From Niastella koreensis GR20-10 (lineage in GTDB: Bacteria > Bacteroidota > Bacteroidia > Chitinophagales > Chitinophagaceae), in assembly GCF_000246855.1 (NCBI RefSeq), contig NC_016609.1:1488001-1552000 (forward strand): a DNA stretch of 64,000 nucleotides, given 5' to 3'. Numbering within the stretch: position 1 is the stretch's first letter; every line of letters begins with the position of its first letter. Both the position numbers and the translations under genes were made by a program. Under the pieces are notes generated by a model. That model searched no databases. It saw only the letters and a program-made list of their open reading frames with translations, and was not told the DNA's origin. This document shows, piece after piece, positions 1 through 64,000 of the stretch.

Positions 1-164
1 GTTTTATCGGTAGCGAAGTATTTAACGGAAACGCCGCTGCTTAAAGTGGGCGAGGAGTTGCCCAGCCGCACACCGGCCGCCAGGCGGTAGTCCTGGGCGG
101 AGGCCCGTTGGCATACCAGTAAAATGAATAATATAACGGGCAGGGTTATGGAGATTCTTGTCAT
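1..164 (-). CDS. N-terminus of a secreted protein (partial)
   Basis: Reading leftward from an ATG at 164, an open frame runs off the window edge (54 codons visible). It starts with MTRIS, a hydrophobic stretch and an Ala-Ser-Ala-Gln site typical of a Sec signal peptide. The start of the mature part (QDYRLAAGVRLG, then Ser/Thr/Gly-rich residues) looks like the first strand of a small outer-membrane beta-barrel protein. That family guess is inference from composition; the signal peptide is seen directly. The 204 bp between it and the TraB-like gene hold no other gene. Confidence 0.6.
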   Translation of the reverse strand, partial: MTRISITLPVILFILLVCQRASAQDYRLAAGVRLGNSSPTLSSGVSVKYFATDK

Positions 165-368
165 TAAAAACAATTTTTAATTTTCAATGATTAAATACAA
201 TCTCTACAAACAGCTGCGGGGCGTATACGGCTGGCCGTTCTGCACGCACCAAACCGTCATCAGCTGGTGTATTGATCAATGGTTGAGTTGATAAAAACGA
301 AAATAATGCCAAATGTATTGATTAACTGATCGTTAATGTAATACAAGGGCTTTTTAACTTATAATTAG

Positions 369-3300
369 TTAGTCTTCGTTCTTCTCCCTGCTTTCAAGAA
401 AGGCTTTAAAGAAGCTGTTCACTTTGCTTTCCTTATAAGCTTCTTCCCAATAAATACCGGAAAGATCTTCTGCCGCCTCCAATGACAGGCTGCCGCTTGT
501 ATAACCGCCGGCTATTCCCAGGTAGCCAGAGCTGTCATCGTCTTCCAACATTACCCGGTACAAATAGAAGGTATAGCTTTTGCCTTTGTATTTGGCAATC
601 TTCTTTGCCAGGAAGGTGATCTTTTTTATTTCATTATCGTCTGCTGCTGCCTCATAAACGGTTGCCTCGCCAAAGGCCTGCTGCGTGGCATATTGCCGGG
701 GGAACAGGGCCGTTTTCTTCAGATTTTTCAACTCTTCGTAAAAGTTTATCCTGAGGTTGGCATCGGCTGCCAGTTTCAGGATTTCTGCCGCTGGTACCAG
801 TTGTTTGTTTTTGATCAATTGCATCACGGCCCATTTTTTAACGTAATTGTCCTTTACCGTGAGGTAGCTTTTTATAAGATTATTTCCGGCGGTGCTGTTA
901 AAGCTGCCGATTACCTCAAGCAGTTCGGAAACTGAGATGTAGTAATCCTTTTTTTTGAAGGCAGGAATGTATTTTCTGGCAGTTTGAATATAGTCGTTGG
1001 CTGCCCCGGCAATCTGCTCCTGTTTTATATACCCGCTGTCTCTTAACACCAATGCCAGCTCTGCTACCAAGGTGCAGCTGGCGCTGTCTTTTGCCAGTTT
1101 TTGAATGGTTGAAAAAATCGGCGCTACCAGGCTCAGGCTGTCTTTGAATGCACGTATAGTGCTGTAGTCGAGACCTGCTACCGGCGCATTGTATTTTTCC
1201 AGCAACTGCGCCAGGCAGGTATAGCTTTCCTGCGTGTGAAAAAAAGCCAGGGTGGTAAGTGCGGTATTTTTAAGATATTCTTTTTCGTTGGTAAGTGAAA
1301 GGTATTGTTGTTTTATAAATGCAATGGTTGTGGAATCTTTTAACCCGCCAAGTGATTCTGCCAGCCGCAAATTGATCTCATCTGACAGGGTATCTGTATA
1401 AGGTGAAAGGTACGGTTTCAACAACGCCTCCTGTAAGGCCGGTACATCCTTCTTTTCAAGTTGCCTGTAATCCATAGCCTGGAATGCTTCCGCGCTTACC
1501 AGCGAATCTTTACTGGCCAGGTCATGCAACAGCAGCGCCACTTTGGATTGCGTTATAAAGTGGCTGTTTTGTACCGGGATATGAATGGTGAAACTATTCA
1601 GAAATGCGGTAGCATCGGCATTGTTTACAAAGTCCTTATCACCCTGGATAAACAATTCATACACCAGGTTGCCGTGCAACAGGATGCGCCTTCTTTTATA
1701 ACTGTAGTCTTTAACCGTTAACAGTTCTTTGGCAGGCTGGCCGTTGAATACGATGTCTGTTTCGCTTATAAGGCTGTCTTTAGAAGCGTATTGCTTCACG
1801 GTAGTTTTCCAGAACAGGCTGTCATGTTTATACCAGGTGTATTTTGAAAGAGTATCGGTGCTTACGTAATATGAACTGGCGGTTGCTGAATCGAATGAAA
1901 ATCTGAGACTGCCAGGTTTATTGGGATTCATCCGGAATGGACCGGGTGCGAGAGCCGAATAGGAAGAATCTGCCGACATACAGGTATTCCAGGGCTTAAC
2001 AGGCGCCGGGATAGCACGCAGGGAGGTGAAGATATTTTGGGTAACAGGCGCTTGCAGGTGAACCGAGTCGGAGATCACCATCAACACAATATTACGGTTG
2101 TTCTTTATCAGTGAAACGGCCTGCATGTAAATGTCTGGCTGAGCTGCATTGGTGCCCTGCAGCCGAAGGCCTTTATACCCGGCCATTTGAACGGAATCTG
2201 TTTTTATTTTGGCAAATTGCTTCTCCAGGTTGGTAATTAATTGTTTGTGCACCAGCGTATCACTGTTGAGATAGCGGCCGGGCGCCACATCTTTTGAATA
2301 TAAAAAGATGTACATGCCATTGACTATATCGGTACCGTTAAATCCGGTTATATGCCAGCCATCGTGATCGGCGCTCAGTTTTTTATTGTACGTTAATTCG
2401 GCAGGCGTCATAAAACTGATGCCCATTACCGAATCAACAAACGGTTTTGCGGCAGCCGATACCGGCAACTTTTTGGTAATGGTGAATGAACTGAAAAAAT
2501 GCTCGGCATCGGGTGAAAGGAGCGTTTCCTGTTTAAGCCCGGACATAAAAGCCACGTACACTACATTCTCATACATAAATGCCTGCATGCGCAATTTCTC
2601 ACCCAGGGCTATATGCTGGTATTCGTTGCCTTCAATGCCATTGTTGTATACTTTTTTTGCAGTGAGTTTTTCGTCTGTACGGAACATCCTTTGTGCCATC
2701 CGGAGCAAAAGACTGTCTTTATTATCAACCTTGCGTGGGCTGACTACCGCCATGGAGGCATAACTTGACAGGTTGAAAAGATCGATCATGAATTTCATTT
2801 CTATGATCCCAAATAACTTCACGTTTGCGGAATTGCCGGGCATTGAAACTTTATAAAGCCCATCCTTATCTTCAGTTTCCGTCCAGGGAAGTTTTACTTC
2901 TTTGAATGTATAGTCGTTGGCATTGATCTTTTTAGTGGAGAACACCGGTTCTACATTGAAACCACGTTTCTGTAAAAGTTGTATAACCCCGCTGTCGCCG
3001 GGTAAATGGGCAGCACCAACGGCAATAAACATGGTGCGCAGGGCGGAAAGGCTGTCGATGCGCCGCGCCATTTTCACGTTCCGTTTTATCAGCAACAAAT
3101 CTTTGTAGCCAGGTGATTGATCTTCAGATATTGCTTCTATGCCGTTAAGGTCCTGGTTGCTGTAGAGGTTCACCATCCGCTCCATCATCTTATTACTGGA
3201 AGCATGGATATAAGTGGTATCGCCTGCCAGCAGATTGTCGATGTCTGATTTATCAACCAGCTGATCGAGCAGGCCGGCCTGGTCTGACAGATCTTCTACA

Positions 3301-3806
3301 CCGCCCACCCATTTGCCCTGGCGCCGGGCTATATTATACAGGTAGGCATCGAGGAAAGTAGGCATTTCGCCTTTTGCCATATACTCACGAAGCCATTTGT
3401 TCTTTTCCGCTACCACATCGCCGGTGGTTATTTCGGAGGCCGGCTTTTTAAACTTTTTGGCCAATGCCTCACTGTATTTCTTAAAATCTTTTTCGTTCAA
3501 CAACTGCTTCAGCGCGGTACCTTCTGCTTCATTAACCGCTTTGTTTACATAATAAGCGGCCATTTCGTCGGGATTCACTTCAATAGCCAGCCCGTCAGAT
3601 TTTTCAATGGCCCGGTATACCGAATCGCCCAGATTGAACAGGCGTTTATCGGTAAGGTGCATGGTTCCGTATAAATAAGATGGTTGTTTGAGCCCTTTGC
3701 CGGTGATGCGCCATAATAAGGTTTTGGGTAAAGATTGCTGGCTGTACGTGCAGGTGTGTACGAAGAATACTGCCAGCAGGCAGCATACGAAGGAAAGTCG
3801 GGGCAT
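369..3806 (-). CDS. TraB/GumN-family protein with long C-terminal extension
   Basis: This is an exported 1145-residue protein. It has a signal peptide (MPRLSFVCCLLAVFFVHTC) ending near residue 22. Residues about 28-300 match the TraB/GumN fold: a GTMHLTD motif near residue 48, conserved Glu in AIEVNPDE, and a closing AVGAAHLPGDSG motif. TraB-fold proteins are suspected metal-dependent hydrolases, with poorly known substrates. Most family members are about 300 residues, so the remaining 840 residues are an unusual extension. I recognise no domain in them; the last 350 residues look helical and repeat-like. The stop of the upstream OstA-like gene lies 17 bp before this start, so the two are probably co-transcribed. 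Function beyond the TraB fold is unknown. Confidence 0.8.
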   Translation of the reverse strand: MPRLSFVCCLLAVFFVHTCTYSQQSLPKTLLWRITGKGLKQPSYLYGTMHLTDKRLFNLGDSVYRAIEKSDGLAIEVNPDEMAAYYVNKAVNEAEGTALKQLLNEKDFKKYSEALAKKFKKPASEITTGDVVAEKNKWLREYMAKGEMPTFLDAYLYNIARRQGKWVGGVEDLSDQAGLLDQLVDKSDIDNLLAGDTTYIHASSNKMMERMVNLYSNQDLNGIEAISEDQSPGYKDLLLIKRNVKMARRIDSLSALRTMFIAVGAAHLPGDSGVIQLLQKRGFNVEPVFSTKKINANDYTFKEVKLPWTETEDKDGLYKVSMPGNSANVKLFGIIEMKFMIDLFNLSSYASMAVVSPRKVDNKDSLLLRMAQRMFRTDEKLTAKKVYNNGIEGNEYQHIALGEKLRMQAFMYENVVYVAFMSGLKQETLLSPDAEHFFSSFTITKKLPVSAAAKPFVDSVMGISFMTPAELTYNKKLSADHDGWHITGFNGTDIVNGMYIFLYSKDVAPGRYLNSDTLVHKQLITNLEKQFAKIKTDSVQMAGYKGLRLQGTNAAQPDIYMQAVSLIKNNRNIVLMVISDSVHLQAPVTQNIFTSLRAIPAPVKPWNTCMSADSSYSALAPGPFRMNPNKPGSLRFSFDSATASSYYVSTDTLSKYTWYKHDSLFWKTTVKQYASKDSLISETDIVFNGQPAKELLTVKDYSYKRRRILLHGNLVYELFIQGDKDFVNNADATAFLNSFTIHIPVQNSHFITQSKVALLLHDLASKDSLVSAEAFQAMDYRQLEKKDVPALQEALLKPYLSPYTDTLSDEINLRLAESLGGLKDSTTIAFIKQQYLSLTNEKEYLKNTALTTLAFFHTQESYTCLAQLLEKYNAPVAGLDYSTIRAFKDSLSLVAPIFSTIQKLAKDSASCTLVAELALVLRDSGYIKQEQIAGAANDYIQTARKYIPAFKKKDYYISVSELLEVIGSFNSTAGNNLIKSYLTVKDNYVKKWAVMQLIKNKQLVPAAEILKLAADANLRINFYEELKNLKKTALFPRQYATQQAFGEATVYEAAADDNEIKKITFLAKKIAKYKGKSYTFYLYRVMLEDDDSSGYLGIAGGYTSGSLSLEAAEDLSGIYWEEAYKESKVNSFFKAFLESREKNED

Positions 3807-3823
3807 ATGTAAGGGTTTTGGTC

Positions 3824-6112
3824 TTATGATTTTTTTCTGCGAATAGCAGCCGGTTCAGTTTTATCGGCTGGTGGGGTTGACGGCGCTGCGGGTTGCTTTG
3901 ACGGCTGGGTCGGTTGGTCAACCTTTGGTTGTTTGATGATGCCGGGCGCAAACGGCGTTTTTACGGGAATACTATCCAGGTGCAAACTGTCTACCAGGGT
4001 ACTATCCATGCCGGTGCTGTCCGTTAAAGTGCTGTCATTGATGATGACAGCTTTTTTAATATCCTCAAACAACTCATATTTTGTTTTTGGCCGAAGGCTT
4101 TCGAGCCATTTAAAGTTGCGAAGCGTTTTGTTTTCGTCTTTAGCCTGTTTTATGGGGTACATCGTACCGTTTACTTCGCTGATGAAAACTACTTTATTCA
4201 GTTCCTTGTTCTTGAACCGCATGTCGATGATATCGCTGGTAGCGTTGTTAACACCAACCAGCTTGCCTTTATCATCCTTCACATAATAAATGCTTTCTCC
4301 ATTGCCCGTTGCCCGCATATAATCCATTTCGCCATCCTTGAAATAACCATTCAGGCGGTTTCCTTTTATCTGGTTATACATGCCGGCGCCCAGGGAATCA
4401 CTTTCATTGATGGCAAAACCATTCTCGAATACATACATTCTATCTGGTTTCTTATTCTTCGTGTACAGATAGATGGTATCGCCGGTGATCTGGCTTTTGC
4501 TGGCCCATAACACGGGGTTGGTATATAATCTGAATGCGGAATCCTTGCCCGAGTACCACAAACTGTCTGATACTGCCTGCATGGAATCGGAAAAAATGCG
4601 TACGTGGTGCCAGGCCTGGAAGTAGCGGTCGGTACTGTCGTTTTTGTTTTCTTTTTCAGCAGGCTTTGCTGGCTTGCCGGCAACCGCCTTTGTTGGGGCA
4701 GGGGCTGGAATATTTTTAAGCACTGGCTTTTTAACCAGCGCGGTATCTTTTATTACCGGTTTATCTGCTTCGCGTGATAATGTAACTACATCTGTTTTTA
4801 CCGGAACTTTTATCAGCGCCGTATCGGTTACTATCTTTTTGGCAGAATCGGCAATTACTTGCCTGGCAGCGTTGGGTTGCTCAGGGGCTACATCTTTGAT
4901 CTCAGGTTTTTTCGCCACCACCGTATCGATCACCACCCTGGGATGCCCGGTGGTTGAATCTATATTTACCGATAAGCTGCTTATGCTAGTATTTTTAACA
5001 ACGAGATTCAGCGTCCTGGGCTGTAGCTTGCTGATATTGGCGCTTGCGGTGACTTTTTTAGCCGCAGAATCTGCCGCCGCTGCTACCTGGTTAAGTGAAT
5101 CGCGAACCCGTTTGGCTTTCATCATGGCTTCAAACATACTCAACCGGCCCGATGCAAGGGTATCACCTGTGATGTAGATGGAATCCTTGTCCTGTTTTAT
5201 AATTAACAACGGACGCTGGGTAGCCCAAAAGGAACCTTCCTGGTTATTGGCTTCAATATAATTGGCCAGTACCGATACGCCCTGGGCGGTATCTACATAC
5301 ACGGCATTGCCACGCAAAATACTTTTGCCTTCGTTATCGTTGTCTACCTTATCGGCTGTAATGCGCACCGCCCCGTCTTTCAACGTGGGCCGTTTGCCAA
5401 AGGAGGCTCTTCGATTTTGGGTATCATAAAACCCTTCGCTGGTATTGATGACCCGTTTTGAACTGTCGACAATAGTAGTGGGAGCAATAAAAGTGGCAAC
5501 CTGGGTATTGGTGTTGTATAATAATGAATCAGTTTTTAAGGTGTATTGCGGGTCTACCAGGTCTACATTTCTTTTAAAATATACATCCTTCAGTTCTTCG
5601 TAATAGGTGCCATCTTTACTGGTTAATACCGATCCCTTGTTAACGAGTTTACCACCATTGTGGTATTCGCCAATCTTCAGGTTCATATCATACGTGAGGT
5701 CGTTGGTAGTGAGAACGCTTTTGCTATCAGTTAATGACACGTTGTTTTTAAGGTAGGCCATTTTGGTGTCCAGATAGTATTGCAGGTACTGCGATCTGAT
5801 GTGCACCGTGTCGTTATCTATGATGTGCACATTGCCAAAAGCTTCAATAAACCGCGTTTTTTTATTGAGCACGGCGCTGTCGCAATTGATTATTGTATTT
5901 TCCTGCTTTAACTGAACATTGCCGGCCAGCATTTGCAGGTCAATTGAGTCATTGCCGATGTGTTTATAACTCAACCGGTCGGCATTGATCAGCGTTACTA
6001 CTTTCATAGTATCTGCGCCGGGCCGGGTGGTTATTACCTGGGCGTGTATTTTACCAAAAGACAACAACGCTACCAGGGTAACTATCAGCGGCAAACCCAC
6101 ATTTCGTATCAT
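3824..6112 (-). CDS. OstA/LptA-like lipopolysaccharide transport family protein
   Basis: A 762-residue protein with a signal peptide (ending near GKIHAQ). Residues about 45-300 have the alternating short-strand pattern of the OstA/LptA beta-jellyroll (DRLSYKHIGNDSIDLQMLAGNV, 'NCDSAVLNKKTRFIEAFGNV'-type repeats). A second such stretch is at about 500-660. They are joined by a Lys/Val/Ala-rich linker at about 380-490, and the tail is Pro-rich. LptA-type proteins carry LPS across the periplasm. The length is three to four times that of enterobacterial LptA, which is usual for Bacteroidota OstA-like proteins. The gene lies 17 bp from mlaD and in the same locus as lptD, which supports an envelope-lipid role. 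Exact substrate is inferred. Confidence 0.8.
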   Translation of the reverse strand: MIRNVGLPLIVTLVALLSFGKIHAQVITTRPGADTMKVVTLINADRLSYKHIGNDSIDLQMLAGNVQLKQENTIINCDSAVLNKKTRFIEAFGNVHIIDNDTVHIRSQYLQYYLDTKMAYLKNNVSLTDSKSVLTTNDLTYDMNLKIGEYHNGGKLVNKGSVLTSKDGTYYEELKDVYFKRNVDLVDPQYTLKTDSLLYNTNTQVATFIAPTTIVDSSKRVINTSEGFYDTQNRRASFGKRPTLKDGAVRITADKVDNDNEGKSILRGNAVYVDTAQGVSVLANYIEANNQEGSFWATQRPLLIIKQDKDSIYITGDTLASGRLSMFEAMMKAKRVRDSLNQVAAAADSAAKKVTASANISKLQPRTLNLVVKNTSISSLSVNIDSTTGHPRVVIDTVVAKKPEIKDVAPEQPNAARQVIADSAKKIVTDTALIKVPVKTDVVTLSREADKPVIKDTALVKKPVLKNIPAPAPTKAVAGKPAKPAEKENKNDSTDRYFQAWHHVRIFSDSMQAVSDSLWYSGKDSAFRLYTNPVLWASKSQITGDTIYLYTKNKKPDRMYVFENGFAINESDSLGAGMYNQIKGNRLNGYFKDGEMDYMRATGNGESIYYVKDDKGKLVGVNNATSDIIDMRFKNKELNKVVFISEVNGTMYPIKQAKDENKTLRNFKWLESLRPKTKYELFEDIKKAVIINDSTLTDSTGMDSTLVDSLHLDSIPVKTPFAPGIIKQPKVDQPTQPSKQPAAPSTPPADKTEPAAIRRKKS

Positions 6113-6129
6113 TGATAAAGCTTTCCTTG

Positions 6130-7098
6130 TTATTTCAGTGAATCAAGCGGTGCTTTTAATGGGCCTTTTTTATCTTTTCCCCCAAACAGAGATATATTGA
6201 TATAACGTTTTGGGTTTACCCGCAGATCGTCGAGCAAGATAGTTAAACTGCGATTTGTGCGCCGGATCTCATCGTACAATTGGCGATCATTTAACAGCAG
6301 TCCGGCAGTGCCATCTTTGCTATCCAGTTTGCCAATTGCGCCTTCCAGTTTTGCCATAGTTCTGTTCAGACTATTAATTGCTTCATCAATTCTTGCTTTA
6401 GCCAATTTATCGGTTGCTGATTGCAGATTGCTCAATGAGCTGTCGATCTTTGGTCCATTACGGGCAAAATCAGAAGTAATGGTATTCAGGTTGCCAATGG
6501 TTTTTGCCAGCATTCCTGTTTCGCTGTTGAGCAATTTCTGTAACGAAGCGCTTGACAAGGCCAGGTTGGCAACAATACCCTGTAAGTTATTACGGGTATT
6601 AGGGTCCAGGATGGTATTCAGTTTTTGCAACACATCATCCATTGACTGCAACGTTTTGTTGATGTTGCTGATAGCAGGGTCAAGGCTTTTTTGCAGTTTA
6701 TCGGTCAATCCCAGTGAACGTTCGGTACGAAGGGTGTCGCCTTCTCTCATATAATCATTGCCATTGCCTAAATATACATTTACAGCGGTGGTACCTAATA
6801 ATTCACTATTAAGGGTTGCTACTGAATTACGGGGAATGTTAATGTCCTTGGTTAAAGTAATGGTTACTACAATTCCGCTCAGGTTCTTGTCTTTTTCCTT
6901 CAGGGCAGTTACTTTACCCACCTGCAACCCATTAATAAAAACAGGGTTACTGGTCACCAGTTTTTCTACATTCGGAAACACTGCGTATATATCCCTGCCT
7001 CCGGTGCTTTTCCCTTTCAAAAAATTAAAGCCAAGTATAAGTACCGTTATCGCTACTGCGGTTAGGGCACCTACTTTAGTTTCATTGGAGATTTTCAT
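6130..7098 (-). CDS. MlaD/MCE-domain lipid transport protein
   Basis: A 322-residue protein with an N-terminal membrane anchor (residues about 8-26, ALTAVAITVLILGFNFL) followed by a single MCE domain (about 37-120; GLQVGKVTAL near residue 57 is the typical core). A long helical region (about 130-280) follows. This is the architecture of MlaD and related periplasmic subunits that shuttle phospholipids between inner and outer membranes, usually with an MlaE permease and MlaF ATPase; neither partner lies in this window. It is the first gene of a leftward mlaD-ostA-traB run with 17-bp gaps. The start is the first Met, with the anchor immediately after it. Confidence 0.85.
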   Translation of the reverse strand: MKISNETKVGALTAVAITVLILGFNFLKGKSTGGRDIYAVFPNVEKLVTSNPVFINGLQVGKVTALKEKDKNLSGIVVTITLTKDINIPRNSVATLNSELLGTTAVNVYLGNGNDYMREGDTLRTERSLGLTDKLQKSLDPAISNINKTLQSMDDVLQKLNTILDPNTRNNLQGIVANLALSSASLQKLLNSETGMLAKTIGNLNTITSDFARNGPKIDSSLSNLQSATDKLAKARIDEAINSLNRTMAKLEGAIGKLDSKDGTAGLLLNDRQLYDEIRRTNRSLTILLDDLRVNPKRYINISLFGGKDKKGPLKAPLDSLK

Positions 7099-7284
7099 CT
7101 GTATTAGCTATGATGTTTTCAATCGCCAGACAAATCCCCTCGTACAATTGTTCACATCAGGGCGAAATTCTTGTATTGGTGGTTTCATCTGAACGGGTTC
7201 GTTTCAAAGGTTGCCCTCATAAAACGGCTTATCGACGGCAAAAGTATATAAAAAATTGAAATAGACGGGGTTGGGGGAGTAGAT

Positions 7285-7395
7285 AGTTCCAGGTTCCAAG
7301 TTCCAGGTTCCAAGTTTTAAGTTCAAAGTTCAAAGTTCGGGGAAACCGCGCCGGGGTGTATTGCTTATAGCTTACAGCTTATGGCTTGCAGCTGC
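7285..7395. repeat. Intergenic word repeats between amidase 1 and mlaD
   Basis: The 298-bp gap 7099-7396 holds two tracts of imperfect short-period repeats. At 7285-7339 words of the form AGTTCCA/AGGTTCC/AGTTCAA recur about every 7-8 bp. At 7361-7395 the word AGCTT (TAGCTTACAGCTTATGGCTT) recurs about every 10 bp. A close relative of the second tract is at 15091-15127. No coding potential is seen. Function is unknown. Confidence 0.6.
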
Positions 7396-7396
7396 T

Positions 7397-8392
7397 TTAA
7401 GCTTTTGCCTTTTGACTTTGGGCTTTCGTAGTAGCCTTTGAAACGGGCTGGGCGGTGGTGGTTACCCCCACATTCAGGTACCGTTTAACGGCTTTTACAA
7501 TAGCGGAAGCCATTTCTCCCTGTCCCTTGGTACTGTTGAGCCAGGTTTCATCTTTAGTATTTGTAATATAACCTGTTTCAACCAGGATACTGGGCATGGC
7601 CGTAGCCTGTAACACCCAGATGCCTTTTTCGTTCCGTTGTTTTACCCCGCGGTTCTGCCGTCCGTATTTGGCTATTTCTTCCTGCACCAGGGTGGCCAGC
7701 AGCATGCTTTTGTTGAAAAAGCGCTTGGTCCATAACAATGATTTGGCCTTGAACTCGGGGTCATTGATGTCTGGTACAAATTCATCACTCTCTTCCACAT
7801 CCTCGGCAATCCGTTCGCCCACAAAATCGCCTTTTATACTGGTACGGTCAGCCGCCCAGATATAGGTTTCGGTACCGCGGGTGGGGTTATCAAGATAAGT
7901 GATCTTATAATTTTTAACCTTGCGGGTGTGTTTTATCTTTTTCTTCCCCTTTTTGGTATAATAGGTCTCTTTTTTATACCCGATAAACTTTGATTGTTTG
8001 GTTTTGGGGGCCGCATTGGCATGAATGGAAATGAACAGATCGCCTTTGTTGCGGTTTGCATAATCCGCCCGTGCCTTTATCTCCGGATAGGTATCACCCA
8101 TACGGGTATAATATATTTTAATATCCGGGAAGGCAGTTTTTATTTGATTGCCCAGTTTCAGGGCAATGGCCAGACAAACTTTTTTTTCGGTGGAATGGTC
8201 GCCATGGGCGCCAGGATCGCGCCCGCCATGACCGGCATCTATAATAATAGTTTTGATCCCCGGCTTATATGCATGCGTATGTGCGGTCATAGCAGGGGCT
8301 GTATCATAGGCGGATACGACCATGCAAATAACCGTGCCCATAAGGCAGTAAATCAATTTTTGCAGCATGTATTCCGGGATTTTAAATTTCAA
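7397..8392 (-). CDS. N-acetylmuramoyl-L-alanine amidase (Amidase_3), paralogue 1
   Basis: A 331-residue zinc amidase that cleaves the bond between N-acetylmuramic acid and L-alanine in peptidoglycan. A hydrophobic N-terminal export segment lies at residues about 12-28. The catalytic domain shows the Amidase_3 zinc ligands and catalytic Glu: His in IDAGHGGRDPGA (about 52), Glu in HSTEKK (about 68), His in FISIHANA (about 124) and Glu in VETGYITN near the C-terminus. A Lys-rich insertion at about 130-165 is also found in the neighbouring paralogue. The tail is Ala/Lys/Gln-rich. It lies 185 bp downstream of paralogue 2 and was probably made by tandem duplication. Confidence 0.9.
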   Translation of the reverse strand: MKFKIPEYMLQKLIYCLMGTVICMVVSAYDTAPAMTAHTHAYKPGIKTIIIDAGHGGRDPGAHGDHSTEKKVCLAIALKLGNQIKTAFPDIKIYYTRMGDTYPEIKARADYANRNKGDLFISIHANAAPKTKQSKFIGYKKETYYTKKGKKKIKHTRKVKNYKITYLDNPTRGTETYIWAADRTSIKGDFVGERIAEDVEESDEFVPDINDPEFKAKSLLWTKRFFNKSMLLATLVQEEIAKYGRQNRGVKQRNEKGIWVLQATAMPSILVETGYITNTKDETWLNSTKGQGEMASAIVKAVKRYLNVGVTTTAQPVSKATTKAQSQKAKA

Positions 8393-8577
8393 TCAGTAAC
8401 CGGTATTGCACAAAGATAGTGCTGCAATTGACTTATCAATTAGTTAATGTTCAAAAAGTATTGAATTTCAAGGTAAAAAGGGAAATCACTACCTATGAGT
8501 CCAGGAATGCCGGAATGAAACACAGGCTGAGCCTGAGCCGGGGAGTGGTGATCGTAAAATCCCTAATTTAAAAATAA

Positions 8578-9603
8578 TTATTTACTGGTTTGTACCGGTT
8601 CGGTGGGTGTTGGGTTCGCTTGCTGAGCCGGGGCAGCGCCGCCTTCCAGGCTGGATTTATATCGTTTGATGGCCATTACGATGGCCTGCACTATTTCATC
8701 CTGTCCTTTATCGCTGTTGATGTATTCTTCTTCTTCGGTTTGAGTAATAAACCCGGTTTCAACCAGAATACTGGGCATACCAGTGGCCTGCAATACCCAG
8801 ATGCCTTTTTCATTCCGTTGTTTTACGCCACGGCTAAAACGGCCTTCTTTTATAAATTCATCTTCTACCATGGTGGCCAGCAGCATGCTTTTGCCAAAAT
8901 ATTTCTTTTCGTACAATTGAGACCTGATGAGGGCTTCGGGCGAATTCAGATCGAGCATATTGGTGCTGTCATCTACCATTTCACCGCCGGTAGTATCATA
9001 TGTATTCCCACCGCCGCCACCGGTTGAATTGATGGCGCTTCCCTTAAACCCGGTACGGTCGGCCGCCCAGATATAGGTTTCGGTGCCGTGCTCGTTATTT
9101 TTTACCCAATAGCTTTCGTAGATCGGTTCGCGGATGGTTTTTTTGTGCTTTTTTGATCCTTTACCAACATATACAGTGCGGTTTTTGTGCCCAACCACCC
9201 GTTTGGCGTACCAGCCACCGGCCCGCATGCCATTGGCATTACAGTGAATGGCAATAAACAGATCGCCGTGGGCTTCGTTGGCCATATCGGCCCGGTAACG
9301 CAAGGCATCGTGTATACTATTCAAACCGCCCGGTAATTCATCGGTGGTGCGGGTAAAAATAAGTTTACTGTCGGGCAATTCGGTGGCCAAAGCCTTGCCC
9401 AGCTTGAGTGAGATCTTGAGGGCAACAGCGGCTTCAGTCGAAAACTGACCACTGGCGCCAGGATCGATGCCCCCATGGCCGGGATCGATTATGATAGTCC
9501 CCAGTACGTTTTTCTGTTGCGCGCATGCGCTAATACCCAAAAACAAGAAAAACCCTGCAACAAAAAAGCTAATAACGCAGCGATATAAATTTTTTTTATT
9601 CAT
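8578..9603 (-). CDS. N-acetylmuramoyl-L-alanine amidase (Amidase_3), paralogue 2
   Basis: A 341-residue peptidoglycan amidase, clearly paralogous to the gene just downstream. Motifs: IDPGHGGIDPGA (zinc His), FSTEAAVAL (zinc Glu), FIAIHCNAN (zinc His) and SILVETGFIT (catalytic Glu). The signal peptide ends around SACAQQ. Differences from paralogue 1 are a Gly-rich insertion (GGGGGNTYDTTGG, about 205-217) after the ETYIWAADRT motif and a Pro/Gln/Thr-rich tail. It is divergent from lptD with a 90-bp shared promoter region (9604-9693), which suggests coordinated envelope expression; that link is inferred. Confidence 0.9.
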   Translation of the reverse strand: MNKKNLYRCVISFFVAGFFLFLGISACAQQKNVLGTIIIDPGHGGIDPGASGQFSTEAAVALKISLKLGKALATELPDSKLIFTRTTDELPGGLNSIHDALRYRADMANEAHGDLFIAIHCNANGMRAGGWYAKRVVGHKNRTVYVGKGSKKHKKTIREPIYESYWVKNNEHGTETYIWAADRTGFKGSAINSTGGGGGNTYDTTGGEMVDDSTNMLDLNSPEALIRSQLYEKKYFGKSMLLATMVEDEFIKEGRFSRGVKQRNEKGIWVLQATGMPSILVETGFITQTEEEEYINSDKGQDEIVQAIVMAIKRYKSSLEGGAAPAQQANPTPTEPVQTSK

Positions 9604-9693
9604 TTATTCTTCAAGAATTTAGGAGACTTTAATCTTCACTAATCTTCACATATTCTTAATGCATTAATACCTATTTTTGCCCACCACCTGCAT

Positions 9694-12447
9694 ATGATGA
9701 ACGGACGCAAAAATAATTTAAAAGATGGTTCGGCCCTGATTTTATCTCTATGGCTTTTGCTATTAACGAGTAATATCTGGGCCAATTATTTTTCCATACC
9801 CCATTTTGACAAATCATTAACCCAAATTAAACCCGATACAACAAAACCTGTACGGGCGCTAGATACTATTCCTAAAAAGGCCGACAGCCTTCGCCGTATA
9901 GCCGATACCATTCACTCGAAAGATACAGTAATAAACAAAACTGACACAGTTAATGTTCCGGCTTCTGAAGATTCGCTGGATGCTCCGGTGGCCTACAAAG
10001 CCTCCGATAGTATGGTTTTGAACGTGCCTGATAAAAAGATCACGCTGTTCAGCAAAGCGAATATCAAGTATAAGGATATGGACCTTTCTGCCGACAGCAT
10101 TGAAATGGACAATCAAAAGCAGCTGGTGACTGCCACTTATCGTAAAGATACGGCAGGTAAAATAATAGGCAAACCGGTAATGCTGCAGAGTGGCAGTAAA
10201 ATGAACTCGGACGTTATTAAATATAATTTCAAAAGCCAGAAGGGGATCACCGAAAATACCATGACCATCCAGGGCGAAATGCTGGTGATCGGGGAAAAGG
10301 TAAAAAAGATAAACGATAAAGATTATTATGCTTACCGGTCGCAGTTTACTACCTGTAACCTTGATACGCCGCACTTCGCTTTCAGGGCCAATAAAATGAA
10401 AATGGTTAGCCAGAAGCTGGCCGTATCGGGGCCCATTCACCCGGAATTTGAAGGCGTGCCGGTACCCATTTATTTACCATTTGGATTTTTCCCGTTGTCG
10501 CAGGGCCGCCATTCCGGTATTCTGCCACCGCAATTTTCGCAAAGCGAGCAGTTTGGTTTGGGGTTGGAAGGCCTGGGTTATTATAAAGTGCTGAACGATA
10601 ATTTTGATGTGACCCTGCGCTCCAACTTATACTCCTACGGCGGCTACTCATTGTTTGCCACGCCAACCTACCGGGTGCGATACCGGTATAATGGCAGCAT
10701 GAACCTCGCGTACCAGTATTCGCGTATTTTATCAAGTGGTACCGAACAGGAGTTCACCACTTCCAAAACGTACAGCATTAACTGGAGCCATACGGTTGAC
10801 AGCCGGGCGCGGCCAGGCCAAACCTTTTCAGCGAACGTTAATATCGCATCCACCAAATTCAATCAATTAATACCGAACAATCCACAGGCAAACTTTACTA
10901 ATACACTCAGTTCATCGATCGCTTATTCAAAAACCTGGGGCAGCAGGTATAACCTTACGGCTACGGCAAACCATAGCCAGAACAACCAAACACAGGATAT
11001 CAACCTGAGTTTACCTAACCTGGCGTTTACTGTTAATACCTTCTATCCTTTACAGAAGAAGGAATTTACGGGTACGCCCAAGTGGTATGAGAAACTGGGT
11101 ATCGGGTACAACGGTACGGCTGCCAACCAGATGAATTTTAAGGAAAAGGATTTCAGCGTAAGAACCCTGTTGGATACCCTGCAATGGGGCGCCCAGCACT
11201 CCATACCTATTCAATTGTCACTGCCACCGTTGGGCGCTTTACAAATTTCGCCCGGTATCAGCTACCAGGAAAAATGGTATTCGCGCAAAATGTACCGCAG
11301 CTGGGATTCTGTAAACTATAAGATTGACACTTCTATTACCAAGGGCTTGTACCGTTCCAGCGATTTGTCGTTCAGCCTGGGGGTAAATACTGCGCTGTAT
11401 GGGATGTTCGACAAATTTGGGAAGAAAAGCCCCATCGCGGCTATCCGCCACGTAATACGGCCCAACATTTCCTTTAGTTATAAACCCGACCTGGGTTCCA
11501 AGTTTTATCAGAATGTACAGGTGGACACAGCGTTTGGAAAAGCACCCGGACAGGGGCACTATCAACGGTTCTCTTATTTTGATGGAAGCATTTACGGGGC
11601 GCCGTCTTCAGGCGTTTTTGGCGGTATTGGCTTTGGGATAGATAATAATATAGAAGCTAAAGTGCGCTCGAAAAAAGATACTGCCAATGGCGGTTTGAAG
11701 AAGATCCGCCTGATTGATGGATTTGGCTTTACCAGCAGTTACAATTACCTCGCCGACTCATTTAAACTGGCGCCGTTCAGCTTATATATACGCAGTACCC
11801 TGTTTGAAAAGATCAACATCACGGCAGGCGCCACTATGGATCCCTATCAAACAGATACATTTGGTTACCGTATAAACCGGTACACCTGGCAGAGCAGTAA
11901 GTTTGGTTATAAAAAAAGCCTGGGCCGTATTACCAATGGTAACATTGCCATTTCAACCTCGTTCCAAAGCTCCAATGTAAAGGATAAAAAAGCTGCACAG
12001 GCAAAAGAAGACGCATTGCGTCAGCAGGGTGGGGTATTAACAGCCGAAGAGCAACAGATGCAATTGGCGTATGCTCGCGCCAACCCGGCTGAGTTTGCCG
12101 ATTTCAATGTGCCCTGGTCGCTGAGTTTATCGTACTCCATGAGCTTTAGTAAAAGTATCAAGCCCGATTATTCAGGCTGGCAAACCCAAACATTCCAGAA
12201 CTTAAGCTGGAATGGCGACTTCAACCTTACGCCAAAATGGAAGTTTGGGATGAACGGGTACTACGATATCAAGGCCTCCAAAATACAGCAGTTCTCTATG
12301 TACATTTCGCGGGAAATGCACTGCTGGCAGTTGAGCATAAATGTAACCCCGGTAGGGTTGTACCGGACGTTTAACTTTACTATCAGTCCAAAGTCGGGCA
12401 TCCTGCGCGATCTGCGGCTAAACAGAACAAGATATTTTTACCAGTAA
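9694..12447 (+). CDS. LptD-like LPS-assembly outer membrane protein
   Basis: A 917-residue protein. A signal segment (ALILSLWLLLLTSNIWA) is followed by a Thr/Asp/Lys-rich linker, an OstA/LptA-like jellyroll (about 95-240; LFSKANIKYKDMDLSADSIEMD) and a long beta-barrel rich in aromatic strand ends up to the terminal Phe-Tyr-Gln. A PVPIYLPFGFFPLSQGRHSG segment near 255-275 is typical of Bacteroidota LptD-like proteins. LptD receives LPS from the periplasmic bridge and inserts it into the outer leaflet. It is longer than E. coli LptD (about 780 residues), as is usual in this phylum. The OstA-like and MlaD genes 3 kb away complete an envelope-lipid neighbourhood. Confidence 0.85.
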   Translation: MMNGRKNNLKDGSALILSLWLLLLTSNIWANYFSIPHFDKSLTQIKPDTTKPVRALDTIPKKADSLRRIADTIHSKDTVINKTDTVNVPASEDSLDAPVAYKASDSMVLNVPDKKITLFSKANIKYKDMDLSADSIEMDNQKQLVTATYRKDTAGKIIGKPVMLQSGSKMNSDVIKYNFKSQKGITENTMTIQGEMLVIGEKVKKINDKDYYAYRSQFTTCNLDTPHFAFRANKMKMVSQKLAVSGPIHPEFEGVPVPIYLPFGFFPLSQGRHSGILPPQFSQSEQFGLGLEGLGYYKVLNDNFDVTLRSNLYSYGGYSLFATPTYRVRYRYNGSMNLAYQYSRILSSGTEQEFTTSKTYSINWSHTVDSRARPGQTFSANVNIASTKFNQLIPNNPQANFTNTLSSSIAYSKTWGSRYNLTATANHSQNNQTQDINLSLPNLAFTVNTFYPLQKKEFTGTPKWYEKLGIGYNGTAANQMNFKEKDFSVRTLLDTLQWGAQHSIPIQLSLPPLGALQISPGISYQEKWYSRKMYRSWDSVNYKIDTSITKGLYRSSDLSFSLGVNTALYGMFDKFGKKSPIAAIRHVIRPNISFSYKPDLGSKFYQNVQVDTAFGKAPGQGHYQRFSYFDGSIYGAPSSGVFGGIGFGIDNNIEAKVRSKKDTANGGLKKIRLIDGFGFTSSYNYLADSFKLAPFSLYIRSTLFEKINITAGATMDPYQTDTFGYRINRYTWQSSKFGYKKSLGRITNGNIAISTSFQSSNVKDKKAAQAKEDALRQQGGVLTAEEQQMQLAYARANPAEFADFNVPWSLSLSYSMSFSKSIKPDYSGWQTQTFQNLSWNGDFNLTPKWKFGMNGYYDIKASKIQQFSMYISREMHCWQLSINVTPVGLYRTFNFTISPKSGILRDLRLNRTRYFYQ

Positions 12448-12501
12448 GGCATGTGTAAATGTAAGTGCCGTTACAGGTTACAAGTTACAGGGTAAAAGGC
12501 C

Positions 12502-12560
12502 AAAAGGTGAAAGCCTAAAGCGAATACAAAAGCTGTATTTGCTTTAGGCTTTCACCTTTT
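12502..12560. terminator. Long hairpin between convergent lptD and plsC
   Basis: Arms 12502-12521 and 12541-12560 are perfect 20-bp reverse complements (AAAAGGTGAAAGCCTAAAGC in the left arm). Inside the 19-nt loop AATAC and GTATT can pair further. It lies between the ends of two convergent genes, so it could end transcription in both directions; the A-rich left edge and T-rich right edge fit. Its sequence is also close to the intergenic word repeats of this genome (GGTGAAAGCC, GGCTTTCACC), so it may be a repeat-derived element used as a terminator. Confidence 0.65.
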
Positions 12561-12598
12561 ATCTTTAGGCTTTTTCACCACAGCCTACTGCCCACTGC

Positions 12599-13348
12599 CT
12601 ATTGCCTTTTCGTATTCGCTACGTAATAATCATGCATTATCTGATGTACCCTTTCCTTCAACGCCTGCGTGGTTTCGCCGGGTTGAATGGGAACGGGGGG
12701 CAGAAAATGCATTTCCATTTTGTGCGGGAGCAGAAAGAATGGCTTGCTGGCGGGTAATACTTTGCGGGTATTGAAGATCAGGCTGGGGATGATGGCCTTG
12801 CCGCTGTCGATAGCCAGACGAAATGCCCCATCGTGAAAGCTTTTCAGCGGTTGATCGGTAGTGTTACGGGTGCCCTCGGGGTAAAGGCACATATGCAAAC
12901 CCATCTCGAGCACCTTTTTCATTTTCAGATAACTTTCCTTGCGGCTGGCTTCACTTTTACGGTCAACCAATACAGAGCCAGTCCTGTACATAAGCCCAAA
13001 GAGAGGAATCTTGGCCATTTCAATTTTAGCAATGGTTTTATTGCCGCCTGGGATGGCCGGGTAGGAGATAGGCACATCCATAAAAGAGTTGTGGTTGCAA
13101 ACGACTACATAGTTTTCACCCCGCACAAAATTCTTTCTGCCACGCACTTTTAACGGACAACCGATCAGTGGAAGATACGTTCCCATCCAGATCCTTGCTA
13201 TTGCAGCCCACCGGTTGGTTTTTTTAGGCTCCTCAGCAAAATAGCTGAACATCAAAAACGGCGGTAAAATCAGTAGCATGGTAATCACAAATATCAGGGC
13301 TGCCCATAAAGCACAAATACGACCGGCTATTTCTTTAAAAATTTTCAT
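12599..13348 (-). CDS. plsC: 1-acyl-sn-glycerol-3-phosphate acyltransferase (PlsC family)
   Basis: A 249-residue membrane enzyme that transfers an acyl chain to lysophosphatidic acid to make phosphatidic acid. The N-terminal membrane segment is at about 12-36 (LWAALIFVITMLLILPPFLMF). The acyltransferase blocks are present: block I NHNSFMD (HX4D, about 85-91), block II around GSVLVDRKS, block III YPEGTRN (about 157-163) and block IV IIPSLIF. Length fits the family. It is convergent with lptD across a hairpin. Acyl donor (acyl-ACP or acyl-CoA) cannot be told from sequence. Confidence 0.9.
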   Translation of the reverse strand: MKIFKEIAGRICALWAALIFVITMLLILPPFLMFSYFAEEPKKTNRWAAIARIWMGTYLPLIGCPLKVRGRKNFVRGENYVVVCNHNSFMDVPISYPAIPGGNKTIAKIEMAKIPLFGLMYRTGSVLVDRKSEASRKESYLKMKKVLEMGLHMCLYPEGTRNTTDQPLKSFHDGAFRLAIDSGKAIIPSLIFNTRKVLPASKPFFLLPHKMEMHFLPPVPIQPGETTQALKERVHQIMHDYYVANTKRQ

Positions 13349-13479
13349 CTACTAAATTCTCCATTTATCTTTTAACGTGCATTGCAATTGGCAATATTCA
13401 ACAATCAATAGGCAAAAATACAGGGAGCGCCCGAATTATCGGCTACATTGCTTATTGCCAATTGTCTATTGCCTATTGA

Positions 13480-14151
13480 TTAAAGCGCCCAGTTTACCGG
13501 ATCAATACCGTTGCGAACCAAATACTCATTTGCCTTTGAAAAATGCCTGCAGCCAAAGAAACCATTATAGGCAGAAAGCGGAGAGGGATGCGCCGCCTTT
13601 AATACCAGGTGTTTGGTTTCATCTATCAGTACCTGTTTCTCCTGCGCAAATTTCCCCCACAGCATAAACACCACATGTTCTTTTTGCTCCGAGATCTTTT
13701 TGATAACGTTATTGGTAAATTCGGCCCAGCCAATTTGCGAATGGCTCATGGGCTCGGCAGCCCGAACGGTTAACGAGGCATTTAATAATAACACACCCTG
13801 TTCGGCCCACTTGGTCAGATTGCCGTGATTGGGAATGGCCACGCCGGTATCTGAGCTCAGCTCTTTAAAAATATTCACCAGCGATGGCGGCGGCGGCACG
13901 CCATCCGAAACAGAAAAGCAAAGTCCATGCGCCTGACCGGGCCCGTGATACGGGTCCTGACCCAGGATCACCACTTTTACATTATCGATGGGGGTAGTGT
14001 TAAAGGCATTGAAGATCAAAGAGCCGGGCGGGTAAATGGTTTTACCGGCCATTCTTTCTGTCTTTAAAAAGGTAACAATATTCTGAAAATAGGATTTGGC
14101 AAATTCGGGTTTTAAGGCTGACTTCCAGCTTTCCTCAATTTGTACGTCCAT
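13480..14151 (-). CDS. ung: Uracil-DNA glycosylase (family 1)
   Basis: A 223-residue cytosolic base-excision repair enzyme that removes uracil from DNA. Signature motifs are complete: the water-activating loop [18 protein letters not shown] (catalytic Asp, about 63-80), the [10 protein letters not shown] segment with the uracil-binding Asn, and the leucine-loop [18 protein letters not shown] (about 187-204). Length matches bacterial Ung. It is transcribed toward plsC and away from the sigma factor gene; the 131-bp gap to plsC holds imperfect copies of TTGCCAAT/CAATAGGC words in both orientations. Confidence 0.95.
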
Positions 14152-14293
14152 GGTTTGTTGGTAATATTTGCGATAAAAATAAGCAAAGGGAATTTATTTG
14201 ATATATTAATTTCCCTGCTATGTAACTGCTACGTTTTCCAAATGCTAATATTTTTTTGCAGTTAATTATCAAGGATGCTGTAATATTGTTGTA

Positions 14294-14387
14294 TGCGGAA
14301 CGCAAAACGTTCAACGCGTAACGCAAAAACCAAAACCAAATCGACGAATGTATTAGCGTTCAGCGTTAAGCATTCAACGTTAAGCTT
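14294..14387. repeat. Intergenic word repeats (AACG/AGCGTT type)
   Basis: In the 262-bp gap between ung and the sigma factor gene, words such as AACGCAAAACG, TTCAACGCGTAACGC and AGCGTTCAGCGTTAAG recur. The left half is rich in CGTAACGC and the right half in GCGTTAAG, that is, in roughly opposite orientation. It is one of several such tracts at gene borders in the first 17 kb. No gene or tRNA-like fold is seen here. Confidence 0.5.
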
Positions 14388-14413
14388 TAAATAACTTATC
14401 CAAACTGCTGAAG

Positions 14414-14986
14414 TTGAATAACGACACCCAGTTGGAGGCCTTATGGCTACAACGATTGCAACAGAACGACGAGCAGGCTTTGGCTGCCATCATGAGAAAG
14501 TATTATACCGCCTTATACAATTACGGGGCCCGGTTTACCAACGACGAGGCCCTTGTGAAGGATTGTATACAGGAGGTGTTTATCAGTTTATGGCAACGAA
14601 GAGAAAGCGCTGCTGAAATTCTATCTCCCCGGTATTACTTATTGCGCGCCGTAAAGAATAAGGTGTTGAAATCGCTGCATCAACATGTTATCAGGATTGG
14701 CTCCATGGAAAACGAATCTGCTTACGATTTTTTACAGGAGTTCTCCGTGGAGAAGCTGATCATCGACAAGCAAATGTCTGAAGAGCAGGCTACCATCTTA
14801 CGCAAAACAATGGCGCAGCTTTCGAAGCGTCAGCATGAATTGATCTACCTAAAATTTTATCAGCACCTCGATCATGCCCAGATAGCCGGGCTCATGAACC
14901 TCAGCCGGCAGTCGGTGTACAATCTATTACATGAAACTATTCAGAAGCTGAGGAGCTTGTGGCAGGCGGAAATGTTTAACCAATAA
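14414..14986 (+). CDS. ECF RNA polymerase sigma factor (FecI/SusC-linked type)
   Basis: A 190-residue sigma-70 family protein with only regions 2 and 4. Region 2 is at about 25-92 (YNYGARFTNDEALVKDCIQEVFISLW, the core-binding helix with DCIQEVF). Region 4 is at about 130-183 (LSKRQHELIYLKFYQ, then a helix-turn-helix LMNLSRQSVYNLLHETIQKL). It starts with a TTG codon (MNNDTQLEALW); no better ATG is upstream. It lies before a fecR gene and a susC/susD pair, the usual order in which this sigma factor is held by FecR and released when the SusC receptor binds its ligand. Confidence 0.9.
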   Translation: MNNDTQLEALWLQRLQQNDEQALAAIMRKYYTALYNYGARFTNDEALVKDCIQEVFISLWQRRESAAEILSPRYYLLRAVKNKVLKSLHQHVIRIGSMENESAYDFLQEFSVEKLIIDKQMSEEQATILRKTMAQLSKRQHELIYLKFYQHLDHAQIAGLMNLSRQSVYNLLHETIQKLRSLWQAEMFNQ

Positions 14987-14990
14987 GGCT

Positions 14991-15127
14991 AGTTGACCAG
15001 TTGACGTGTTGACCGGGAGGCTGACAGAGTTGATAGCGTTGACAGGGTTGATAAAGGAGGCCGCGACGCGGGTTGCCGCGCATGGGTGTTGTATTGCTTG
15101 CAGCTTACAGCTTGTGGCTTGAAGCTG
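14991..15127. repeat. Intergenic word repeats (TTGAC and AGCTT tracts)
   Basis: The 248-bp gap between the sigma and fecR genes holds a tract (14991-15052) in which GTTGAC/GTTGATA words recur every 9-12 bp, a GC-rich bridge, then an AGCTT tract (15091-15127) closely related to 7361-7395. Both AGCTT tracts are preceded by a GTGTATTGCTT-like word, so they share ancestry. The promoter for fecR, if separate, must lie in 15128-15234. Confidence 0.5.
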
Positions 15128-15234
15128 TCTTCCTGTGATACTTTTCCGATCAATTATAATATTTTTTTAACAAATTCTCCATTTCTACAGTAGGATTTCA
15201 CCATCCCCGGTACTTACAGATATAACCGAGCTGT

Positions 15235-16338
15235 ATGAAGGATTTCCGGCTTTATGATATATCTGATTTTGTAATAGATGAAGATTTTATTCGCTGGGTA
15301 CATGAGCAGCGCGAAGAAGATAATTTATTCTGGAATACCTGGCTGCAACAACATCCCGACAAACACCTGGTGGTTGCCACTGCCCGGCGTATTGTAGAAT
15401 CTATACAATTTCCGCAAAGTAATATCAATGAAGCCCAGGTAGAGCAGGAGGTGAGCCGGTTAATGAATACCATTACTACCCAGCAAATAATACCGGAGCC
15501 CGAAAAGGAAACAGTGGTGGCTTTAAAATGGTGGTATGCCGCTGCCATCTTACTGTTGTGTGTAACCGGCACCTGGTATTTTTACATCAGGGATAACCGC
15601 ATACCGCCCTATGCCTATTCAGCCATGGTGGCTGCCAAACAACTGATAGAGCACACCAACACTTCGCTGAAACCCCTGGTGCTGAATCTGCCCGATGGAA
15701 GCCAGGTAACGCTGGCCCCCCAAAGCCGCATCAGTTATGCGCATACGTTTGGCTCTGCCGATACGGCCCGCAACGGCGTTACACGCGATGTGTACCTGCT
15801 GGGCGAGGCTTTTTTCCAGGTCACCAAAAATCCGCACCGGCCCTTCAGGGTTTTTGCCAATGAAATTGTGACCAAGGTACTGGGCACCAGTTTTACCGTT
15901 CGTTCATTTGAAAAAGATACTACCATCCAGGTAACAGTAAGAACGGGAAAAGTGAGTGTGTATGCACAGGCGGCAACGCCCGCTTCTTCCAAAATGAGTG
16001 AGATCATCCTAACCCCCAACCAGCAACTGGTATACGAAAGAACCGGCCAGAAGTTCCAGAAGGTATTGCTCAACAACCCTGTAATAATTGTACCCCCGGC
16101 CGTAGAACGCTCATTGGTATACGACGATGCGCCGCTTGATAAAGTATTCGGCGACCTCAGTAAAGTATATGGGATCAATATTGTGTTTGACAGCGAACTG
16201 CTGAAGAAGTGTACGGTAACTGCCGACCTTTCCAGTGAAACGTTCTACCAGAAGTTAAGCCTGATCTGCAGCGCTATTGACGCCCATTACGAACTGATAG
16301 ACGGACAGGTAGTGATTGAATCAACAGGATGTAAATAG
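15235..16338 (+). CDS. FecR-family anti-sigma factor
   Basis: A 367-residue inner-membrane regulator. The cytoplasmic part (1-95) would bind the sigma factor. A single membrane helix (about 102-121, WWYAAAILLLCVTGTWYFYI) follows. The periplasmic FecR domain is at about 145-245 (LVLNLPDGSQVTLAPQSRISY, VYLLGEAFFQVTKNPHRPF). The C-terminal DUF4974 domain is at about 290-360 (VYDDAPLDKVFGDLSKVYGINIVFD). In Bacteroidota this protein receives the signal from the STN domain of the adjacent SusC. Spacing to the sigma gene (248 bp of repeats) is larger than usual. Confidence 0.92.
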   Translation: MKDFRLYDISDFVIDEDFIRWVHEQREEDNLFWNTWLQQHPDKHLVVATARRIVESIQFPQSNINEAQVEQEVSRLMNTITTQQIIPEPEKETVVALKWWYAAAILLLCVTGTWYFYIRDNRIPPYAYSAMVAAKQLIEHTNTSLKPLVLNLPDGSQVTLAPQSRISYAHTFGSADTARNGVTRDVYLLGEAFFQVTKNPHRPFRVFANEIVTKVLGTSFTVRSFEKDTTIQVTVRTGKVSVYAQAATPASSKMSEIILTPNQQLVYERTGQKFQKVLLNNPVIIVPPAVERSLVYDDAPLDKVFGDLSKVYGINIVFDSELLKKCTVTADLSSETFYQKLSLICSAIDAHYELIDGQVVIESTGCK

Positions 16339-16460
16339 AAGGCAGACGGCAGAAGGCAGAGAACCGCAACGCGGCAACACAGCAACATTGCATGTAAAAC
16401 ATAAACCCATTAATATTAATAATATGATCAAGGCACCACCCTGATAAAGGGTAAAAAAAG

Positions 16461-16496
16461 AACCCCAACATTGTTCGCACCAATGTCAGGGTTTTT
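16461..16496 (+). terminator. Stem-loop with T-run between fecR and susC
   Basis: AACCCCAACATTG and CAATGTCAGGGTT can pair around the loop TTCGCAC, with a C/A mismatch, followed by TTTTT. It could stop read-through from the sigma/fecR transcript, leaving susC to its own ECF promoter in 16500-16583. Calling it a terminator is inference from structure. Confidence 0.6.
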
Positions 16497-16583
16497 AAAG
16501 ATCGTCTGTCCTGCTGGCTTCAACAGTAGCGGGACAAACATTGATTAAAACTGATTGCTTTAACCAACTAATAGTACAAAACT

Positions 16584-19500
16584 ATGAAAAAAGTACTCGT
16601 TAACCAGTTAATCTACCGGTTTATGAGAATAGGATTGCTGCCATTACTATTGATCACCGGCTTTGCCGGCATGATGTATGCCCGTCCGGTACACGGACAG
16701 GAGGTTCTGAACCAGCGCATTAACCTGGTTGCAGACAACAAGGAAGTTAAAACGGTACTGAATGAGATCAGCCGGCTGGCTGATATTAAATTCGTTTACA
16801 GTTCCCAACGCATTCCGGTAAGGCAAAAAATATCGGTTACCGCCCGTAACCAGCGCCTGGGGGATGTTCTGGAGCTGTGTTTATCGCCTTTGAATATCCT
16901 GTATTTCGTTTCCGGCAACCAGATCGTGTTGATGCGGAAAGGCGAATCGTACAATGTGGCGATGTACCTAACCGATGATCCCCGTAAATTTCTATTGGAT
17001 GAAGAAGCCCCGGCCAAGACCATTACCGGTAAGGTTACCGACGAAGCTGGTGAGCCGCTGAACGGCGTATCGGTATTGGTGCGTGGTACCAACAGGGGCA
17101 CCGTCACCAATGAAAAAGGGGTATTTGTAATTACCGCCGATGTAGGCGAAATGCTGTCGTTTACGATGGTGGGGTATAAAGAAAGCGCCGTAAAGGTGGG
17201 CGATGAAACCAACATCACCGTCCGGTTGCTGACCGAGAACATCAACATGAACGAAGTAATTATTGTAGGGTATGGTACCCAGCGCAGGAGTTCATTAACC
17301 GGCGCCATCTCCTCCATCAATACAAAAGCCATCAACGAACTGCCGGTGGCCAGCGTGGAGCAGGCGCTGCAGGGCCGGGTGGCCGGTTTAACGGTGACCA
17401 ACAATGGTGAACCCGGCACCTCGCCTATAGTGCGGATTAGAGGAGTAAGTTCTATCAACTTTGCATCAGATCCATTATATGTGATCGATGGCTTTCCAAC
17501 CGGCAACCTCGTCAACTTCGACAGCCGCGATATTGAATCGGTGGAAGTGTTGAAAGACGCGAGTGCTGCTGCTATTTATGGTTCCAGAGCTACCAATGGC
17601 GTAATACTCATTACAACCAAAAAAGGCAGGCGCGACAACCGGGTCAAAGTAACGCTGGATTCATATGTTGGCACGCAAAAGCCCTGGAACACGATCGATC
17701 TGCTGAACACCGATCAATACCTGAAATACGAACGCGCCCTGAACGGCGCTGCCAATATTGGTCTGCCACCCCGGTTGCAGCAAGCCAATTTCAGTCAGCC
17801 CATTTATAATGGCACCAGCCAAACGTATGCCCAAACAAATACCGACTGGCAGGATGCTTATTTTAAAAGCGGCATACTGATGCAGCACAATATTGGCGTA
17901 AGCGGCGGAAATGACGTAAGTCGTTTTTACAGCTCGGCCGGTTATTTTAAACAGGATGGCATTGGCCAGGGCGTGTATTATGAAAGAGGCAATTACCGCA
18001 TTAATTCAGAACATAAGATCAGCAAAGTGTTCAGCTTTGGTGAGAACCTGTTCCTGTCCTATTCAAAACAACGCTATGATAATACCACCGGTAACCGTAC
18101 CAGGCTGGTGAATGTGATCCGCAGTTTGCCTTACTTGCCGGTATATGATCCTACCACGAACGGTGGCTACCGGAATGCCGAGAACAGCGTTGACGGGGCT
18201 GACCCCACCAACCCGGTTGAAGATGCGGTGTTGCTGGGTAACGCGGTCCGTAAAACTTTAAAGGTATTGGGTACTGCCTATGCAGATGTGAACTTTACCC
18301 CCTGGTTAAAATTCCGCTCTACATTCGGCGTAGACCATGTGAACCTGTTTCAGCATCAGTTCAGACCCATATATAGCGATAAAGGCCGCAGCGAAACGCA
18401 GGCAGCTATCGACGACGTACGCACCACGCTCACCACGTTGTTGTATACCCAGCAGCTTACGTTCGATAAAACCTTCGGCAATCACCACATCACCGCTACG
18501 GGTGTTTATGAAACCCAAAGCACCCGCTCATACGGTGAGCAAATGACCGGTAACCAAAGCACCAACACTATAGAAACCATGTTTGGCGCCACCAACGTGG
18601 CCGCCTTCAGCACCAAGAGTGAGAACCTGCTGATCTCGTATGTAGCCAGGTTGAATTATGAGTTTGGCGGAAAGTATATGCTGAGTGCCGCCATTCGTCG
18701 CGATGGATTATCAGTATGGGCGCCGGGTAAAAAGTTTGCCAACTTCCCATCTGTTTCAGCAGGCTGGCGAATTGACCAGGAAGACTTCATGCGCAATATA
18801 AAAAGCGTGTCGGAATTAAAGTTAAGAGGCGGGTATGGCGAAACCGGGTTGAATGGTATCGGCATCTTCAGCAAACTGCCCAATTCGCAATTACCTAACG
18901 ATTATCCCTGGCAGGCGGTGGTATCACAAAACGGCGCCTTATATCCCTTCAACAATACGTTGCCATCAGGCGGTAATGCCTCGTTCTACAATGCCATCTC
19001 CAACCTGAACCTGGAATGGGAAAAAACAAAACAGCTGAACATTGGCGTTGACCTGGGCTTATTGAACAACCGCATTACTTTGTCGGCCGACTATTATCGT
19101 CGTAAAACCGATAACCTGATGTTGAACGTGCCTACGCCTGGTTCATTTGGGTTTAATACCCAAGGGGTGCTGGCAAACGTAGGCTCCATGGAGAACAACG
19201 GCGTTGATCTGCAAATGGGTTACAAGGAAAACCTGCGCGCCTTTAAATGGGACATTACCGGTAACATCAGCTTTATAAAAAACAAAGTGATAAGCCTGAA
19301 TACGCCCAATGCAACCATTGACCAGGGCGGCGACCAGGACTTTGGTGGCGGCGCCCCCATTACCAGAACAAAAGCCGGCGAAACCATTCAATCGTTTTAC
19401 GGCTATATAGTTGACGGTATTTTCCAAAGCGATGCAGAAGTAGCCAGCAGTCCGTTCCAGACCGATAAAACAAAAGCCGGTGACCTCAAGTTCAGAGACA

Positions 19501-20078
19501 TCAGCGGACCAGACGGCAAACCCGATGGCGTGATCACCGCGGATGACAGAACCTTCCTCGGTAATTATCTGCCCAACTTTACTTACTCACTGAATTTTGG
19601 CGCCAATTACAAAAACTTCGATCTGTCGGTGTTTTTCCAGGGCGTACAGGGCAACAAGATCTTCAACGCCGCCCGCATTATCAGTGAAGGGATGGCCAGG
19701 TTGTTTGGTTCCGGCACGGCTGTGCTCGATGCCTGGACGCCCACCAATACGCATACCAATGTACCGCGCGCTATCAGTGGCGATCCTAACCAGAATGTTC
19801 GCCCCAGTACCCGCTGGATAGAAGACGGTTCCTACCTGCGGTTAAAGAACATCATGGTAGGCTATACGGTACCTGCCAGCTTTTTACAAACATTCACCAA
19901 ACACACTGTAAGCAGTTTCAGAATATACATTGCGTCGCAAAACCTGTTGACCTTTACCAAATATAAAGGCTGGGACCCTGAGATCGGTTCCAAGATCACT
20001 ACACTCACCAACGGTATCGACTATGGGCAGTATCCTGCCGCCCGTTCGTTCCAGTTTGGTGTGCAGGTAGGTTTTTGA
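16584..20078 (+). CDS. SusC/RagA-family TonB-linked outer membrane receptor with STN domain
   Basis: An 1164-residue outer-membrane transporter. A signal peptide lies at about 12-38. An STN (secretin/TonB N-terminal) signalling domain is at about 45-110 (NLVADNKEVKTVLNEISRLA), a carboxypeptidase-like beta-sandwich at about 145-220 (ITGKVTDEAGEPLNGVSVLV) and a plug at about 228-340 (VIIVGYGTQRRSSLTGAI; ASAAAIYGSRATNGVILITT, the SusC signature). The 22-strand barrel follows, ending in Gly-Phe. The STN domain is the part that talks to FecR, so this receptor probably controls its own transcription. The substrate is not evident; no polysaccharide-degrading enzyme is next to it. Confidence 0.95.
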   Translation: MKKVLVNQLIYRFMRIGLLPLLLITGFAGMMYARPVHGQEVLNQRINLVADNKEVKTVLNEISRLADIKFVYSSQRIPVRQKISVTARNQRLGDVLELCLSPLNILYFVSGNQIVLMRKGESYNVAMYLTDDPRKFLLDEEAPAKTITGKVTDEAGEPLNGVSVLVRGTNRGTVTNEKGVFVITADVGEMLSFTMVGYKESAVKVGDETNITVRLLTENINMNEVIIVGYGTQRRSSLTGAISSINTKAINELPVASVEQALQGRVAGLTVTNNGEPGTSPIVRIRGVSSINFASDPLYVIDGFPTGNLVNFDSRDIESVEVLKDASAAAIYGSRATNGVILITTKKGRRDNRVKVTLDSYVGTQKPWNTIDLLNTDQYLKYERALNGAANIGLPPRLQQANFSQPIYNGTSQTYAQTNTDWQDAYFKSGILMQHNIGVSGGNDVSRFYSSAGYFKQDGIGQGVYYERGNYRINSEHKISKVFSFGENLFLSYSKQRYDNTTGNRTRLVNVIRSLPYLPVYDPTTNGGYRNAENSVDGADPTNPVEDAVLLGNAVRKTLKVLGTAYADVNFTPWLKFRSTFGVDHVNLFQHQFRPIYSDKGRSETQAAIDDVRTTLTTLLYTQQLTFDKTFGNHHITATGVYETQSTRSYGEQMTGNQSTNTIETMFGATNVAAFSTKSENLLISYVARLNYEFGGKYMLSAAIRRDGLSVWAPGKKFANFPSVSAGWRIDQEDFMRNIKSVSELKLRGGYGETGLNGIGIFSKLPNSQLPNDYPWQAVVSQNGALYPFNNTLPSGGNASFYNAISNLNLEWEKTKQLNIGVDLGLLNNRITLSADYYRRKTDNLMLNVPTPGSFGFNTQGVLANVGSMENNGVDLQMGYKENLRAFKWDITGNISFIKNKVISLNTPNATIDQGGDQDFGGGAPITRTKAGETIQSFYGYIVDGIFQSDAEVASSPFQTDKTKAGDLKFRDISGPDGKPDGVITADDRTFLGNYLPNFTYSLNFGANYKNFDLSVFFQGVQGNKIFNAARIISEGMARLFGSGTAVLDAWTPTNTHTNVPRAISGDPNQNVRPSTRWIEDGSYLRLKNIMVGYTVPASFLQTFTKHTVSSFRIYIASQNLLTFTKYKGWDPEIGSKITTLTNGIDYGQYPAARSFQFGVQVGF

Positions 20079-20142
20079 TCGTGAATGTTATCGGCCATTC
20101 GATTAATTTGACTGATTTGATTCATTTCAACAATTGCTTAGT

Positions 20143-21714
20143 ATGAAACGAAATTTTTATAGATATAGCATAGTCGTTGGGTTGCTCACAGTAGTTACTG
20201 TCATTGCCTGTGAAAAGCAACTCAATAAAACAAATCCCAGCTATCCTACGCTGGACACTTATTTCCGCAACAGCGATGAATTGCTGAAAGGCACCAACGC
20301 CATCTATTCCATTTTTCATGGCGGTTCGCTGGTTGGCCGCGAATGGTTCTTTATACATGACCTGCGCAGCGATGATGATGCAGCGGGTGGGGGGCAGCTG
20401 GAAGTGCCCCGCGCGCAGATCCTGAACGGGGCAACCACACCCGACAACTCGGTAATGAATTCGGTTTGGAATGGCTTGTATACGGTGATGCATCGCGCCA
20501 ATACGGTTTTAAAGTATGCGCCCAATGTAAATGATAATACCGCGTTGCGCGACCGCAACGTAGGCGAGGCCAAATTCTTCAGGGCCTGGTCGTTGTTTGA
20601 GCTGGTAAGTATGTGGGGGCCGGTACCTATGTACCTGGAACCCGTAACTGCCTCCAACCAGTTTCAGTCCCGCTCAGCGGAAACCACTATTTACGATCAG
20701 ATAGTAAAGGACCTTACCGATGCCGCAGCGGCTTTACCAGCAACTTATGGCGATGAAGACCGCGGCCGCGTTACCAAAGGCGCCGCGTATGCCATGCTGG
20801 GCCGGGTGCAGATGCAAAAAGGCGATTACGTGGCCGCCAAAACCGCGTTGACTGCCGTAAAGAACCTGAACCTGTATACCATTAATATTCCCTATGGCGA
20901 TAACTTTCTCGAAGAAACTGAGTTCAATAAAGAATCTATATGGGAAGCTGTTTTCTTCGAGAACAAGCCCAACCAGTTTAACTGGGGCGGACAGGGAGAT
21001 GATCCCAGCCAGCCACAGGGCACAGTGCGTAACCAGGAATATTCGCCTATAGCCTGGCGTAACCTGATCCCCTCCAATCATTATTTAAATGAATTTGAAA
21101 ATACCGCCACCGGCGCTGCCAAAACCGATCCGCGTTTTGCCATGTCGGTGTACCAATCGGGCGATACTTATAACAATGGTAATTCTGTGCTTACAGATGA
21201 TGATCAGAATGGTAATTCGTCTATATTGAATGGCGTTACCAAAAAAATAAGCTGGCGCAAGTTCATGATCATTTATAAACACGGGAAGGGCGGCGACCGC
21301 GCAGGTGGTGGCAATAACCAACGCATTATCAGGTATGCAGAGGTGTTATTGATGCTGGCAGAATGTGAAAATGAATTGAACAACCCGGTACCTGCAGTAG
21401 ATTACCTGAACCAGGTGCGCGACCGGCCGGGCGTGAACATGCCGCATTACCCAACCGCGCAGTTTCCCACCACTACCAAAGATCAGATAACCAAAGCCAT
21501 TATGCATGAAAAAACAGTAGAGCTGGGTGGAGAAGAAATTCGCAACCGGGATATTTTGCGCTGGCGGAAAAAGGGTTATTACCCGGCAAACGCCGATCCG
21601 CTGCCTTACTTCAAAAAAGGCCGCGACGAATTGCTGCCTATTGCGCAGCAGGAAATAGACAACAATCCGCAGTTGGCTACCAATGGCATCAATAAACAAA
21701 ACGGGGGTTACTAA
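20143..21714 (+). CDS. SusD/RagB-family nutrient-binding lipoprotein
   Basis: A 523-residue outer-membrane lipoprotein that caps the adjacent SusC receptor. The ATG at 20143 is chosen because it directly precedes a lipoprotein signal (MKRNFYRYSIVVGLLTVVTV) with lipobox IAC at about 23-26; an in-frame TTG three codons earlier is less likely. The SusD tetratricopeptide-like N-terminus (NTVLKYAPNV, AKFFRAWSLFELVSMWGPVP) and the C-terminal RagB motif (RYAEVLLMLAECENEL, HEKTVELGGEEIRNRDILRW) are present. It starts 65 bp after susC. Confidence 0.93.
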   Translation: MKRNFYRYSIVVGLLTVVTVIACEKQLNKTNPSYPTLDTYFRNSDELLKGTNAIYSIFHGGSLVGREWFFIHDLRSDDDAAGGGQLEVPRAQILNGATTPDNSVMNSVWNGLYTVMHRANTVLKYAPNVNDNTALRDRNVGEAKFFRAWSLFELVSMWGPVPMYLEPVTASNQFQSRSAETTIYDQIVKDLTDAAAALPATYGDEDRGRVTKGAAYAMLGRVQMQKGDYVAAKTALTAVKNLNLYTINIPYGDNFLEETEFNKESIWEAVFFENKPNQFNWGGQGDDPSQPQGTVRNQEYSPIAWRNLIPSNHYLNEFENTATGAAKTDPRFAMSVYQSGDTYNNGNSVLTDDDQNGNSSILNGVTKKISWRKFMIIYKHGKGGDRAGGGNNQRIIRYAEVLLMLAECENELNNPVPAVDYLNQVRDRPGVNMPHYPTAQFPTTTKDQITKAIMHEKTVELGGEEIRNRDILRWRKKGYYPANADPLPYFKKGRDELLPIAQQEIDNNPQLATNGINKQNGGY

Positions 21715-21730
21715 AAATAGTTTCTAGCCT

Positions 21731-24700
21731 ATGGGTTCATCAAAAAAGCACATCGCTTTTCGGTTGCCGGTATTATTGATATTTTTTTATTCAGTAGGTT
21801 GTAAAACAAAAGAACGGGATACTTTATTTACGTCATTGCCCTCAACAGCGACAGGTATACATTTTATAAACCAGGTAAATGAAACAGACTCGACCCATTC
21901 ATTCATCAATGAGTTTGGATATATGGGTGGCGGCGTAGGCATCGGGGATTTTAACAACGACGGATTAAAGGATATTTATTTTACCGGTAACCAGGTGAGC
22001 TCAAAGCTGTACATCAATAAAGGCAATAACACATTTGAAGATATTACGGCAAAAGCTGGTTGCGGCACCAGCGGTTGGGCCACCGGCGTAAGCGTGGTAG
22101 ATATCAACAACGATGGCTATGATGATATTTACGTTTGTGTGTTTGGAAAGAATTTGCTGGAACGCGCGGCCAACCTGTTGTTCATTAATCAGCATGATCT
22201 GACGTTTAAAGAATCAGCCGCTGAATACGGACTGGCAGATACCGGTTACTCCACCCAGGCAGTGTTTGTTGATTACGACAAAGATGGCGACCTGGATATG
22301 TACCTCACCAATTATTTGCTCAGCAGCGCCAATGCCAACACTATTTATCCCCGCGATCAAACCGGGAAATCTCCCGCCAATGATAAATTGTACCGCAACG
22401 ATGGAGTAGTAGGGGAGGCTCATCACCCGGTGTTTACCGATGTGTCAATGGCTGCCAATATCAAAGATGATGGATATGGACTGGGTGTGGTTGTAAGCGA
22501 TTTCAACAATGATAACTGGCCGGATATTTATGTAGCCAACGATTTTCTATCGAACGATATCCTGTGGCTGAACAACCGCAATGGCACCTTTACCAATTGC
22601 ATTGCCCGCAGTATGCAACACCAGAGTTACAGCAGTATGGGCGCAGATGCCGCCGATGTAAACAACGACGGCCTGCCCGATGTAGTGACGCTGGATATGA
22701 TGCCCGAAAACAACGAACGCCGCAAACTCACCTGGTCGGTAATGAATTACGAACGCTACCAGGCCGAACGCTCGTATGGATATGAACCGGAGTTTATGCG
22801 GAATATGTTGCAATTAAATAATGGAAATTGGAAAGATACATTCTTGAGCTCGACAAATCGGAATGATGCCAATAGAGACGAGGCTACCAACACCTCCCCC
22901 ACCGGGGGAGGCCGGGAGGGGGCTCCGTTCTTTAGTGAAGTGGGCCAAATGGCGGGCATCTCCAGTACCGACTGGAGCTGGAGTGTATTGATGGCCGATT
23001 TTGACAATGATGGCTGGAAGGACATGCACATTACCAATGGGATTGGGCGTGATTTTATAAATGCCGATTTCCTGGAATTCAGTTCCACCGTAATGGGCAG
23101 GGTGAGCGATCTGAAACAACAGCGAAAGCTGATAAACGACAAACTCGCTTCCCTGAACCATGTTGAGCTGGGTAATTATTTGTATCGGAACAACGGCAAT
23201 TATACGTTCACCAATATCTCGCAACAGGCAGGGGTGAACGAAGCGTCGATGTCGAACGGCGCGGCCTGGGCCGACCTGGATAACGATGGCGACCTTGACC
23301 TTGTAGTGAACAATATAAACAAAGAAGCATTTGTGCTTATTAATGGTACCAATGCAAAGGGAAAACCGGTAACCAATCATTTTATTGGCATAAACTTAAA
23401 AGGCGGCGCTGCCAACCAACATGCCTTTGGCGCCAAAGTAAAAGTGTATACCGGTAACCAGGAGCAGGTACAGGAGCAAAATCCCGTGCGCGGATACTTC
23501 TCAACAGTAGATACCAAACTGCTGTTTGGAGTGGGATCGAATACACATATCGATTCCATTGTTACCATCTGGCCCGACAATACGTACCAGGTATTGCGGA
23601 AGGTGGCAGTGGATTCGTTATTGGAGATAACGCAACAGCCTGCACGAGAAACGTGGGAGAGCAGCACGAATGATCTGCAGGCTGTATTTTCAGACATTAC
23701 ACCAGCAACGCATATTAACTATCGCCATGTAGAAAGTAATTACAACGACTTTGGCGAACAACGATTGTTGCCCCAAAAGTTTTCGCAGTTGGGTCCGTAT
23801 ATAACAACGGCCGATCTCAATCACGATGGCCTCACCGACCTGTTCATAGGTGGGGCCTTTAATTTCTCCGGCCAGTTCTTTATACAACAACAAAACGGAC
23901 AGTTCAAAGCGCAGGCCCTTACCGATAGTATAAAAATGGAAGAAGACCAGGATTGTGTTTTCTTTGATGCCGATGGGGATGGCGATCCCGATCTGCTGGT
24001 GACCAGTGGCAATGTACAAATGGAAGAACATTCGCCCTACAACACACCGCGTTTATATACCAACGATGGCAAGGGACATTTTCACCTACAACCCAATGCT
24101 ATCCCGGCCAACATTCGCATTATTGCCGGCTGTGTACAAACTGCCGATTATGATGGGGATGGACAACCCGACCTGTTTATCGGCAGCCGCGTAAGCAAAA
24201 GTTATCCATTACCCGGCCGCAGTTATATTCTGCATAACAACAAAGGTGTGTTTACCGACGTAACCGCCATTGTATGTCCCGCCTTGCAACATCCCGGCAT
24301 GGTCACTTCCGCCGTATTTACCGACCTGAACAACGATCACCAGCCCGACCTGGTAATAGCAGGCGAGTGGATGCCCCTCCGGTTCTTTAAAAACGATCAT
24401 GGCCATTTACAGGAAATGAACACCGGGGTAGGAGGGCTGAGCGGCATGTGGCGCAGTCTGGTTGCCGCCGATGTTGATCAGGATGGCGATCTTGATTTGG
24501 TAGCCGGCAACCTGGGCATGAATTGCGATTACCAGGTGAGCGACAGCACGCCGATGGAATTATTTGCCGCCGACCTGGATGGCAATGGAAGCATTGACCC
24601 AATTCCTTTTTATTATATAAAAGACCACACGGGCGCCAGGCGATTGTATCCCGGCATTAACCGCCGCCAGTTTGCCGACCAGGTACCCGCCATCAAAAAA

Positions 24701-25168
24701 CAATTCCTGCACCATGCCCAGTATGCGCAGGCCACCTTTGACGATATTTTTAAACAAAAGGACAGTCTGCACCAGTACACCTGTACCGAAACCCACAGTT
24801 GCTGGTTCGAAAACGCCGGAAACGGACAATTCCGCCGCCATTACCTGCCGCCCGAGGCCCAGTTTGCCCCGGTAAATGCCATTTTGTGCGATGATTTTGA
24901 TGGCGACGGGGTTACCGATCTGCTGCTGGCCGGCAATGAATACCAGACCGAAGTGATGACGGGCCGGTACGATGCCAGTTACGGCTGCTTCCTTAAGGGG
25001 GTTGGTCATAAACAATTCCAGGCCATTCCGCCGGTGCGGAGCGGGTTCATTATGCGAGGCGATGTAAAAGATATGGCCCTGATAACCACCGCAAGGGGCC
25101 AGAAAATGGTGCTGGTAGCTGTAAATAATGATTACCTGAAGGTTATGGCCGTGAATCGTATGAAATAG
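21731..25168 (+). CDS. VCBS/FG-GAP repeat lipoprotein with ASPIC/UnbV domain
   Basis: An 1145-residue surface lipoprotein (lipobox YSVGC near residue 20). Multiple calcium-binding FG-GAP/VCBS blades appear, each with DxDxDG-like loops (DFNNDGLKDIYFTGN, DYDKDGDLDMYLTN, DADGDGDPDLLVTSG, DFDGDGVTDLLLAGN), probably forming one or two beta-propellers. An ASPIC/UnbV domain is at about 550-620 (FGAKVKVYTGNQEQVQEQN). Such proteins follow SusC/SusD pairs in many Chitinophagaceae and are thought to bind or process the same ligand; this is inference. It begins 16 bp after susD, so it is in the operon. A palindromic repeat is embedded at codons near residue 388-396. Confidence 0.88.
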   Translation: MGSSKKHIAFRLPVLLIFFYSVGCKTKERDTLFTSLPSTATGIHFINQVNETDSTHSFINEFGYMGGGVGIGDFNNDGLKDIYFTGNQVSSKLYINKGNNTFEDITAKAGCGTSGWATGVSVVDINNDGYDDIYVCVFGKNLLERAANLLFINQHDLTFKESAAEYGLADTGYSTQAVFVDYDKDGDLDMYLTNYLLSSANANTIYPRDQTGKSPANDKLYRNDGVVGEAHHPVFTDVSMAANIKDDGYGLGVVVSDFNNDNWPDIYVANDFLSNDILWLNNRNGTFTNCIARSMQHQSYSSMGADAADVNNDGLPDVVTLDMMPENNERRKLTWSVMNYERYQAERSYGYEPEFMRNMLQLNNGNWKDTFLSSTNRNDANRDEATNTSPTGGGREGAPFFSEVGQMAGISSTDWSWSVLMADFDNDGWKDMHITNGIGRDFINADFLEFSSTVMGRVSDLKQQRKLINDKLASLNHVELGNYLYRNNGNYTFTNISQQAGVNEASMSNGAAWADLDNDGDLDLVVNNINKEAFVLINGTNAKGKPVTNHFIGINLKGGAANQHAFGAKVKVYTGNQEQVQEQNPVRGYFSTVDTKLLFGVGSNTHIDSIVTIWPDNTYQVLRKVAVDSLLEITQQPARETWESSTNDLQAVFSDITPATHINYRHVESNYNDFGEQRLLPQKFSQLGPYITTADLNHDGLTDLFIGGAFNFSGQFFIQQQNGQFKAQALTDSIKMEEDQDCVFFDADGDGDPDLLVTSGNVQMEEHSPYNTPRLYTNDGKGHFHLQPNAIPANIRIIAGCVQTADYDGDGQPDLFIGSRVSKSYPLPGRSYILHNNKGVFTDVTAIVCPALQHPGMVTSAVFTDLNNDHQPDLVIAGEWMPLRFFKNDHGHLQEMNTGVGGLSGMWRSLVAADVDQDGDLDLVAGNLGMNCDYQVSDSTPMELFAADLDGNGSIDPIPFYYIKDHTGARRLYPGINRRQFADQVPAIKKQFLHHAQYAQATFDDIFKQKDSLHQYTCTETHSCWFENAGNGQFRRHYLPPEAQFAPVNAILCDDFDGDGVTDLLLAGNEYQTEVMTGRYDASYGCFLKGVGHKQFQAIPPVRSGFIMRGDVKDMALITTARGQKMVLVAVNNDYLKVMAVNRMK
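22893..22911. repeat. REP-like palindrome inside a coding sequence
   Basis: CCTCCCCC, a 3-nt loop, then GGGGGAGG form a perfect 8-bp hairpin, followed by CCGGGAGGGGG to 22922. It resembles the C/G-rich palindromic intergenic repeats of Bacteroidota. It lies in frame in the VCBS gene, encoding a Thr-Ser-Pro-Thr-Gly-Gly-Gly-Arg-Glu-Gly stretch between propeller blades. Confidence 0.6.
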
Positions 25169-25243
25169 TTTGCCCCGGACAAGGAAATTCAGCCATAAAA
25201 AGCTATTTTTGCGTCCCCAATGAAAGTTGGGGCAAAGTTCTTA

Positions 25244-25530
25244 GGACCGGTAGCTCAGTTGGATAGAGCAGCTGCCTTCAAATTACTAGGAGCCTTATAA
25301 GGGAAACGAAACCTTATAAGTGGATGCCACTATATCGGTGAAACCTTCCTGCGCAAGCAGATGGCAATACCGAGGAAACCTGCAAGGGGTTCCGTAGAGA
25401 CTACACGTGGCACACCTGAAATGGTGAAGATATAGTCCAGACCACAAATCCTGGCTGTAAGTCGGGAGCAGGGAAACCTGTAGAGGGTAAGCTAAGCAGC
25501 AGGTCATTGGTTCGAATCCAATCCGGTTCA
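25244..25530 (+). tRNA. tRNA-Arg(UCU), interrupted by a group I intron
   Basis: Exons 25244-25278 and 25492-25530 join to a complete 74-nt cloverleaf. The acceptor pairs GGACCGG with CCGGTTC, with discriminator A at 25530 and no encoded CCA. The D arm is GCTC/GAGC. The anticodon stem is GCTGC/GCAGC with loop CTTCTAA, giving anticodon TCT at positions 34-36. The variable region is AGGTC and the T arm is ATTGG-TTCGAAT-CCAAT. The short variable arm rules out serine or leucine. A TATTTTTG word (TAnnTTTG, the Bacteroidota -7 element) lies at 25204-25211. A terminator follows at 25551. Confidence 0.93.
25279..25491 (+). ncRNA. Group I intron (IC3/Azoarcus-like), self-splicing ribozyme
   Basis: A 213-nt intron without an open reading frame, lying between tRNA positions 34 and 35. 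The 5' exon ends in U and the intron ends in G, as group I splicing needs. Hallmarks, in order: a three-base guide GAG (in AGGAGCC) that can pair with exon CUU, giving the required U-G pair at the splice site; a P2 hairpin of CTTATAAG arms; the P element (TCGGTGAAACC); the Q element (GGCAATACCGAG); the R element (GTAGAGACTACACG); and the S element (GAAGATATAGTCCAG). GACTA and TAGTC form P7. The order and wording closely parallel the Azoarcus tRNA-Ile intron as I remember it. A short intron with no homing endonuclease is expected to splice alone in the presence of guanosine. Confidence 0.92.
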
Positions 25531-25550
25531 CGAAATTGGATCAATAATTC

Positions 25551-25575
25551 AAAACCCGCTCTGGTAGCGGGTTTT
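25551..25575 (+). terminator. Rho-independent terminator of the tRNA gene
   Basis: AAAACCCGCT, loop CTGGT, AGCGGGTTTT: a perfect 10-bp stem with its own terminal T-run, 20 bp after the tRNA 3' end. The symmetric A/T ends mean it could also act on the opposite strand. Confidence 0.88.
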
Positions 25576-25648
25576 GTGTTGTAATACACTGGTCTGTATT
25601 AAAGTATTTATGTATAATCAGATGGATCAGATTATTCTCAATGATTTC

Positions 25649-25668
25649 TGGTTCGAATCCAATCTGGT
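25649..25668 (+). repeat. Fragment of a tRNA 3' end (T-arm duplicate)
   Basis: TGGTTCGAATCCAATC is identical to 25508-25523 of the tRNA-Arg gene, and the next TGGT differs by one base from CGGT. The rest of a cloverleaf is missing, so this is not a tRNA gene. Such T-arm fragments are often left by integration at a tRNA gene, though no integrase is nearby. Confidence 0.6.
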
Positions 25669-25674
25669 GGCCAC

Positions 25675-25903
25675 GCTGGATTTATCAAAGGCTTTTACAA
25701 ATATTGGTTTGTATAAATCAGCCGGAATACGGCTATCAGCATAGATGTTTTCAATTACCACAGGCTGCCTGTTAAGCATGGCCCATCCGCTGATACAAGC
25801 GTTTATCGGAGAATGCCTGCCTTTCCAAAGAGGACTTACAGCATCTTCGTCGGCATAATAACATCTATCTCCATCTCGTAATACAAATGTAGCCCCTTCT
25901 GCT
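25675..25903 (-). pseudogene. GAF-domain fragment (sensor kinase remnant)
   Basis: Read leftward from about 25903, the frame gives GATFVLRDGDRCYYADED, then a segment containing PINACISGWAMLNRQPVVIE and IYADSRIPADLYKPIFVKAF. This is the core of a GAF domain as found in Bacteroidota phytochrome-like and hybrid sensor kinases. There is no start codon, a TAA stop lies just upstream, and the frame runs into the tRNA fragment at its 3' end. Only about 75 residues of a much larger protein remain, so the piece is a remnant. Confidence 0.7.
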
Positions 25904-25929
25904 TATAGGCTGTTTCGATGTTTCTCCTG

Positions 25930-28707
25930 TTATTCTTTCCAGACAGGTATAGATACTAAATTGTTATTGCCGGTGGAAACAATGAAGTAGCTTCCTGTTG
26001 CCAGGGACGTAACGTCGATACGGGTTTGGGTTATGCCTGCCGCAACGGGAATGGTACGCCATACCCTGCCATCAACGCCAATTATTCTTACGTAGGACGT
26101 ATGATTGGTAACCGGGCAGGTAACCGTAACCGGTGTATTGCCAGTGATCAAACTGGGATATACATTGAACGGCTGTTCATTATTGTTATTGAACAGAATA
26201 ATGGGGCTATAGCGCACTATGCCGCTGTTTTCAACCATTTGTAGCCGGTAGTAAACAGCCCCTGAAGGCCCATGCATGTCTGTCGCTGTATAATTATTCA
26301 CGGTGTTTTCTGTAGCCGTTACCCGCTGTACTGGCGTAAACACAATGCCATCTGTGCTTCGTTCAACGAGATAATAACTAATGTTCTCTTCATTGGTGGC
26401 TTGCCAGTGCAGTTGAACAGTACCGTTTTTACGCTGACCGCTAAAATGCAACAGGGTTTCTGCCAGTGTAGAACAGGCGCTCAGCGTAAGGCTTTTGCTG
26501 GTGGTGCTGGTACAGCCGCCTACGGTGCTGGTAACTGAAATGATATATTTTCCGGTATCCAAAATAGAGACAGGGTTCAGCACAAGGGTATTTCCGGTGC
26601 TGAAGTATCCGCCGGGCCGCTGCCAGGAGTAGCTGAAGAAAGGGCTGGAAGGAAGGCTGAGCACGGCGGCGCCTCCAATACAGGTACTACCGGTGGTGAC
26701 CACATTTGGTACCACCAGGGTGTCGATGGTAATGCTGCGCGAATAACTGTTGGCGCAGGCGTCGGTCATCAGGAACGTATACGTGCCGGGGGCAAGACCG
26801 GTGAATGCAGGACTTGCCTGCAGCGGCGTGGCATAGGGCCCGTTGAGGATCTGGTATTGAAACGGCAGTATCCCGCGTGTGCTGTCGGGCAGCAATGCTA
26901 CCTGCCGGGTGGCCCCGCAAAGGGCAACGGCAGCAGCCGGATTGAACAAGGGCTGTGTATACACAGGGACAACGATGGTATCGGTAACAACATCACACCC
27001 CCAACTGCTCATGTCGTTAAGGAAGGTTGGATTATAAGCAGTACTGTAGTGGTAGGCGGCATAGTAGGTCCCGGGCGAAAGATTCGTCACCTCATCACTG
27101 AAAGAGGGACTATTAGCGCCTTTGTTATAGATCGAATTGACCGTGATGGTGCCATCGGGAAATGCAGAAGACCAATATGTGTTGGTTGAAGCAAACAGCA
27201 GGATCTTACTGGCGTTCGTACAACCTTTTACCAGCGATGCGGAGAACGGGGAATGGCGTAGATCACCAGGTCCTATAGTAACCATTACACTGTCTTGCTC
27301 GCCGCACGTGGTAATGGCGATTATTTTATAAGTGCCTACGGTAAAATAGTCCAGCAACACCCCGTTGAATGTTACATTTTTTATGGTATCAGGATAGGTC
27401 AGGGGATGCACCGTGCCATCGACAGTTGTCATGGAAGAAGGGCCTGATGCCACCACGATGTACCCCTGCCTGGAGTTGAAATTGAAATTCATTTGCAGAC
27501 CTGTTGTTCCTTCCTTGCAGGAGGCGTATATCATCGGGAAGGCATTGGTAATATGAAATGCAGCTCCGCCTGCCCAGTCGAACTGCAGGGAATCTTTCTG
27601 GCAGCAATCCTGCCTGATCACTTTATATCCCGCAGCGGGTGGAAATCCTGAAAACGTTGAGTTATTGGTCTGTGTAGCCAGGATGGCGCCGGTGGGGCTT
27701 ACCAAGGTATAGGTAATGGTGCTGCAATGCTTGGAGGAAGGGAATTGGCTGTTGTCATTATATTGATCAAATGTATAGGCGAATTGACCGCTGCAACCGG
27801 GTAAAACGGCGGAGTTGGCAACCATATCGAACCCCTGTAGATCAAGAATAATGACAGCGGAACCGGTTACGCCGCAATTATTGGTGACGCTTACGGCCAT
27901 GGTTTTGTTATCGCCCGGAATATGGTGATACTTAAGCGTGAACTGGCTTGTAATATCGCCGAAAATGTCAGGGGTATTGACCGTATTCGTAGTAACGGTG
28001 CCATCGGGCCCTGTCAACGAAACGGTATAAGGGGGCTTGAAACCGTTTATAAAACATTCAACATTACAGGCAAAAGAATCGCAACCCAGGTATTGGAGGC
28101 CTGCCGCAGCAATCGTCACACTACTGGTGCTTGCATTGAGCGTTACCACCCTGGTTTGAAAATTACCGCACGAGTCGATCACCTTGCAGGTATAGTTGCC
28201 GGCGGGGAGGTTGGTAAATACATTGTTGCCTGCAGATAGCCCCGCGATAACAGGCGATGGGCTCACCAGCGAATCTATAAACGGCCCGCGGCCATCGGTA
28301 ACATGGAAGGTTATAGAACCATCGCTGCTCGAAGAACAGCTGGGCGATTGCGTGGTAACATCCAGTGAGGGAACCGTGTACGTACCGGTTACTGTAAAAT
28401 TACCGGTAACAGATGTATTACAACTATCGGTTACCTGTACGGTATAGCTGCCCGGCGCCAGCGATTGCAAAATATTCGACGATTGCGGCAGTGATAAAGC
28501 GGGGCCCGCAACAATACTGAAGACATAAGGGGTAGAACCACCCGATACCGATACAGTAGCTTTTCCCGTGGCGGCGCAACGGCTTTCAGTAGAGTTAATC
28601 GAATTAATAGTCAGGGGTGTGGCGGCAGGGCATTGGGCCTTTGCCTTTTGCATAGTAGCAATGATCAACAGCACGCAAAGGATTGCATGGTTTAGGGTAT
28701 GGTTCAT
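25930..28707 (-). CDS. Secreted SprB-repeat-like protein with T9SS C-terminal sorting domain
   Basis: A 925-residue exported protein. The ATG at 28707 is chosen because a signal peptide (HAILCVLLIIATMQKAKAQ) follows directly; an in-frame ATG 26 codons upstream would put it internally. Repeated Ig/SprB-like modules (GSYTVQVTDSCN, GNYTCKVIDSCG, GTYTFLMTDACAN) fill the first 720 residues. A fibronectin-like segment (about 770-850, LHWQATNEENISYYLVERS) precedes a type A sorting domain (about 860-925; FNVYPSLITGNTPVTV, TSLATGSYFIV). The sorting domain directs export by the type IX system and attachment to the cell surface. Likely an adhesin; the ligand is unknown. Confidence 0.85.
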   Translation of the reverse strand: MNHTLNHAILCVLLIIATMQKAKAQCPAATPLTINSINSTESRCAATGKATVSVSGGSTPYVFSIVAGPALSLPQSSNILQSLAPGSYTVQVTDSCNTSVTGNFTVTGTYTVPSLDVTTQSPSCSSSSDGSITFHVTDGRGPFIDSLVSPSPVIAGLSAGNNVFTNLPAGNYTCKVIDSCGNFQTRVVTLNASTSSVTIAAAGLQYLGCDSFACNVECFINGFKPPYTVSLTGPDGTVTTNTVNTPDIFGDITSQFTLKYHHIPGDNKTMAVSVTNNCGVTGSAVIILDLQGFDMVANSAVLPGCSGQFAYTFDQYNDNSQFPSSKHCSTITYTLVSPTGAILATQTNNSTFSGFPPAAGYKVIRQDCCQKDSLQFDWAGGAAFHITNAFPMIYASCKEGTTGLQMNFNFNSRQGYIVVASGPSSMTTVDGTVHPLTYPDTIKNVTFNGVLLDYFTVGTYKIIAITTCGEQDSVMVTIGPGDLRHSPFSASLVKGCTNASKILLFASTNTYWSSAFPDGTITVNSIYNKGANSPSFSDEVTNLSPGTYYAAYHYSTAYNPTFLNDMSSWGCDVVTDTIVVPVYTQPLFNPAAAVALCGATRQVALLPDSTRGILPFQYQILNGPYATPLQASPAFTGLAPGTYTFLMTDACANSYSRSITIDTLVVPNVVTTGSTCIGGAAVLSLPSSPFFSYSWQRPGGYFSTGNTLVLNPVSILDTGKYIISVTSTVGGCTSTTSKSLTLSACSTLAETLLHFSGQRKNGTVQLHWQATNEENISYYLVERSTDGIVFTPVQRVTATENTVNNYTATDMHGPSGAVYYRLQMVENSGIVRYSPIILFNNNNEQPFNVYPSLITGNTPVTVTCPVTNHTSYVRIIGVDGRVWRTIPVAAGITQTRIDVTSLATGSYFIVSTGNNNLVSIPVWKE

Positions 28708-28957
28708 TGTTTTGTTTTCTGGGTGTGGAAATCGGATTTTTATTGAACGGTATCCAAGGCGGCCGCAAGGTATTTTTTTTAACATTACAGGAAGATCAAA
28801 ATACTTTGATGTTGCATAGACGTGATTCTATAAATATAGAAGCCCCGGCAAAATATCGGGACTCATTTTATCAAGAAATATTCTTATATCATCATTGCTG
28901 CTCGTAAGCGCCCATGTCAATCAATCCATTCACTAATGATCTCATGCCCTGGGCTTT

Positions 28958-29511
28958 TCTATGCAAGTTGCTGAAGTATTGAATGAAGTAAAAAGCGCTA
29001 TACAAAGATTTATGGTAGGGTTGATGATTGAAACTGCCATCGTGTGCACTTTGAATAGCATTGCCTTAATGATCATAGGCGTACCCAACGCCATAGTCAT
29101 TGGGATAATAGGAGACATTTTAAATATATTGCCATTTATAGGAGGTGTAATCGCAATATTACTGCCTGTATTGATGTCACTTATTTCGCAAGACAGTTTT
29201 TCACCAATACTGGCCATTGTTATCACCTATTCGGTGATACAGTTTGTCGACAATAATTTTTTGGTTCCAAAAATCGTCCTCAAAAGTTCAATCAATGCAT
29301 TGATCTCGATTATTGTTGTACTGCTGGGAGGTTGCTTTGGGGTATTTCTGGAATGTTTCTTTCAATTCCCTTTATTGCTATATTAAAAATTATATTTGAC
29401 AGAATTGAAGGTCTGAAACCCTGGGGAAAACTGTTTGGCGATGAAGTACGTACCGAGCATATTGGCATCATATGGCAAAAGAGATGGAACCGGATGCTGC
29501 GTAGAAACTGA
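28958..29511 (+). pseudogene. AI-2E-family transporter, truncated and frameshifted
   Basis: The open part (28961-29386) encodes the C-terminal half of an AI-2E/PerM-type membrane protein: EVLNEVKSAIQRFMVGLMIE, the hydrophobic IIGDILNILPFIGGVIA segment and FVDNNFLVPKIVLKSSINAL. The N-terminal half is absent. Near 29330 the frame shifts; the other frame continues as WGISGMFLSIPFIAILKI, then IEGLKPWGKLFGDE, and stops at 29511. So the gene has lost its start and has a one-base indel. It is a relative of the intact gene at 34326-35450 but is not a recent copy. The frame 29598-29735 after it is a short charged stretch without a start codon. Confidence 0.85.
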
Positions 29512-29789
29512 AAAAGAAAAGAGCGAAGGATAAGAAATATTGCGTTCCGTATTGCTCCTCCCGCCAGTTTATTGTAAATAATCGTACTTGACAAAAAGAC
29601 TCAAATGTATCGGGGAGGCCCATTGACAAGGAAAAAGAAGCAAATGCCAGTCTTACTATAATTGCCGAGGAAAAAATTAATCGGGAAGCTGAACAGGAAG
29701 GAAAAGATGATGATCAGGAAAAAGAGGAAATGTAGTTTTCTTGCTATAAGTTGAAAATGCCGGGGTCTCCTGATATCCTTTTATTAATC

Positions 29790-30245
29790 TTAAATTATTT
29801 TTGCGCTTTTAAATTCCTTAAGTTGACTTAAAAGGGAATCTTGAGAACTTGTCGCCACAATCTCAAGAATGTTGGATAATTCCCCAAAGCTAATTGGTTT
29901 TGTAAGAAATAATTGCGCGCCTAAATTATAAGCCCTTTCGATATCGTTCCTTGCTGAAGATGTTGAGTACATGATGACCGGTATTCTGTAATATTCAGCA
30001 CTGCTCTTCAATTTTTTCAGACATTCCCAACCACTTATCACAGGCATATTTATATCTAAAAAAATTACGTCTGAGCTGTTAATATTATGCTTTGATAACA
30101 GGTCAAATAACTTCAACCCATTTTCGATTGTAATACATTCTACCGAACTAATTTGATCAATTGCTTCACAAAATAGTTTTGCATCATCAAGATCGTCATC
30201 TACCAATAGAAATTTTCTAGTCAAAGCAACGGTATTAATAATCAA
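29790..30245 (-). CDS. Single-domain response regulator (CheY-like receiver)
   Basis: A 151-residue protein made of one receiver domain. It has the acidic pocket LLVDDDLDDA (about 13-22), phospho-acceptor Asp in IFLDINMP (about 71), a Thr/Ser switch in IMYSTSS and the conserved Lys in LFLTKPIS (about 116). There is no output domain. Such proteins carry phosphate between kinases or act by protein binding. This subfamily is common as an orphan in Bacteroidota. No kinase is next to it, except the GAF fragment 4 kb away, which is broken. Partner unknown. Confidence 0.9.
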   Translation of the reverse strand: MIINTVALTRKFLLVDDDLDDAKLFCEAIDQISSVECITIENGLKLFDLLSKHNINSSDVIFLDINMPVISGWECLKKLKSSAEYYRIPVIMYSTSSARNDIERAYNLGAQLFLTKPISFGELSNILEIVATSSQDSLLSQLKEFKSAKII

Positions 30246-30355
30246 TGATCTGTGTTAACTATAGGTAATTTATTCCCTTAACTGGTAAAGATTCGCTGCA
30301 TTGAAAATATTTATGGTTTTTTGATCAAATCTTTATCTGGATTGCATTTTGTCAT

Positions 30356-30481
30356 CTGGCTTCAACAATGCATTGATCATGCCGTTGAAGATAAAGTAAT
30401 GGAAAATCAAGTGCATCTCCAATTGAAATGTTAACCTAGCTGGTACGACTTCTCCGGAGGCTCACTCCGCCAAATGCTTTA
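30356..30481 (-). pseudogene. Remnant of an SDR-DUF2867 gene (third copy)
   Basis: On the minus strand 30356-30405 encodes YFIFNGMINALLKP, identical to the C-terminus of the intact gene at 36405-37835. About 30435-30481 encodes KAFGGVSLRRSRTS, matching KAFGGVGLRRGRTS about 90 residues before that C-terminus. The sequence between the two blocks is deleted and there is no start. It shows that pieces of the light-cluster genes are scattered beyond the two main copies. Confidence 0.8.
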
Positions 30482-30493
30482 GCGGAAAGGATT

Positions 30494-30649
30494 CTATATG
30501 GCTTTTTTACCTTGCATAACATTTATCACAATAACAATAATTGCAAGAACAAGCAGCAGGTGAATGGCCCCACTGGCATGATATCCAATAAAACCAATTA
30601 ACCATCCAACAACCAGGATGATGGCTACGATATATAATAAGCTTCTCAT
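30494..30649 (-). CDS. Small membrane protein, Lmo0937 family
   Basis: A 51-residue protein, almost entirely two hydrophobic segments: LLYIVAIILVVGWLIGFIGY (about 4-23) and IHLLLVLAIIVIVINVM (about 29-45), joined by HASGA and ending in basic GKKAI. This pattern (MRSLLYIVAIILVVGWLIGF) is that of the Lmo0937-type small membrane proteins, which are linked to envelope stress in many bacteria but have no proven biochemical role. The stop lies 13 bp from the SDR remnant. Confidence 0.75.
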   Translation of the reverse strand: MRSLLYIVAIILVVGWLIGFIGYHASGAIHLLLVLAIIVIVINVMQGKKAI

Positions 30650-30845
30650 AAAATTATTTTTATCTCATTAAAAATAGTATTCTTTCAAATAAAGACTTAT
30701 CGACATAAAGATCAGGCAATTTTTGCTCGCAACTGTTACATGATTAAACAATTGAATTACATCATTCACACATTTAACTTTACATGCAGAATTGATGTTT
30801 ATCAGCGCTTGAAATAGATTATTTGACAACTTTAAAATTGATTTT

Positions 30846-31448
30846 ATGAAAAGTGATATGGAGATCCGGAAAGATGTGATGGATCAATTGATGTGGGAAC
30901 CGATCTTAGGGGGAACTCAAATAGGTGTGTCAGTAAAAAACGGCGTTGTTACCCTTTCAGGTAAGGTAAATATCTATTCCCAGAAAATGGCAGCAGAATA
31001 TGCAGTAAAGAAAGTAGTAGGAGTAAAAGCAGTAGCCGAAGAAATAGGGGTGGGTACTTTACCCTTGTTTAGAAAGTCGGATGTCGAACTTGCTGATGCA
31101 GTTTTGCATGCGTTAAAATGGAATATGTTGGTGCCGGATGAAAGAATTATGGTTAAAGTAGAAGATGGCATTGTATCACTGGAAGGTGAAGTGGATTGGG
31201 ATTATCAGCGTACCGCCGCAATGAAATCCATTGACAGCCTGGCGGGGTTAATAGCAGTTCATAATTTTATAACTTTAAAACCTGCTATAACTACAGCCAA
31301 TATAAAACAAAAAATTATTGCTGCATTTGAGCGGATCGCTACTATTGATGCCGAAAAGATCGTTGTGGAGGTGGATGGAGGAAAAGTAACACTTTCGGGT
31401 AAAGTGCGTTCATTTGCTGAACAGGAAGATGCAATAAATGCCGCCTAG
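30846..31448 (+). CDS. BON-domain protein, cut by an in-frame TAG
   Basis: Two complete BON domains (about 5-70 and 78-145; each with a VKNGVVTLSGKV or VEDGIVSLEGEV core) and most of a third (about 150-200). BON domains bind phospholipid or other envelope surfaces, as in OsmY. There is no signal peptide, so it is probably cytoplasmic, as are many Bacteroidota tri-BON proteins. The frame ends at TAG (31446-31448) where the family has a Trp (AAW-SAPGV). The same frame then continues as SAPGVNEVENNMELEDSLYAW to a second stop at 31514. A single TGG to TAG change explains this. The shortened protein lacks only the last strand and may still fold. Confidence 0.85.
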   Translation: MKSDMEIRKDVMDQLMWEPILGGTQIGVSVKNGVVTLSGKVNIYSQKMAAEYAVKKVVGVKAVAEEIGVGTLPLFRKSDVELADAVLHALKWNMLVPDERIMVKVEDGIVSLEGEVDWDYQRTAAMKSIDSLAGLIAVHNFITLKPAITTANIKQKIIAAFERIATIDAEKIVVEVDGGKVTLSGKVRSFAEQEDAINAA

Positions 31449-31681
31449 TCGGCGCCAGGGGTAAATGAAGTTGAAAACAACATGGAGCTGGAAGATTCAT
31501 TATATGCATGGTAGTAAGCTTGAAAATTCGCTCTCTTTTGAAGTGAGGCGCCAGTGGTCATAAAATATGATTTTTATACAATTTACCATTCTATACGAGG
31601 GCTGAAAATGAGCCTCGTCACCACAGATTGTGATTAACATCATTAAACAATACCGGGCATAGTAATAGTTTTAATACCCTG

Positions 31682-32122
31682 GTGAATAAAAGCTGTTATT
31701 ATATTGTAAACGGAATAACGCTGTATCGTCTGGTTATGGCGCCAGTACTTATATGGCTGATCTTTAAGCATCAGGTCCATGTGTTTAAATGGCTTTTGGC
31801 CTTTAGTTATTTTACCGATCTTATAGATGGTTGGCTGGCGCGAAGGTACCATGCAACGAGTATTTTGGGGGCGAAACTGGATTCAGCAGCTGATGATCTT
31901 ACTGTTGTGGCTGGCATTGTTGCGGTGGTAGTATTAAAACCTGCATTTCTTAAACAGCAGCAGGCATTTGTCATTATCCTGGTAGCGCTATTTCTTATAC
32001 AAACAGTTCTGGCTTTCCTACGTTATCGAAAGATCACCAGTTTTCATACCTGGTCAGCCAAAGGGGCTGCTTTCATGCAGGGATCGTTCCTGATACTGCT
32101 TTCTTTTTACCTCAACCTGTAA
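31682..32122 (+). CDS. CDP-alcohol phosphatidyltransferase, cut by an in-frame TAA
   Basis: A 146-residue integral membrane enzyme of the PgsA/PssA type, which swaps CMP of a CDP-linked lipid for an alcohol. It starts with GTG. The full signature D-x2-DG-x2-AR-x8-G-x3-D-x3-D is present in DLIDGWLARRYH and GAKLDSAADD (about 43-69). It stops at TAA (32120-32122), but the same frame continues without interruption to 32251 (FAATILDLLEEIIL, then LPEWKANVNGLYWVLKKK), which looks like the true C-terminal helix and tail. So the gene appears recently truncated by one nonsense change, as does the BON gene before it. The alcohol substrate cannot be inferred. Confidence 0.82.
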   Translation: MNKSCYYIVNGITLYRLVMAPVLIWLIFKHQVHVFKWLLAFSYFTDLIDGWLARRYHATSILGAKLDSAADDLTVVAGIVAVVVLKPAFLKQQQAFVIILVALFLIQTVLAFLRYRKITSFHTWSAKGAAFMQGSFLILLSFYLNL

Positions 32123-32368
32123 ATATTTATTTTCTATATAACGTTTGCAGCTACTATATTAGATCTCCTGGAAGAGATCATCCTTGTGATGGTTTTGCCT
32201 GAATGGAAAGCAAACGTAAATGGACTGTATTGGGTGTTAAAGAAAAAATAATCTTTTAGTTATATAATGCCTGTTCTTCGAACCTATCCATACAAACCTC
32301 CCAGGTTAAAAGCATGTCAAGTACATCTTCCATATTATCGCTTACCTCAGGAAGTGGTAATAATAGCC

Positions 32369-34231
32369 TCAGTAAATATTATTATTAGGATCACTATTTA
32401 CCTGAATAATATCCGGTTCTTTTACATAACTGTTATTATACCTGAAATGCAGATTGGTATCCAATGTGAGTTTGAAAGCATTGTGTTGTGATGATTTTCT
32501 GGGAAAATACATGAACCGTAATTCTATGGTGCCAAATAATATATTTTCGTTTCGTATCCGCATGCCTCCACCTAATCCAAAATAAAAGCCTGAATTGGAA
32601 TAATTTTTATTTTCAGGTGTAAAGAATGCAATGTCGGCAGATGCAAACGGCGCAAATTTAAAACCCAACGCTTTATATTTTAAAAAAAATATTGTTTCTG
32701 TATGCACATTTGAACGCTGGTGTCCGCTTGCCGAATCAGAAGAGATGTATTGAAGCCCAAATACATTATTAATACCTAGCGGATCCAGGCCAATGCGGTT
32801 GAATTGCTTTGTATAACTAAACCTCAGGTATTGCCGCATCTTTAAATTTCTGAAGCTAAAAACACGACTGAAGATACTGGCACCCGTTAAAATCGTTGCA
32901 TCCTGAATTTTGCCTCCATTTAAAAAGCTTCCTGCACGTAAGAAGTACTGCCTCACATATCCCCTGTCTGTTACAACATAACGGTTGGCATCAATTCCGT
33001 AATATAACCTCTCCATGTGCAGCTGTTTATACCAACCCGTAGTTAACGCAATATTATAACCATAAGGAACATCTTCTGTGATACCAAAACCAAAAACATA
33101 ATTTGTTTTATAAAAGTTTTGCCTGAAAAACGTGAATTGAGCTAGTACGGCTTCCTGATCATTGAACCTGAAATTGAATTCGTTGTTTACCTGGTATGGA
33201 CCCGGGTTAAACCTGTTTCGAAAATAGCGAATGCTGATAAATTGCCTGTTTAGCATACTTTTCAGAAATAGGAATTTACGTATGCCAAGATTATATCCAA
33301 TCCATGCATCATACTTATCGAAATGATAATAATAGAACAAGCTATCGGGTTTTACATAATTATTATAAGTTTGGCTGTGAGCAAACTTTACAGCACCTGC
33401 AACATGCAGGTATTGCGATACCAGGGGTCTTTCAATTGCAACATGCCAGGTATGTTCATCTGTGGTGCCATTGTACAGGTCGGAATTGATTGTTGAATAG
33501 CCAATGGTTGCATTAATGAAAGTATTGGCTATACTGTTTTTTATGTAAAGTATTTCATAACCAAAATCAGGGTCTCGATTTTTTTCGAGCACTGTCGTAA
33601 ACTGAACCCGTTGAGCCGTTCCCATTATATTTACATCTCCTATAATTGCTTTAAACCGGTCTTTAGTAACCTGGTTAAGTTGAAATGCAATGCTAAGGAA
33701 GTCTTTGGTGACAACTATCAAATCAATGGAATCGGGTTCATTGGCAATGGTATCTACGAATATTCGTGCATCATGTATATAATCCAATGAACGAAGATAC
33801 CTTTCATTATCTGCCACTACATTAGCATTGAGTGCAGTCCTTTCTTTTATAAACAGATTGTTGCGTATTATCTTTTCTTTTGTAATTCTATGCAGGTGTT
33901 TTACAAAATCTTTACCGAAATAGCTGATTTCTTTTGCCGTATCTGTAAGTGTTTTATCAAACCCGAATTCTTTGATTAGTATATGCCTGATGCCTTTACC
34001 CTGGTGAGGCAGAAATGGCAATTCATTTTTACTGATGAGCACACCCGGCTGCATGGATGTGTCTACACTTTTTCGAGTTATTACATTTAAAAGAAACCGT
34101 GTAAATGTTATGTTTTTTGGTGGAGGGCTCTGTGAGGTAGAGTCGTTTATTTGAGCATATACACTACAATAAGGAAAAAATGCAAAGCAGCAAGCAATGC
34201 AAAAGCAAACACTATTTTTTGCCTTGAACAT
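32369..34231 (-). CDS. BamA/TamA-like outer membrane beta-barrel protein
   Basis: A 620-residue exported protein with signal peptide ending near YAQIND. A POTRA-like domain is at about 110-185 (IIRNNLFIKERTALNANVVADNERYLRSL region, IDLIVVTKDFL). A C-terminal barrel with alternating aromatic strands follows (FRLGG-type and FYFGLGGGMRIR segments). This layout places it with the small BamA/TamA-like (Omp85) group found as orphans in Bacteroidota. It is shorter than BamA (about 800) and has at most one or two POTRA domains. Its job may be insertion of an unknown protein or lipid; this is inference. No partner gene is visible. Confidence 0.65.
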   Translation of the reverse strand: MFKAKNSVCFCIACCFAFFPYCSVYAQINDSTSQSPPPKNITFTRFLLNVITRKSVDTSMQPGVLISKNELPFLPHQGKGIRHILIKEFGFDKTLTDTAKEISYFGKDFVKHLHRITKEKIIRNNLFIKERTALNANVVADNERYLRSLDYIHDARIFVDTIANEPDSIDLIVVTKDFLSIAFQLNQVTKDRFKAIIGDVNIMGTAQRVQFTTVLEKNRDPDFGYEILYIKNSIANTFINATIGYSTINSDLYNGTTDEHTWHVAIERPLVSQYLHVAGAVKFAHSQTYNNYVKPDSLFYYYHFDKYDAWIGYNLGIRKFLFLKSMLNRQFISIRYFRNRFNPGPYQVNNEFNFRFNDQEAVLAQFTFFRQNFYKTNYVFGFGITEDVPYGYNIALTTGWYKQLHMERLYYGIDANRYVVTDRGYVRQYFLRAGSFLNGGKIQDATILTGASIFSRVFSFRNLKMRQYLRFSYTKQFNRIGLDPLGINNVFGLQYISSDSASGHQRSNVHTETIFFLKYKALGFKFAPFASADIAFFTPENKNYSNSGFYFGLGGGMRIRNENILFGTIELRFMYFPRKSSQHNAFKLTLDTNLHFRYNNSYVKEPDIIQVNSDPNNNIY

Positions 34232-34325
34232 ATTCAGTGGCGTTTCCTTCGGGCACAGGAAAACTAAAGTGTTCAGATTTGCTGTAGGGCATCATTTAGG
34301 ATTAGCAATTTATTGAATGTCTGTG

Positions 34326-35450
34326 TTATAAATTTGACTCCTTCTTTTTAAGTAATTTTTGTGCTCTCAATAACTTTCTTTGCGCACGCCTGTCAGGTAA
34401 TGAAATATCTTCTCCTATCAGAAGACCCCAGGGAGGCCGGATTTCAGCTGCATCAAAAATCAATTTAAGGATAGATAACAGTGGAATGGCAAGAAACATT
34501 CCTGTAATACCCCAAATGGCTCCCCCGGAAAGGACTCCGCACAAAGTAGCCATCGCATTCATTTTCAATTTGGAACCTACCACCTTCAATAATATGAAAT
34601 TGGCATCGATAAGGTGAACACTTATCAGTACGATAGCTACTCCGAGTACTGTACCCGGGGAATTGGTAGTGTAAGTAACGATCATACTCAGGATACAGGC
34701 GGTGAATATACCAAGGTAAGGAATAATATTCAATACGGCTGCAATTACACCCAGCAAAAACGCATATTTAACGCCAAGGATAAAAAATGCCGTGCAATTC
34801 AATACAGCCACTATGATCATTTCTGTGAATATACCAACCACGTATCCTTTTATCACAGTCCTGGATTTGTTAAGCACCTCCTGTACCAGGGTAGTGTTTT
34901 TTTCTGAAAAGCTCCTGATAAGAAAAAGCACGATTAGTCCTCTGTAATACAATAGCAGAAAGGTATAAACGGGGATCAAAATCATGTAAAGGACGGTATT
35001 TGAAACTGTGTTAAAGGTGTTTCCCACAAAGGTGGTCGAGTTGTATAGGTTTTTGAACGAAACGGCATCAAGAAGTTGATTTGTTTTTTCGGCACTTAGA
35101 TGAAAATTCTCCTGTAATTTTTCTGTAAGATTTTTAAGCCCTGTATTCAATTGGTTTATAAATCCTGGCAATTCTTTTTTAAACCTGTAGATCTGAGAAG
35201 ATACCAGATAAAATACAATTAACCCAATAAGGATAAAAAGGATGAAAGAGAGGAATGCCGCCAACCCCCTGGGTATTCTATGCCGTTCCAGGTAATTGCA
35301 GGGAGCAACCAGCAACATAGCAAACAAAATAGCGAAAACAATTGGCACCAGGATATGCTGCGCTTGATAAAGTATCAATATTATAAGTACGATACTAAAA
35401 AGGCCAAGACACAATCTGATAGTAAAAGGAAATATGACAAGCTTTTGCAT
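34326..35450 (-). CDS. AI-2E family transporter (intact)
   Basis: A 374-residue integral membrane protein with about eight helices. The family core GVIAAVLNIIPYLGIFTACI (about 236-255) and the late segment GITGMFLAIPLLSILKLIFD (about 316-335) are present, followed by PPWGLLIGED and a basic tail. The family (PerM/TqsA) was named for autoinducer-2 export, but members also include Na+/H+ antiporters, so the substrate is open. Upstream lies a 386-bp gene-free gap (35451-35836). That gap is AT-rich and I see only a small CCTGG/CCAGG dyad near 35512-35533. Confidence 0.88.
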   Translation of the reverse strand: MQKLVIFPFTIRLCLGLFSIVLIILILYQAQHILVPIVFAILFAMLLVAPCNYLERHRIPRGLAAFLSFILFILIGLIVFYLVSSQIYRFKKELPGFINQLNTGLKNLTEKLQENFHLSAEKTNQLLDAVSFKNLYNSTTFVGNTFNTVSNTVLYMILIPVYTFLLLYYRGLIVLFLIRSFSEKNTTLVQEVLNKSRTVIKGYVVGIFTEMIIVAVLNCTAFFILGVKYAFLLGVIAAVLNIIPYLGIFTACILSMIVTYTTNSPGTVLGVAIVLISVHLIDANFILLKVVGSKLKMNAMATLCGVLSGGAIWGITGMFLAIPLLSILKLIFDAAEIRPPWGLLIGEDISLPDRRAQRKLLRAQKLLKKKESNL

Positions 35451-35836
35451 GTGTAATCTGACAATCGTTAGGTTTATGGAAAAGGGATGTCATTTAAAAA
35501 AGTAAGTAATTTCCCTGGTTATTTGGCCAGGTAGCAGCGGCGAATTTTTCTGCCATGCTTCATCACCTGTGAATTCTATCATTCTCATATAATTGTTTTG
35601 CTGTGATTAACAATAATGAAAAATTGTTTTCTAAAATATGGTTGACATGCTGTAAGGACGGTCCGGATGATCCTATTTCCTGGACAACTCCAGTTGTATA
35701 TTTTTTATTACATGAGGACCTTATTTAATTCAACAGCACGATAAATTCAGAATTCCTGTTCAACCTCATATGTGCCATTGATTAATATCATTGATTTCAA
35801 GTCCAATAAACAATAAATTTAAAAAAATAATTTAAC

Positions 35837-36178
35837 ATGAAAAGGATGACATTAACCTTACTGGTACTATTGGGTTTAGCCTCAGCCGCAACGGCCCAGG
35901 AACCCAAAAAGAAAGCGCCATCGCCACAAAAGACAGAACAGGAAAAACAGGCCATATCCGAATGTGTCATGATGAAAGGTGGTAAAATGTTTCATTATAA
36001 GGACGGAAAGGAAACTGCCATTACAAATGAAACAATATTTCATGAAATGAAAGTTATGCCCGACGGGACCTGTAAAATGAAGAATGGGAAATCAATGAAA
36101 CTAAAAGAGGGCGAATGTTGTGATACAAAAGCAGCAATTCATAAAGACTGTCAGAAAATGATGATGAAGAAAGGTTAA
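35837..36178 (+). CDS. Secreted Lys/Met-rich protein (DUF6799-like)
   Basis: A 113-residue exported protein with signal peptide (TLTLLVLLGLASAATAQ), a Lys/Pro-rich linker and one short domain (about 43-95) with two halves: CVMMKGGKMFHYKDGKE and MPDGTCKMKNGKSMKLKEGE. This matches the pattern I associate with DUF6799. Five Cys and more than ten Met, with His, suggest metal (copper) binding, but that is inference from composition. It stands alone. Confidence 0.65.
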   Translation: MKRMTLTLLVLLGLASAATAQEPKKKAPSPQKTEQEKQAISECVMMKGGKMFHYKDGKETAITNETIFHEMKVMPDGTCKMKNGKSMKLKEGECCDTKAAIHKDCQKMMMKKG

Positions 36179-36404
36179 TAAGGGAAATGACATCTCGCTG
36201 ATTAATTTAAAAGGAATTTTCAAAACCTTCCAAGATGTAATTGACGCAAATCAGGGCCGAAAATCTGGCCAGCAATTCGGACAGCATATTTAGACTTTGA
36301 AAATATTACGATCCCTTATACGTGCAGGTAACCTTTGACAGGAAAAGCACTTTTTGCAAGAGCTTCTTTTTTGAACTGTTTAACCTTAGGTACCGTTAAC
36401 CACG

Positions 36405-37835
36405 TTAGGGCTTCAGCAGCGCATTAATCATGCCATTGAAGATAAAATAATGAAAGGGAAGTACACAGTACCAATATAACCGGCCCCAAATACCCTTGGG
36501 CCGGAAGGTGGCGGTCTGCATCAGACAATATTGGTTGTTTTCCTGAACGATCTGAAATTCCAACCAGGCTTCCCCAGGTAATTTCATTTCAGCAAATAGC
36601 AGCAGGCGTTTGTTCGTTTTATCGGCTACCAGTACACGCCAGAAATCCAGTGCGTCACCACTGGATATACTCAAACGGCTGGTACGGCCTCTCCGGAGAC
36701 CTACACCGCCAAATGCTTTATCGAGCAGTCCACGTATCTTCCAAAGGGCATTACCGTAATACCAGCCTGTATTTCCTCCAATGTTCCATATCTTTTGCAG
36801 CACTGCCTGATCATCACCTGTGATGCTGCGGCGCTTTATATCTTTAAAACAACCGAATACCGGTACCTCAATATTCCTGATGATTTGTGGGTTGGCATTG
36901 GAAGCGCTAAAAGCATCTTTCCAACTACTGATCACTTCCTGCTGTTCAATTTTTTGAAAAGCCAGCGACACTGCCTCCTTGTAGGTAAGCAAAATAATGC
37001 CCAACCGCTGTGCAAGGTCATTGGGCCTGCATACCACATCTACTTTCATACTATCTACCAGGTTTACAGCCAGCGGGTAGGAGGTAGAGGCTACAAAATA
37101 CAGCCAGTAACTCGACAATCGCGGTGTCATGACCGGTACCGTAATAATATGTCGTTTTAAGCCGCGGACTTCTGCAAACTGCAACAGCATTTGTTTATAG
37201 GTAAGAACGGTAGGTCCGCCAATATCATAATCCTGGTTGAATGTTTCCTTCAGCAGCAGTATGCCGGTCAGAAAACCGATCACGTTGCGGATACCGATCG
37301 GCTGACATTTCGTGTTCACCCATTTCGGAGCTATCATAATTGGCAGCTTCTCCACCAGGTCGCGGATGATTTCAAAAGATGAGCTGCCCGAGCCCACTAC
37401 AATACCAGCTCTTAAAACAGTTATCGGCACTTTGCCCACGCGCAGTATTTTTTCTACTGCCAGCCTCGACGACAAATGCCTAGAAAGTTGATCGGCATTC
37501 ACTATGCCGCTCAGGTATATGATTTGTTGACAGCGCGTGTTTTCTGTAAGCTGCTGAAATTTGGTAGCGGCTTGTTGCTCTGCAGCTTCAAAGGAAGGCC
37601 CTTCCCGCATGGAATGGATCAGGAAATATGCCACGTCAATATCTTCGGGAAATTGTACCTGCGGACTGTCCGGCGAAAAATCGGTTTCAATGATATTGAC
37701 ACCGGCTGGTAAATGACTGGTATTAAAACGTTGCCTGCTTCGCACACAGCAGGTAATGCGGTGTCCCAACTCCACCAGCACCGGGGCCAGACGTTGACCA
37801 ACATAACCATTCGCTCCCGTGATCAGTATATGCAT
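36405..37835 (-). CDS. SDR-family NAD(P)-binding protein with DUF2867 C-terminus
   Basis: A 476-residue protein. An extended-SDR Rossmann fold begins at MHILITGANGYVGQRLAPVL (GxxGxxG) and runs to about 290, including VAYFLIHSM and an IYLSGIV strand. DUF2867 covers about 310-476 (WYYGNALWKIRGLLDKAFGG; FIFNGMINALL at the end). Proteins of this architecture recur in LitR/CarH light-inducible clusters. The reaction is unknown. It is the last gene of the leftward SRPBCC-tspO-flavin reductase-SDR operon, 8 bp after the flavin reductase. Pieces of paralogues are at 30356 and 47651. Confidence 0.88.
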   Translation of the reverse strand: MHILITGANGYVGQRLAPVLVELGHRITCCVRSRQRFNTSHLPAGVNIIETDFSPDSPQVQFPEDIDVAYFLIHSMREGPSFEAAEQQAATKFQQLTENTRCQQIIYLSGIVNADQLSRHLSSRLAVEKILRVGKVPITVLRAGIVVGSGSSSFEIIRDLVEKLPIMIAPKWVNTKCQPIGIRNVIGFLTGILLLKETFNQDYDIGGPTVLTYKQMLLQFAEVRGLKRHIITVPVMTPRLSSYWLYFVASTSYPLAVNLVDSMKVDVVCRPNDLAQRLGIILLTYKEAVSLAFQKIEQQEVISSWKDAFSASNANPQIIRNIEVPVFGCFKDIKRRSITGDDQAVLQKIWNIGGNTGWYYGNALWKIRGLLDKAFGGVGLRRGRTSRLSISSGDALDFWRVLVADKTNKRLLLFAEMKLPGEAWLEFQIVQENNQYCLMQTATFRPKGIWGRLYWYCVLPFHYFIFNGMINALLKP

Positions 37836-37843
37836 AACTTGTT

Positions 37844-38491
37844 TTATTCAGTGTCAAATGCCTGCGGCCAGGAACCGGGTTTGGCATAAGTTAACCGTGC
37901 CAGTCGTTCGGTCTGGTGATAACTGTCAAGGCCTGAACAGGTAAGGGTGCCTGCTTTTTCAAGATCTACAAACCCATCTTTCTGCAGGCAATCGGCAGGC
38001 ATCGATACATGCATGATCTCTGAAAGTAATAAGGTAGTACCATTAAGGGCAATATCAATTTTTTCACGCATTACAGCGCCGATCCTGATCCTGCTTTCCT
38101 GGACAAAGGGCGCGTCAATACCAGCTTCGTAGGCTTCGGTTAAACCGGTCGCGGTAAACTCAGAATTGCCGGCTGGAAAACGGGCCGAAGCCTGGTGCGC
38201 CTGCACATACATCGAAGCATGTACATGATTTACGGTGAACTGCTGCCTTGCGATGATATTGGACAAGGTATGCCTTTCTTCCGTCCCCGGCCTGAAAATC
38301 AGTCCAAACAAAGCTGGGTGAGCCCCTATGTGAAAAAAGGAACTGAACGGGGCCAAGTTGGTAATGTTAGACAAGCTTTTAGTGCCCACGATCACCAGGC
38401 TTTTAAAACCTCCCAGTGAATTAATAAAGGTTGCCCGGTACAGCTGCTCAAAAGCTTCGATGGCGGATTTATTAAAAATGCTAATGTCCAT
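37844..38491 (-). CDS. Flavin reductase-like (FMN-binding split barrel) protein
   Basis: A 215-residue protein of the flavin reductase/FMN-binding split-barrel fold: NSLGGFKSLVIVGTKS near 25-40, NITNLAPFSSFFHIG (the conserved N-x-AP-x-S substrate loop, about 42-56) and a GLIFRPGTEERHTLSNI strand. Members reduce FMN with NAD(P)H or hold FMN as a cofactor. The position between tspO and the SDR gene (16 and 8 bp gaps) makes it part of the CarH-linked operon. Specific substrate unknown. Confidence 0.85.
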   Translation of the reverse strand: MDISIFNKSAIEAFEQLYRATFINSLGGFKSLVIVGTKSLSNITNLAPFSSFFHIGAHPALFGLIFRPGTEERHTLSNIIARQQFTVNHVHASMYVQAHQASARFPAGNSEFTATGLTEAYEAGIDAPFVQESRIRIGAVMREKIDIALNGTTLLLSEIMHVSMPADCLQKDGFVDLEKAGTLTCSGLDSYHQTERLARLTYAKPGSWPQAFDTE

Positions 38492-38507
38492 TCTTATTAC
38501 ATTAAAA

Positions 38508-38978
38508 TTAGTGATTTAGGTACCAGATAGCGGCGTTCAATACGTTTGCAAAACTTACCCAGGCCAGGTATGGCCATTGCAGGTTGGCCGCCTTGCCTGA
38601 TACCCGGTAAAACTGGCGGATCATAAGAATGATGAACAACCACAACAATACAATATCAATAAAGGCAATGCCAATCCAATGAAAGCGGAAAAACAAAATG
38701 CTCCACCAGAAATTCAACACGAGCTGTATGAAAAACAATAAAATGGCTTGTTTCTTTTTCTCAGAAGAAGGTTCCCGTAGCAGTAGGTAAAAGGAGACGC
38801 CCATTAAAATATACAATGCGGTCCATACAGGACCAAAAACAGTATTCGGTGGATTGAAAAAAGGTTTTGCAAGACCCGGATACCAATTTTGTATGTTTTG
38901 AACGGTCACATAGGCAGATACCCCACCAACAGCCAGCGGCAAGCCGATACAAAGCACTATGGTCAACCATTTATTCAT
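38508..38978 (-). CDS. tspO: TspO/MBR-family membrane protein (copy A)
   Basis: A 156-residue five-helix membrane protein. Family marks are WYPGLAKPFFNPPNTVFGPVW (the loop and W-x-P-x-W-like region, about 33-53), ALYILMGVSFYLL and LNFWWSILFF with WPYLAWVSFANVLNAAIW in the last helix. TspO binds porphyrins and can degrade them in light; in Rhodobacter it tunes pigment genes to oxygen and light. The start overlaps the end of the SRPBCC gene by 4 bp, so translation is probably coupled. A second, almost identical copy is at 47894-48364. Confidence 0.93.
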   Translation of the reverse strand: MNKWLTIVLCIGLPLAVGGVSAYVTVQNIQNWYPGLAKPFFNPPNTVFGPVWTALYILMGVSFYLLLREPSSEKKKQAILLFFIQLVLNFWWSILFFRFHWIGIAFIDIVLLWLFIILMIRQFYRVSGKAANLQWPYLAWVSFANVLNAAIWYLNH

Positions 38979-39448
38979 ATCAGCTCTTTTTTACCATTGA
39001 AAAGGATTTCTATCTGTTGATAGCGGAAATCAAATATTCTTTTCAGTTGTTTTTTCACAAAAGCCTCATTGGCAAGTTTTCCCAGTAAGGCCAGTGGTAG
39101 TTTATAGTGTACCAGATCATGCATTTCAACACCGCCTGCTGTTTCCCGAAGAAAATGCTTATGGTGCCAGAAAGCATATGGCCCAAAACGCTGTTCATCT
39201 ACAAAATAAGACTCATCCTGTACATGCGTGATCTCTGTAACCCAGTGCAGTTTGATATTCAGCAATGGTTTCACATAATACTCAATGATCTGTCCTGGGT
39301 ACATACGGTCATTATTTTCTTTGCTGAGCACTTCAAAACCCAGGTAAGGAGGCGTAAGCCGGGCCAAATTTCGGGGGTTGCTCATAAATGCCCACACATT
39401 GGCCAGGTCAGCCCTGATCAATTGTTTCGTTTCTATAGTATATAACAC
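38975..39448 (-). CDS. SRPBCC-family (START-like) ligand-binding protein (copy A)
   Basis: A 157-residue SRPBCC/polyketide-cyclase-like protein that forms a hydrophobic-ligand pocket (LYTIETKQLIRADLANVW, FMSNPRNLARLTPPYLGFEV, then WVTEITHVQDESYFVDEQ). I prefer the GTG at 39448, because family members begin near this point and the inverted repeat at 39493-39517 would otherwise lie inside the coding region; an ATG at 39511 gives 178 residues. Copy B has TTG at the same place. First gene of the leftward CarH-linked operon. Ligand unknown. Confidence 0.82.
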   Translation of the reverse strand: MLYTIETKQLIRADLANVWAFMSNPRNLARLTPPYLGFEVLSKENNDRMYPGQIIEYYVKPLLNIKLHWVTEITHVQDESYFVDEQRFGPYAFWHHKHFLRETAGGVEMHDLVHYKLPLALLGKLANEAFVKKQLKRIFDFRYQQIEILFNGKKELI

Positions 39449-39492
39449 TCCAGCTAATTTTTTATTTTGTCTAACTAATTTAATAAAAAGTT

Positions 39493-39517
39493 GAACAAAG
39501 TTAGTGTACATTTGTTC
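39493..39517. promoter_or_regulatory. Candidate CarH operator in the divergent promoter (copy A)
   Basis: GAACAAA (39493-39499) and TTTGTTC (39511-39517) are a perfect 7-bp inverted repeat with an 11-bp spacer. The right arm overlaps TACATTTG, a fit to the TAnnTTTG -7 element for rightward folE-carH transcription. The same arms and the same spacer recur at 48896-48920 in the second copy. A MerR-fold repressor such as CarH binds dyads of this size; the assignment is inferred. Confidence 0.65.
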
Positions 39518-39535
39518 TTATATCAAATTAATTTC

Positions 39536-40253
39536 ATGCAACACTGTACCAATGTAAAGTCGCTAACAGGTGGAAAAGGGTTATCCCTTAGTAACATCAA
39601 CATAGAAGAAATAGGCGACAATCATCTGCATTCCTCAACCGATACCCCAATACGGCCAGACGCTTTTACACTTACCAATGGGGAAAAAAATAGACAAGAT
39701 CGAAGGTTTGTTCAAACAGGTTATGGAAACGCTTGGGCTGGATCTTACAGACGACAGCCTCCGTGGCACACCCCGCCGAGTGGCAAAAATGTATGTTGAA
39801 GAACTGTTTAACGGGCTCAATCCGGCCGATTTGCCGAATATGACCCTCTTTGAAAACAAATACAGATACAACCAGATGCTGGTTGAAAAAGACATCACCG
39901 TTTACAGTCACTGCGAACATCATTTTGTACCCATTTTCGGCAAAGCGCATATCGCTTACATCTCATCCGGTAAGGTCATTGGTCTTTCCAAGCTTAACCG
40001 GCTGGTAGATTACTATGCACGGCGGCCCCAGGTGCAGGAGCGACTTACTATGCAGATCGGCAGGGCCTTGCAGCAGGCGCTGAAAACAGAAGATGTGGCA
40101 GTTATTATCGATGCCAAGCACATGTGTGTGGCATCGCGTGGGATTCGCGACACACATTCGGCCACAGTAACCACTTTCTATGAAGGCCAGTTTGTAAACA
40201 ACGTCTTAAAAGAAGAATTTTTGCGGTATGTAGGCTTAACTACGGCTTATTAA
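39536..40253 (+). pseudogene. folE: GTP cyclohydrolase I, frameshifted near the N-terminus
   Basis: GTP cyclohydrolase I converts GTP to dihydroneopterin triphosphate. The natural start is the ATG at 39536: the first 45 residues (EEIGDNHLHSSTDTPIRPDAF) match the usual N-terminal extension of Bacteroidota FolE. At the run of seven A near 39682-39688 the frame breaks by one base; six A would join LTNGEK to IDKIEGLFKQVMETLGLDL. The rest is intact: RGTPRRVAKMYVEEL, zinc ligands in SHCEHHFVPIFG and KHMCVASRG, and SKLNRLVDYYARRPQ. An ATG at 39678 could still give a 191-residue catalytic core, so loss of activity is not certain. A sequencing error in the homopolymer is also possible. Confidence 0.82.
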
Positions 40254-40266
40254 TTTTACAGTTGTA

Positions 40267-41148
40267 ATGAAACTATACCATATATCGGAACTTGAACAGC
40301 TATCGGGCATCAGGGCGCCTACCATTCGTATATGGGAGCGTAGATATAATCTCATACAACCCGGCCGTACCGATACCAATATTCGTATGTACGACGACCG
40401 GCAGGTACGCAAACTACTTAATGTAGCTACGTTACTCAATAACGGTTTTAAAATTTCGAAGATCGCGGAACTGGATGAAGATGGTATTCATGCCATGGTG
40501 CTGGGCTTACAAAATAGTGACAGTGAAACGGATGATATAGCCACTGCTTTTATTAACGGGCTGATTGTAGCTATGCTGGACTTCGATGAGGTGAACTTCG
40601 AAATAACTTATACAGCCGCCGTAAAACGATACGGACTATTTGATGCCATGCTGCAAGTGTTTTACCCTCTTCTGCAAAAAATAGGCATCATGTGGACCAC
40701 TGAGGATGTAATCCCTGTACAGGAGCATTTTGCTTCGGCAGTGATGCGGAGAAAGTTAATGGCAGCTACTGATGCCCTGGTAATAAAAAAGAAACGGCGG
40801 AAGAAGTTTCTATTACTGCTACCGCCTGGTGAATGGCATGAGATAGGCCTGCTCTTCGCCAATTATGTTATTCGTTCAAAGGATATTGAAACCATTTATC
40901 TTGGACAGAATGTGCCTTATGAACAGGTGGCTGCCGTATTAGAAAAAACAAAGATCTCACATGTTTTGCTGTTCTTAATCACACGTCGGGAACAAATGGA
41001 TATTGCCTCTCTGCGCAAAAGCATGAAGCTTCTCAATGAGCTGCCACTTCTTGTTGCCTGCAGCTCTGCTGTAACAGGTGCATTACAGTGCACTACCTCT
41101 AATACCTATTTCTTACAATCTCCATTCGACCTTTTGCAACACCTGTAA
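40267..41148 (+). CDS. CarH/LitR-type B12-dependent photoreceptor repressor (copy A)
   Basis: A 293-residue regulator with an N-terminal MerR winged helix (about 1-70; KLYHISELEQLSGIRAPTIR, WERRYNLIQPGRTD), a helical cap and a cobalamin-binding domain. The cap has W-x9-EH (WTTEDVIPVQEH, about 138-149). The Rossmann part has E-x-H-x-x-G (GEWHEIG, about 186-192), whose His is the lower cobalt ligand in CarH. With both motifs kept, it should bind adenosylcobalamin, repress in the dark as a tetramer and leave DNA in light. It starts 13 bp after folE and likely represses its own divergent promoter. No carotenoid gene is nearby. Confidence 0.9.
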   Translation: MKLYHISELEQLSGIRAPTIRIWERRYNLIQPGRTDTNIRMYDDRQVRKLLNVATLLNNGFKISKIAELDEDGIHAMVLGLQNSDSETDDIATAFINGLIVAMLDFDEVNFEITYTAAVKRYGLFDAMLQVFYPLLQKIGIMWTTEDVIPVQEHFASAVMRRKLMAATDALVIKKKRRKKFLLLLPPGEWHEIGLLFANYVIRSKDIETIYLGQNVPYEQVAAVLEKTKISHVLLFLITRREQMDIASLRKSMKLLNELPLLVACSSAVTGALQCTTSNTYFLQSPFDLLQHL

Positions 41149-41538
41149 GCAGTAGGATAATTGACCTTTGGAATGAAAACAATCATTCCCGATTGCGCCT
41201 TCGATAATTGACGAAGCCTTTGCCTTTTTTGAATCTCTTGCAGATGATAGATTTGTTCATCGGCCGTGTAGGCATCCCGCCTGGGAAAATTAGACTTACG
41301 CTGCGCTAATTTCCGTAAGAAGTATATCGTTTCCTACCTCGACAATTCGAATGAAATAGTTAACTGTGAATTTGCTTTGCAGAAGATGTTGAAGTGACAT
41401 TTTTTGTTCAGAACATAAATCTCCACTTAGATTTTTGAGTATGGATAAATAAGTTGCCAAATAATAAAACTAAAATTAATACGAATTTGGTTAATTACGT
41501 TCATTGATTTTTTATTACCCCAAATTAAAGTAAACACA
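41149..41538. other. Gene-free gap after carH copy A
   Basis: The first 40 bp resemble the sequence after carH copy B, so the duplication extends slightly past the gene. At about 41269-41398 a plus-strand frame without a start codon reads LRCANFRKKYIVSYLDNSNE and FALQKMLK before TGA. It looks like the C-terminus of a lost gene, which I cannot name. The remainder is AT-rich with no clear signal. Confidence 0.4.
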
Positions 41539-41613
41539 ATGTTCGAATGGTTTAAAAATTTACCTAACGTTGCTCAATCTAGCTTAGTGACAGGATAAAA
41601 CCATACAGAATTT

Positions 41614-41913
41614 ATGGTTTCAGCACTATTTTCAGAACAAATATTAAGCAGCCGGCAGCCGGAAGACGACGAGGTCATTGATGGAATCATATATCCAAGT
41701 GTTGGTAACGACTATCAAACTGATAACTTAGCGATTCTTCCAGAATGTCTGGACAAAAATTTTAAATTAACTGGGGTTGCTGAATTTGTAATTGAAGAGT
41801 CATTTTACAATAAGCCATTCCAACAAGGTGACCCTGGTGCTATACAAGTGGCTAAAGTTAAAAATGTGAGAGGCGCCAAATCAATTTCTTCTGACGGAAT
41901 AATTAGTTGGTAA
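41614..41913 (+). CDS. Short hypothetical protein, possibly the C-terminus of a broken gene
   Basis: A 99-residue frame in low-GC DNA. The core DGIIYPSVGNDYQTDNLAI resembles the closing part of RES-type NAD-binding toxin domains, but the match is weak. The same frame opens further upstream at an ATG at 41539 (MFEWFKNLPNVAQSS) and is interrupted by TAA at 41596-41598, so the present gene may be the remainder of one of about 125 codons. Its composition is unlike the surrounding GC-richer genes, which fits acquired DNA. Function not assigned. Confidence 0.45.
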   Translation: MVSALFSEQILSSRQPEDDEVIDGIIYPSVGNDYQTDNLAILPECLDKNFKLTGVAEFVIEESFYNKPFQQGDPGAIQVAKVKNVRGAKSISSDGIISW

Positions 41914-42164
41914 AGCAATTAATTTATTTCCTGACCTCATCCGATTGACTGGCAATTTTCATCTATCGGGTGAGTACCTTAACCTATTTTGAGAAAGCGA
42001 TCATTTTTCTGTTGTATGGTTCCATAATTCAAAAGCCACCTTCCATAATTTTTGCTTAGTAAGTTAAAAAAAGTAAGTTGCAAAAAACTGTCACATCTGA
42101 AAGTAGCGTATATTAGCGATAATATAAACGTTGTGCATCATGCTATCACGACAGTATTTAAACA

Positions 42165-42848
42165 ATGAAAACACTTTTTTCTTTAGATAATTGGACAATG
42201 ATAAAAAAGATTTCGCCTGACAAGCGAATGGCTTTTGCGACCATTTATGTGAAATATCCAAACTGGAAAATGGTTGCTAAACTTGACTTGCCAGACAGAA
42301 AGAAATTTCGAGACAAGTTTCTTAAAACCAATTTTCAAAAACTAATTGACAGGAAATATTTTGACACATATGAGGTGGTTGGAACTAAACGACGACCAAG
42401 CGGAGTTAAAGCCAAGCTAACACTTGCTTCAATTTTAAAACTTACAAAACAGTCATTCATAGAAAATATCTTTATTCACCAATTAGACGGGGCAAAAGAA
42501 AAACAAAACAAGCCAACATATAATTTCTTTTGCGTTAAAATGACTGTTTCAATACAAGTAGAAGGCTTGACGAAAGGAATGCAATCATGCGAAGACAGAT
42601 ATGTATTAGTAAAAGCACAGACTGTTGAAAGTGCTTACAACAAAGTTAAGAAACAGGAAAAACAATATGGCGAACCATACTTAAATTCTGACGCAAGATT
42701 AGTTAGATGGAAAATTGAAAGCTACGACGATTGCTTTGCCATGAACATAACAAGTATTGACGACTTTAATAAACCTGAAGGTGTTGAAGTTTTTTCAAAA
42801 CTTAGGAGTCGCAAAATTACAAGTGACAGAGCATGGAGTGGAAGATAG
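42165..42848 (+). CDS. Hypothetical protein with DUF4288-like C-terminus
   Basis: A 227-residue, Lys-rich protein without signal peptide or membrane segment. Residues about 140-215 (YVLVKAQTVESAYNKVKKQE, YLNSDARLVRWKIESYDDCFAM) fit the DUF4288 pattern, a small domain of unknown role often found in isolated accessory genes. The N-terminal 120 residues are not recognised. Codon use is strongly A/T-biased compared with the window average, which suggests horizontal origin. No operon partner. The 251-bp gap before it has no recognisable feature. Confidence 0.6.
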   Translation: MKTLFSLDNWTMIKKISPDKRMAFATIYVKYPNWKMVAKLDLPDRKKFRDKFLKTNFQKLIDRKYFDTYEVVGTKRRPSGVKAKLTLASILKLTKQSFIENIFIHQLDGAKEKQNKPTYNFFCVKMTVSIQVEGLTKGMQSCEDRYVLVKAQTVESAYNKVKKQEKQYGEPYLNSDARLVRWKIESYDDCFAMNITSIDDFNKPEGVEVFSKLRSRKITSDRAWSGR

Positions 42849-42959
42849 TGTCGAAGATTGATCTTATACAATTGGCTCAACTCTTCCCTCAAGCACGCCG
42901 GATATGCCGGCCAAACGCTTCAGTCTCTGTTCTCAGTACCCCACTATATTCGCAGCCTG

Positions 42960-43345
42960 ATATAAGTCATCAATATTTCTTAATAAGTCATCAATTTCGA
43001 ACTTTGATGCGTAAGTAGCGAACTTTGACGCGTAAGTAACCAACCTTTTACTGTAGATCTTAAACTTTTGCGCCAATGTTTAAAAGTAAAGGCACCAGGT
43101 TCGCTACTTGTGCTCTGAAGTTGTGCAAATAGCCTCAAATTCGCAACAAATGCCATAATGTTCAGCATTAATGAGTCATAGTCAGTTGGAAATGCGGTAT
43201 AATAAGCAACTTATGTCGAAAAGTTCGCAACAATGGCAGAAGTTCGCAACTTTTGCCCGAACGTTTACAATAAGATTAGAAAAATCAGTCATTCTATGGG
43301 AGAAGTATGGAATTTTTGCTGAAAAGTTCGCAACAACAATATTTG
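42960..43345. repeat. Degenerate 19-21-bp repeat array in two orientations
   Basis: Left block: ATAAGTCATCAAT twice (from 42962 and 42980), then CGAACTTTGATGCGTAAGTAG and a near copy, 21 bp apart (from about 42999). Right block: units with the core AAGTTCGCAACAA at about 43137, 43220, 43239 and 43323, with weaker ones near 43098 and 43118; several spacings are exactly 19 bp. GCGAACTTT in the left block is the reverse complement of AAAGTTCGC in the right block. A TTAAAC/GTTTAA dyad lies between them. It has no coding potential that I trust. Confidence 0.6.
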
Positions 43346-43405
43346 CACATACCTCTTCAAATCCCCCGATTTTTTCACTTGATCCTCATTTGACACATGG
43401 GTTAA

Positions 43406-43543
43406 TTTCTTGTCGCTTACCGTAGCCAGTATGACCAACACGGTAATATAGAATATCGCCGCAATTCCCACATTACTAAATTAGCACTGGACGGCTCCGG
43501 CAGCATCAGCAAAAAAAAGTTAATGCAGTTCACTGTAAAATAA
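43406..43543 (+). pseudogene. C-terminal remnant of an unidentified gene
   Basis: After a TAA at 43403-43405 the frame stays open for 45 residues without any good start (VAYRSQYDQHGNIEYRRNSH, then LALDGSGSISKKKLMQFTVK) and ends with TAA four bases before a terminator. The composition looks genuinely coding, and the stop plus terminator is the natural end of a gene. The family is not recognised. Confidence 0.5.
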
Positions 43544-43546
43544 GAG

Positions 43547-43575
43547 GCCTTCTGATTGAATTGGAAGGCTTTTTT
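43547..43575 (+). terminator. Rho-independent terminator
   Basis: GCCTTC (43547-43552) pairs with GAAGGC (43564-43569), followed by TTTTTT. It directly follows the stop of the gene remnant at 43406-43543 and precedes the GH2 gene, so it ends the older transcript. Confidence 0.75.
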
Positions 43576-43653
43576 GTATCGAGAGGCTTTTATTTAAAGC
43601 TAAAAATGTATTTTGTCTATTGTTTATCCTTACTAAAAATAGCATATTATACA

Positions 43654-45489
43654 ATGAACATAAAAAACTACTTGCTTTTTTTAAGCGTCCTGCTATTCAA
43701 TTGTTTACTTGTCAAAAAATCTGAAGCCCAACAGGCTAAATTACCTACCCAATGGACGAAGGTGGCTATGGAATCGACTGTACCTTTTCAGGAATATCCC
43801 CGTCCCCAGTTGGAGCGAAAGGAATGGCTATGTTTGAATGGAAAATGGGATTACATGGGAGGCAAACAGGTGACCAGTGCTTTAAATCCCATTAAGCCAA
43901 TTAGTTTTAAGGATAAAACAGAAAAGATCTTGGTCCCTTATTGCCCGGAATCTGTACTCTCTGGAATTGAGCGAAACCAGGAAACAAATATGTGGTACCG
44001 CCGCACATTTGAAATTCCTTTGGCCTGGAAAGGTAAGCAGATAATCATCAATTTTGATGCGGTTGACCATGATGCCACCTTATTTGTCAATGGAGAAAAA
44101 GCAGGGTCACATGCCGGCGGTTATAGTTCCTTTCAAATTAATATTACAAGATTTCTACAAGCAGGTACCAATACCATCATTGTTGCTGCCTATGATCCAA
44201 ATGAAGGGAAAACACCCTCTGGTAAAAATGGTCCACGTGGAGACTATACTTTTACCTCAGGGATCTGGCAAAGTGTATGGCTGGAGCCAGTCAATGAACA
44301 TTATATTAGAAATATCCGGCTACTACCCGATATAGCCAACAACCAATTGGAAGTATTTGTTGAGGCCAGGCCTGCTCAAATTAAAGCTACTGCGTTTGAT
44401 GGAAAAAAAGTGGTGAGTGAAATTTCGGGAAGCACCGGAATGAAATTATATATTCCAATAAAAGATCCTAAATTATGGTCTCCCGATAATCCATTCCTGT
44501 ATGATCTTACCATAACGCTGACTGATAATAAAGGCAATATCACGGATGAGGTTCGTAGCTATTTTGGTATGCGTGATATTAAACTGGGTAGTGTTAATGG
44601 GATTATAAGACCACTATTGAATAACCGGTTTGTAATGCAGGTTGGATTACTGGATCAGGGGTATTGGCCTGACGGTATTTTGACAGCTCCAACAGAAGAA
44701 GCCTTACTGTATGACATGGAATTTACTAAAAAGGCTGGTTTTAATTTGATAAGGAAACATATGAAAACGGAGCCTAAAAGATTTTACTATTGGGCAGATA
44801 AGCTAGGTCTATTGGTATGGCAGGATATGCCGGCTATCTGGTATCAACACGAAGATACGGCAAAGACGAGAAGCGTTTTTAGAAAGGAATTAAATGCTAT
44901 GATCGACGATCTTTATAATTCCCCTTCCATCATTACCTGGGTACCATTCAACGAAAACTGGGGCGCATTCGACGTAAAAGAGATTACCGACTGGGTGAAA
45001 AAAATAGATCCTTCAAGACTGGTAAATGGTAATTCCGGGTTTAACAATAACCCTGATTTTCAAAAAGCCGCAGGAGATCCTGGAAACGGAGACTTTGTAG
45101 ATACACATATTTACGTTGGGCCTAATGGTGCTTCTAAACCTGATGGCAAACGAGCGGCATCATTGGGTGAGTTCGGTGGTGTTGGTTTGTTTGTACAGGG
45201 ACATATGTGGCCAGTGGAAAACAATGCTTATGCTTATGAACCCACTAAAGACAGACTAACTGATAGGTACGTATTCTTAATGGACCAGGTGGAGCAACTC
45301 ATGAAATATCAGGGCTTAAGTATTGCAATATATACGCAGACCACCGATGTTGAACACGAAGTAAATGGTATCCTGACTTATGACCGGGCTGTTGAAAAAA
45401 TGGACATTGAAAGGGTTAAAGCAGTGAATAAAGCAGTCATTAAGGCTGGTAATGAGTTAAATCAACAGATGCCACCTGATAGAAAGTAA
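43654..45489 (+). CDS. Glycoside hydrolase family 2 protein (beta-galactosidase/glucuronidase type)
   Basis: A 611-residue exported glycosidase. The ATG at 43654 is chosen since it opens a signal peptide (MNIKNYLLFLSVLLFNCLLV...SEAQQ); the frame is open 31 codons further upstream. A sugar-binding jellyroll (about 30-200; WYRRTFEIPLAWKGKQIIIN, DHDATLFVNGEKAGSHAGGY), an Ig-like domain (about 210-310) and a TIM barrel follow. The acid/base Glu is in WVPFNENWG and the nucleophile Glu in SLGEFGGVG. The last GH2 beta domains are absent, as in short GH2 members. It is not attached to a susC/susD pair; substrate unknown. Confidence 0.88.
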   Translation: MNIKNYLLFLSVLLFNCLLVKKSEAQQAKLPTQWTKVAMESTVPFQEYPRPQLERKEWLCLNGKWDYMGGKQVTSALNPIKPISFKDKTEKILVPYCPESVLSGIERNQETNMWYRRTFEIPLAWKGKQIIINFDAVDHDATLFVNGEKAGSHAGGYSSFQINITRFLQAGTNTIIVAAYDPNEGKTPSGKNGPRGDYTFTSGIWQSVWLEPVNEHYIRNIRLLPDIANNQLEVFVEARPAQIKATAFDGKKVVSEISGSTGMKLYIPIKDPKLWSPDNPFLYDLTITLTDNKGNITDEVRSYFGMRDIKLGSVNGIIRPLLNNRFVMQVGLLDQGYWPDGILTAPTEEALLYDMEFTKKAGFNLIRKHMKTEPKRFYYWADKLGLLVWQDMPAIWYQHEDTAKTRSVFRKELNAMIDDLYNSPSIITWVPFNENWGAFDVKEITDWVKKIDPSRLVNGNSGFNNNPDFQKAAGDPGNGDFVDTHIYVGPNGASKPDGKRAASLGEFGGVGLFVQGHMWPVENNAYAYEPTKDRLTDRYVFLMDQVEQLMKYQGLSIAIYTQTTDVEHEVNGILTYDRAVEKMDIERVKAVNKAVIKAGNELNQQMPPDRK

Positions 45490-45574
45490 TAGTTGATACC
45501 CTCAGGCGATTTTCTCTACTTTCTTTACAAGCCATAAAGCGCGGTATTTACTTTAGCTTTGCACAAAAAAGAAG

Positions 45575-46717
45575 ATGGCATTTTCCGCTTTGGGTTTATC
45601 TGCCCCGTTATTAAAGGCAATAGGCGAACAGTCATTTACACAGCCTACGCCTGTGCAGAAGCAGGCTATTCCTGCGATCTTACAGGGAAAGGATATACTC
45701 GGCATATCTAAAACCGGCTCTGGCAAAACTGCCGGTTATGTATTGCCTATACTGGAATTGTGCCAGCGCCGGGTAGAAAAGAAAGACAGGCACGTGAGGG
45801 TATTGGTAATAGTGCCCACCCGTGAGCTGGCTATACAGGTAAGTGATGTTTGTAAGACCTTCTGCGCCCACCTGCCGAATAAAATAAAAACAATGGCGGT
45901 GTATGGTGGTGTTTCCATCAACCCGCAAATGATGGCCTTGCATGGCATCGAAATATTAATAGCTACACCGGGCCGTTTGCTTGATCTGATAGACCATAAA
46001 GCCGTGCACTTATCACAAGTAGAAATACTGGTGCTGGATGAAGCCGATAAAATGCTGAACCTGGGTTTTAAAGAGGAGATGGATAAAGTGTTTCAGCTGC
46101 TACCGGCCAAACGCCAGAACCTGTTGTTTTCTGCCACTGCCAGTGAAGATATTAAAGATATGCAGCGTCACCTGCTGCACCTGCCGCTAACGATTGAAGT
46201 GGTAGAAGAAGAGCACAGCATTGAATTGATTGAACAACTTGCCTATCATGTAACCGAAGCTCGTAAAGGGCCGCTTTTACGTTACCTGATCAAGAATGAA
46301 GGTATGCAGCAGGTGCTGGTGTTTACCTCTGCCGTAAGAACGGCAGATAACCTTACCGGCAAACTTATCAAAAATGGGATACAGGCAGCTTCTTTGCACG
46401 GCCACTTGAGCCAGACTGGCCGTCTTAAAACGTTGCAACGTTTTAAAGAGGGTAAGTTGCGGGTACTGGTAGCATCTGATCTTGCCTCGCGGGGTATTGA
46501 TATTGAGCAATTGCCAATAGTCATTAACTACGAGTTGCCACGTTCTCCCAAAGATTATATACACCGCATCGGCCGTACCGGCAGGGCAGGCGCTTCGGGC
46601 AGGGCTGTTTCGCTGATCTGTCCTAAAGACCAGCATCATTTTGGCATCATCCAGAAAAAGATGGGGAAAAAAGTAGAGATCCTGGAAAGTGACGATATTA
46701 ATCTGCAGGGTTTTTAA
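45575..46717 (+). CDS. DEAD-box ATP-dependent RNA helicase (RhlE-like)
   Basis: A 380-residue helicase core. Motifs in order: Q motif (FTQPTPVQKQAIPAIL), motif I SKTGSGKT (Ser replaces the usual Ala), Ia PTRELA, Ib TPGRLLD, II DEAD, III SAT, IV VLVFTSAVRTA, V ASRGIDI and VI HRIGRTGRAG. It unwinds RNA duplexes in ribosome assembly or mRNA turnover. There is no basic C-terminal tail, so it is shorter than typical RhlE (about 400-450). It stands alone between GH2 and the desaturase, which is convergent. Confidence 0.93.
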   Translation: MAFSALGLSAPLLKAIGEQSFTQPTPVQKQAIPAILQGKDILGISKTGSGKTAGYVLPILELCQRRVEKKDRHVRVLVIVPTRELAIQVSDVCKTFCAHLPNKIKTMAVYGGVSINPQMMALHGIEILIATPGRLLDLIDHKAVHLSQVEILVLDEADKMLNLGFKEEMDKVFQLLPAKRQNLLFSATASEDIKDMQRHLLHLPLTIEVVEEEHSIELIEQLAYHVTEARKGPLLRYLIKNEGMQQVLVFTSAVRTADNLTGKLIKNGIQAASLHGHLSQTGRLKTLQRFKEGKLRVLVASDLASRGIDIEQLPIVINYELPRSPKDYIHRIGRTGRAGASGRAVSLICPKDQHHFGIIQKKMGKKVEILESDDINLQGF

Positions 46718-46731
46718 TAATTATGCCGGTA

Positions 46732-47484
46732 TTATCGGGAATTTTTTGTTTTATGCTTGTCATTACGCAAAGTAATGATCCGTAACGAGGCCAAAAACCT
46801 GATAACCGGATAAACGGGATCCACTTCATGCCAGCGTTTACCAAAGTTAATCGCACTGGGACTTTTGTGATGATTATTATGATAGGATTCGCCTAACATC
46901 AGAAAGTCAACAGAAAACAGGTTTTGCGAGGTGTTCTTCAATTTGAAATTGGTATATCCATATTTATGGGCAAACCAGTTGATGATAGCTCCATGAAGCG
47001 GCCCCATAACAATTACAAAAGGCAATAACAGCAAACACCAGAGAGATTGGCTTAGCCAAAGAAATATTACCGTATATCCAAGTATCCAGCATATTCGGGA
47101 AAAGGTAGAGTGTGCCCATTTATCAAATGCCGGCCAATCAGGCAAATTTCGGGTAAATTGCTCTTCTACTTCATATTCACCTTTATAGATACTGCTATAG
47201 ATCTGCCTTGTGCGCGCCATCATTTGCAACATATTGCGTGAGTACTCCGGAGAATGGGGGTCTTTTTCGGTATCAGTATAAGCATGGTGCATCCGGTGCA
47301 TGATTGCATAGGCGCGGGGACTTAAATAAGACGAGCCTTGTGTTAGGTAAGTAAAAATATAAAAAGTCCTTTCCCAGAATTTATTCATGGTAAATGCCTG
47401 GTGAGCGGCATACCTGTGTTGAAAAAAGGTTTGGCAAAAAAGAGAAGAATACCAGATTGCAATAAAAATGATCAGCACCCACAT
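46732..47484 (-). CDS. Acyl-CoA/fatty acid desaturase
   Basis: A 250-residue membrane di-iron desaturase. The three His boxes are complete: HRYAAH (about 23-28), HRMHH (about 62-66) and ESYHNNHH (about 199-206). Four hydrophobic segments surround them. The ATG at 47484 is preferred, giving MWVLIIFIAIWYSS as the first membrane helix; a frame open 21 codons further upstream runs into unrelated sequence. It introduces a double bond into membrane acyl chains. In several bacteria light- or cold-response clusters include such a gene; it lies directly beside cluster copy B, but no shared operon is visible. Confidence 0.88.
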   Translation of the reverse strand: MWVLIIFIAIWYSSLFCQTFFQHRYAAHQAFTMNKFWERTFYIFTYLTQGSSYLSPRAYAIMHRMHHAYTDTEKDPHSPEYSRNMLQMMARTRQIYSSIYKGEYEVEEQFTRNLPDWPAFDKWAHSTFSRICWILGYTVIFLWLSQSLWCLLLLPFVIVMGPLHGAIINWFAHKYGYTNFKLKNTSQNLFSVDFLMLGESYHNNHHKSPSAINFGKRWHEVDPVYPVIRFLASLRIITLRNDKHKTKNSR

Positions 47485-47650
47485 AATTTTAATTTTTGAA
47501 ATAGAACATGCGGAAAACTGATTTTTTTCGGAAGAGCCAATACCCACGATTGAAAGTAAAAAAGTAATACGCGAAATCTATCGGACCGCAAGTTACAGCA
47601 AATAACGTTAATGAAATTACAATGCCGGATACCTTTTACTTGTAAGCTTT

Positions 47651-47765
47651 TATTAAACCGTTGACGGCTTCGCACACAGCAGGTAATGCGGTGTCCCAAT
47701 TCCACCAGTACCGGTGAAAGGCGTTGACCCACATAACCATTCGCTCCCGTGATCAGTATATGCAT
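47651..47765 (-). pseudogene. SDR-DUF2867 gene, N-terminal stub (copy B)
   Basis: From an ATG at 47765 the minus strand encodes MHILITGANGYVGQRLSPVL and on to SRQRFN, identical except for one residue to the start of the intact gene of copy A. After 38 codons similarity ends abruptly near 47651 and the frame continues into unrelated DNA. About 440 codons are missing. Confidence 0.88.
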
Positions 47766-47773
47766 AACTTGTT

Positions 47774-47883
47774 TTATTCAGTGAGAAAAGCCTGCCGCCA
47801 GGAATCAGGTTTGGCATAAATTAACCTGGATAGTCATTCGGTCTGGTGATAACTGTCGAGACCCGAACAGGTAAGGGTACCTT
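47774..47883 (-). pseudogene. Flavin reductase-like gene, C-terminal stub (copy B)
   Basis: This 110-bp block is about 85% identical to 37844-37954, the last 36 codons of the flavin reductase gene in copy A (the GTLTCSGLDSYHQTERL region). The 5' part is gone and the block joins directly to the end of tspO copy B. Spacing to the SDR stub is the same 8 bp as in copy A, which shows the same ancestral gene order. Confidence 0.85.
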
Positions 47884-47893
47884 AACAATAGAG

Positions 47894-48364
47894 TTAGTGA
47901 TTGAGGTACCAGACAGAGGCATTCAATACGCTCGCAAAACTTACCCAGGCCAGGTATGGCCATTGCAGGTTGGCCGCTTTGCCTGATACCTGGTAAAACC
48001 GGCGGATCATAAGGATGATGAACAACCACAACAATACAATATCTACGAGGGCAATGCCTGTTAAATGAAAGCGGAAAAACAAAATGCTCCACCAGAAATT
48101 CAATAATAGCTGTATAAGGAACAATATAATGGCATGCTTCTTCTTCTCAGAAGAAGGCTTCCGGAGTACCAGGTAAAAGGAGATGCCCATTAAAATATAC
48201 AATACGGTCCATACAGGGCCAAAAACCGTATTCGGCGGATTAAAAAAAGGTTTTACAAGGCCGGGATACCAGCTTTGTACGTTTTGAATGGTCACATAAG
48301 CGGATACTCCTCCAACTGCCAGCGGCAATCCGATACAAAGCAAGATGGTCAACCATTTATTCAT
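47894..48364 (-). CDS. tspO: TspO/MBR-family membrane protein (copy B)
   Basis: A 156-residue five-helix protein, collinear with copy A (38508-38978) without gaps and differing by scattered conservative changes (for example SWYPGLVKPFFNPP against NWYPGLAKPFFNPP). All family motifs are kept (FGPVWTVLYILMG, LNFWWSILFF, WPYLAWVSF), so this copy has stayed under selection while its neighbours decayed. The SRPBCC gene upstream no longer overlaps it: 25 bp separate them, against a 4-bp overlap in copy A. Confidence 0.92.
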   Translation of the reverse strand: MNKWLTILLCIGLPLAVGGVSAYVTIQNVQSWYPGLVKPFFNPPNTVFGPVWTVLYILMGISFYLVLRKPSSEKKKHAIILFLIQLLLNFWWSILFFRFHLTGIALVDIVLLWLFIILMIRRFYQVSGKAANLQWPYLAWVSFASVLNASVWYLNH

Positions 48365-48389
48365 GTCGGCTCTTTTTTACAATAAAAAC

Positions 48390-48851
48390 TTACCGGCCAT
48401 TGAAAAGGCTATCTATTTGTTGATAGCGGAAATCAAATATGCCTTTCAGTTGTTTTTTTACAAAAACCGCATTGGCCAGTTTTCCAAGGTAGCCCAATGG
48501 AAGTTTATAGTGCACCAGATCACGCATTTCAACACCTCCTGCTTTTTCCTGAAGAAAGTGCTTGTGGTGCCAGAATGCATACGGACCAAAACGTTGTTCA
48601 TCTACAAAATAAGACGCCTCCTGTACATGCGTGATCTCGGTAACCCAGTGCAGTTTGATATTCAGCAATGGCTTCACATAATACTCAATGATCTGTCCCG
48701 GGTACATACGGTCCGAATTTTCTTTGCTGAGCACTTCAAAACCCAGGTAAGCAGGCGTAAGCCGTGCCAAATTATTGGGGTTGCTCATAAATGCCCACAC
48801 CGTGGCCATGTCGGCCCTGATCAATTGGCTCGTTTCTATGGTATATAACAA
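48390..48851 (-). CDS. SRPBCC-family ligand-binding protein (copy B)
   Basis: A 153-residue SRPBCC protein collinear with copy A (LYTIETSQLIRADMATVW, FMSNPNNLARLTPAYLGFEV). It ends four residues earlier, at NGR, because the last codons before tspO differ. The start is placed at TTG 48851, the position equivalent to the GTG of copy A; an ATG at 48914 would extend the protein through the inverted repeat. It is the first gene of the leftward unit in copy B. Ligand unknown. Confidence 0.8.
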   Translation of the reverse strand: MLYTIETSQLIRADMATVWAFMSNPNNLARLTPAYLGFEVLSKENSDRMYPGQIIEYYVKPLLNIKLHWVTEITHVQEASYFVDEQRFGPYAFWHHKHFLQEKAGGVEMRDLVHYKLPLGYLGKLANAVFVKKQLKGIFDFRYQQIDSLFNGR

Positions 48852-48895
48852 ATCTGGCAGGTTTTTATTTTGTCCAACTAATTTAATTAAAAGTT

Positions 48896-48920
48896 GAACA
48901 AAGTTAGTGTACATTTGTTC
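48896..48920. promoter_or_regulatory. Candidate CarH operator in the divergent promoter (copy B)
   Basis: GAACAAA (48896-48902) and TTTGTTC (48914-48920) with the same 11-bp spacer as in copy A. The right arm again overlaps TACATTTG. The dyad is unchanged although flanking bases differ, which argues for function. Confidence 0.65.
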
Positions 48921-48938
48921 TTATTTCAAATTAATTTC

Positions 48939-49205
48939 ATGCAACACCGTGCCAACACAAAATCGCTGACTGGCCTGAAAGGGTTAAATCTGAATGAGAT
49001 GAATATGGACGAGATTGGCGACAATCATTTTCAAACAGCGGCTGATACGCCTATGCGGCCAGACGCTTTTCATATGTGTTTGGCATCGCGTGGCATTCGC
49101 GATACATACTCGGCCACGGTCACAGCTTTCTATGAAGGTCAGTTTGTAAACAACGCCTTAAAAGAAGAATTCCTGCGGTATGCAGGCATGACTACGGTTT
49201 ATTAA
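48939..49205 (+). pseudogene. folE: GTP cyclohydrolase I with large internal deletion (copy B)
   Basis: An 88-codon frame that fuses the FolE N-terminal extension (MDEIGDNHFQTAADTPMRPD) directly to the FolE C-terminus (HMCLASRGIRDTYSATVTAF to the end). Compared with copy A, about 450 bp are missing, including the SHCEHHF zinc site and the GTP-binding region, so the product cannot be an active enzyme. The join is in frame, so a short protein could still be made. It lies 13 bp before carH copy B and may now serve only as a leader. Confidence 0.88.
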
Positions 49206-49218
49206 TTTTACAGTAGTA

Positions 49219-50097
49219 ATGAAACTATACCACATATCAGAACTTGAACAGCTATCGGGTATCAAAGCGCCTACCATTCGTATATGGGAACGTAGATATA
49301 ATCTGATACAACCCGGCCGTACTGAAACCAATATTCGTATGTACGACGACCGGCAGGTACGCAAACTACTTAATGTAGCTACCTTATTGAATAACGGATA
49401 TAAGATCTCGAAGATCGCGGAACTTGATGAAGAAGATATTCATGCCATGGTGCTGGGCTTACAAAATAGCGGCAGTGAAACGGACGAAACAGCCATTGCT
49501 TTTATTAACAGACTGGTGGTAGCCATGCTGGATTTCGATGAGGTAAACTTCGAAATAACTTATACCGCCGCCATAAAACGATACGGACTATTTGATGCCA
49601 TGCTGCAAGTGTTTTACCCACTCCTGCAAAAAATAGGCATTATGTGGACCACTGAGGATGTAACTCCGGTACAGGAGCATTTTGCTTCGGCAGTGATGCG
49701 CAGAAAACTCATGGCAGCTACTGATGCCCTGGAAATAAAAAAGAAGCGGCGGAAGAAGTTTTTATTGTTGTTACCACCGGGTGAATGGCATGAGATTGGC
49801 CTGCTCTTCGCCAATTATATTATTCGTTCAAAGGATATTGAAACCATTTATCTTGGACAGAACGTGCCTTATGAACAGGTAGCTGCCGTATTAGAGAAAA
49901 CAAAGATCTCTCATGTTTTGCTGTTCCTGATCACGCGTCGGGAACAAATCGACATCGCATTTCTGCGCAAAAGCATGCAGCTTCCAAACGATCTGCTACT
50001 TCTTATTGCCTGCAGCGCTGCTGTAACAGGTATATTACAGCGTACTGCCTCCACCCATTTCTTACAATCTCCATTCGATCTTTTGCAACATCTGTAA
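49219..50097 (+). CDS. CarH/LitR-type B12-dependent photoreceptor repressor (copy B)
   Basis: A 292-residue paralogue of the regulator at 40267-41148. The DNA-recognition part is almost unchanged (KLYHISELEQLSGIKAPTIR, WERRYNLIQPGRTE), so both proteins should read the same operator. W-x9-EH (WTTEDVTPVQEH) and E-x-H-x-x-G (GEWHEIG) are intact, so it should bind adenosylcobalamin and respond to light. Most changes lie in the last 40 residues. Two proteins so alike could form mixed tetramers. The gene after it, PFOR, is convergent. Confidence 0.9.
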   Translation: MKLYHISELEQLSGIKAPTIRIWERRYNLIQPGRTETNIRMYDDRQVRKLLNVATLLNNGYKISKIAELDEEDIHAMVLGLQNSGSETDETAIAFINRLVVAMLDFDEVNFEITYTAAIKRYGLFDAMLQVFYPLLQKIGIMWTTEDVTPVQEHFASAVMRRKLMAATDALEIKKKRRKKFLLLLPPGEWHEIGLLFANYIIRSKDIETIYLGQNVPYEQVAAVLEKTKISHVLLFLITRREQIDIAFLRKSMQLPNDLLLLIACSAAVTGILQRTASTHFLQSPFDLLQHL

Positions 50098-50199
50098 GCA
50101 GCCGGATAATTGATCTTTGGAATGAAAACACGCACGCGCGATCTCCTTCGATAAAATATACGACTTATAGTAACAAGCATTTTACGGCATGCAAATCCT

Positions 50200-53100
50200 T
50201 TAACCTACCGGCGCAAACGCTTCCGCCTTCCAGGTAGCCATATTTTCATAGGTCTTCCATCGCAGCATTACCAGTTCCTGCGCTAATTGCATTAACCGGG
50301 CTGCTTCAGTGGCATGCGATGTTGCCAGTGATTTATAACGCGTTTCATTATTGGCATATTCGGCAAAAGGAATGGTGGGTTGGGGTGAATCCAGTACAAA
50401 AGGATTTTTGCCTGCTTCACGGAGTGCCGGGTTGTAACGGATCAAGGGCCAGTAACCACTGGCCACTGCCAGTTGTTGTTGCGTTAACCCCTTTTCCATT
50501 TCTATACCATGTGCAATGCAATGGCTGTAGGCCAGTATCAGGGATGGGCCTTTGTAAGCCTCTGCTTCCCGCATAGCCAACAATGTTTGCTGCGGATTGG
50601 CTCCCATGGCTATTTGTGCAACATATACATTGCCATAGGAGATGGCCTGCATGGCCAGGTCTTTCTTGCCTACTTTTTTACCGGCAGCTGCAAACTTGGC
50701 TGTGGCTGCAGTAGGTGTAGCTTTGGACATTTGCCCGCCTGTATTGGAATATACTTCGGTGTCAAGCACCAGTATATTCACATTGCGGCCTGTAGACAAT
50801 ACATGATCTAACCCGGCAGATCCAATATCATAAGCCCATCCGTCACCACCTATCAGCCACACGCTTCTCTTTACCAGGTGGTCGGCTACGGCCAGCAATT
50901 GAGCTGCCAGCGGATCCCTGTACAGTACCTGTAATTTCTCTTTAAGAACAGTTACCCGGCTGCGTTGTTCCGCTATTTGCGATTCCAGTTGTTGTGGCGC
51001 ATGTAATAACATGTCCACCAGTGCATCATCATTCAGTACGGGCTTCAGCGCATAAAGAAGACTTTGTGCAATGGCCAGTTGTTTGTCGGCAGCCACCCGC
51101 ATACCCAACCCAAATTCTGCATTGTCTTCAAACAGCGAGTTGGACCAGGCCGGGCCCCTGTTGTCTTTATTAACAGACCAGGGCGTAGTAGGCAGGTTAC
51201 CACCATAAATGGAAGAACAACCGGTAGCATTGGCTACCAGCAATCTGTCGCCAAACAATTGGGTCAGCAATTTTATGTAAGGGGTTTCTCCGCAGCCGGC
51301 ACAAGCTCCTGAAAATTCAAATAATGGTTCCAGGAACTGCGCACCTCTTACTGAAGAGAAATCTATGGCTGCCCGGTTATTGACGGGCAGGTTTTCAAAA
51401 AAGCGGATGTATTCCCGTGCAGGCGCCAGTGCCGGCTTGGGCGACATATTAATGGCTTTACGCGTAGCATCTTTAATGTCTATGGCCGGACAGGCCTGTA
51501 CGCAAAGATTGCAACCTGTACAATCTTCCAGGTACACCTGCAGGGTGTAACGTGTTTCAGGAAATCCCCGTGCATTGATATCCGCAGAAGGAAAGTTGTC
51601 TGGTGCCTGGTTGAGGTAGGATTCGTGATAAAATTTCGACCTGATAACACTGTGCGGGCACACAAAGCTGCAATTGCCGCATTGTATGCAACTATCCGGT
51701 TCCCAAACCGGCACAGTATCGGCAATGTTCCTTTTCTCCCATTTGGTAGTACCGCTGGGATAGGTGCCATCGGCAGGCAGCTTGCTCACTGGCAGCAGGT
51801 CTCCTTTACCTGCCAGCAGCATGGCTGTAACTTCCTGTACAAATGCGGGCGCCGCAGTGGAGATGCCGGCTTCCATACACAGTGTTCCGGCAGCCGTCAC
51901 AGGCAGGCTTATCTGTACCAGGTGCGCAAGGCTTTCATCTACTGCCCGGAAGTTTTGTAGTACAATGGCTTCGCCTTTTGCTTCGTAAGATTTGCGGATG
52001 AATTTCTTGATCTGCTCAATGGACTCTGCAGCAGGCAATACGCCTGACAATGCAAAAAAGCAGGTTTGCATAATGGTATTGATACGCTGCCCCAAACCCG
52101 CTGCCGCCGCAACCTGCGAGGCATTGATCACGTACAGCTTCACCTGTTTTTCAATCAATTGTTCCTGTACGTACCGCGGCAGCCGGTCCCACACTTCGGC
52201 TGCAGCATAAGGACTGTTCAGCAGGAAGGTAGCGCCGGGCCGGGCATACTGTAACATATCTGTTTTACTGATGAAATTGTATTTATGACAGGCAATAAAA
52301 TCAGCCTGATCGATGAGCCAGGGGGCATGAACAGGGTCTTTACCAAAGCGCAGGTGCGATACCGTTTGAGTACCCGATTTCCGGGAGTCGTATACAAAAT
52401 ATCCCTGCGCGTAGAGACTGGTTTCTTCGCCAATGATCTTGATGCTGTTTTTGTTGGCGCCTACTGTACCGTCGGCACCCAATCCATAAAAAAGCGCACA
52501 GACCCTGTCTGCCGGCTCAATACGGAAAGAAGGATCGTATGAAAGGCTGGTATGCGATATGTCGTCGTGGATCCCGATGGTAAAGCCATGCATCGGAGCC
52601 GGCTTTTTCAGTTCATCCAGTACCGCTTTGGCCATGGCCGGGGTAAACTCTTTAGAAGATAAACCGTACCGGCCTCCGATAATACGGGGCAGTTTTGCCA
52701 AACGGCCTTCTGTAAAAGCCTGGCATAGATGGGTAACGATGTCCTGGTACAATGGCTCGCCGCCGGCGCCCGGTTCTTTGGTCCGGTCCAGCACCACAAT
52801 TTTTTCTACTGTAGCCGGCAATGCTGCCAGCAGGTGCGCGGCAGAGAAGGGACGGAACAGTCTTACCTGTATTACACCTACCTTTTCGCCTGCCTGTTGC
52901 AATACACGCACTGTTTCTTTCAGCACTTCACCGCCTGAACCCATCACCACAGCTATACGTTCCGCATCTTCATGGCCGTAATACTCAAAAAGACGGTAAC
53001 AGCGACCAGTAAGTTGTCCAAGCTTGTCCATGGCATTTTCCACAATGCCTGGTGCGGCTGCATAGAAAGGATTCACTGTTTCTCTGCCCTGAAAGTAGAC

Positions 53101-53781
53101 ATCCGGGTTTTGGGCTGTGCCTCTGATGAATGGCCGGTCGGGATTCAGGCTGCGCAGGCGGTGTTCGTTCACGAGTGTGTCGTTGATCATGTTGCTGATC
53201 TGGTGATCAGGGATCAACCGGATCTTATTTATTTCATGCGAGGTACGGAAGCCATCGAAAAAGTGAATGAAAGGAATACGGGCCTGCAGGGTAGCGGCCT
53301 GGCTGATGAGTGCCATATCATGCGCTTCCTGTACGGAAGCGGCAGAAAGCATGGCAAAGCCGGTGGTACGGGCTGCCATCACATCGCTATGATCGCCAAA
53401 GATAGACAACGCCTGTGCGGCCAGTGACCTGGCAGCTACATGAAACACTGCGCTGGTAAGTTCTCCGGCTATTTTGTACATATTAGGAAGCATCAGCATA
53501 AGACCCTGCGATGCCGTAAAGGTGGTCGTAAGCGCACCTGCCTGTAAAGCACCATGTACCACGCCGGCAGCCCCGCCTTCGCTTTGCATCTCTATAACAT
53601 CCGGCACCTGGCCCCAGATATTCTTTGTTCCTGCGGCGGCCCATTCGTCTGCCAGTTCGGCCATGGTAGAGGAAGGCGTGATAGGATAAATAGCGCAAAC
53701 TTCATTTACGCGATAAGCGATATAAGCAACGGCTTCATTGCCGTCCAGTGTAGCAACAACAGGTATGGTTTCTTGTGTCAT
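50200..53781 (-). CDS. nifJ: Pyruvate:ferredoxin (flavodoxin) oxidoreductase
   Basis: An 1193-residue single-chain PFOR that converts pyruvate and CoA to acetyl-CoA and CO2, reducing ferredoxin. The ATG at 53781 is chosen because the family starts at TQETIPVVATLDGNEAVAYI; the frame is open 29 codons upstream but overlaps the preceding gene. Domain order: pyruvate-binding (YPITPSSTMAELADEW), CoA-binding region, 2[4Fe-4S] ferredoxin domain (CIQCGNCSFVCPHSVI and CTGCNLCVQACPAI, about 675-760) and C-terminal TPP domain (GDGWAYDIGSAGLDHVL, VYSNTGGQMSKATP). A CGETPY cysteine contributes the proximal cluster. Last gene of the leftward hydrogenase operon, 10 bp after the GltD-like gene. Oxygen-sensitive as a rule. 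Confidence 0.95.
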   Translation of the reverse strand: MTQETIPVVATLDGNEAVAYIAYRVNEVCAIYPITPSSTMAELADEWAAAGTKNIWGQVPDVIEMQSEGGAAGVVHGALQAGALTTTFTASQGLMLMLPNMYKIAGELTSAVFHVAARSLAAQALSIFGDHSDVMAARTTGFAMLSAASVQEAHDMALISQAATLQARIPFIHFFDGFRTSHEINKIRLIPDHQISNMINDTLVNEHRLRSLNPDRPFIRGTAQNPDVYFQGRETVNPFYAAAPGIVENAMDKLGQLTGRCYRLFEYYGHEDAERIAVVMGSGGEVLKETVRVLQQAGEKVGVIQVRLFRPFSAAHLLAALPATVEKIVVLDRTKEPGAGGEPLYQDIVTHLCQAFTEGRLAKLPRIIGGRYGLSSKEFTPAMAKAVLDELKKPAPMHGFTIGIHDDISHTSLSYDPSFRIEPADRVCALFYGLGADGTVGANKNSIKIIGEETSLYAQGYFVYDSRKSGTQTVSHLRFGKDPVHAPWLIDQADFIACHKYNFISKTDMLQYARPGATFLLNSPYAAAEVWDRLPRYVQEQLIEKQVKLYVINASQVAAAAGLGQRINTIMQTCFFALSGVLPAAESIEQIKKFIRKSYEAKGEAIVLQNFRAVDESLAHLVQISLPVTAAGTLCMEAGISTAAPAFVQEVTAMLLAGKGDLLPVSKLPADGTYPSGTTKWEKRNIADTVPVWEPDSCIQCGNCSFVCPHSVIRSKFYHESYLNQAPDNFPSADINARGFPETRYTLQVYLEDCTGCNLCVQACPAIDIKDATRKAINMSPKPALAPAREYIRFFENLPVNNRAAIDFSSVRGAQFLEPLFEFSGACAGCGETPYIKLLTQLFGDRLLVANATGCSSIYGGNLPTTPWSVNKDNRGPAWSNSLFEDNAEFGLGMRVAADKQLAIAQSLLYALKPVLNDDALVDMLLHAPQQLESQIAEQRSRVTVLKEKLQVLYRDPLAAQLLAVADHLVKRSVWLIGGDGWAYDIGSAGLDHVLSTGRNVNILVLDTEVYSNTGGQMSKATPTAATAKFAAAGKKVGKKDLAMQAISYGNVYVAQIAMGANPQQTLLAMREAEAYKGPSLILAYSHCIAHGIEMEKGLTQQQLAVASGYWPLIRYNPALREAGKNPFVLDSPQPTIPFAEYANNETRYKSLATSHATEAARLMQLAQELVMLRWKTYENMATWKAEAFAPVG

Positions 53782-53791
53782 ATTGATTGGT

Positions 53792-55414
53792 TTACGGTCC
53801 GGGAACCATTTCAATGGCATGACAGGAGCATTGCTCGCTGCAGACGGCGCATCCGGTGCACTGGTCATAATTAAAGGTATAGCCGTTGCCAGGCCCCAGT
53901 TTTAAAATAGCATGTTGCGGACAGGCTGCATAGCAGCCATCACATTCAAAGCAATTTCCGCAGGATAAACACCGGCGTGCTTCAAACAGGACCTCCTTTT
54001 CCTGCAGGCCATATTTTACTTCATCAAATCCAGCCATGCGTTCTGCTACGGGCCGTTCGGCCTGCATGCCCTGTGGTGCATACGTGCGGTACCAGCGATG
54101 CAGTTTTTCATACCCAATCAATGGTGGCAGGGCAGGAGGGGTATATAGTTGATCTTTCAGGTAGGCATCTATGTAATGCGCTGTTTTTTTCCCGTGTCCG
54201 ATGGCAATGGTTACATTCCTTTCGCCGGGCACCATATCACCGCCAGCAAAAATACCGGCATGACCAGTCATCATACTTTCGTTTACCAGTACGTTATCAT
54301 CGGGCGTAAATGCAATTCCGGGAACCTTTTTCAAAAAACCGGTATCGGCTTCCTGGCCCAGGGCCATTATCAGGCAGTCTGCTTCCAGTGTTTCCAGGCG
54401 GCCGGTAGGTACGGGTTTGCCATCCTGCAATTCCATTACTTCCACCGTCATCGTAAGGCCCTCTACAGATTTGATGGAACGCAACCAGTGAATGGTTACG
54501 CCTTCATCCAATGCTTCCTGTGCTTCAAATTCGTGTGCGCTCATGTGGTTGCGGTCACGCCGGTAAATGATCATGGTATCAGCAATGCCCATCCGCTTAA
54601 CCGTGCGGGCTGCATCCATGGCGGTGTTGCCGCCACCATACACTGCCACCCGCTTTCCCAGTTGTGGCGCTGTGCCATCTTCCACCTGTTTCAGGAAGGT
54701 CAGCGCATCCAGCATATTACAGGCATCTTTAACCGGAAGATCTACTTTTTTAGAAAGGTGTGAACCAATGGCCAGGAATACAGCATCGAATTGCCCCTGT
54801 GTTTTTTCAGACAACAGGTCTTCTACTTTATGATTGTATAGAACATGCACCCCCATTTTGCATATGCGCGCCACCTCCACGTCCAACTCACGCCTGGGCA
54901 GGCGATAGGCGGGAATGCCGAAATGCATCATGCCGCCTGCTATGGGCCCGGCCTCATGTATTTCCACATAATGCCCCTTCCGCGCCAGGTGATATGCCGC
55001 AGACAATCCGGCAGGGCCGGCTCCTACTATTAAAACACGCTTGCCGGTAAACGGGGCCGTATCCATGGTCCATCCCGCCTGCAATGCTTTATCACCTAAA
55101 AAGCGCTCTATAGCATGTATATTAACAGCATCGTCAATATAGGAACGGTTGCACTGTCCTTCGCATGGATGATAACAAACCCTGCCTGTAACAGCAGGCA
55201 ACGGATTGTCTTCCATGATCACGCGCCAGGCTGCCTCATAATGGCCTGCCTGGGCCAGTGACAGCCATGCCTGGATGTTTTGACCGGCAGGGCAGGCATT
55301 GTTGCAGGGCGGCAGCAGGTTGCTATATACAGGATGTTGTTTTCTGGTGGCACCTGTCCCTTCGTGATGGCTTTGCAGATCGGGCGGCAACGTAATATCC
55401 TGATTTGTTTTCAT
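53792..55414 (-). CDS. GltD/NfnB-like NAD(P)H oxidoreductase with C-terminal ferredoxin domain
   Basis: A 540-residue iron-sulfur flavoprotein. The N-terminal cluster domain has CNNACPAGQNIQAW and GRVCYHPCEGQCNR (about 38-95). FAD binding is VLIVGAGPAGLSAAYHLA (about 130-147), NAD(P) binding is VAVYGGGNTAMDAARTVKR (about 273-291) and the FAD-closing motif is GIFAGGDMV. A C-terminal ferredoxin domain adds CLSCGNCFECDGCYAACP and CTGCAVCSEQCSCHAIE. This architecture moves electrons between NAD(P)H and ferredoxin. Located between hydrogenase and PFOR, it probably links reduced ferredoxin from PFOR to NAD(P)H. The C-terminal cluster pair is absent from plain GltD. Direction in vivo is inferred. 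Confidence 0.88.
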   Translation of the reverse strand: MKTNQDITLPPDLQSHHEGTGATRKQHPVYSNLLPPCNNACPAGQNIQAWLSLAQAGHYEAAWRVIMEDNPLPAVTGRVCYHPCEGQCNRSYIDDAVNIHAIERFLGDKALQAGWTMDTAPFTGKRVLIVGAGPAGLSAAYHLARKGHYVEIHEAGPIAGGMMHFGIPAYRLPRRELDVEVARICKMGVHVLYNHKVEDLLSEKTQGQFDAVFLAIGSHLSKKVDLPVKDACNMLDALTFLKQVEDGTAPQLGKRVAVYGGGNTAMDAARTVKRMGIADTMIIYRRDRNHMSAHEFEAQEALDEGVTIHWLRSIKSVEGLTMTVEVMELQDGKPVPTGRLETLEADCLIMALGQEADTGFLKKVPGIAFTPDDNVLVNESMMTGHAGIFAGGDMVPGERNVTIAIGHGKKTAHYIDAYLKDQLYTPPALPPLIGYEKLHRWYRTYAPQGMQAERPVAERMAGFDEVKYGLQEKEVLFEARRCLSCGNCFECDGCYAACPQHAILKLGPGNGYTFNYDQCTGCAVCSEQCSCHAIEMVPGP

Positions 55415-55503
55415 GCCTATAAAGTTACAGGCAGATCATTCTGCAATAAATGCCGCGAGTTAGGTGGCTGGTTGATATTTGTAAGCGAGCGTAGTGATAA
55501 AGA

Positions 55504-56010
55504 TCAGGTTCCTGTTAATCGGAGAGGCAGCTGGTTTTGTACGCCGTCATCCATCGCTGCGGCAAATGCGCTTACCCGTTTCATGAGTTCGGGAACCACT
55601 GCTTCCAGTTCATTGGTCAGCGCCGTTCCCTGTTGCTGTACCGTTTCAATGCTTACCACCAGCAAATGAATTACAGGCATCCGGCCCAATAACTGCAAGG
55701 CGCCTACCAGGTCTTTTAACCCGATATCGTGGGTACTCATGGCCTGCGGAAAGTCGGACGCAAAGCGGGGAGTTATATGCCTGATGGTGCCAGGCTTCCG
55801 GCGATCCAGGGTGGCGTCGACAATGATCACTTCGTCATACTGCTCAAAATATTCCAACAAGTAAAAACCGCCTGTGCCGCCATCCAGGATATCCAGGCGG
55901 GGCGTGGGAACGGCTGCGGCCATCCGCTGGGCTACATGTACTCCAATGCCCTCATCGCCCATCAGGTAATTGCCGATGCCTAAAAATAACACGCGATTGT
56001 TCACTTGCAT
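55504..56010 (-). CDS. hyaD: Hydrogenase maturation protease (HyaD/HybD/HupD)
   Basis: A 168-residue endopeptidase that clips the C-terminal tail from the hydrogenase large subunit once nickel is in place. The ATG at 56010 is chosen because the family begins with RVLFLGIGNYLMGDEGIGVH; the frame is open 41 codons upstream through the cytochrome gene. Nickel-sensing residues are Glu in GDEGIG, Asp in IIVDATLD and His in STHDIGLKDL. It lies 10 bp after the cytochrome b gene, in the operon with its substrate. An 89-bp gap without a clear dyad separates it from the GltD-like gene. Confidence 0.93.
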   Translation of the reverse strand: MQVNNRVLFLGIGNYLMGDEGIGVHVAQRMAAAVPTPRLDILDGGTGGFYLLEYFEQYDEVIIVDATLDRRKPGTIRHITPRFASDFPQAMSTHDIGLKDLVGALQLLGRMPVIHLLVVSIETVQQQGTALTNELEAVVPELMKRVSAFAAAMDDGVQNQLPLRLTGT

Positions 56011-56020
56011 AAAATCGTTA

Positions 56021-56770
56021 TTAGTGTAATGGCTTAACCGGTAATTCGCTGCGGTCGGGTGCCGTTTGCGTTTCTTTTTGAAAAGCTTCTTCCTCGATGA
56101 ACTTCCAGCCGCCGCCCATGCTGCTGATCTCACCTCTTCCTTCTACATAATCATGGTAGAAAACAAGGTACACGTGGATCATGGCAAAGAGAATGAAGAA
56201 CCACATGGTCCAGTGATGTACCTGCCGGGTCAGGATATCGCCGCCCAACAGGGCAGGCACCCAGGCAAAAAGCCGGGGCAGCCACCAGTTACTCATACTG
56301 GCATACAATCCAAACCCCGTGAGGCATTGAATACCGAAAGCTATAAACGTAAAAAAATATATAAACCCGGCCATGGCATTATGGCCAACAGACATATGTT
56401 CCTTTCCTTTCATCATCAGGATGTCGATCCTGAACACCTGCCACATCTCTTTAAAAAAGCGCCTGTTGGTGGGGATAAACTGTTTCCAGGTTGCCCATTT
56501 GTTACCGTTAAAACCCCAATACAGCCGGAACAGAAAATTGAAAAAGAAAATATAGGCGGCCACAAAATGAATGAACCGGATCTTACCCATCAGGAACTGT
56601 AAACTGGCTTCTTTACTACTGGTGAGCGCAGGCGGATTGGCTATATAAAAACCCGTGACGATCAGCGCCACCATAACGGCCGCATTCACCCAGTGATATA
56701 TGCGAACTGGTAATTCCCATACATACACCCGGCGGAGCCGGTGAACATGCAGATACTTTTTGAAAGCCAT
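56021..56770 (-). CDS. hyaC: Ni/Fe-hydrogenase b-type cytochrome subunit
   Basis: A 249-residue membrane diheme cytochrome b that anchors the hydrogenase dimer and passes electrons to quinone. Four helices: about 25-45 (WVNAAVMVALIVTGFYI), 70-90 (FVAAYIFFFNFLFRLYW), 138-160 (FIYFFTFIAFGIQCLTGFG) and 192-212 (WTMWFFILFAMIHVYLVFY). Candidate heme His residues are in IYHWVN, IHFVAAY, QVHHWTMW and MIHVYL. This fits HyaC/HupC/CybH. It implies a periplasm-facing, quinone-coupled uptake hydrogenase. 29 bp after the large-subunit gene. Confidence 0.93.
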   Translation of the reverse strand: MAFKKYLHVHRLRRVYVWELPVRIYHWVNAAVMVALIVTGFYIANPPALTSSKEASLQFLMGKIRFIHFVAAYIFFFNFLFRLYWGFNGNKWATWKQFIPTNRRFFKEMWQVFRIDILMMKGKEHMSVGHNAMAGFIYFFTFIAFGIQCLTGFGLYASMSNWWLPRLFAWVPALLGGDILTRQVHHWTMWFFILFAMIHVYLVFYHDYVEGRGEISSMGGGWKFIEEEAFQKETQTAPDRSELPVKPLH

Positions 56771-56799
56771 GGCAGGAACGATTTTAAAAGTAATACATA

Positions 56800-58524
56800 C
56801 TAAGCATCCAATACACTTACCCGGTTGATGTGATTGCCGTGTTCGTCATACAGGTGTACGGCACAGGCCAGGCAGGGATCAAAAGAATGCACCGTTCGAA
56901 GGATCTCCAAAGGCTGCTGCTCATTGGCCACCGGCGTATCTACCAGGGCCGCTTCATAAGCCGAGCGTTGTCCCTTGCCATCACGCGGCGACGCATTCCA
57001 GGTAGTAGGCACTACCAGTTGGTAATTGGCGATCTTTTCATCGGCTATATTGATCCAGTGAGCCAGGGCGCCCCGCGGCGCTTCGGCATAACCCACACCT
57101 ATAGCCTGTGCCGGCCAGGTGGCAGGCTGAAACTTTTCCATATTCGCCATACGGGTATCCCCGTTCTTTATATTTTCTACCAGCTGGTGGTAGAAATCCA
57201 ACGCCCAGCGGGTCACCAGTTGGCTTTCAAGACCTCGGGCGGCCGTACGGCCCAGCGTGGAGAACAACGCGGCAACGGGAATGTCCAGGTCTTTCAGGGC
57301 TTTATCAATTACTTCGCGATATTCCTCACGGCCACGGGCATAGCCTACCAGCAAGCGGGCCAGCGGGCCTACTTCCATTGCATGTCCTTTCCAGCGCGGT
57401 GTTTTAAGATAACTGTAAGCCTGGTCGGTATTCAGGTGTTCAAACGGCGGCATGGGGCCGGTATATTTGATCTGGCTTTCCCCTTTCCAGGGATGCAGCC
57501 CTGCTTCCCGGCCTTCCTTGTATTCGTACCAGGAATGGGTGATGAATTCCTGTACTTCGGCGTCGTCGCGCAGGTTCACATCGTATACGGTTGAAAGGTC
57601 TTTATTAAGGATAGCGCCGGCAGGAAACTTGAACGAGCCGGGATCGCGGAACCCGTTCCAGGGAAGATCGCCATACACCAGGTAATTGCCGATGCCGCCG
57701 CCAATACTGCCCCAGTCCTTATAGAACGAAGCAATGGTCATGAGGTCGGGAATATATACCTGCTCCACGAATTCCTTCCCGGCTTCCAGTAATTGTTTTA
57801 CCAGCGCCAATCTTTCTGCATTGATACCGCTTACATCATCGATGCCGATGGCGCAGGCCATCCCGCCTACGAGGTAATTGGGGTGGGGGTTCTTGCCGCC
57901 AAAAACGGCCTGCACTTTTACGATCTCCTTCTGCCATTCCAGCGCTTCGAGGTAATGGGCCAGCCCGATGAGGTTCACTTCGGCCGGTAACTTATAGGCC
58001 GGGTGACCCCAGTAGCCATTGGTGAAAATGCCCAGCTGACCGCTTTCTACCAGTTTGCGGATGCGGGTCTGCAGATCTTTAAAATAGCCAGGGGAACTTT
58101 TAGGCCAGCTGGAGATCGACTGGGCCAGGCGGGATGTTTCAACCGGATCGGCTTTTAGCGCATTCACCACATCTATCCAGTCCATCGCATGCAGGTGATA
58201 AAAATGCACCACATGGTCATGCATAAAAGCGGCGCAATACATCAGGTTGCGTACCAGCTCGGCATTGGGCGGGATTACAATGTTCAGGGCATCTTCCACA
58301 CAACGAACGGAGGTAAGTGAATGAACAGAGGTACATACGCCGCAAACCCTGCCTACAATGGCCCAGGCATCGCGCGGATCGCGATGGCGAAGGATCTCTT
58401 CCAGCAAACGCACCATGGTGCCGCTGCTGTATGCATCCCTGATGCGGCCGTTCTCTATCTCTGCTTCAATACGCAGGTGGCCTTCAATGCGTGTTACGGG
58501 ATCAACAACTATACGTTTACTCAT
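56800..58524 (-). CDS. hyaB: [NiFe]-hydrogenase large subunit, group 1
   Basis: The 574-residue catalytic subunit that splits H2 at a Ni-Fe(CN)2(CO) site. The four nickel-ligand cysteines are present: RVCGVCTSVH (C61, C64) and DPCLACAVH near the C-terminus (about C551, C554). After the last His a 17-residue tail (LYDEHGNHINRVSVLDA) remains to be cut off by the maturation protease encoded two genes on. The N-terminal Arg-rich RIEGHLRIEAE (L0) motif is also intact. Length fits membrane-bound uptake enzymes. It starts 24 bp after the small subunit gene. Confidence 0.96.
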   Translation of the reverse strand: MSKRIVVDPVTRIEGHLRIEAEIENGRIRDAYSSGTMVRLLEEILRHRDPRDAWAIVGRVCGVCTSVHSLTSVRCVEDALNIVIPPNAELVRNLMYCAAFMHDHVVHFYHLHAMDWIDVVNALKADPVETSRLAQSISSWPKSSPGYFKDLQTRIRKLVESGQLGIFTNGYWGHPAYKLPAEVNLIGLAHYLEALEWQKEIVKVQAVFGGKNPHPNYLVGGMACAIGIDDVSGINAERLALVKQLLEAGKEFVEQVYIPDLMTIASFYKDWGSIGGGIGNYLVYGDLPWNGFRDPGSFKFPAGAILNKDLSTVYDVNLRDDAEVQEFITHSWYEYKEGREAGLHPWKGESQIKYTGPMPPFEHLNTDQAYSYLKTPRWKGHAMEVGPLARLLVGYARGREEYREVIDKALKDLDIPVAALFSTLGRTAARGLESQLVTRWALDFYHQLVENIKNGDTRMANMEKFQPATWPAQAIGVGYAEAPRGALAHWINIADEKIANYQLVVPTTWNASPRDGKGQRSAYEAALVDTPVANEQQPLEILRTVHSFDPCLACAVHLYDEHGNHINRVSVLDA

Positions 58525-58548
58525 ATTGAAAAACTATTCGTTTATAGA

Positions 58549-59682
58549 TTACTTACCATCGCCGATCCGTTCACTTTCCTGTTCATTCTGTTTGCCTTCT
58601 TCGGTAAGATCATGGATGATCCTGTTCTTGCGGATATTGGTCATGATGGCGTGACCAGCCAGGCCGGCAGCCGTTGCGCCCAGCGCTATCTTGCCCACCG
58701 TGTCTGCATCGGCTTCAATGCCAAAGCCTGCAAAAGCGGATGCCCTTTCATAAAGGCGGCCATTATCCCAGTAATTATCTTCGCTGCAGCCTATACAGGG
58801 GTGGCCAGACTGGATGGGGAAACTGGTGCCGCCATTCCATTTCGTAACCCCGCAGGCGTTATAGGTCACGGGCCCTTTGCAGCCCATTTTATAAAGACAA
58901 TACCCCTTTTTGGCATTTTCATCGTCGAAGCTTTCCACGAACAGGCCGGCATCGAAAAAAGGTCTGCGGTAGCAGGTGTCGTGCACACGTTTGCTGTAAA
59001 ATGCTTTGGGCCGGCCCAATGCATCCAGTTGGGGAATACGGCCGAAGGTCACCAGGTGAACGATCACGCCGGCCATTACTTCACCAATGGGCGGGCAACC
59101 GGGCACTTTGATCACGGGTTTGCCTTTGACCAGTTTGTGAATAGGTGTGGCTGAGGTGGGATTGGGTTTGGCCGCCTGTACGCAACCATTGCAGGCGCAA
59201 CTGCCCCAGGCAATGACCGCTTTCGCATTTTCCGCCGCCTCTTCCAGTATCTGCATGGATGACTTACCACCGATCATACAATACACGCCATTGGCTGCAG
59301 TAGGTACACTGCCTTCTACACATAAAATATACCTGCCTTTATATTTGGTCATGGTCTGGTGCATGGCCTCCTCTGCCTGAAAACCGGAAGCCGCCATCAG
59401 CGTCTCCGTATAATCGAGAGAGATCTGGTCAAGTAAAATATCTGCTACAATAGGGTGGGAGGAGCGGATAAAACTTTCACTGCAACAGGTGCATTCCTGG
59501 AAGTGCAGCCAGATCACGGGCACCCGGGACTGGGTTTCCAGGGCCGTGGCTACCTGGCCTATCAAGGTTTTTTCCAACCCCATAAAGGCGGCCATCATAC
59601 TAACGAATTGCAGGAACTCACGGCGGGAATAGCCCTTGCTTCGCATTTCCTCATAATACGTCGGTGATTTTGTATCGCTCAT
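58549..59682 (-). CDS. hyaA: [NiFe]-hydrogenase small subunit, O2-tolerant type, Tat-exported
   Basis: A 377-residue iron-sulfur subunit. The ATG at 59682 is preferred; an ATG 14 codons upstream is possible. A twin-arginine signal (GYSRREFLQFVSMMAAFMGL) exports the folded dimer. The proximal-cluster region reads ECTCCSESF and WGSCACNGCVQ, with CPPIGEV later. The Cys after CT and the Cys before VQ are the two extra ligands that make the [4Fe-3S] cluster of O2-tolerant enzymes such as E. coli Hyd-1. A further Cys lies between them (SCAC). Medial and distal cluster ligands follow (CYRRPFFDAG, CLYKMGCKGP, CIGCSEDNYWD). A C-terminal helix (KIALGATAAGLAGHAIM) anchors it to the membrane. Confidence 0.95.
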   Translation of the reverse strand: MSDTKSPTYYEEMRSKGYSRREFLQFVSMMAAFMGLEKTLIGQVATALETQSRVPVIWLHFQECTCCSESFIRSSHPIVADILLDQISLDYTETLMAASGFQAEEAMHQTMTKYKGRYILCVEGSVPTAANGVYCMIGGKSSMQILEEAAENAKAVIAWGSCACNGCVQAAKPNPTSATPIHKLVKGKPVIKVPGCPPIGEVMAGVIVHLVTFGRIPQLDALGRPKAFYSKRVHDTCYRRPFFDAGLFVESFDDENAKKGYCLYKMGCKGPVTYNACGVTKWNGGTSFPIQSGHPCIGCSEDNYWDNGRLYERASAFAGFGIEADADTVGKIALGATAAGLAGHAIMTNIRKNRIIHDLTEEGKQNEQESERIGDGK

Positions 59683-59738
59683 GTTATGCATTTGCAGAAT
59701 TTTATTGTAAGTAGGTACGTCCAAATTACTCGTTCGCG

Positions 59739-59764
59739 TATTACTGTAATATGATCCTTATCAA
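59739..59764. promoter_or_regulatory. Palindrome plus FNR-type box in the hya/hyp divergent promoter
   Basis: ATGATCCTTATCAA (59751-59764) differs at one base from the FNR consensus TTGAT-N4-ATCAA. It overlaps by one base the perfect palindrome TATTACTGTAATA (59739-59751). The box is about 68 bp from both the hyaA start and the start of the small membrane protein gene, so one site could serve both directions. The regulator itself is not in this window. Confidence 0.65.
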
Positions 59765-59830
59765 GTTATGGTTTGACCTTTGTTAGACTTTGGGTTGGAA
59801 AGCCTGAATATATTTGGCAAAAGAACAAGT

Positions 59831-60067
59831 ATGATAAAAAGATTAGGTACCATGCTGGCATGCTGCCTGCCCCTGCTTACCTGGGCCCACACCGGCGAGG
59901 GGGCTCATACGCACACCGACGGCGGCTTTACCATTTTTCATTATTTCACGGCCTGGGAGCATGCTGTATTCACCTGGCCATTGGTTATCCTGGCAACCCT
60001 GGTCCTGTACCTGCACTATCGTAATAAAGGAACAGCCGCCGGAAAAACACCCGGGGACAATGCATGA
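59831..60067 (+). CDS. Small His-rich membrane protein of the hydrogenase locus
   Basis: A 78-residue protein. The ATG at 59831 opens a signal peptide (MIKRLGTMLACCLPLLTWA). The exported part starts with HTGEGAHTHTDGG, followed by FHYFTAWEHAVFTWPLVILATLVLYLHY, one membrane helix with an amphipathic lead, and a short charged end. Seven His in about 30 residues suggest metal or heme contact. It overlaps hypA by 8 bp, so it is translationally linked to the maturation genes. I do not recognise a family; the beginning recalls the His-containing N-terminus of HupE/UreJ nickel permeases, but it has one helix, not six. Confidence 0.75.
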   Translation: MIKRLGTMLACCLPLLTWAHTGEGAHTHTDGGFTIFHYFTAWEHAVFTWPLVILATLVLYLHYRNKGTAAGKTPGDNA

Positions 60068-60422
60068 GTTATCCATTGTGATGGGTATTATAAACATTGC
60101 GGAAGATCAGGCCCGCCGGGAAGGCGCTTTGGCAATAGAGGAAATAGAACTGGAGATCGGTTGTCTTACTACGGTAGAAATGGCGGCTTTTGAAGCCGCC
60201 TGGAAACAGGCCGTAAAAGCCACCCTGCTGGAACATGCCGTAAAAATGATCGAACGTACTCCCGGCCGGGCTGCCTGCCTGGAGTGCGGGGAACAGTTTG
60301 CGTTGAACAATCTGTACGATGCCTGTCCGCAATGTAACAGCCACCTGCTGAACATCACCCAGGGTAAAGCATTACGGGTGCGGTCGTTGGTAATAAGAGA
60401 AGACAAACCCTTACATTCATAA
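60060..60422 (+). CDS. hypA: Hydrogenase nickel incorporation protein HypA
   Basis: A 120-residue zinc protein that delivers nickel to the hydrogenase large subunit together with HypB. It begins with MHELSIVMGIINIAEDQA, whose His2 is the nickel ligand. The zinc loop has CLECGEQFAL and CPQCNSH (two CxxC pairs, about 75-95). The start is fixed by the invariant MHE and gives an 8-bp overlap with the upstream small gene. Confidence 0.95.
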   Translation: MHELSIVMGIINIAEDQARREGALAIEEIELEIGCLTTVEMAAFEAAWKQAVKATLLEHAVKMIERTPGRAACLECGEQFALNNLYDACPQCNSHLLNITQGKALRVRSLVIREDKPLHS

Positions 60423-60435
60423 AAATTCAAACACT

Positions 60436-61170
60436 ATGTGCAGTACATGCGGATGTGATGGTGACGGCCATGAACAGGTGTTTATACAAACACAGGCCAA
60501 AAGCCATGAACACTTCCCCGGTAAGAAGATGGTGCAGGTGGAAAAGGATGTATTGTATGAGAACAACCTGCTGGCTGAAAGAAACCGCGGCTATTTTTCT
60601 GCCAAAGATATCCTGGCCATCAACCTCGTTAGTTCGCCGGGATCGGGAAAGACCACCTTACTGGAAAGAACGCTCACCGATTGCCGTGGCATGACCGGAT
60701 TTTATGTAATAGAAGGCGATCAGCAAACCACGCTCGATGCAGACCGCATACATGCCACCGGCGTACAGGTAGTGCAGATCAATACCCACAAAGGCTGCCA
60801 CCTGGATGCCAATATGGTACAGCATGCGGTACAGGGGCTGAAACCCGCTGACCATTCCATTCTATTTATAGAAAATGTAGGCAACCTGGTTTGCCCCGCC
60901 CTGTTTGATCTGGGCGAGCAGCAGCGGGTAGTGGTCATGAGTGTTACCGAAGGCGATGATAAACCGCTGAAGTACCCCGACATGTTCCATTCTTCATCGC
61001 TCTGCCTCATCAATAAAACAGATCTGCTGCCTTATGTGCCATTTGATATAAAAAAGGCGGCTGCAAACGCAAAAAGCGTCAATCCTTCCCTGGAGATCAT
61101 TGAGTGTAGCTGCACTACCGGTGAAGGCTTATCAAACTGGTATGAATGGCTTCAATCCAAGCGGTCATGA
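60436..61170 (+). CDS. hypB: Hydrogenase nickel incorporation GTPase HypB
   Basis: A 244-residue GTPase of the SIMIBI class that powers nickel insertion. The N-terminus MCSTCGCDGDGHE holds a Cys/His nickel site. The P-loop is NLVSSPGSGKTTLLE (about 56-70), followed by IEGDQQTTLDADRI, the ENVGNLVCPALFDLG motif with the metal-bridging Cys of the G domain, and NKTDLLPY for guanine. There is no long His-rich stretch, so it probably does not store nickel. It overlaps hypF by 4 bp (ATGA). Confidence 0.95.
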   Translation: MCSTCGCDGDGHEQVFIQTQAKSHEHFPGKKMVQVEKDVLYENNLLAERNRGYFSAKDILAINLVSSPGSGKTTLLERTLTDCRGMTGFYVIEGDQQTTLDADRIHATGVQVVQINTHKGCHLDANMVQHAVQGLKPADHSILFIENVGNLVCPALFDLGEQQRVVVMSVTEGDDKPLKYPDMFHSSSLCLINKTDLLPYVPFDIKKAAANAKSVNPSLEIIECSCTTGEGLSNWYEWLQSKRS

Positions 61171-63488
61171 ACATCCACACATATCATATTCACATCAGCG
61201 GACTTGTACAAGGTGTAGGCTTCCGCCCGTTTGTTAACCGCATAGCGGCAACCTTCGGCATTTGCGGAGAAGTATGCAACAGTACAGACGGGGTGCATAT
61301 CACCTTCAATGCTACGGAGACAATGGCCGTGGCATTCTACAATGATCTTATCCGCAAGGCGCCTGTACGTGCGGTTATCCATAAACAACGGTTGCAACGG
61401 GTGGCCGATCGTCATTTCGACGGTTTTGCGATCATCCCCAGTGCCTCGGGGGCCGGGATTCAAGTATTGATCACGCCCGATGTAGCGCTGTGCCCCGCCT
61501 GCCGGCGTGAACTCAATGACCCGCATAACAGGCGCCACCGGTATGCATTTATTACCTGCCCGGATTGCGGGCCGCGTTATTCCATTCTTACCGCATTGCC
61601 CTTTGACCGCGAACATACCACGATGGACTACCTGCAGCCCTGCGATGCCTGTTACGAAGAGTACAAGGGTTTGCAAAACCGGCGACATTACAGCCAAACA
61701 AATTCCTGTCCGGCCTGTCCCATTCACGTGCATCTCCATTCCCTTTATAACGGAGCGGTGATCCGGGAGCCTGCCATTATTCTGCAGGTTGTAAGGGAGC
61801 AGCTGGCCGAAGGAAAGATCGTGGCCGTAAAAGGAACAGGCGGTTATTTGCTGCTTTGTGACGCTACCAATGCAAGGGCTGTTCAACTGTTGAGGGATCG
61901 CAAACACCGGCCGCAGAAACCTTTTGCCGTGCTGTTTGCCAGTGTGGAAATGGCCAAAACAACTGTGCAGCTCCGTAAGGAAGAAGTGGAAGCCCTCGAA
62001 AGTGCGGCTGCACCTATTGTACTGGCCCGGCTACAGGACACCATCACAAGCGGCCTCTGTTGTGAAAAGGTTGCCCCCGGGCTTCATATCCTCGGCGTGA
62101 TGCTTCCCGGTACGCCCCTGCTTCAACTCATTGCACAGGAAGCGGGTTACCCACTGGTAGCTACCAGTGCCAATAAAAGCGGTTCACCCATCATTTATAA
62201 AGATGAAGAGGCGTTGACCGGCTTGCAGGGCATTGCTGATCTCATACTCATTTATGACAGGGATATCGTTGTACCGCAGGACGACAGCGTGATCCGTTTT
62301 ACCGGATCAGGGCAAAAAATAATTATAAGGCGCAGCAGGGGCTATGCACCCGGTTATTTTCCTGTTCCATTCGAAATGCCAGGCAGTGCTGTACTGGCCA
62401 TGGGGGGCGAACTGAAAGCTACCTTTGCCATTCTGGCTGCAGATCAGTTGTACATAAGCCAATACCTGGGCGATCAGGGCGCATGGGAATCGCAGCAAGC
62501 TTATGAAGCAACCCTGAACCACCTGAGTAAACTCCTGCACTTTACACCCCGTTGTATTCTGGTAGACCAGCACCCGAACTACCAGGTGTCTGCCCTGGGC
62601 CGGCAGCTGGGGACACAAACCACAGCCCGGGTAGTGGAGGTGCAGCATCATAAAGCGCATTTTGGCGCGGTGCTGGCCGAAAATAATTTACTGCAAACAG
62701 CCGGAACGATCTTAGGCATTATCTGGGATGGCGCCGGTTACGGGGAAGATGGCCAGGTATGGGGAGGGGAGGTTTTCCTTATGGAAGAGAACCAGATACG
62801 ACGGGTGGCGCACCTCGATTATTTTCAACAGTTGTTGGGCGATAAAATGAGCCGGGAGCCCAGGTTGTCGGCCCTCGCTCTCCTGCATGATCAACCGCAA
62901 TGGCGTCCACAACTGGAACAATATTTTACCGCCGGCGAATGGTGGTATTACTGCCAGTTGCTGCAAAACAATGCACCGGTGAACACCAGCAGCATGGGAC
63001 GCCTGCTGGATGGCATTTCGGCCCTCCTGGGCATAACAGCCATCAATACCTACGAAGGCGAAGCCGCCATGAAACTGGAGGCCCTGGCCGATACAGCTGC
63101 CGGTTCCCCCAATGACTATTACCGCATACCCGTTAAAGGGCAGCTGCTCGAATGGCAGTACCTGTTGCAGGGTGTTATGGAAGACCTTGACAGACAACTG
63201 CCCGCCAATTACATTGCCAGGAAAGTGTTTTGCTCACTTGCCAAACTGATAATTAGCCTGGCTATACAGTATGGCGTTAATAAAGTTGCCTGCAGCGGTG
63301 GCGTGTTCCAAAGCGCCCTGCTCACGGATATGATCATAGCCCTGAACGGGGAGGAAAGAACTTTCTATTTTCATCAACAGTTGAGTCCGAACGATGAATG
63401 CATAGGCTTTGGGCAGATCGCCTGCTTTTACCTGGGCCTGATACAACAGGCGCGGGAACGGGAAAAAGAAATACCTATAAACTATTAA
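61167..63488 (+). CDS. hypF: Carbamoyltransferase HypF
   Basis: A 773-residue enzyme that turns carbamoyl phosphate into the precursor of the cyanide ligands of the active-site iron. The ATG at 61167 overlaps the hypB stop and fits the family start (IHISGLVQGVGFRPFVNR). Domains: acylphosphatase (about 1-90), two zinc fingers (CPACRREL, CPDCGPRYS, CDACYEEY, CPACPIH; about 105-190), YrdC-like (about 200-385; KHRPQKPFAVLF, TSANKSGSPI) and Kae1-like (about 395-765; VQHHKAHFGAVLAENN with metal His, CSGGVFQSALL). It passes the carbamoyl group to HypE, which is not in this window. Confidence 0.95.
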   Translation: MNIHTYHIHISGLVQGVGFRPFVNRIAATFGICGEVCNSTDGVHITFNATETMAVAFYNDLIRKAPVRAVIHKQRLQRVADRHFDGFAIIPSASGAGIQVLITPDVALCPACRRELNDPHNRRHRYAFITCPDCGPRYSILTALPFDREHTTMDYLQPCDACYEEYKGLQNRRHYSQTNSCPACPIHVHLHSLYNGAVIREPAIILQVVREQLAEGKIVAVKGTGGYLLLCDATNARAVQLLRDRKHRPQKPFAVLFASVEMAKTTVQLRKEEVEALESAAAPIVLARLQDTITSGLCCEKVAPGLHILGVMLPGTPLLQLIAQEAGYPLVATSANKSGSPIIYKDEEALTGLQGIADLILIYDRDIVVPQDDSVIRFTGSGQKIIIRRSRGYAPGYFPVPFEMPGSAVLAMGGELKATFAILAADQLYISQYLGDQGAWESQQAYEATLNHLSKLLHFTPRCILVDQHPNYQVSALGRQLGTQTTARVVEVQHHKAHFGAVLAENNLLQTAGTILGIIWDGAGYGEDGQVWGGEVFLMEENQIRRVAHLDYFQQLLGDKMSREPRLSALALLHDQPQWRPQLEQYFTAGEWWYYCQLLQNNAPVNTSSMGRLLDGISALLGITAINTYEGEAAMKLEALADTAAGSPNDYYRIPVKGQLLEWQYLLQGVMEDLDRQLPANYIARKVFCSLAKLIISLAIQYGVNKVACSGGVFQSALLTDMIIALNGEERTFYFHQQLSPNDECIGFGQIACFYLGLIQQAREREKEIPINY

Positions 63489-63491
63489 GCT

Positions 63492-63737
63492 ATGTGCCTT
63501 GCTATACCAGGAAAATTATTAACCGTCAGTGCCCAGCTGGATGACACCTTCCGGAAAGGCAAGGTGTCATTTGGGGGCATTGTAAAGGAAGTGAACCTTT
63601 GCATGGTGCCCGAAGCCAATCCGGGCGATTATGTGCTGGTGCATGTAGGCGTGGCCATCGGCATCATCGATGAAGCGGAAGCGAAACAAACTTATACCTA
63701 CCTGAAACAAATGGGCGAACTGGAGGAACTGATATGA
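63492..63737 (+). CDS. hypC: Hydrogenase assembly chaperone HypC
   Basis: An 81-residue chaperone that works with HypD to carry the Fe(CN)2CO group and then docks to the large-subunit precursor. It starts with MCLAIPGKLLTV, the invariant HypC start with catalytic Cys2, and has GDYVLVHVGVAIGIIDE near 50-66. It lies 3 bp after hypF and overlaps hypD by 4 bp. Confidence 0.95.
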   Translation: MCLAIPGKLLTVSAQLDDTFRKGKVSFGGIVKEVNLCMVPEANPGDYVLVHVGVAIGIIDEAEAKQTYTYLKQMGELEELI

Positions 63738-64000
63738 AATACCTGACGGAATACAGAGACCCGGCCCTGGTGCAGCAATATTTGGAAGAGATCCACCGGA
63801 TTACCAAAGGCACCTGGACCCTGATGGAAATATGCGGCGGGCAAACCCATAGCCTGGTCAGGAACGGCATTCTGGAACTGCTGCCGCCCGGAATCAACAT
63901 GGTGCATGGTCCCGGCTGCCCGGTTTGTGTTACCAGTGTAGGCGTGCTGGATGAAGCCATCTGGCTGGCTGAGCAACCCAATACGATCCTTTGTTCATTT
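63734..64000 (+). CDS. hypD: Hydrogenase formation protein HypD (partial, cut by window end)
   Basis: The first 89 codons of HypD, an iron-sulfur protein that assembles the Fe(CN)2CO unit with HypC. The ATG at 63734 overlaps the hypC stop. Family motifs seen are MEICGGQTHSLVRNGI (about 31-46, with the first conserved Cys) and MVHGPGCPVCVTSVGVLDEA (about 57-76, with the CPVC pair). The C-terminal [4Fe-4S] part lies outside the window; hypE is probably next. Confidence 0.93.
   Translation, partial: MKYLTEYRDPALVQQYLEEIHRITKGTWTLMEICGGQTHSLVRNGILELLPPGINMVHGPGCPVCVTSVGVLDEAIWLAEQPNTILCSF

Follow-up and report, generated by a model that had tools for sequence, protein, structure and literature searches.

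A group I intron splits tRNA-Arg(UCU) of Niastella koreensis at an anticodon-loop site that is also occupied in at least eight phyla and in phage tRNA genes

Group I introns of bacterial tRNA genes are assigned chiefly to cyanobacteria, besides a few alpha- and beta-proteobacteria, by the relevant section of a 2014 review (PMC4033280), tRNAscan-SE 2.0 names fMet and Ile2 as tRNA introns in the pertinent part of its description (PMC8450103), and the corresponding passage of a further review, which names the tRNA-Ile intron of Azoarcus, locates phage introns so far in protein genes despite the many tRNA genes of phages (PMC3984707). Closest by host are the putative group I introns in tRNA-Arg-TCT of Beggiatoaceae, which share with the locus described below the host tRNA, the putative intron type and the absence of the tRNA from the annotated genes, but which belong to Gammaproteobacteria and are known from a description as putative, given in the available excerpt without structure, endonuclease, distribution or insertion point; the same excerpt reports Thiomargarita as lacking an AGA tRNA (PMC4853749). 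The alphaproteobacterial introns in tRNA-Arg(CCU) of Agrobacterium and Bartonella (BbgpI), the latter of which splices in vivo and self-splices in vitro, are likewise group I introns in an arginine tRNA, but interrupt another isoacceptor, and the accessible portion of their description mentions no endonuclease (PMC7717549). The Synechocystis tRNA-fMet intron with I-Ssp6803I, finally, shares the fold and family (PF11645) of an endonuclease carried by relatives of the intron under study (PMC1995217; 2ost), but resides in another host tRNA. A literature search for tRNA-Arg(UCU) introns in Bacteroidota, Bacillota and phages found none, which, with subscription journals mostly outside the search, is weak evidence of absence.

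The window analysed here, a stretch of 64,000 nucleotides of the Niastella koreensis GR20-10 genome (G000:C1:1488001-1552000 of a single contig of 9,033,684 bp, 9.03 Mb), carries an intron of this kind. A first-pass annotation of the DNA had read a tRNA-Arg(UCU) gene that is split by an Azoarcus-type group I intron and whose exons give a cloverleaf, and this reading is confirmed: the gene is interrupted between U34 and C35 (Table 1), and on the joined exons ARAGORN calls tRNA-Arg(tct), a cloverleaf with the UCU anticodon, with zero tRNA called on the unspliced window without intron mode.

Table 1. Features of the split tRNA-Arg(UCU) gene, its intron and its surroundings, in window coordinates
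Feature	Position	Strand	Basis or remark
Possible -7 element of a Bacteroidota promoter, TATTTTTG	25204..25211	+	32 nt before the tRNA; inference only
tRNA-Arg(UCU) gene, split	25244-25530	+	ARAGORN on joined exons
5' exon, tRNA positions 1-34, ends CUU	25244..25278	+	ARAGORN, exons joined
Azoarcus-type group I intron of 213 nt, without endonuclease gene	25279..25491	+	RF00028, covariation, empty sites of congeners
UAG, P10 partner of 3' exon CUA	25287..25289	+	71/109 relatives fully paired
GAG, internal guide (P1), pairs with 5' exon CUU, U-G at the splice site	25290..25292	+	sequence
P2 hairpin, 25294-25302 with 25312-25320	25294..25320	+	covariation
P3 5' strand, partner 25407-25412	25325..25330	+	covariation
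P4/P5 domain with P and Q elements	25336..25372	+	covariation table
P4 and P5	P4 25336-25339 with 25369-25372; P5 25344-25345 with 25363-25364	+	
P6, 19 nt in the window	25375..25393	+	site of the PDDEXK_5 gene of relatives, between about 25379 and 25388
P7 5' strand in R element, partner 25433-25437 in S element	25399..25403	+	RF00028 alignment
P8, 25413-25416 with 25423-25426	25413..25426	+	covariation
P9 hairpins; P9b 25469-25480 with GAAA loop	25449..25480	+	covariation
Terminal G (omega G)	25491	+	sequence
3' exon, starts C35	25492..25530	+	ARAGORN, exons joined
Hairpin 3' of the tRNA, probable terminator	25550..25576	+	by eye

Upstream of the split gene lies a frame of 1145 aa (21731-25168, +), downstream of it one of 951 aa (25930-28785, -). 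TATTTTTG before the tRNA fits TAnnTTTG, the -7 motif of Bacteroidota promoters, and the same eight bases also precede the tRNA in the relatives' loci L080, L089 and L043. A 20-nt piece resembling a tRNA 3' end with its T arm (25649-25668) follows the split tRNA at a distance of about 120 nt and is perhaps a relic of a similar insertion. Two other readings of the interruption were discarded, the ARAGORN intron-mode call of a tRNA-Leu(caa) at 25244-25531 as a register error, and enzymatic splicing of the archaeal type on account of the full ribozyme core.

RF00028 is the top-scoring Rfam match of the stretch, aligning 25269-25460 over model positions 1-253 at a score of 38.3 bits (E 2.4e-8, 471 nt searched). 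The covariance check proposed by the first-pass annotation thus gives a hit by E-value that falls short of the gathering score of 50, which is also why Rfam at default settings returns no match for the window. None of 200 shuffled sequences folds as well as the intron (z -3.77), which possesses the conserved core from P3 to P8 with the P, Q, R and S elements and P7 in the RF00028 alignment, together with covariation in P2, P3, P8 and P9b. The guide GAG facing exon CUU, the P7 pairing and the terminal G are all as first proposed, the splice-site U is paired with a guide G, and a P10 pairing (UAG with CUA) was found in addition. The intron is assigned to the Azoarcus type, presumably subgroup IC3, by likeness to the Azoarcus tRNA-Ile intron, namely a small ribozyme with a 3-nt guide, a P2-P9 layout and an anticodon-loop host, with the difference that the Azoarcus intron occupies another tRNA in another phylum.

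The implied rarity of such an intron is not borne out. A scan of named genomes with a pattern that combines the S element, the 3' junction and the T loop gave at least 119 loci, and at least 109 of them (109/119 among the matches listed), in at least eight phyla, represent tRNA-Arg(UCU) split after U34, in addition to which the putative Beggiatoaceae introns are in print (PMC4853749). Of the 109 listed loci, 45 fall in Bacillota, 26 in Pseudomonadota, 24 in Bacteroidota, 6 in Chloroflexota and 5 in Acidobacteriota, and Schekmaniibacteriota, Rhodothermota and Mycoplasmatota have one each. Many of the records are metagenome bins, and these counts represent a lower bound, not prevalences. Of the 119 listed loci 111 were parsed, with L120, L149, L159, L169, L174, L175, L176 and L186 left out (in L120, L149 and L169 the match lies near the end of the locus, and L169 is called tRNA-Arg), and removal of L118 and L179 as bad parses led to the 109. 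Both alignment anchors were present in 106 of 110 introns (the 109 plus the window); the intron tree comprises 105 rows (without L139), and the covariation and clade tests comprise 103 (without L139, L150 and L190).

Scored on the helices drawn on the window, the 103 introns, the window included, preserve pairing through compensatory change in P2 (877/912 cells paired, 209 double-change cells, against a shuffled mean of 73%), P3 (595/606, 141 double-change cells), P8 (412/412, 23 double-change cells) and P9b (386/412, 140 double-change cells). P4 (502/509 cells) and P5 (195/202 cells) are equally paired but show four and two double changes only, and the register drawn on the window is not kept across the relatives in P5a (143/389 paired) and P9.0 (175/309 paired). 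P7 is invariant in the same set, partly because the search pattern fixes part of P7 along with the CUAA after the junction, so that conservation at these positions is not independent.

The guide reads GAG[CT] in 107/109 relatives among the matches listed, and P10 is complete in 71/109 of them versus 3.5% of random triplets. P10 follows the host tRNA, being UAG with CUA in 70/109 introns of tRNA-Arg, UUU with AAA in 5/9 introns of tRNA-Leu(UAA) and UAU with AUA in one phage intron of tRNA-Ile(UAU). The tRNA-Leu(UAA) introns, known from cyanobacteria and plastids and compared here on Bacteroidota loci (such as L047, L231, L238, L260 and L270), share the insertion after U34, the 5' exon CUU and the guide GAG, and thereby uphold the claimed match in position, 34/35, with tRNA-Leu introns; they differ in the 3' exon AAA with its P10 partner, and in a P6 of 27-70 nt in the six measured. 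As CUU ends the 5' exon in the Arg, Leu and Ile tRNAs alike, one intron could move between these hosts by reverse splicing. Two tRNA-Leu(UAA) introns exceed 700 nt (L236, L269) and contain HNH-like frames by eye, that of L269 without a Pfam hit.

Judging from this anatomy and the known chemistry of the class, the guide UAGGAG in the transcript would pair with CUU of the 5' exon in P1 and with CUA of the 3' exon in P10; attack of a bound guanosine after U34 would free the 5' exon, which would in turn attack after the terminal G, joining U34 to C35 and restoring the UCU anticodon. That the intron splices tRNA-Arg(UCU) and belongs to a homing family, of which the window copy represents a stage of the cycle without endonuclease, is very probable. 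What the computation establishes directly are the two exons, a ribozyme architecture with covarying helices, precise empty sites, and endonuclease genes both intact and broken. Small Azoarcus-type tRNA introns are efficient self-splicers, which speaks against the need for a host protein to splice the intron in the cell. The Bartonella tRNA-Arg(CCU) intron, which self-splices in vitro, points the same way, while the paper that describes it presumes such a need to some extent for group I introns (PMC7717549); on balance, dependence on a protein appears rather unlikely.

Far less credible is a dead pseudogene with AGA being read by another tRNA. An uninterrupted tRNA-Arg(UCU) elsewhere in the genome, named by the first-pass annotation as evidence against its reading, is found neither among 63 RF00005 matches in the genome nor by BLAST of the spliced gene, which detects no second full copy; the other arginine tRNAs have the anticodons ACG (two), CCG and CCU. 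The anticodon call of ARAGORN is unclear in L077 and L063 and five RF00005 hits of L076 were uncalled, which might leave such a reading some room, but upon direct reading none of the seven is UCU. A scored share of 150 out of 481 first-look tRNA candidates in the genome likewise leaves slight room for a missed UCU copy. AGA, on the other hand, is in regular use, with 62 of 587 arginine codons in 20 large ORFs of the window, and exons and ribozyme helices are intact. The pseudogene reading was thus rejected: with no other UCU tRNA found, the split gene presumably must be spliced, and the window intron would persist because imprecise removal would destroy the sole AGA-reading tRNA gene that was found. 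As default Rfam and tRNA scans miss the window intron, such a genome can look as if it were without an AGA tRNA.

The five copies of L076 (G000:C1:3650795-3651509) are near-identical 63-nt tRNA-like sequences with defective anticodon loops situated between two tRNA-Lys genes.

A search of other Chitinophagaceae for the empty and the filled tRNA, as initially suggested, finds both within one genus. The intron is present in five of ten genomes (G000, G004, G006, G007, G009), and the other five (G001, G002, G003, G005, G008) possess an uninterrupted tRNA-Arg(tct). Four of the five empty sites have the upstream flank of the window in common (74-89% DNA identity over 770-950 bp) and the fifth its downstream 700 bp (96% identity); the filled sites of G006 and G007 align with the window over only ~110 bp upstream (74%). 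In the family, a covariance match occurs in 19/394 genomes, 16 of which have it in tRNA-Arg(UCU) (12 read by eye plus G000, G007, G209 and G221) and two in tRNA-Leu(UAA) (G144, G410), with the host not assigned in the remaining one (G152); G406 harbours a tRNA-Leu(UAA) intron besides its Arg intron. Phylum-wide, 29/395 genomes match, and the hosts read include tRNA-Arg(UCU), tRNA-Leu(UAA) and an initiator-type CAU tRNA. At the empty site of G003, a second tRNA-Arg 3' half with a 3' exon of the window type (L043:1504-1540) lies ~570 bp downstream of the intact gene, and the arrangement, with a lipoprotein-like frame in between, resembles the scar of a small inserted element.

The window intron has no endonuclease gene and its genome is without a PF11645 match; the homing endonuclease that characterizes a mobile intron is encoded in its congeners G004, G006 and G009, and the window copy is not filed as a mobile intron itself. 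In these three and in G030, the P6 loop contains a frame of 139-165 codons, ~138 from the likely start. The P6 proteins of two relatives belong to PF11645 (PDDEXK_5; 100.8 and 117.7 bits at a cut-off of 26.1), a nine-row profile of the P6 endonucleases finds 2ost with E 8e-4, and an AlphaFold model (pLDDT 84) has 2ost, I-Ssp6803I, as its best match (E 1.1e-9, TM 0.77), in keeping with a PD-(D/E)XK fold. A single endonuclease sequence searched against solved structures gave weak, unrelated hits only, and a plasmid protein search with one Bacillota endonuclease gave no match. PF11645 is matched in 29/394 family genomes, strongly (E below 1e-20) in 13, and 12 of these 13 strong matches sit in tRNA-Arg(UCU) introns by eye; the locus of the strong match L091 shows no R element.

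Among the matches listed, 33/109 introns carry the P6 endonuclease: in 23, spanning five phyla, the frame reaches 138 aa or more, and in 10 it is broken. The other 76/109, including all 26 of Pseudomonadota, are without. In 33/33 endonuclease-bearing introns the TAG of the R element also terminates the reading frame, so that endonuclease gene and ribozyme share sequence. By eye, 16 of the 76 endonuclease-free introns spell DYREVP or a near form before this TAG, stretches that may be read as endonuclease relics, though P6 pairing could favour some of them. The window and Longitalea luteola (G007) have the same 19-nt P6 with no clear endonuclease relic, and the window intron could accordingly descend from a form that never had an endonuclease. 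Other nuclease families also occur, with a LAGLIDADG match at the same site in L160, an HNH match in the viral L297 and HNH-like antisense frames by eye in L114 and L184, the latter without Pfam support.

By analogy with homing, the P6 endonuclease of relatives would cut an intronless tRNA-Arg(UCU) gene in its anticodon loop and repair would copy the intron in, with the window copy as a stage in a cycle of endonuclease gain, decay and loss; the DNA-cutting enzyme present in many copies probably helps the intron to spread. Since endonuclease-bearing, broken, endonuclease-free and empty alleles coexist at the site, the cycle by which a bacterial tRNA intron homes becomes directly testable.

Whether the distribution reflects lateral transfer, as the first-pass annotation had suggested, receives a divided answer. 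Empty beside filled sites in one genus and Bacteroidota introns that do not form one clade argue for transfer, while introns that largely cluster by phylum and a single Bacteroidota endonuclease clade that is not rejected argue against it. In the intron tree of 105 rows, 12 label changes are required for eight groups, with a minimum of 7 and a shuffled mean of 52.6. A single Bacteroidota intron clade is rejected (p 7.7e-6, 103 rows), a result influenced by long branches, by metagenome bins (L193, L121) and by two long rows, L114 and L184, and a single Bacteroidota endonuclease clade is not rejected (p 0.198). Transfer across phylum boundaries is likely, though less frequent than spread inside a phylum. 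The clustering by phylum, the unrejected endonuclease clade and the preponderance of copies without an endonuclease gene (76/109 listed, with 10 of the other 33 broken) would also suit an old ancestral intron that was lost many times, with homing of minor significance today. Such a history, however, accommodates poorly that within one genus the same locus is filled in some genomes and empty in others, that 23 open endonuclease genes have been kept in five phyla among the matches listed, and that one Bacteroidota intron clade is rejected, with the reservations on branches and bins given above, and we consider it improbable in comparison with an intron spread by homing.

Phage genomes extend this picture. 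The same pattern gave 17 hits in viral contigs, 13 of which are split tRNA-Arg(UCU) genes (L301 tied with another reading). One of these records, the 82.6-kb contig with L287, combines a terminase match with a T4-type capsid gene (E 1.3e-72); the other 12 show no capsid match, and a terminase match is present only in the record of L294, the broken endonuclease of which is identical to that of Pullulanibacillus L197, which suggests host sequence adjoining a prophage. In LR745208, a 485-kb uncultured phage assembly, a tRNA-Ile(UAU) is split at 34/35 by a group I intron with guide GAG (L328:307-592). One intron site is thus occupied in at least eight phyla and in phage tRNA genes, wider than the relevant sections of the reviews state (PMC4033280, PMC3984707).

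Relatives of the endonuclease were encountered at 24 viral loci, and at 22 of these they are free-standing with a tRNA-Arg(tct) no more than 500 nt away; in 18/22 the tRNA ends 30-68 nt before the endonuclease gene, with several loci being near-copies of each other. Among isolated phages, the order of tRNA followed by endonuclease recurs in Synechococcus phage Sf-FR1 and in Acinetobacter phage Herod. Two loci, L316 and L317, have tRNA-Arg(UCU) and endonuclease together inside the anticodon loop of another tRNA-Arg(UCU), the outer halves of which still pair (acceptor 7/7, anticodon 5/5, T stem 5/5), and as only ~15 bases precede the inner tRNA there is no room for a ribozyme; the other loci of this set show weaker or no outer-tRNA pairing. 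A PDDEXK_5 relative also directly follows a split tRNA-Arg(UCU), outside the intron, in the viral contig of L286 (L286:4066-4800). The endonuclease tree unites 24 intron rows and the phage row L304 in one group (93/92), with three Acidobacteriota intron rows outside at an unsupported placement, and 12 of 17 phage rows in a second group (95/86); with a very distant outgroup the position of the root is uncertain, and L286 sits among the rows labelled as intron, yet its gene follows the split tRNA.

An evenly balanced proposal, for which we see about as much in favour as against, is that a lineage of I-Ssp6803I type has specialised on the anticodon loop of tRNA-Arg(UCU), housed in P6 of introns in bacteria and free-standing beside an intact tRNA in phages, with some cassettes inside, and replacing, a broken tRNA. 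In bacteria, the endonuclease would ride in P6 of a self-splicing intron, as suggested by the open genes in five phyla, whereas the phage cassette of tRNA and endonuclease would replace the tRNA-Arg(UCU) gene it breaks, without splicing out. Phages, some of which also bear a split tRNA gene, would shuttle the lineage between phyla, and the window intron would be an endonuclease-free descendant. It is equally testable whether the same kind of cutter spares its host by means of a ribozyme or of a spare tRNA. The mechanism of the window intron is that of a known class; the surprise is the wider system at this tRNA site, above all the phage cassettes, and the phage-linked system looks new.

Several further loci deserve mention in their own right. 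In a distant relative (G696), an intron of tRNA-Arg(UCU) resides two bases further, at 36/37 by eye (L254:1003-1745), with a fitting guide GGA and a PDDEXK_5-like gene, representing either an independent insertion or a shift of site. An initiator-type tRNA(CAU) is split between U33 and C34 (L249:1018-1768) and comes with a close I-Ssp6803I relative (E 1.2e-57 to 2ost), the gene of which precedes the ribozyme core instead of lying in P6. In G069, a tRNA-Leu(UAA) gene and its group I intron occur in the same order (L047:1133-1590), preceded by a second copy of the 5' exon. Downstream of the intact tRNA-Arg(UCU) of the family member G016 (L054:1466-2217), each of several tandem units of ~335 bp combines a tRNA-Arg(UCU)-like copy with a frame for a GIY-YIG nuclease (PF01541).
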